NCBI GenBank assembly: GCA_002254765.1
Contig: NJDV01000044.1
Span: 1 to 10,563, forward strand
Source: Thermoplasmatales archaeon ex4484_36
Lineage (GTDB): Archaea > Thermoplasmatota > Penumbrarchaeia > Penumbrarchaeales > EX4484-36
Length of the DNA stretch: 10,563 nt
Direction of reading: 5' to 3'
Shown: positions 1 through 10,563 of the stretch, piece after piece
How the letters are laid out: every line of letters begins with the position of its first letter
Position numbering within the stretch: position 1 is the stretch's first letter
Notes under the pieces: model-generated
The model's database searches: none
What the model saw: the letters and a program-made list of their open reading frames with translations, nothing else
Told to the model about the DNA's origin: nothing
Position numbers and translations under genes: made by a program

Positions 1-399
1 GAAGAGGCAGCCGGGCGTGAGGAGGAGCGGGGTGAGATCCCCGGGGATGAGATAAAGAGGGTTCTTGAAGACCTAGAGGCACTTACGCGAAACCTCATAG
101 AAAAGGAGAGGGAGCTCCTGAGACTGTCTGAGGAGCACTTCGGTGATCTGAAGATGAAGTATGAGGAGGAGAAGAGGAACCTCGAGGAAGAGAGGAGGAC
201 CCTGGAGGAGGAGTGGAAGAGGCTGGAGGAGGACCGCGAAGAGCTTAAGAGGAGGGAGGAGGAGCTTGGAGGGAGGGAAAAGAGACTGGAAGTGGAGGAG
301 ATGAAGCTCAAGGAGGAGAGGGAGAAACTCCTGAAGATGAAAGAAAGTATCAAAGAGAAACTTCTTGAGATGGCCAGTTCATTTGAGAGCGAGGTTTAA
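1..399 (+). CDS. Coiled-coil protein, C-terminal part (5' end outside window)
   Basis: The frame is open from the first base to the TAA at 397-399, so the start codon lies upstream and only 132 residues are visible. An ATG at 154 is internal and has no reason to be the start, because the same frame is open and similar in composition before it. The protein is extremely rich in Glu, Lys and Arg, with Leu or Met recurring at heptad-like spacing from about residue 14 to the end, so it is almost surely a long parallel coiled coil. There is no membrane segment and no catalytic motif in the visible part. It ends with a short less charged tail (MASSFESEV). The function is unknown; a structural or chromosome-organisation role is possible but nothing here proves it. 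Such low-complexity coiled coils give misleading similarity hits, so I do not assign a family. Confidence 0.8.
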   Translation, partial: EEAAGREEERGEIPGDEIKRVLEDLEALTRNLIEKERELLRLSEEHFGDLKMKYEEEKRNLEEERRTLEEEWKRLEEDREELKRREEELGGREKRLEVEEMKLKEEREKLLKMKESIKEKLLEMASSFESEV

Positions 400-756
400 A
401 AGCCGCCTTGCCCCCATGGGGTCTTTCTCCCTCCCGGGGATTATACATCCCTTCTTTAGAGCCCATCATCTTTGAAGTTCTATCCTGCCTTAGCTGGTTT
501 TATCTCGCCCGGGGGCGTGAGTCCGCGCTCCCTTCCATCATTATAAAAGGCAGAAGATAAGCGGGCCAGAAGGGATTCGAATAGGAAGAATTCAAGATAA
601 GCGGGCCAGAAGGGATTCGAATAGGAAGAATTCCTTCTCAAATGGGTTTTTCGGTGAATTCTTCCAACTTGTGCGTTTCCGTCGTTGTTGGGACTTTTTA
701 GGAAACGCCCAAGCCCTTCGGTTCGAATCCCTTCACGTTAGTATGCTTTTTGAAGG
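400..756. other. Non-coding region with repeats and tRNA-derived pieces
   Basis: I see no convincing gene in this 357-base stretch. It contains, in order: a self-complementary ccccatgggg (412-421) followed by a pyrimidine-rich run, possibly the end of the upstream transcript; a GC-rich part to about 535; a TATA-like ttataaaa at 541-548; two perfect 40-bp tandem units (554-633); an inverted repeat ggaagaattc (624-633) with gaattcttcc (656-665); another inverted repeat gcgtttcc (673-680) with ggaaacgc (701-708); and an inverted copy of the tRNA T-arm (720-734). The frame that opens with GTG at 671 and runs into the aldolase gene passes straight through the tRNA and is not a real extension. The stretch from about 630 to 756 looks less GC-rich than its surroundings, which fits a foreign remnant. 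Confidence 0.6.
554..633. repeat. Perfect 40-bp tandem duplication carrying tRNA-Lys 3' end
   Basis: Units 554-593 and 594-633 are identical over all 40 bases. Within each, 21 bases (561-581 and 601-621) are identical to 756-776, that is the 3' end, acceptor strand and T-loop of the tRNA-Lys gene plus one flanking base. They lie in the same orientation as the tRNA and 135 bp beyond its 3' end. The remaining 19 bases of the unit do not match the tRNA. Tandem copies of a tRNA 3' end downstream of the gene are the classical trace of site-specific integration by a tyrosine integrase; that reading is inference, because no integrase gene is visible here. Confidence 0.75.
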
Positions 757-778
757 CGGGCCAGAAGGGATTCGAACC
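720..778. repeat. Inverted repeat of the tRNA T-arm
   Basis: The 15 bases at 720-734 (ggttcgaatcccttc) are the reverse complement of 764-778, the T-arm of the tRNA-Lys gene, with 29 bases between the arms. The outer copy cannot form a full tRNA: only two of the five T-stem pairs would form around its TTCGAAT loop and no acceptor arm is present. It could be an arm-type integrase site, a piece of a lost element or a structure-forming element just beyond the tRNA 3' end. Confidence 0.5.
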
Positions 779-830
779 CTTGACCGACGGGTTAAGAGCC
801 CGTCGCTCTACCTAGCTGAGCTACTGGCCC
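757..830 (-). tRNA. tRNA-Lys, anticodon CUU
   Basis: On the minus strand this folds into a complete cloverleaf: acceptor GGGCCAG with CTGGCCC, D-stem GCTC with GAGC, anticodon stem ACGGG with CCCGT around loop CTCTTAA, a 5-nt variable loop, and T-stem AAGGG with CCCTT around TTCGAAT. The anticodon CTT (complement of 794-796) reads AAG, lysine. The length is 74 nt including a G discriminator at 757, and CCA is not encoded (the next bases read CCT). No intron is present. A TATA-like box lies about 33 nt upstream on the minus strand. The 3' end of this gene is duplicated twice downstream, so it is a likely integration target. Confidence 0.96.
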
Positions 831-859
831 AGGAGACGAATTACCACATAAGAATAGAG

Positions 860-867
860 TATAAAAA
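860..867 (-). promoter_or_regulatory. TATA box for tRNA-Lys
   Basis: Read on the minus strand this is TTTTTATA, an archaeal box A-like element centred about 33 nt before the first base of the tRNA at 830. That spacing predicts a transcript start a few bases before the mature tRNA 5' end, as is usual for archaeal tRNA genes. Confidence 0.55.
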
Positions 868-923
868 CATTTCATTATCATCTTCTTCCCCCCGCTATCG
901 TATATTTTCCCTTAGGGATATAA

Positions 924-931
924 CGTATATA
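924..931 (+). promoter_or_regulatory. Probable TATA box for the fbp operon
   Basis: The sequence cgtatata sits about 50 nt before the ATG at 980, so a start about 25 nt downstream (near 953) would give a short leader containing the GGAGG at 969-973. A second A/T-rich element at 901-908 (tatatttt) is an alternative. The region between this and the divergent tRNA holds both promoters. Confidence 0.4.
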
Positions 932-979
932 CCGGTATGTTATTTCCCTACCCTGAAAAACCAATACAGGAGGCAGAAA

Positions 980-2095
980 ATGGCAGAAAAGATAACGGTG
1001 TCTCTCATAAAGGCAGATGTTGGAGGATGGCCTGGACACGCAACCGTCCACCCTGCCCTCAAAAAGAGGGCTGAGGAGGTCTTAGAGGCCGCCCGGGGTG
1101 AGGGGGTCATAATAGACTTTCATGTCACCGGGGTGGGTGACGACCTGGAGCTAATAATGACCCACAGAAAGGGTGTGGATGCCCGCGAGATACACGCCCT
1201 CGCCTGGGACGCCTTCAAGGAGGCCACCGAGGTGGCGAAGGGGCTCAAGCTCTACGGAGCTGGTCAGGACCTCCTATCCGACGCATTCTCAGGGAACGTG
1301 AGGGGGATGGGGCCCGGGGTGGCGGAGATGGAGTTCACGGAGAGGAAGGCGGAGCCCTTAATCGCCTTCATGATGGACAAGACCGAGCCCGGGGCCTTTA
1401 ACCTTCCAATATTCAAGATGTTCGCTGACCCCTTCAATACGGCCGGGCTCGTCATAGATCCCAGCATGCACTCGGGATTCAGGTTTGAGATTTGGGACAT
1501 AAAGGAGCACAAAAGGGTCTTTATGGGGGCCCCAGAGGAGCTCTATTCCATACTCACCCTGATAGGGGCCAAGTCCCGTTACGTCATCAAGAGGATCTAC
1601 CCGAAGGAGGGGGGGAAGGTCCCCCCCGACGAGCCGGTGGCTGTGGTCTCCACCGAGAAGCTCTATCAGATTGCCGGAGAATACGTAGGTAAGGATGACC
1701 CGGCGGGACTTGTGAGGGCCCAGTCCGGCCTTCCAGCTCTGGGAGAGGTTCTTGAGGCCTTCTCCTTCCCCCATCTTGTCTCGGGCTGGATGAGAGGCTC
1801 CCACAACGGCCCCATAATGCCTGTGGGACTTAAGGATGCCAAATGTACAAGGTTCGATGGCCCCCCCAGGGTGGTGGCCCTTGGGTTCCAGATCGCAGAC
1901 GGACGGCTTGTGGGCCCTGTAGACCTATTTGACGATCCCGCATTTGAGCCTGTCAGAAGGCAGGCCGCTGAGATAGCTACTTATATGAGGCGCCACGGGC
2001 CCTTTGAGCCCCACAGGCTCCCGCTGGAGGAGATGGAGTACACAACCCTTCCCAAGGTGCTGAAGAATCTGACGGGGAGATTCGAGGAGCTCTGA
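980..2095 (+). CDS. fbp: Fructose-1,6-bisphosphate aldolase/phosphatase (type V, archaeal)
   Basis: This bifunctional gluconeogenic enzyme condenses dihydroxyacetone phosphate with glyceraldehyde 3-phosphate and then dephosphorylates the fructose 1,6-bisphosphate formed to fructose 6-phosphate, in the cytoplasm with Mg2+. The product has 371 residues, normal for the family. The N-terminus KITVSLIKADVGG is typical. Expected residues are visible: metal-binding D13, H20 and the D54-D55 pair, the D133-K134 pair in MMDKTEPGAFN, and Y235 with the Schiff-base lysine K238 in YVGKDDP. The RGSHNGP substrate-binding motif is also present. I chose ATG 980 because caggagg (967-973) lies at ideal distance and the family begins there; the frame is open back to a GTG at 671 but that passes through the tRNA. 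It is the first gene of an operon, with TIM starting 9 bases after its stop. Residue assignments follow my memory of the Thermoproteus enzyme. Confidence 0.95.
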   Translation: MAEKITVSLIKADVGGWPGHATVHPALKKRAEEVLEAARGEGVIIDFHVTGVGDDLELIMTHRKGVDAREIHALAWDAFKEATEVAKGLKLYGAGQDLLSDAFSGNVRGMGPGVAEMEFTERKAEPLIAFMMDKTEPGAFNLPIFKMFADPFNTAGLVIDPSMHSGFRFEIWDIKEHKRVFMGAPEELYSILTLIGAKSRYVIKRIYPKEGGKVPPDEPVAVVSTEKLYQIAGEYVGKDDPAGLVRAQSGLPALGEVLEAFSFPHLVSGWMRGSHNGPIMPVGLKDAKCTRFDGPPRVVALGFQIADGRLVGPVDLFDDPAFEPVRRQAAEIATYMRRHGPFEPHRLPLEEMEYTTLPKVLKNLTGRFEEL

Positions 2096-2104
2096 GGGGT
2101 GAAG

Positions 2105-2779
2105 ATGCTTTCCCTCCCTGTGATCCTGGTGAACTTCAAAAGCTACCCTGAGGCCTCAGGGAGGAGGGCGCTTGAACTTGCAAAGGTGGCGGAGGAGGTA
2201 TCTGAAGAGAACGGGGTGACCATCGCTGTGGCACCACAGATGGTGGACCTCTCTCTGGTTGCTAGAGAGGTCAAGATACCGGTTTTCTCTCAGCATATTG
2301 ATACGGTGATGACAGGAAGCCTCACGGGCAGCACAACCTTAACAGCGGTCAAGGACTCCGGGGCTGTGGGCTCTCTTCTCAATCACGCTGAGAAGAGGAT
2401 GATCGCCTCTCAGATAGAGGAGATAGTGGAGGAGATGAACCGCAATCAGCTCATATCTGTGGTATGCACAAACAACTTCAGGGTATCGAAGGCCTTATCC
2501 CTTATAGAGCCCACCTTCATAGCCATAGAGCCCCCCGAGCTGATAGGCGGTGACATCTCGGTGACCTCAGCAAAACCGGAGGTGATAACAAGGGTGGTGA
2601 AAGCCGTTGATAAGCTCGCCCCAGATGTGGGGATTCTTGCAGGTGCTGGTGTGAAAAACGGAAAGGATGTTAAAAGAGCGCTTGAGCTTGGATGCGACGG
2701 AGTGCTTCTCGCCTCCGGGGTGGTGAAGAGCGACGACCCCAGAAGAACTCTGGAGGATCTCGTCTCCGGGGTGATATAG
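2105..2779 (+). CDS. tpiA: Triosephosphate isomerase, archaeal type
   Basis: The enzyme interconverts dihydroxyacetone phosphate and glyceraldehyde 3-phosphate and so supplies both substrates of the aldolase encoded just upstream. The product is 224 residues, the short archaeal length (bacterial forms are about 250). Catalytic residues are visible: N10 and K12 in VNFKSY, the electrophilic histidine H94 in NHAEKRM, and the general base E142 in AIEPPELIGG; the phosphate-binding GAGVKNG follows near the C-terminus. ATG 2105 is preferred, with gaggggtga overlapping the upstream stop as ribosome binding site; a GTG at 2099 would add two residues. The usual archaeal loop ELIGTG is ELIGGD here, a minor change. 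It is co-transcribed with the aldolase/phosphatase before it and with purF, which starts 11 bases after its stop. Confidence 0.95.
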   Translation: MLSLPVILVNFKSYPEASGRRALELAKVAEEVSEENGVTIAVAPQMVDLSLVAREVKIPVFSQHIDTVMTGSLTGSTTLTAVKDSGAVGSLLNHAEKRMIASQIEEIVEEMNRNQLISVVCTNNFRVSKALSLIEPTFIAIEPPELIGGDISVTSAKPEVITRVVKAVDKLAPDVGILAGAGVKNGKDVKRALELGCDGVLLASGVVKSDDPRRTLEDLVSGVI

Positions 2780-2790
2780 AGGGTGTTGAA

Positions 2791-4311
2791 GTGAGCGGAG
2801 AGACTGAAGAGGCCTGCGGTATATGCGCAGCATCATGCCCGAGGGGGAATGCCCTCTTCGAAGTTTATAAGATGTCTAAGGAGCTCCAGCACCGCGGCCA
2901 GTCCGGTGCTGGATACACCTCTTTCAACCCACGCCGGAAGATGATTTTGACCACCCATAAGGGCCTGGGTCTTGTAAACGAAGTCTATCAGGTTAGCAAC
3001 ACGGAATCATTTGGACAGCTCATGGAGATCCATGCTGGACCCAGGGCCATAGGGCACAACCGCTACGGGACCTCGGGGGTAGTGTCCCAGCAGCACGTCC
3101 AGCCCTTTGAAAGGAGGCATGGGAAGCTCTGGAAGTGGTTCTCCTTCGGTTTCAACGGGCACATAACGAACAGAGAGGAGCTTGAGCGCTCCCTGAAGAG
3201 GGACGGCTACCACCTCATGTATGATACGGACACTGAGGTAATGATGCACTTCATCTCCAAGTACCTAGAGGAGGTGAAGGACGGGGATATGAAGGATGTC
3301 TTCAGGAATCTATCGCAGGACTTTGACGGAGCTTACAACATTGTCTATATAAATGGAGAAGGCACGACAGTTGTAGTGAGGGACCCGTATGGGTTCAAGC
3401 CATTGAGCTATACTGTGGCTGAGGGCGGGACCTACTCTGCCTCGGAGTCCAACGCCCTGAACTACTATAACATTGAGGGGATTGAGGATCTCTCCCCCGG
3501 GGAGATGGCATTCTTGGAGAATGAGGAGGTGAGAGTAGAGAGATACGCACCCCAGAGAAGGAAGAGCTTCTGCTACTTCGAGTTCCTCTACTTCGCCCAC
3601 GTCTCCTCCCGCCTTGAGGGGAGGAGCGTATATCAGGTTCGGAAGCGGGTGGGTGAGGAGCTGGCGCGCATGGAGTTTTTGAACATAAACGAGAAAGAGT
3701 GGGTGATAATTCCCGTTCCTAACACGGCTAGGCCTATAGCCAACGCCTACGCCAAGGCCCTCGGGCTGCCTGAGATCTACGAGGAGGGACTGATCGAGAC
3801 CACGAAGGGGAGAACGTTCATAGAGGAGAGCAGCCGCCACCTCAAGGTCATGACGAAATTCCACCCCTTAAGGTCGGTGCTGAAGGGGAAGAAAGTGGTT
3901 GTGATAGATGATTCCATAGTTAGGTCAACCACCATGAAGACCATAGTGAACTACCACCTGAAGAAGCTCGGCGGTGCTAAGGAGGTGCATGTGAGGATCG
4001 GCACACCCCCTATAATTGCGCCTTGTTACTACGGGATCGACATGAAGACCTTCTCGGAGCTGTTCGCGGCTCCTTACCAGGACAGGATTCGCGAAGGCGT
4101 GCCAGAAGAGGGTGTGGCAGAGGAGATGGCCCGTCGTCTGGGGGCTGACTCCCTCATGTATCAATCCATGGAGGGGCTTATAAGGGCCATAGGTATGCCC
4201 CGTAGCGAACTTTGCACCGCCTGCCTCACAAGGGAGTACCCCACCCCGTGGGGGAGGAGAACCGATGAGAGAGCCTATAGGGAGTACTTAACAAAATCTG
4301 CAAAAGGATAA
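2791..4311 (+). CDS. purF: Amidophosphoribosyltransferase (PurF)
   Basis: PurF makes 5-phosphoribosylamine from PRPP and glutamine, the first committed step of purine synthesis. The 506-residue protein has an N-terminal Ntn glutaminase domain (nucleophile C9 in CGIC, then LQHRGQSGAGY, HNRYGTSG, FGFNGHI, RDPYGFKPL) and a C-terminal phosphoribosyltransferase domain with the PRPP motif VVVIDDSIVRST (D373-D374). Four cysteines that bind a [4Fe-4S] cluster in the Bacillus-type enzyme are kept: C261 (CYFEFLYFA), C412 (CYYGID), C475 and C478 (LCTACL). I chose GTG 2791 because GAGGGTG (2779-2785) is well placed and it gives an 8-residue propeptide before C9, as in the cleaved Bacillus-type enzymes; starts further upstream lie inside TIM. 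Two extra cysteines, C12 and C16, near the nucleophile are unusual. It is the last gene of the operon and a T-tract follows. Confidence 0.93.
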   Translation: MSGETEEACGICAASCPRGNALFEVYKMSKELQHRGQSGAGYTSFNPRRKMILTTHKGLGLVNEVYQVSNTESFGQLMEIHAGPRAIGHNRYGTSGVVSQQHVQPFERRHGKLWKWFSFGFNGHITNREELERSLKRDGYHLMYDTDTEVMMHFISKYLEEVKDGDMKDVFRNLSQDFDGAYNIVYINGEGTTVVVRDPYGFKPLSYTVAEGGTYSASESNALNYYNIEGIEDLSPGEMAFLENEEVRVERYAPQRRKSFCYFEFLYFAHVSSRLEGRSVYQVRKRVGEELARMEFLNINEKEWVIIPVPNTARPIANAYAKALGLPEIYEEGLIETTKGRTFIEESSRHLKVMTKFHPLRSVLKGKKVVVIDDSIVRSTTMKTIVNYHLKKLGGAKEVHVRIGTPPIIAPCYYGIDMKTFSELFAAPYQDRIREGVPEEGVAEEMARRLGADSLMYQSMEGLIRAIGMPRSELCTACLTREYPTPWGRRTDERAYREYLTKSAKG

Positions 4312-4322
4312 AAATAGGAGAA

Positions 4323-4338
4323 GCTTTTTTTATTATCA
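4323..4338 (+). terminator. T-tract after purF
   Basis: Seven consecutive T at 4325-4331, followed by attatca, lie 13 nt after the purF stop. Archaeal transcription ends at such U-tracts without a required hairpin. The same A/T-rich stretch could also serve as TATA box for the parA transcript, whose start codon is about 60 nt away. Confidence 0.45.
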
Positions 4339-4389
4339 CACCTTGGTAGAAAGGAAAAGCCGACCCAAAAATAAAGATGGGGGATATTG

Positions 4390-5157
4390 ATGGCAAAAAA
4401 GATAACAATCGTCAACCAGAAGGGAGGCGTCGGAAAAACCACCACGGCAGTAAACCTCTCCGCATCCTTAGCGGTTCTGGGAAAAAAGACACTTCTTATC
4501 GACACGGACCCTCAGGGAAACGCAACCTCAGGCCTTGGGTTTGTGAAGCACGAACTGAAGTTTACAATATACGAGGTGCTCACGGACCAGTGCGACGTTG
4601 AGGAAGCCATACTCAACACGGACATTGAGGACCTCCACCTCATAGGCGCCAATGTGAACCTCGCCGGCGCCACCGTTGAGCTGGTTGACATCCCCGACAG
4701 GGAGTATATCATGAAAAAGAAGCTGGAGAAGCTCAACGGCCGCTACGATTACATTATCCTTGATTCGCCCCCCTCCCTAGGGCTCCTCACGATCAACAAC
4801 CTTGTAGCCTCCGACTCCGTGCTCATACCACTGCAGTGCGAATATTACGCTCTTGAAGGTATGAGTGAGCTTCTGGATACCATATACCTCGTCCAGAAGA
4901 ACCTGAACCCGGAATTGCAGCTTGAAGGAATACTGATGACCATGTACGATTCCAGAACGAATTTATCCAAACAGGTGGTGGAGGAGGTGAGGTCCTATTT
5001 TGGGGAGAAGGTTTATAAAACCGTAATTCCCAGAAATGTTAAGCTGGGTGAGGCACCCAGCTTTGGCAAGCCCGTGGTCCTATATATGCCCTCCGCTTCT
5101 GGCGCCAGGGCGTACCTGGAGCTAGCCAAGGAAGTGATCTCCCATGAAGAAGGGTAA
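4390..5157 (+). CDS. ParA/Soj-family ATPase
   Basis: This is a deviant Walker-type ATPase that in related systems forms ATP-dependent dimers on DNA and positions or separates chromosomes, plasmids or large complexes. The 255-residue protein is full length and of chromosomal Soj type without an N-terminal HTH. Visible motifs: deviant Walker A with signature lysine K11 (KGGVGKTT, 11-18), DTDPQGN at 38-44 (Walker A'), and Walker B IILDSPP around D125. LIPLQCEYYALEG and the C-terminal VIPRNVKLGEAPSFGKPV are typical of Soj. ATG 4390 is preferred, with gggggat just upstream; a TTG at 4387 would add one residue. It overlaps the next gene by 14 bases. A ParB with HTH is absent from the window; instead the next gene carries a ParB-like N-terminal peptide. 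What it positions is not known. Confidence 0.9.
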   Translation: MAKKITIVNQKGGVGKTTTAVNLSASLAVLGKKTLLIDTDPQGNATSGLGFVKHELKFTIYEVLTDQCDVEEAILNTDIEDLHLIGANVNLAGATVELVDIPDREYIMKKKLEKLNGRYDYIILDSPPSLGLLTINNLVASDSVLIPLQCEYYALEGMSELLDTIYLVQKNLNPELQLEGILMTMYDSRTNLSKQVVEEVRSYFGEKVYKTVIPRNVKLGEAPSFGKPVVLYMPSASGARAYLELAKEVISHEEG

Positions 5158-5776
5158 ACTGGCCCTCGGTAGAGGACTTAAAGAGCTCCTCCCTACAGCT
5201 TTGAAGGAGGTGGGGGGAGAGGAAGCTGGGCTAGAGGAGCTTTTGGAGGAGCTTAAAAAGGTCAAAGAGAGGGTTGAGGTTCTCGGATATCCTACAGAGG
5301 GCATCGATGAGTTTTTGAAGAGAGAGAAGTTCACCAAAGAAGAGGTGAGGGATGAGCTGGAAAGATGGCGGAGCCATCTGGTTTCTCTGACCCGCCTTGA
5401 GACCGTCTTGAGGCAGATGGAGTCTCTCAAGATGACCTCTCAGGTGGTCTCTTACAGAGGCCGCGTGAGCGCCGGGGAAGAGCCGGAAGTGGTCCTTGCA
5501 AAGGCGGAGAAGGAGCTCAAGAAGGCTGTTTTGAAGAGAAGTAGAAAGAGGATTCCAGAGGACGAGATAAGCGAAGTCAGAAAGATGATTGAGGAGTCAA
5601 AGGAGAGCCTTCAGAAGGAGGGGGCCGAAGAGCACCTTGAGGAGGCCAAAGAGGAGGCTGTAAAAAAGATAGAGGAGCTTTCCCGAAGCCTTGAGGAGTT
5701 GACAAAGCTCATGGGCGTTGAGGGAGAGGAAGAGGCTTTAAAAGAGGAGGAGGGGAGGGTTGAGGAGGAGACCTGA
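5144..5776 (+). CDS. Coiled-coil protein with ParB-like ParA-activating N-terminus
   Basis: The 210-residue product starts MKKGKLALGRGLKELLP. This closely resembles the first residues of bacterial ParB/Spo0J (consensus near GLGRGLxALLP), a basic peptide that binds ParA and stimulates its ATPase; lysines 2, 3, 5 and R10 supply the charge. After residue 17 nothing resembles ParB: there is no GxRR CTP-binding box, no helix-turn-helix and no ParB dimer domain. The rest is charged helix, likely coiled coil at about 28-50, a helical part at 55-120, and a long Glu/Lys/Leu coiled coil at about 120-195, ending in a very acidic tail. The start is firm: ggaagtgat (5130-5138) precedes ATG 5144 and the gene overlaps the parA 3' end by 14 bases, so translation is probably coupled. 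I infer a ParA partner; the cargo or DNA-binding part is not identifiable. The N-terminal match is by eye. Confidence 0.8.
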   Translation: MKKGKLALGRGLKELLPTALKEVGGEEAGLEELLEELKKVKERVEVLGYPTEGIDEFLKREKFTKEEVRDELERWRSHLVSLTRLETVLRQMESLKMTSQVVSYRGRVSAGEEPEVVLAKAEKELKKAVLKRSRKRIPEDEISEVRKMIEESKESLQKEGAEEHLEEAKEEAVKKIEELSRSLEELTKLMGVEGEEEALKEEEGRVEEET

Positions 5777-5781
5777 GCGGG

Positions 5782-6078
5782 GTGGAGAGGGAGGCAAGCC
5801 TGATAAGGATAAAGCTGAAGTATCCCAATCTCCTAGAGGAGGTGGAGGAGGACCTAAAGAGACTGAAGGACCTTCTGAGCAAGGGGGGTGCAGTAGGAGA
5901 GGTGAAAAAGCACCGGGCGGAGGAGGAATCCGTGGATGCCTTGCTCGACAGAGCGAAGAAGCTATATATTGCTGGGGAACTTCAGCAGGCGAAGGAGCTG
6001 TTCGAAAAGGTTCTTGAGCTCGCCCCTGAAAACCCCACAGCCAAATTCATGCTGAGGAGAATAAATATGAGGCTGTAG
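5782..6078 (+). CDS. Small protein with one TPR motif
   Basis: The product has 98 residues. The first half (about 8-50) is a charged helical or coiled-coil segment; the second half, from about residue 51 to 84, reads as one tetratricopeptide repeat: ALLDRAKKLYIAGELQQAKE followed by LFEKVLELAPENP, with the expected small and aromatic positions. TPRs bind other proteins, so it may be an adaptor. GTG 5782 is the only normal start codon in this open frame after the stop at 5761-5763; its ribosome binding site is weak, but it lies 5 bases after the stop of the coiled-coil gene, so translation may be coupled. It forms a three-gene unit with parA and the ParB-peptide gene. Its TAG is directly adjacent to the end of the convergent thyX gene, with no bases between. 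Function unknown. Confidence 0.7.
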   Translation: MEREASLIRIKLKYPNLLEEVEEDLKRLKDLLSKGGAVGEVKKHRAEEESVDALLDRAKKLYIAGELQQAKELFEKVLELAPENPTAKFMLRRINMRL

Positions 6079-6789
6079 TCACTTCAGCCTCGCCTTGCGG
6101 TACTCCTCCCTCATTCTCCTAGCCTCCCGGGTTCTCCACCAGCCGCAGCTTTTCGGCCCCTCCGGGCAGGGCCCTCTTATGCAGGCCGGGCCTGCCCCTC
6201 TGAAGAGCTCTGGGGCCACCTCTTTAACAAGCCTCAGCATCTCCCAAGCGACCTGGTTTATCTCCCATTGGGCTCTGAAGCACGTCCTCAGGGTGAAGAA
6301 GTGCCAGAGCTCCCGGGCGTTCATAGTAACAACGATGTTGGTCTCAATTCCCTGAGGGAGTATGAAGCGGGCGTCCTCCGCAGGGATTCCCTCTTTTAGA
6401 AGTTTCTGATAGGCCTCTTTGGCCTCCTCCACGATCCTGTTGAACACTTCGTGGGCCCGGGGATTGTCCTTTACCGAGGAGGGCTCCACCACAGAGGCCT
6501 CTTCCACCTTTACATATCGCTGGCTCTGCTGGGAATAGGAGGCAATGCGGTGTCTCACAAGCTGATGGGTCAAGACCCTGGATACGCCCTCTAGGGAGAA
6601 GGTGAAATTGGCATGTTCGAGAACGGAGTGGTGGCCCATGTCCCTCACATGGGAGACCACTCTGCTGGCATCTTCACGGGAGATCTCCCGATATATGTCT
6701 GAGGCCCCCCTCTCCGAATAGCAGCTCTTTGCCGCCGAGCCGCAGAGCCTCTCAGGATCTGCGGTGTAGCTGAGAAGCACAACTCGCAT
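6079..6789 (-). CDS. thyX: Flavin-dependent thymidylate synthase (ThyX)
   Basis: ThyX methylates dUMP to dTMP using methylenetetrahydrofolate (or an archaeal analogue) as carbon donor and NAD(P)H through FAD, replacing ThyA. The 236-residue protein shows the ThyX signature RHRIASYSQQS (R79-H80-R81, then seven residues and S89) followed by QRY, the N-terminal VVLLSYTADPERL, GHHSVLEHANFTF, and the C-terminal LRTCFRAQWEI region. The end carries several cysteines (CIRGPCPEGPKSCG), common in archaeal forms. I prefer ATG 6789, where homologues begin and ggaaagtgat precedes. A TTG at 6858 overlaps the stop of the upstream gene as TTGA and would add 23 residues; translational coupling there cannot be excluded. 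It is the last gene of the minus-strand run and ends next to the convergent TPR gene. Confidence 0.93.
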   Translation of the reverse strand: MRVVLLSYTADPERLCGSAAKSCYSERGASDIYREISREDASRVVSHVRDMGHHSVLEHANFTFSLEGVSRVLTHQLVRHRIASYSQQSQRYVKVEEASVVEPSSVKDNPRAHEVFNRIVEEAKEAYQKLLKEGIPAEDARFILPQGIETNIVVTMNARELWHFFTLRTCFRAQWEINQVAWEMLRLVKEVAPELFRGAGPACIRGPCPEGPKSCGWWRTREARRMREEYRKARLK

Positions 6790-6854
6790 CTTATCACTTT
6801 CCAGCTTTTCCGGGAGCACATCCTTTAAGGCTCCCGGGGGTGTATTGTATTTGC

Positions 6855-7866
6855 TCAAATAGAGCCCAGAATCCTTTTGGCCATCTCCTCGTCGATCCCC
6901 TCTATCATGATGAGGTCCTCTACTGTAGCTTCCTTGAGCTCATCTATGTCTCTGTAGCCGCTCTCCTTGAGCTTCTTTATGATCTCCTCGCTCAACCCTT
7001 CTATCTCCTCCAAGGACTGGGGCTTCTTCCCCTCCCCTTCTCTCTCACCCTTCTCCTCCACCTTCTCCTTCACCTTGCTCTTGTTGGGGAATATGATTCC
7101 CTTGATCTTCCCGAGGACGCCCTTTATGTTTTGTATGATAGCGCTCACAGCCCCCGGCCCCTTCTGTTTGACCTCCTCCTCCGCTGCCTCCTCTTTTTTC
7201 TCCTCAGCCTCAGGGGTCACCTCAGGTGTCTCCTCCTTCGGGACTGTATATGCCCGGACGGCCTCCATCACCTTTGCGGCCAGGTTCTTGCCCACCCCCT
7301 CGATTTCCATAAGCTCCTTCTCCGTGACCTGAGGGCCGTCTTCTCCCCAATCCCCCTGAATCTGCTGAGGTCCTCTACCGCAGAGCCTGCAATCTTCTCA
7401 ACAGTGTTGATCCCATTTTCGTAGAGGGTCTTCAGTGTCTGGCGGGTCACCCCGGGGATGTCTCTGAAGAGCTCGGAGAACTCTTCGAAGGAGAGCTCCA
7501 CAGCCTCAGAGGCCGCTGCCTCCTCGGGGGCCTTTTCAGCCTCAACAGCTCCGTGGGGTACCTGTTTATGATTTCCTGAACCACATCCCTTCTCAGACGG
7601 GGTATTGTCAGCAGGATCTCCTCAAGTCTCCCACCCCCATACTCCTTAGCCCTGGCGATGACCTTCTCCGCCACCTTCTCTCCCACACCCTTGATCTTGA
7701 TAAGCTCTTCAATCGTAGCGTTCTGGAGTTTCTCTACGGTGTCGTATCCGGCGCCATATATGGCCTCGAGGGCCTCCCTCCTCACCCCCCTCATCCCTGA
7801 GAAGATCACATAGAAATCGTTTAGGCTGAGCTTTTGTTCCGCAGGTCTCGCAGTTCTCCCGGCCAT
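6855..7866 (-). pseudogene. Helix-hairpin-helix repeat protein, broken by two frame changes
   Basis: Three overlapping minus-strand reading frames carry consecutive parts of one helix-hairpin-helix (HhH) repeat protein. Part 1 starts at ATG 7866 (GGTGAT four bases upstream) and holds KIKGVGEKVAEKVIARAKEY. Near 7555-7558 the sense continues in another frame (AVEAEKAPEE, then VELSFEEFSELF and FRGIGEKTA). Near 7350-7375 it changes again (QVTEKELMEIEGVGKNLAAK), runs through an acidic linker, and ends with YRDIDELKEATVEDLIMIEG at the TGA 6855-6857. One extra base at each point would restore an open frame of about 337 residues. HhH pairs bind the DNA or RNA backbone; a nucleic-acid role is inferred. 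Part 3 alone could be made from ATG 7310 (ggag upstream, 151 residues), and part 1 ends at 7447. Causes may be real decay, small deletions, sequencing errors or programmed frameshifting. Confidence 0.75.
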
Positions 7867-7919
7867 CTGTATCACCTTTGCTGGTTTAAAGAGAAGTGAC
7901 CCTGAATAAGCCTCTTTGT

Positions 7920-7930
7920 ATTTATAAATT
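7920..7930 (-). promoter_or_regulatory. TATA box for the HhH-thyX transcript
   Basis: The minus strand reads TTTATAAATA (7930-7921 within aatttataaatac), a strong archaeal box A. A start about 25 nt downstream, near 7900, would leave a leader of about 30 nt with the GGTGAT ribosome binding site before ATG 7866. The box overlaps the stop codon of the DUF54 gene (7929-7931), so packing is very tight. Confidence 0.6.
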
Positions 7931-8369
7931 AACCATCAGGCCCTATGAACCTCCTCAGGGTCCTTATGGCCCCCTCTCTCCCCCTGGGGTAGGAGGCTAT
8001 CTTGAACCTGAGGACGACAGGCTCTCTTCCCCGAGCGAGAGCTATCTCCCCCCGGTAGGCTTTCATCTTATCCAGCCTTATGTGAAGCACCCCCTCATCG
8101 TCCACCCTATCCTCTATCTGTGTGAAAAGCTCCTCTCCCACCTCCTCCATCACTCTTTTCAACACGCTCCCAGCTCTGGAGGAGGACCGCAGGGTCCAGC
8201 GAAGTATCCCAATGGGGTTCTTATGGTACCCCTCCGCGTAGGTCTCCTCAAAGGAGCTTGCGGAGAAGGCATCCTCTCCAAGGATGTTCCTGACAGCTTC
8301 AACCACCTTCTCTTTCTCCTCCGTAGCGTGAACGAATACCTCTACCGTCATATAATGGAAGTATTTCAT
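7929..8369 (-). CDS. RNA-binding protein, DUF54/COG1325 (predicted exosome-associated)
   Basis: The 146-residue protein matches the archaeal DUF54 family by its overall pattern: VEVFVHATEEKEKVVEAVRN at the start, GYHKNPIGILRWTLRSS in the middle, then RVDDEGVLHIRLDKMKAYRG and a final basic strand-helix unit. These proteins have a dsRBD-like fold and have been predicted, not proven, to act with the archaeal exosome or in tRNA/rRNA processing. The length is normal for the family. The start is firm: gaggtgaga directly precedes ATG 8369. That ATG overlaps the TGA of the aldolase remnant upstream as ATGA, so the two genes were once translationally coupled. The TAA overlaps the promoter of the next gene. 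No catalytic residues are expected or seen. Confidence 0.85.
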   Translation of the reverse strand: MKYFHYMTVEVFVHATEEKEKVVEAVRNILGEDAFSASSFEETYAEGYHKNPIGILRWTLRSSSRAGSVLKRVMEEVGEELFTQIEDRVDDEGVLHIRLDKMKAYRGEIALARGREPVVLRFKIASYPRGREGAIRTLRRFIGPDG

Positions 8370-8751
8370 TCTCTCACCTCTAGCTTCAGGGCAGTTAAAA
8401 GCAGGACCTTTGATGAGAACTCAAGGGAGGAGATGAGATGAAGGGCCTCTGTGAGGTCCTTTCCTCCGGCGAAGACCCCATGGGCGGCTACAACTACGAC
8501 CCGCCCCCCCTCAAAGGCCCTGGAGACCTCCTCAGCGGCCTCCTGAGATCCTGCAGGTTCCTTCAGGTGGAGGACCGGGACCTCACCCAGCACCTCTTTT
8601 CCCTCCACGTCAAGAGGGACTATTGACCGCAGTCCCTTCAGGCTCAGTGGGAGAGGTTTCCGCTGTGAGAGGTGTTAAGCCCCCTCCTGTCAAGCCATGA
8701 CCCTATCCTGACGAACTCCTCAAAAACCTTCTTGGGGATGTTCTGCGTCAT
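8366..8751 (-). pseudogene. Class II aldolase (FucA/AraD-like) remnant with internal deletion
   Basis: The N-terminal piece starts at ATG 8751 and reads as a class II aldolase N-terminus, with a helix (VFEEFVRIGSWLDRRGLNTS) followed by the phosphate-binding SGNLS, then stops at TGA 8646-8644. The C-terminal piece lies in another frame, open from 8674 to the TGA 8368-8366, and is also typical: IVPLDVEGKEVLGEV, then KEPAGSQE, then VVVVAAHGVFAGGKDLTEAL with the zinc-ligand histidine. About 75 residues that should lie between, including the catalytic glutamate and the HxH zinc ligands, are missing, with the join near 8650. Family members are about 180 residues; together the pieces make fewer than 120. 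The enzyme, which would cleave sugar phosphates, cannot be active as read here. A TATA box 29 nt before ATG 8751 suggests a leaderless transcript. An 80-residue C-terminal product from GTG 8608 is possible but would lack the active site. Confidence 0.8.
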
Positions 8752-8770
8752 CCGGAGTGCGTATAATGGA

Positions 8771-8787
8771 GGGGTTATTTAAACCCC
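8771..8787. promoter_or_regulatory. Palindromic divergent TATA element
   Basis: The sequence ggggttatttaaacccc has 6-bp arms, ggggtt (8771-8776) and aacccc (8782-8787), around attta. Its A/T core gives a TATA-like box on both strands: TTTAAATA on the minus strand, about 29 nt before ATG 8751 (leaderless), and ttatttaaa on the plus strand, about 60 nt before ATG 8838. It may serve both divergent genes, or the dyad may be an operator. A second plus-strand candidate is the gtttaaag at about 8808-8815. Confidence 0.45.
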
Positions 8788-8837
8788 GGGGAGCTTTTCG
8801 GAACAAAGTTTAAAGAGAGGAAAATTTAGGTGGCATT

Positions 8838-9437
8838 ATGGTATCGAAGAGGACTGCTATGAGAAGCCCCCGGGAGGAGGAGAAACCCTCACCTTTGCCT
8901 CTCATAATTATAGCAGTGCTTGTTGCGATTCTGGTGGGGGCTGGTTACTTCGTCAGCGAAAGGGCTTATTCTGACGAGGAGGGAGGATCGTCGTCAATAG
9001 ATTACGTTGACGATGGGGGAGGAGATGCTGGGGGCGCCCCTGCCTTTGTTCTGGTAACAACGGAGGGCAAAAGGATAGACTCCAGAAGCCTGAAGGGGAA
9101 GGTCATTGTATTGGACCTCATGGCCACGTGGTGCGCCCCATGCTCTTATCAGGTGGATGAGCTGAAGGATGTGAGAGCGAGATACTCCACAGAGGATGTG
9201 GTTATAATCTCGGTGGACATTGACCCCAACGAGAGCGCATCTCAGCTTAAAGAATACAAGGATTCCAAGGGTGCCAACTGGGACTTCTGCATGGCTACTG
9301 AGGACTTCCGTGATAACTACCCCGCCGATGCCATCCCCACCCTTTATATACTGGACAGAGATTTTGATATATACAAGGTCTATCGGGGTGCCAAGAGCTC
9401 CGAGGAGCTCTCCTCCACCATTGATAGCATCCTGTAG
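8838..9437 (+). CDS. Membrane-anchored TlpA/ResA-like thioredoxin
   Basis: The 199-residue protein has a charged cytoplasmic N-terminus, one membrane segment at about residues 19-39 ([20 protein letters not shown]), an acidic and Gly/Ser-rich linker to about 66, and an extracytoplasmic thioredoxin-fold domain. The redox motif is WCAPC (W98, C99, C102), preceded by the AlkA/TlpA-type lead [11 protein letters not shown], with [10 protein letters not shown] and the cis-proline loop AIPTLYI (P167) following. Such proteins reduce disulfides outside the membrane, for example in cytochrome c or other exported proteins; the substrate here is unknown. ATG 8838 is supported by aggtgg (8828-8833). The gene is intact, unlike both neighbours. 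The next gene starts within 5 to 14 bases of its stop, so they are probably co-transcribed, although no functional link is apparent. It could equally be classed with archaeal Redoxin or AhpC/TSA-like proteins. Confidence 0.88.
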
Positions 9438-9441
9438 GGAG

Positions 9442-10120
9442 GTGCCCGATCTGGTCAAGATTCCCCCCAGCCATCCTAGATACCGTTCTCTCATGGAGAG
9501 GGAGCGGCTCGTTGAGGCCTTCAGGAAGGGGCTTGTTGCACCCGAGGGCCTTCTTGCCCATGGAAGGGGAGAGGCTTTTGATTACATTCTGGGAGAACAC
9601 ACTATGGAGGTGGCGGAGGAGGCGAATAGAGGTCAACCTCTTCTACAGAAGCGAGGAGAGGGTGAGAAAGCTTGTAAAGAGGCTCCAGGAGGAGGGTGCC
9701 CGAGGAGTTCTCGGGGAGAGGCCAGACAGGAAGATTGAGGGGCTTGACCACCCCCGGGCACTCTGCTGCACTGAAGGTATATACACTGCTGATTGGGTTC
9801 TTCTCTCCCTTGAGGATGGAGACAGGACCGAGGCCCTGGCAAGGTGGGGGAAAAAGATTGTAGCTGTGGATCTAAATCCCCTCTCCAGGACGGCTAGGGC
9901 TGCCACCGTCACCATCGTTGACAACATCACCAGAGCCTTCCCCAACCTTGTGAAGAAGGTGGAGGGCCTCAAGGAAAAGCTGGAGAGGGGGGAGGTGACA
10001 AGGGAGGATCTCGAGGAGATGGTCAGAAGATGGGACAACAACGAGGCCCTTGCCAGGGCGGTGGAAGAGATTATAAGATACCTTGAGAGGGAGGTGGAGA
10101 GTTGGAGAGGCTTAAGGTGA
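9442..10120 (+). pseudogene. 4-phosphopantoate--beta-alanine ligase (phosphopantothenate synthetase) with internal deletion
   Basis: This archaeal enzyme joins 4-phosphopantoate and beta-alanine with ATP in coenzyme A synthesis. The N-terminal part ([40 protein letters not shown]) is read in one frame to about 9627; the C-terminal part ([53 protein letters not shown]) is in another frame from about 9626 to the TGA at 10118-10120. In family members about 38-40 residues, including a VNGN segment, lie between these two parts; here they are missing and the frame changes at the join. So the gene as read is broken, though a CoA synthesis enzyme would normally be needed. Start: GTG 9442 overlaps the only Shine-Dalgarno (gggaggtg); a CTG at 9451 lies at ideal spacing and would give [11 protein letters not shown], like family N-termini. 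The 3' end overlaps the next gene by 19 bases. Confidence 0.85.
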
Positions 10121-10380
10121 GAACCGGGGAGAGAGAGGAGCTCAAGGATATAACAGGTGAAATTGAAAGAATTATAGAAAAGAAGGGCTGGAAGGACTAC
10201 GAAGGGAATTCCGACGCCCACATCAAGGCGTCCCTCACTGGGAGCTCTCTCCTTCTAATGGTCGAGGGGGGCCGCCTCCGGCTGGGTAGATGGCAGAGGG
10301 TCTTCTTTGCAGAGTTCGACGGGCCCAGGCAGAGGGAGGTCTGGATCAGCTTCCTCCCATCACAACGTTGTCCGGGTTGA
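10102..10380 (+). pseudogene. YjbQ/UPF0047-family protein with internal deletion
   Basis: The family has a YjbQ beta-barrel fold and weak thiamine-phosphate synthase activity has been reported for members; the main role is unclear. The reading frame gives 92 residues where family members have about 130-140. The N-terminus (LKVRTGEREELKDITGEIER) and the C-terminal half (EGNSDAHIKASLTGSSL, then GRWQRVFFAEFDGPRQREVW) fit well, but the strand block with the conserved VPHTTAAV and NE segments that should follow GWKD is absent, with the join near 10198-10203 and the frame kept. About 44 residues are missing. The last residues (LPSQRCPG) are not family-like and run into the convergent gene, so the 3' end also looks cut. 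TTG 10102 is a credible start, with ggaggtg (10090-10096) five bases before it, inside the end of the phosphopantothenate synthetase gene. An in-frame small protein could still be made. Confidence 0.75.
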
Positions 10381-10563
10381 GGGAGAACCTCACGGCCATG
10401 TGGGAGAGGTTGTAGGAGAGGAGAGAGGCCTCAACGCCCAGCAGGAAGCCTATGAGGACTATGAGAGCCGCGGTTAGGGGGATTCCTGGATGGGTGAGGG
10501 GATAGATTGTGGAAAGGGAGAGGGCTATGACACCTGCTAGGGGGAAAACGATGAATGAGAGCA
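10346..10563 (-). CDS. MgtE/SLC41-like membrane protein, C-terminal part (start outside window, 3' end abnormal)
   Basis: On the minus strand a frame is open from the window edge to the TGA at 10348-10346, giving 71 residues. There are two hydrophobic segments, FIVFPLAGVIALSLSTIYPL and TAALIVLIGFLLGVEASLLS, followed by VRFSLNPDNVV, which resembles the (G)LDPDNVVIP motif of MgtE/SLC41 divalent-cation channels. In that family this motif is followed by a further conserved stretch with an aspartate and a last membrane helix; here it is replaced by MGGS and a stop. The gene is therefore probably cut at its 3' end at about 10350-10358, at the same point where the convergent YjbQ gene loses its normal end. 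Its product would carry Mg2+ or similar ions if complete. The family call rests on one motif and topology, so it is moderate. Confidence 0.55.
   Translation of the reverse strand, partial: LSFIVFPLAGVIALSLSTIYPLTHPGIPLTAALIVLIGFLLGVEASLLSYNLSHMAVRFSLNPDNVVMGGS

Follow-up and report, generated by a model that had tools for sequence, protein, structure and literature searches.

The locus described here raises the question of what a ParA of bacterial type moves in an archaeon when the gene directly behind it encodes what appears to be the ParA-activating peptide of a ParB on a body that is not that of a ParB. Two parts of the question can be separated: (i) whether the peptide is a genuine relative of the ParB motif; and (ii) what the body attached to it holds on to. 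The window (the whole stretch of DNA that was analysed, 10,563 nucleotides, contig C35 in an archaeal MAG that is 54% complete) contains a Soj-type parA gene followed by a gene whose product fits no Pfam or NCBIfam family (Table 1). We consider it probable, at roughly two chances in three (0.66), that the two proteins would act as a cargo-positioning pair on the ParA/ParB principle without a ParB, with the partner as a ParA-activating cargo adaptor.

Table 1. Features of the parA locus, in coordinates of the window
Feature	Coordinates	Strand	Basis
parA, Soj-type ParA ATPase, 255 aa	4390..5157	+	Pfam AAA_31 (PF13614), E 4.9e-68
ParA partner (adaptor), 210 aa, ATG start	5144..5776	+	ORF after parA; orthologue behind parA in 10/10 order genomes
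Putative ParB-type ParA-activating peptide, residues 1-17, MKKGKLALGRGLKELLP	5144..5194	+	Motif conservation; register with M. xanthus ParB
Peptide core, L8-L16	5165-5191	+	Part of residues 1-17
Compact all-helical module, about residues 28-136	5225..5551	+	AlphaFold2, block means of pLDDT 93-98 for residues 31-130
Charged low-confidence helices, residues 137-210	5552..5773	+	AlphaFold2; place of linker and first half of module 2 in relatives
Second half of module 2, other frame	5770..5886	+	Family profile, E 0.006; tblastn of P0017, 34% identity, E 2.6e-9, frame 1
Separate ORF with C-terminal TPR, 98 aa, GTG start	5782..6078	+	Pfam TPR_2, E 1.1e-5, just below cut-off; family profile

The initial annotation had recognized the upstream gene as a full-length Soj-type ParA, and the identification is sound: besides the Pfam match, the protein aligns without gaps to the ParA of Myxococcus xanthus (PDB 8RAY, the structure from PMC12462528), with 135 of 248 residues identical (54%). 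Its start is placed at the ATG at 4390, though the TTG at 4387 may also serve, and the deviant Walker A motif reads KGGVGKTT. Among the best 120 of 7964 database matches, the named proteins outside its own clade are ParA/Soj proteins of Bacillota with 59-62% identity, while the closest unnamed one has 65%. The hydrophobic ParB pocket of the M. xanthus protein (V116, L150, L152, L155, L187 and L192) corresponds to V96, L130, L132, I135, L167 and L172 in the window ParA, which is five of six residues identical and one Leu changed to Ile; the Arg pocket (Y81, E82, D110 and E117) corresponds to Y61, E62, N90 and E97, three of four being identical with Asn in the place of D110. Across 47 ParAs (that of the window and P0034-P0079) all of these positions vary little or not at all, the exception being the D110 place, which is N in 30, Q in 15 and H in 2; this substitution weakens the case for a positioning pair. 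Of the basic residues for non-specific DNA binding, the position of M. xanthus R238 is K in 33 and R in 14 of the 47 proteins, and R189, a residue that binds DNA, is retained in all 47. Because the ParAs are similar along their whole length, conservation of the pocket is weak evidence.

The ORFs confirm that a 210-residue protein follows directly, its gene sharing 14 bases (5144-5157) with parA. In M. xanthus ParB, the ParA-binding motif comprises residues 11-19, with hydrophobic contacts through L11, L15, L18 and I19; R13 is required for full stimulation of the ParA ATPase, and about half of chromosomal ParBs have Lys in its place (PMC12462528). The ParB-like peptide noticed initially falls in this register, with L8, R10, L12, L15 and L16 of the window protein equivalent to L11, R13, L15, L18 and I19, and the partners of family f2 have Lys at the R13 place. 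Because the residues correspond to the mapped motif and its pocket, we propose that the partner likely binds and activates ParA via the peptide.

A parA gene with an overlapping, peptide-bearing adaptor gene is present in 10/10 genomes of the archaeal order to which the window belongs (in G005 the ParA is cut by a contig end and still visible), and in every order adaptor the consensus ALG[KR]G[LMI][KR][DE]L[LI] lies a few residues from the start. The peptide thus proved to be kept among orthologues, occurring in 29 of 31 family proteins, the remaining two being without their N-terminus. It is the best-conserved segment of the partner: mean pairwise identity among the 31 proteins is 0.85 in the peptide, 0.29 in the linker after it, 0.51 in domain 1, 0.46 in domain 2 and 0.59 in the TPR, and a comparison of the two proteins of the window's own family with the other members gives 0.60 in the peptide against 0.19 in domain 1. 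As a background, mechanically called ORFs of at least 200 aa in the fetched loci were searched over their first 60 residues, and a similar core was found in 28 of 498, of which 26 are parA-adjacent partners; only 2 of the 472 other ORFs have it. The peptide is no chance match, because all ten order genomes have the core on the gene after parA. Both the persistence of the overlapping pair throughout the order and the position of its most conserved segment in the M. xanthus ParB register support the proposal of a ParA-activating adaptor.

The partner has 50% identity to that of its genus mate (genome G001; NCBI J7L88_05360, Thermoplasmata archaeon), and a database search with the family profile found at least 30 proteins, the best 7993 candidates by shared words being scored. 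In 389 genomes of the phylum, with at most four candidates per genome scored, the profile matches listed from outside the order all start at or after profile position 28; among the matches listed, the family combining peptide and body is seen only in the order.

The body of the partner had been described as charged helices and coiled coil. The predicted structure consists mainly of a compact helical domain at about residues 28-136, preceded by a disordered N-terminus and followed by helices of low confidence. Relatives are longer than the window protein and comprise the peptide, two helical modules, an acidic linker and a TPR. The AlphaFold2 model of the f2 orthologue P0004 illustrates this organization. 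Residues 8-17 form a short helix (low confidence, ~51) and 17-26 are disordered; the first helical domain ends at residue 127, with block means of 84-95 from residue 31 onwards. Past a linker come the second helical domain (about 191-290; 85-95), an acidic region that is disordered and extends to about 351, and the TPR (360-406; 89-94). This order of elements, a short helix and a disordered stretch before folded domains, supports an adaptor function.

The reported absence of a ParB CTPase box and HTH was borne out. Pfam gives no ParB_N or HTH match for the window partner at E up to 1 (nine matches, all below cut-offs), and no ParB_N (PF02195), HTH or RHH for 10 family members at E up to 0.1. 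Nor was a hidden ParB or HTH fold found in Pfam, PDB sequence or Foldseek comparisons: the window model has no Foldseek match in the PDB at E ≤ 0.001, the models of P0004 and of the window partner contain no strands, and the PDB sequences that the family matches at E below 0.1 are TPR/PPR-type repeats or fusion proteins containing such repeats. The TPR of the relatives is backed by PDB sequence and fold matches, and no PDB entry is convincingly related to the helical module.

It could be argued that the partner merely regulates ParA, through its dimer state or its gradient, and carries no cargo. Such a role would agree with the flanks of the pair, which by eye contain glycolytic and purine genes or are variable and in which no conserved cargo gene was seen. 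However, it leaves the well-folded predicted modules and the conserved TPR tail unexplained, and partners of ParA/MinD proteins generally use the body for cargo (PMC10241942); we regard a pure regulator as distinctly improbable.

The window copy of the gene is itself irregular. In the eight f2 genomes the partner is encoded by one uninterrupted ORF (349-447 aa) that includes peptide, modules and TPR, whereas in the window the TPR, which is fused to the adaptor in f2, lies in a separate ORF (family profile positions 334-393 match 5893-6072, E 6.4e-12). When P0017 was compared by tblastn, with filters off, to a 1-kb stretch of the window, it aligned with DLSGVEREASLIRIKLKYP, and homology to the second half of module 2 begins at 5770, 12 bases upstream of the first codon at which the downstream ORF could start. 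The window gene is split or frameshifted and its module 2 eroded; this may reflect a genuine splitting of the gene, its decay or an error in the sequence, and it weakens our interpretation because the copy may be damaged or the sequence wrong. In its extreme form the objection is that this copy is no more than a pseudogene, or a product of misassembly, and therefore uninformative. The displacement of module 2 and the TPR into another frame would agree with this, as would the near-identical database copy P0002, whose protein sequence differs from the window's at the C-terminus in a way that would fit a one-base change nearby. Peptide and domain 1 are, however, intact and conserved with the genus mate, and the f2 relatives are single ORFs, so that we give this explanation hardly any credence. 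In G001 the contig ends inside the partner gene. On the minus strand of the window at 6855-7875, ORFs with helix-hairpin-helix motifs apparently represent one gene broken into frames, and frameshifts may be frequent in the contig.

ParB_N (PF02195) was found in 0/10 order genomes, the named control genomes being positive. In the phylum it is present in 42 of 389 genomes; among the 141 with a Soj-type ParA (E ≤ 1e-30), comparison of the two lists by eye leaves only G070, G097 and G123, whose matches are weak (E 3.8e-7 to 3.0e-6). For the ParB_N matches in G010 and G011, a motif scan found no ParA within about 1.5 kb on either side. At least one archaeal protein annotated as ParB is a serine kinase (PMC5120207). 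The order genomes were also scanned for parS. The parS consensus TGTTNCACGTGNAACA has no exact match in the ten genomes, and a site with one mismatch occurs once each in 3/10, compared with 2/10 for the reversed control, which places parS-like sites at background. The MAGs are incomplete, making absence of ParB_N or parS soft for any single genome. These results fit the earlier suggestion that the ParA is linked to something other than parS.

They also bear on the scenario that the pair still segregates chromosomes, with the partner reaching DNA without parS through SMC, through a DnaA-domain protein with related modules or through an unrecognised DNA-binding surface. SMC is present in 9/9 order genomes searched, which speaks for it. 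On the other hand, parS is not above background, the partner has no HTH or RHH match and its linker is acidic. We judge the scenario unlikely, though two further observations, on ribbon-helix-helix-like partners and on related modules, count in its favour and are given below.

The survey of archaeal parA neighbourhoods proposed with the initial annotation places the peptide on four types of body in Thermoplasmatota. Ninety parA loci were examined, 10 from the order and 80 from elsewhere in the phylum, the latter being all 76 listed matches at E ≤ 2.5e-52 and four weaker ones (L103, L107, L108 and L170); the interval searched for a partner began 100 bases upstream of the parA stop and ended 400 bases downstream of it. 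The core is present behind parA in 10/10 partners with modules and TPR, in 19/19 partners of a class termed 'D' (about 130-165 aa; all from f18 or f28, the latter in part; the one partner scanned matched no Pfam family) and in 16/16 partners of f29 and f47 that resemble ribbon-helix-helix (RHH) proteins, a label that is a reading of the sequence, the one partner scanned having no Pfam match. At one of these loci, L100, the peptide gene starts 295 bases past the parA stop, beyond another ORF. Since RHH is the fold of archaeal SegB, these partners favour a chromosomal role. The fourth type, from family f28, is an EamA-type protein (one scanned, EamA E 1.9e-24), with the core in 18 of 36 by pattern and a nineteenth by eye (L145, GLGRSL). 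An example is L104:3757-4719, an EamA-type membrane transporter gene after parA with an N-terminal GLGRGL-like peptide.

The occurrence of the peptide on other bodies behind Soj-type ParAs (19/19, 16/16 and 18/36) supports positioning of a cargo through a peptide-bearing adaptor, and its absence from half of the EamA-type loci weakens it. At these loci (18/36 by pattern, 17 by eye) the EamA-type gene still adjoins parA; adjacency therefore survives loss of the peptide there. By eye, 'D' and EamA partners have about 30 N-terminal residues in common, and are therefore not independent. Nine loci are without the peptide. In three the ParA is fused to modules, and three more are the second ParAs of those genomes; of the rest, two have a ParA of a second class and one is from f36. 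The second class, found in f18 and f28 (E ~1e-45 to 1e-30), is large, and the two members sampled (L103 and L107) both are without peptide.

In the fusions (G017, G036 and G028; families f10 and f20), a Soj-type ParA 58-61% identical to that of the window is itself extended at the C-terminus by related helical modules, which follow a Pro/Glu-rich linker (family profile E 1.7e-10, 1.6e-10 and 3.2e-11, respectively). The fusions link ParA and module independently of the peptide, and together with the lack of ParB_N in the order they support the proposed pairing of ParA with a cargo adaptor. No peptide gene lies behind the fusions in the three genomes, which is a point against it. The same genomes have a second ParA of ordinary length, also with no peptide gene behind (L094, L095 and L096). 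In a 53-row ParA tree, the order (11 rows) forms one clade (100/98), as do the RHH-type ParAs (100/100), the 'D' and EamA ParAs together (100/100) and the fused ParAs (100/99); the relation of the clades to bacterial Soj is without resolution in this tree. The systems may have come from bacteria by several transfers in which the ParB body was lost.

Thermoplasmatota have related modules on a DnaA-domain protein (PF00308, E 6.5e-65), on long repeat proteins and, by eye, on TPR and zinc-ribbon proteins. The first, L175:3273-7091 on the minus strand, has 1273 aa with a bacterial-type DnaA ATPase domain, many helical modules and a zinc ribbon; L180 and L182 resemble it by look, L175 alone having been scanned. 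To our knowledge, a bacterial-type DnaA ATPase domain is unusual in archaea. A conserved paralogue of about 900 aa (L171, L172, L173, L177 and L178) combines, by eye, several of the helical modules with a TPR-like stretch, and its tail is Cys-rich and DnaJ-like; L172 matches no Pfam family. Ahead of their first modules these paralogues have a GKGVFALIRDN-like segment that resembles the ParB-type peptide. The modules on the DnaA-domain proteins and, by eye, on the Cys-rich-tail paralogue are the second observation that speaks for a chromosomal role.

A broader picture, which we offer tentatively and at somewhat less than even odds, is that the bacterial ParB peptide turned into a portable tag in Thermoplasmatota, retained next to Soj-type ParAs, the ParB body having been replaced separately by lineage with modules and TPR, an RHH-like protein, a small soluble protein or a membrane transporter. 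In the order, the peptide would then tie ParA to a cytoplasmic assembly of module-sharing proteins, the DnaA-domain and Cys-rich-tail paralogues.

How might a ParA and a peptide-bearing adaptor position a cargo? Judging from the conserved residues, ParA-ATP dimers would coat the nucleoid; the helical module or modules and the TPR would hold the partner on its cargo, which would then follow the ParA gradient. The cargo would probably be a protein assembly and not parS DNA, and our best guess is either a scaffold of module-sharing proteins or the chromosome, to which these proteins would give access. Of the order genomes, 8/9 have pilin or archaellin-like genes, and such structures may be the cargo. 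Chemoreceptor arrays are unlikely for the order because the signalling domain is found in just 1/9 genomes.

The pair has points in common with several known systems. It resembles ParABS (Soj/Spo0J; M. xanthus, PMC12462528) in the identity of the ParA, the register of the basic-hydrophobic N-terminal peptide and the retention of the pocket; it differs in that the window partner has no CTPase domain or HTH and no parS was found, the body being helical modules and TPR. Partners of ParA/MinD proteins are diverse, and a charged N-terminus is in use among them (PMC10241942). With McdAB and other such cargo pairs (PMC10241942 and PMC12204374) it shares an activating N-terminus (putative here) on a non-ParB body, but it is archaeal, its peptide is ParB-type, its ParA is Soj-like and its window neighbourhood contains no carboxysome or other microcompartment genes. 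Archaeal SegAB likewise has a parA-like gene overlapping the partner gene, but SegB is a ribbon-helix-helix DNA binder (PMC12284271 and PMC9178275), unlike the window partner, which lacks RHH in Pfam and strands in the models; the f29 and f47 partners look closer to SegB. The orphan ParA PpfA, which positions chemoreceptors with TlpT (PMC9178275), also works without ParB and with a non-ParB partner, but the scarcity of the chemoreceptor signalling domain in the order sets it apart.

As far as searches of the open-access PMC literature show, a ParB-type peptide on non-ParB bodies beside the Soj-type ParAs of an archaeal phylum is new; no description was found there of the canonical chromosomal ParB peptide detached from ParB across such a phylum. 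The arrangement suggests a ParA cargo different from the usual ParB-marked DNA. If so, the peptide would provide a sequence tag by which partners could be found for archaeal 'orphan' ParAs, and the pairs would amount to a natural experiment that shows what portion of ParB is needed to drive ParA; they would also open a concrete way into the question of what is moved by ParA in archaea.

Finally, we note that the neighbours of the pair in the window are genes for FBPase, TIM, purF and ThyX. A tRNA-Lys (CTT) at 755-830 on the minus strand falls within the upstream extension that mechanical calling gave to the FBPase ORF (671-2095), and the FBPase Pfam domain begins at residue 107 of this ORF; the real FBPase start is therefore further down.
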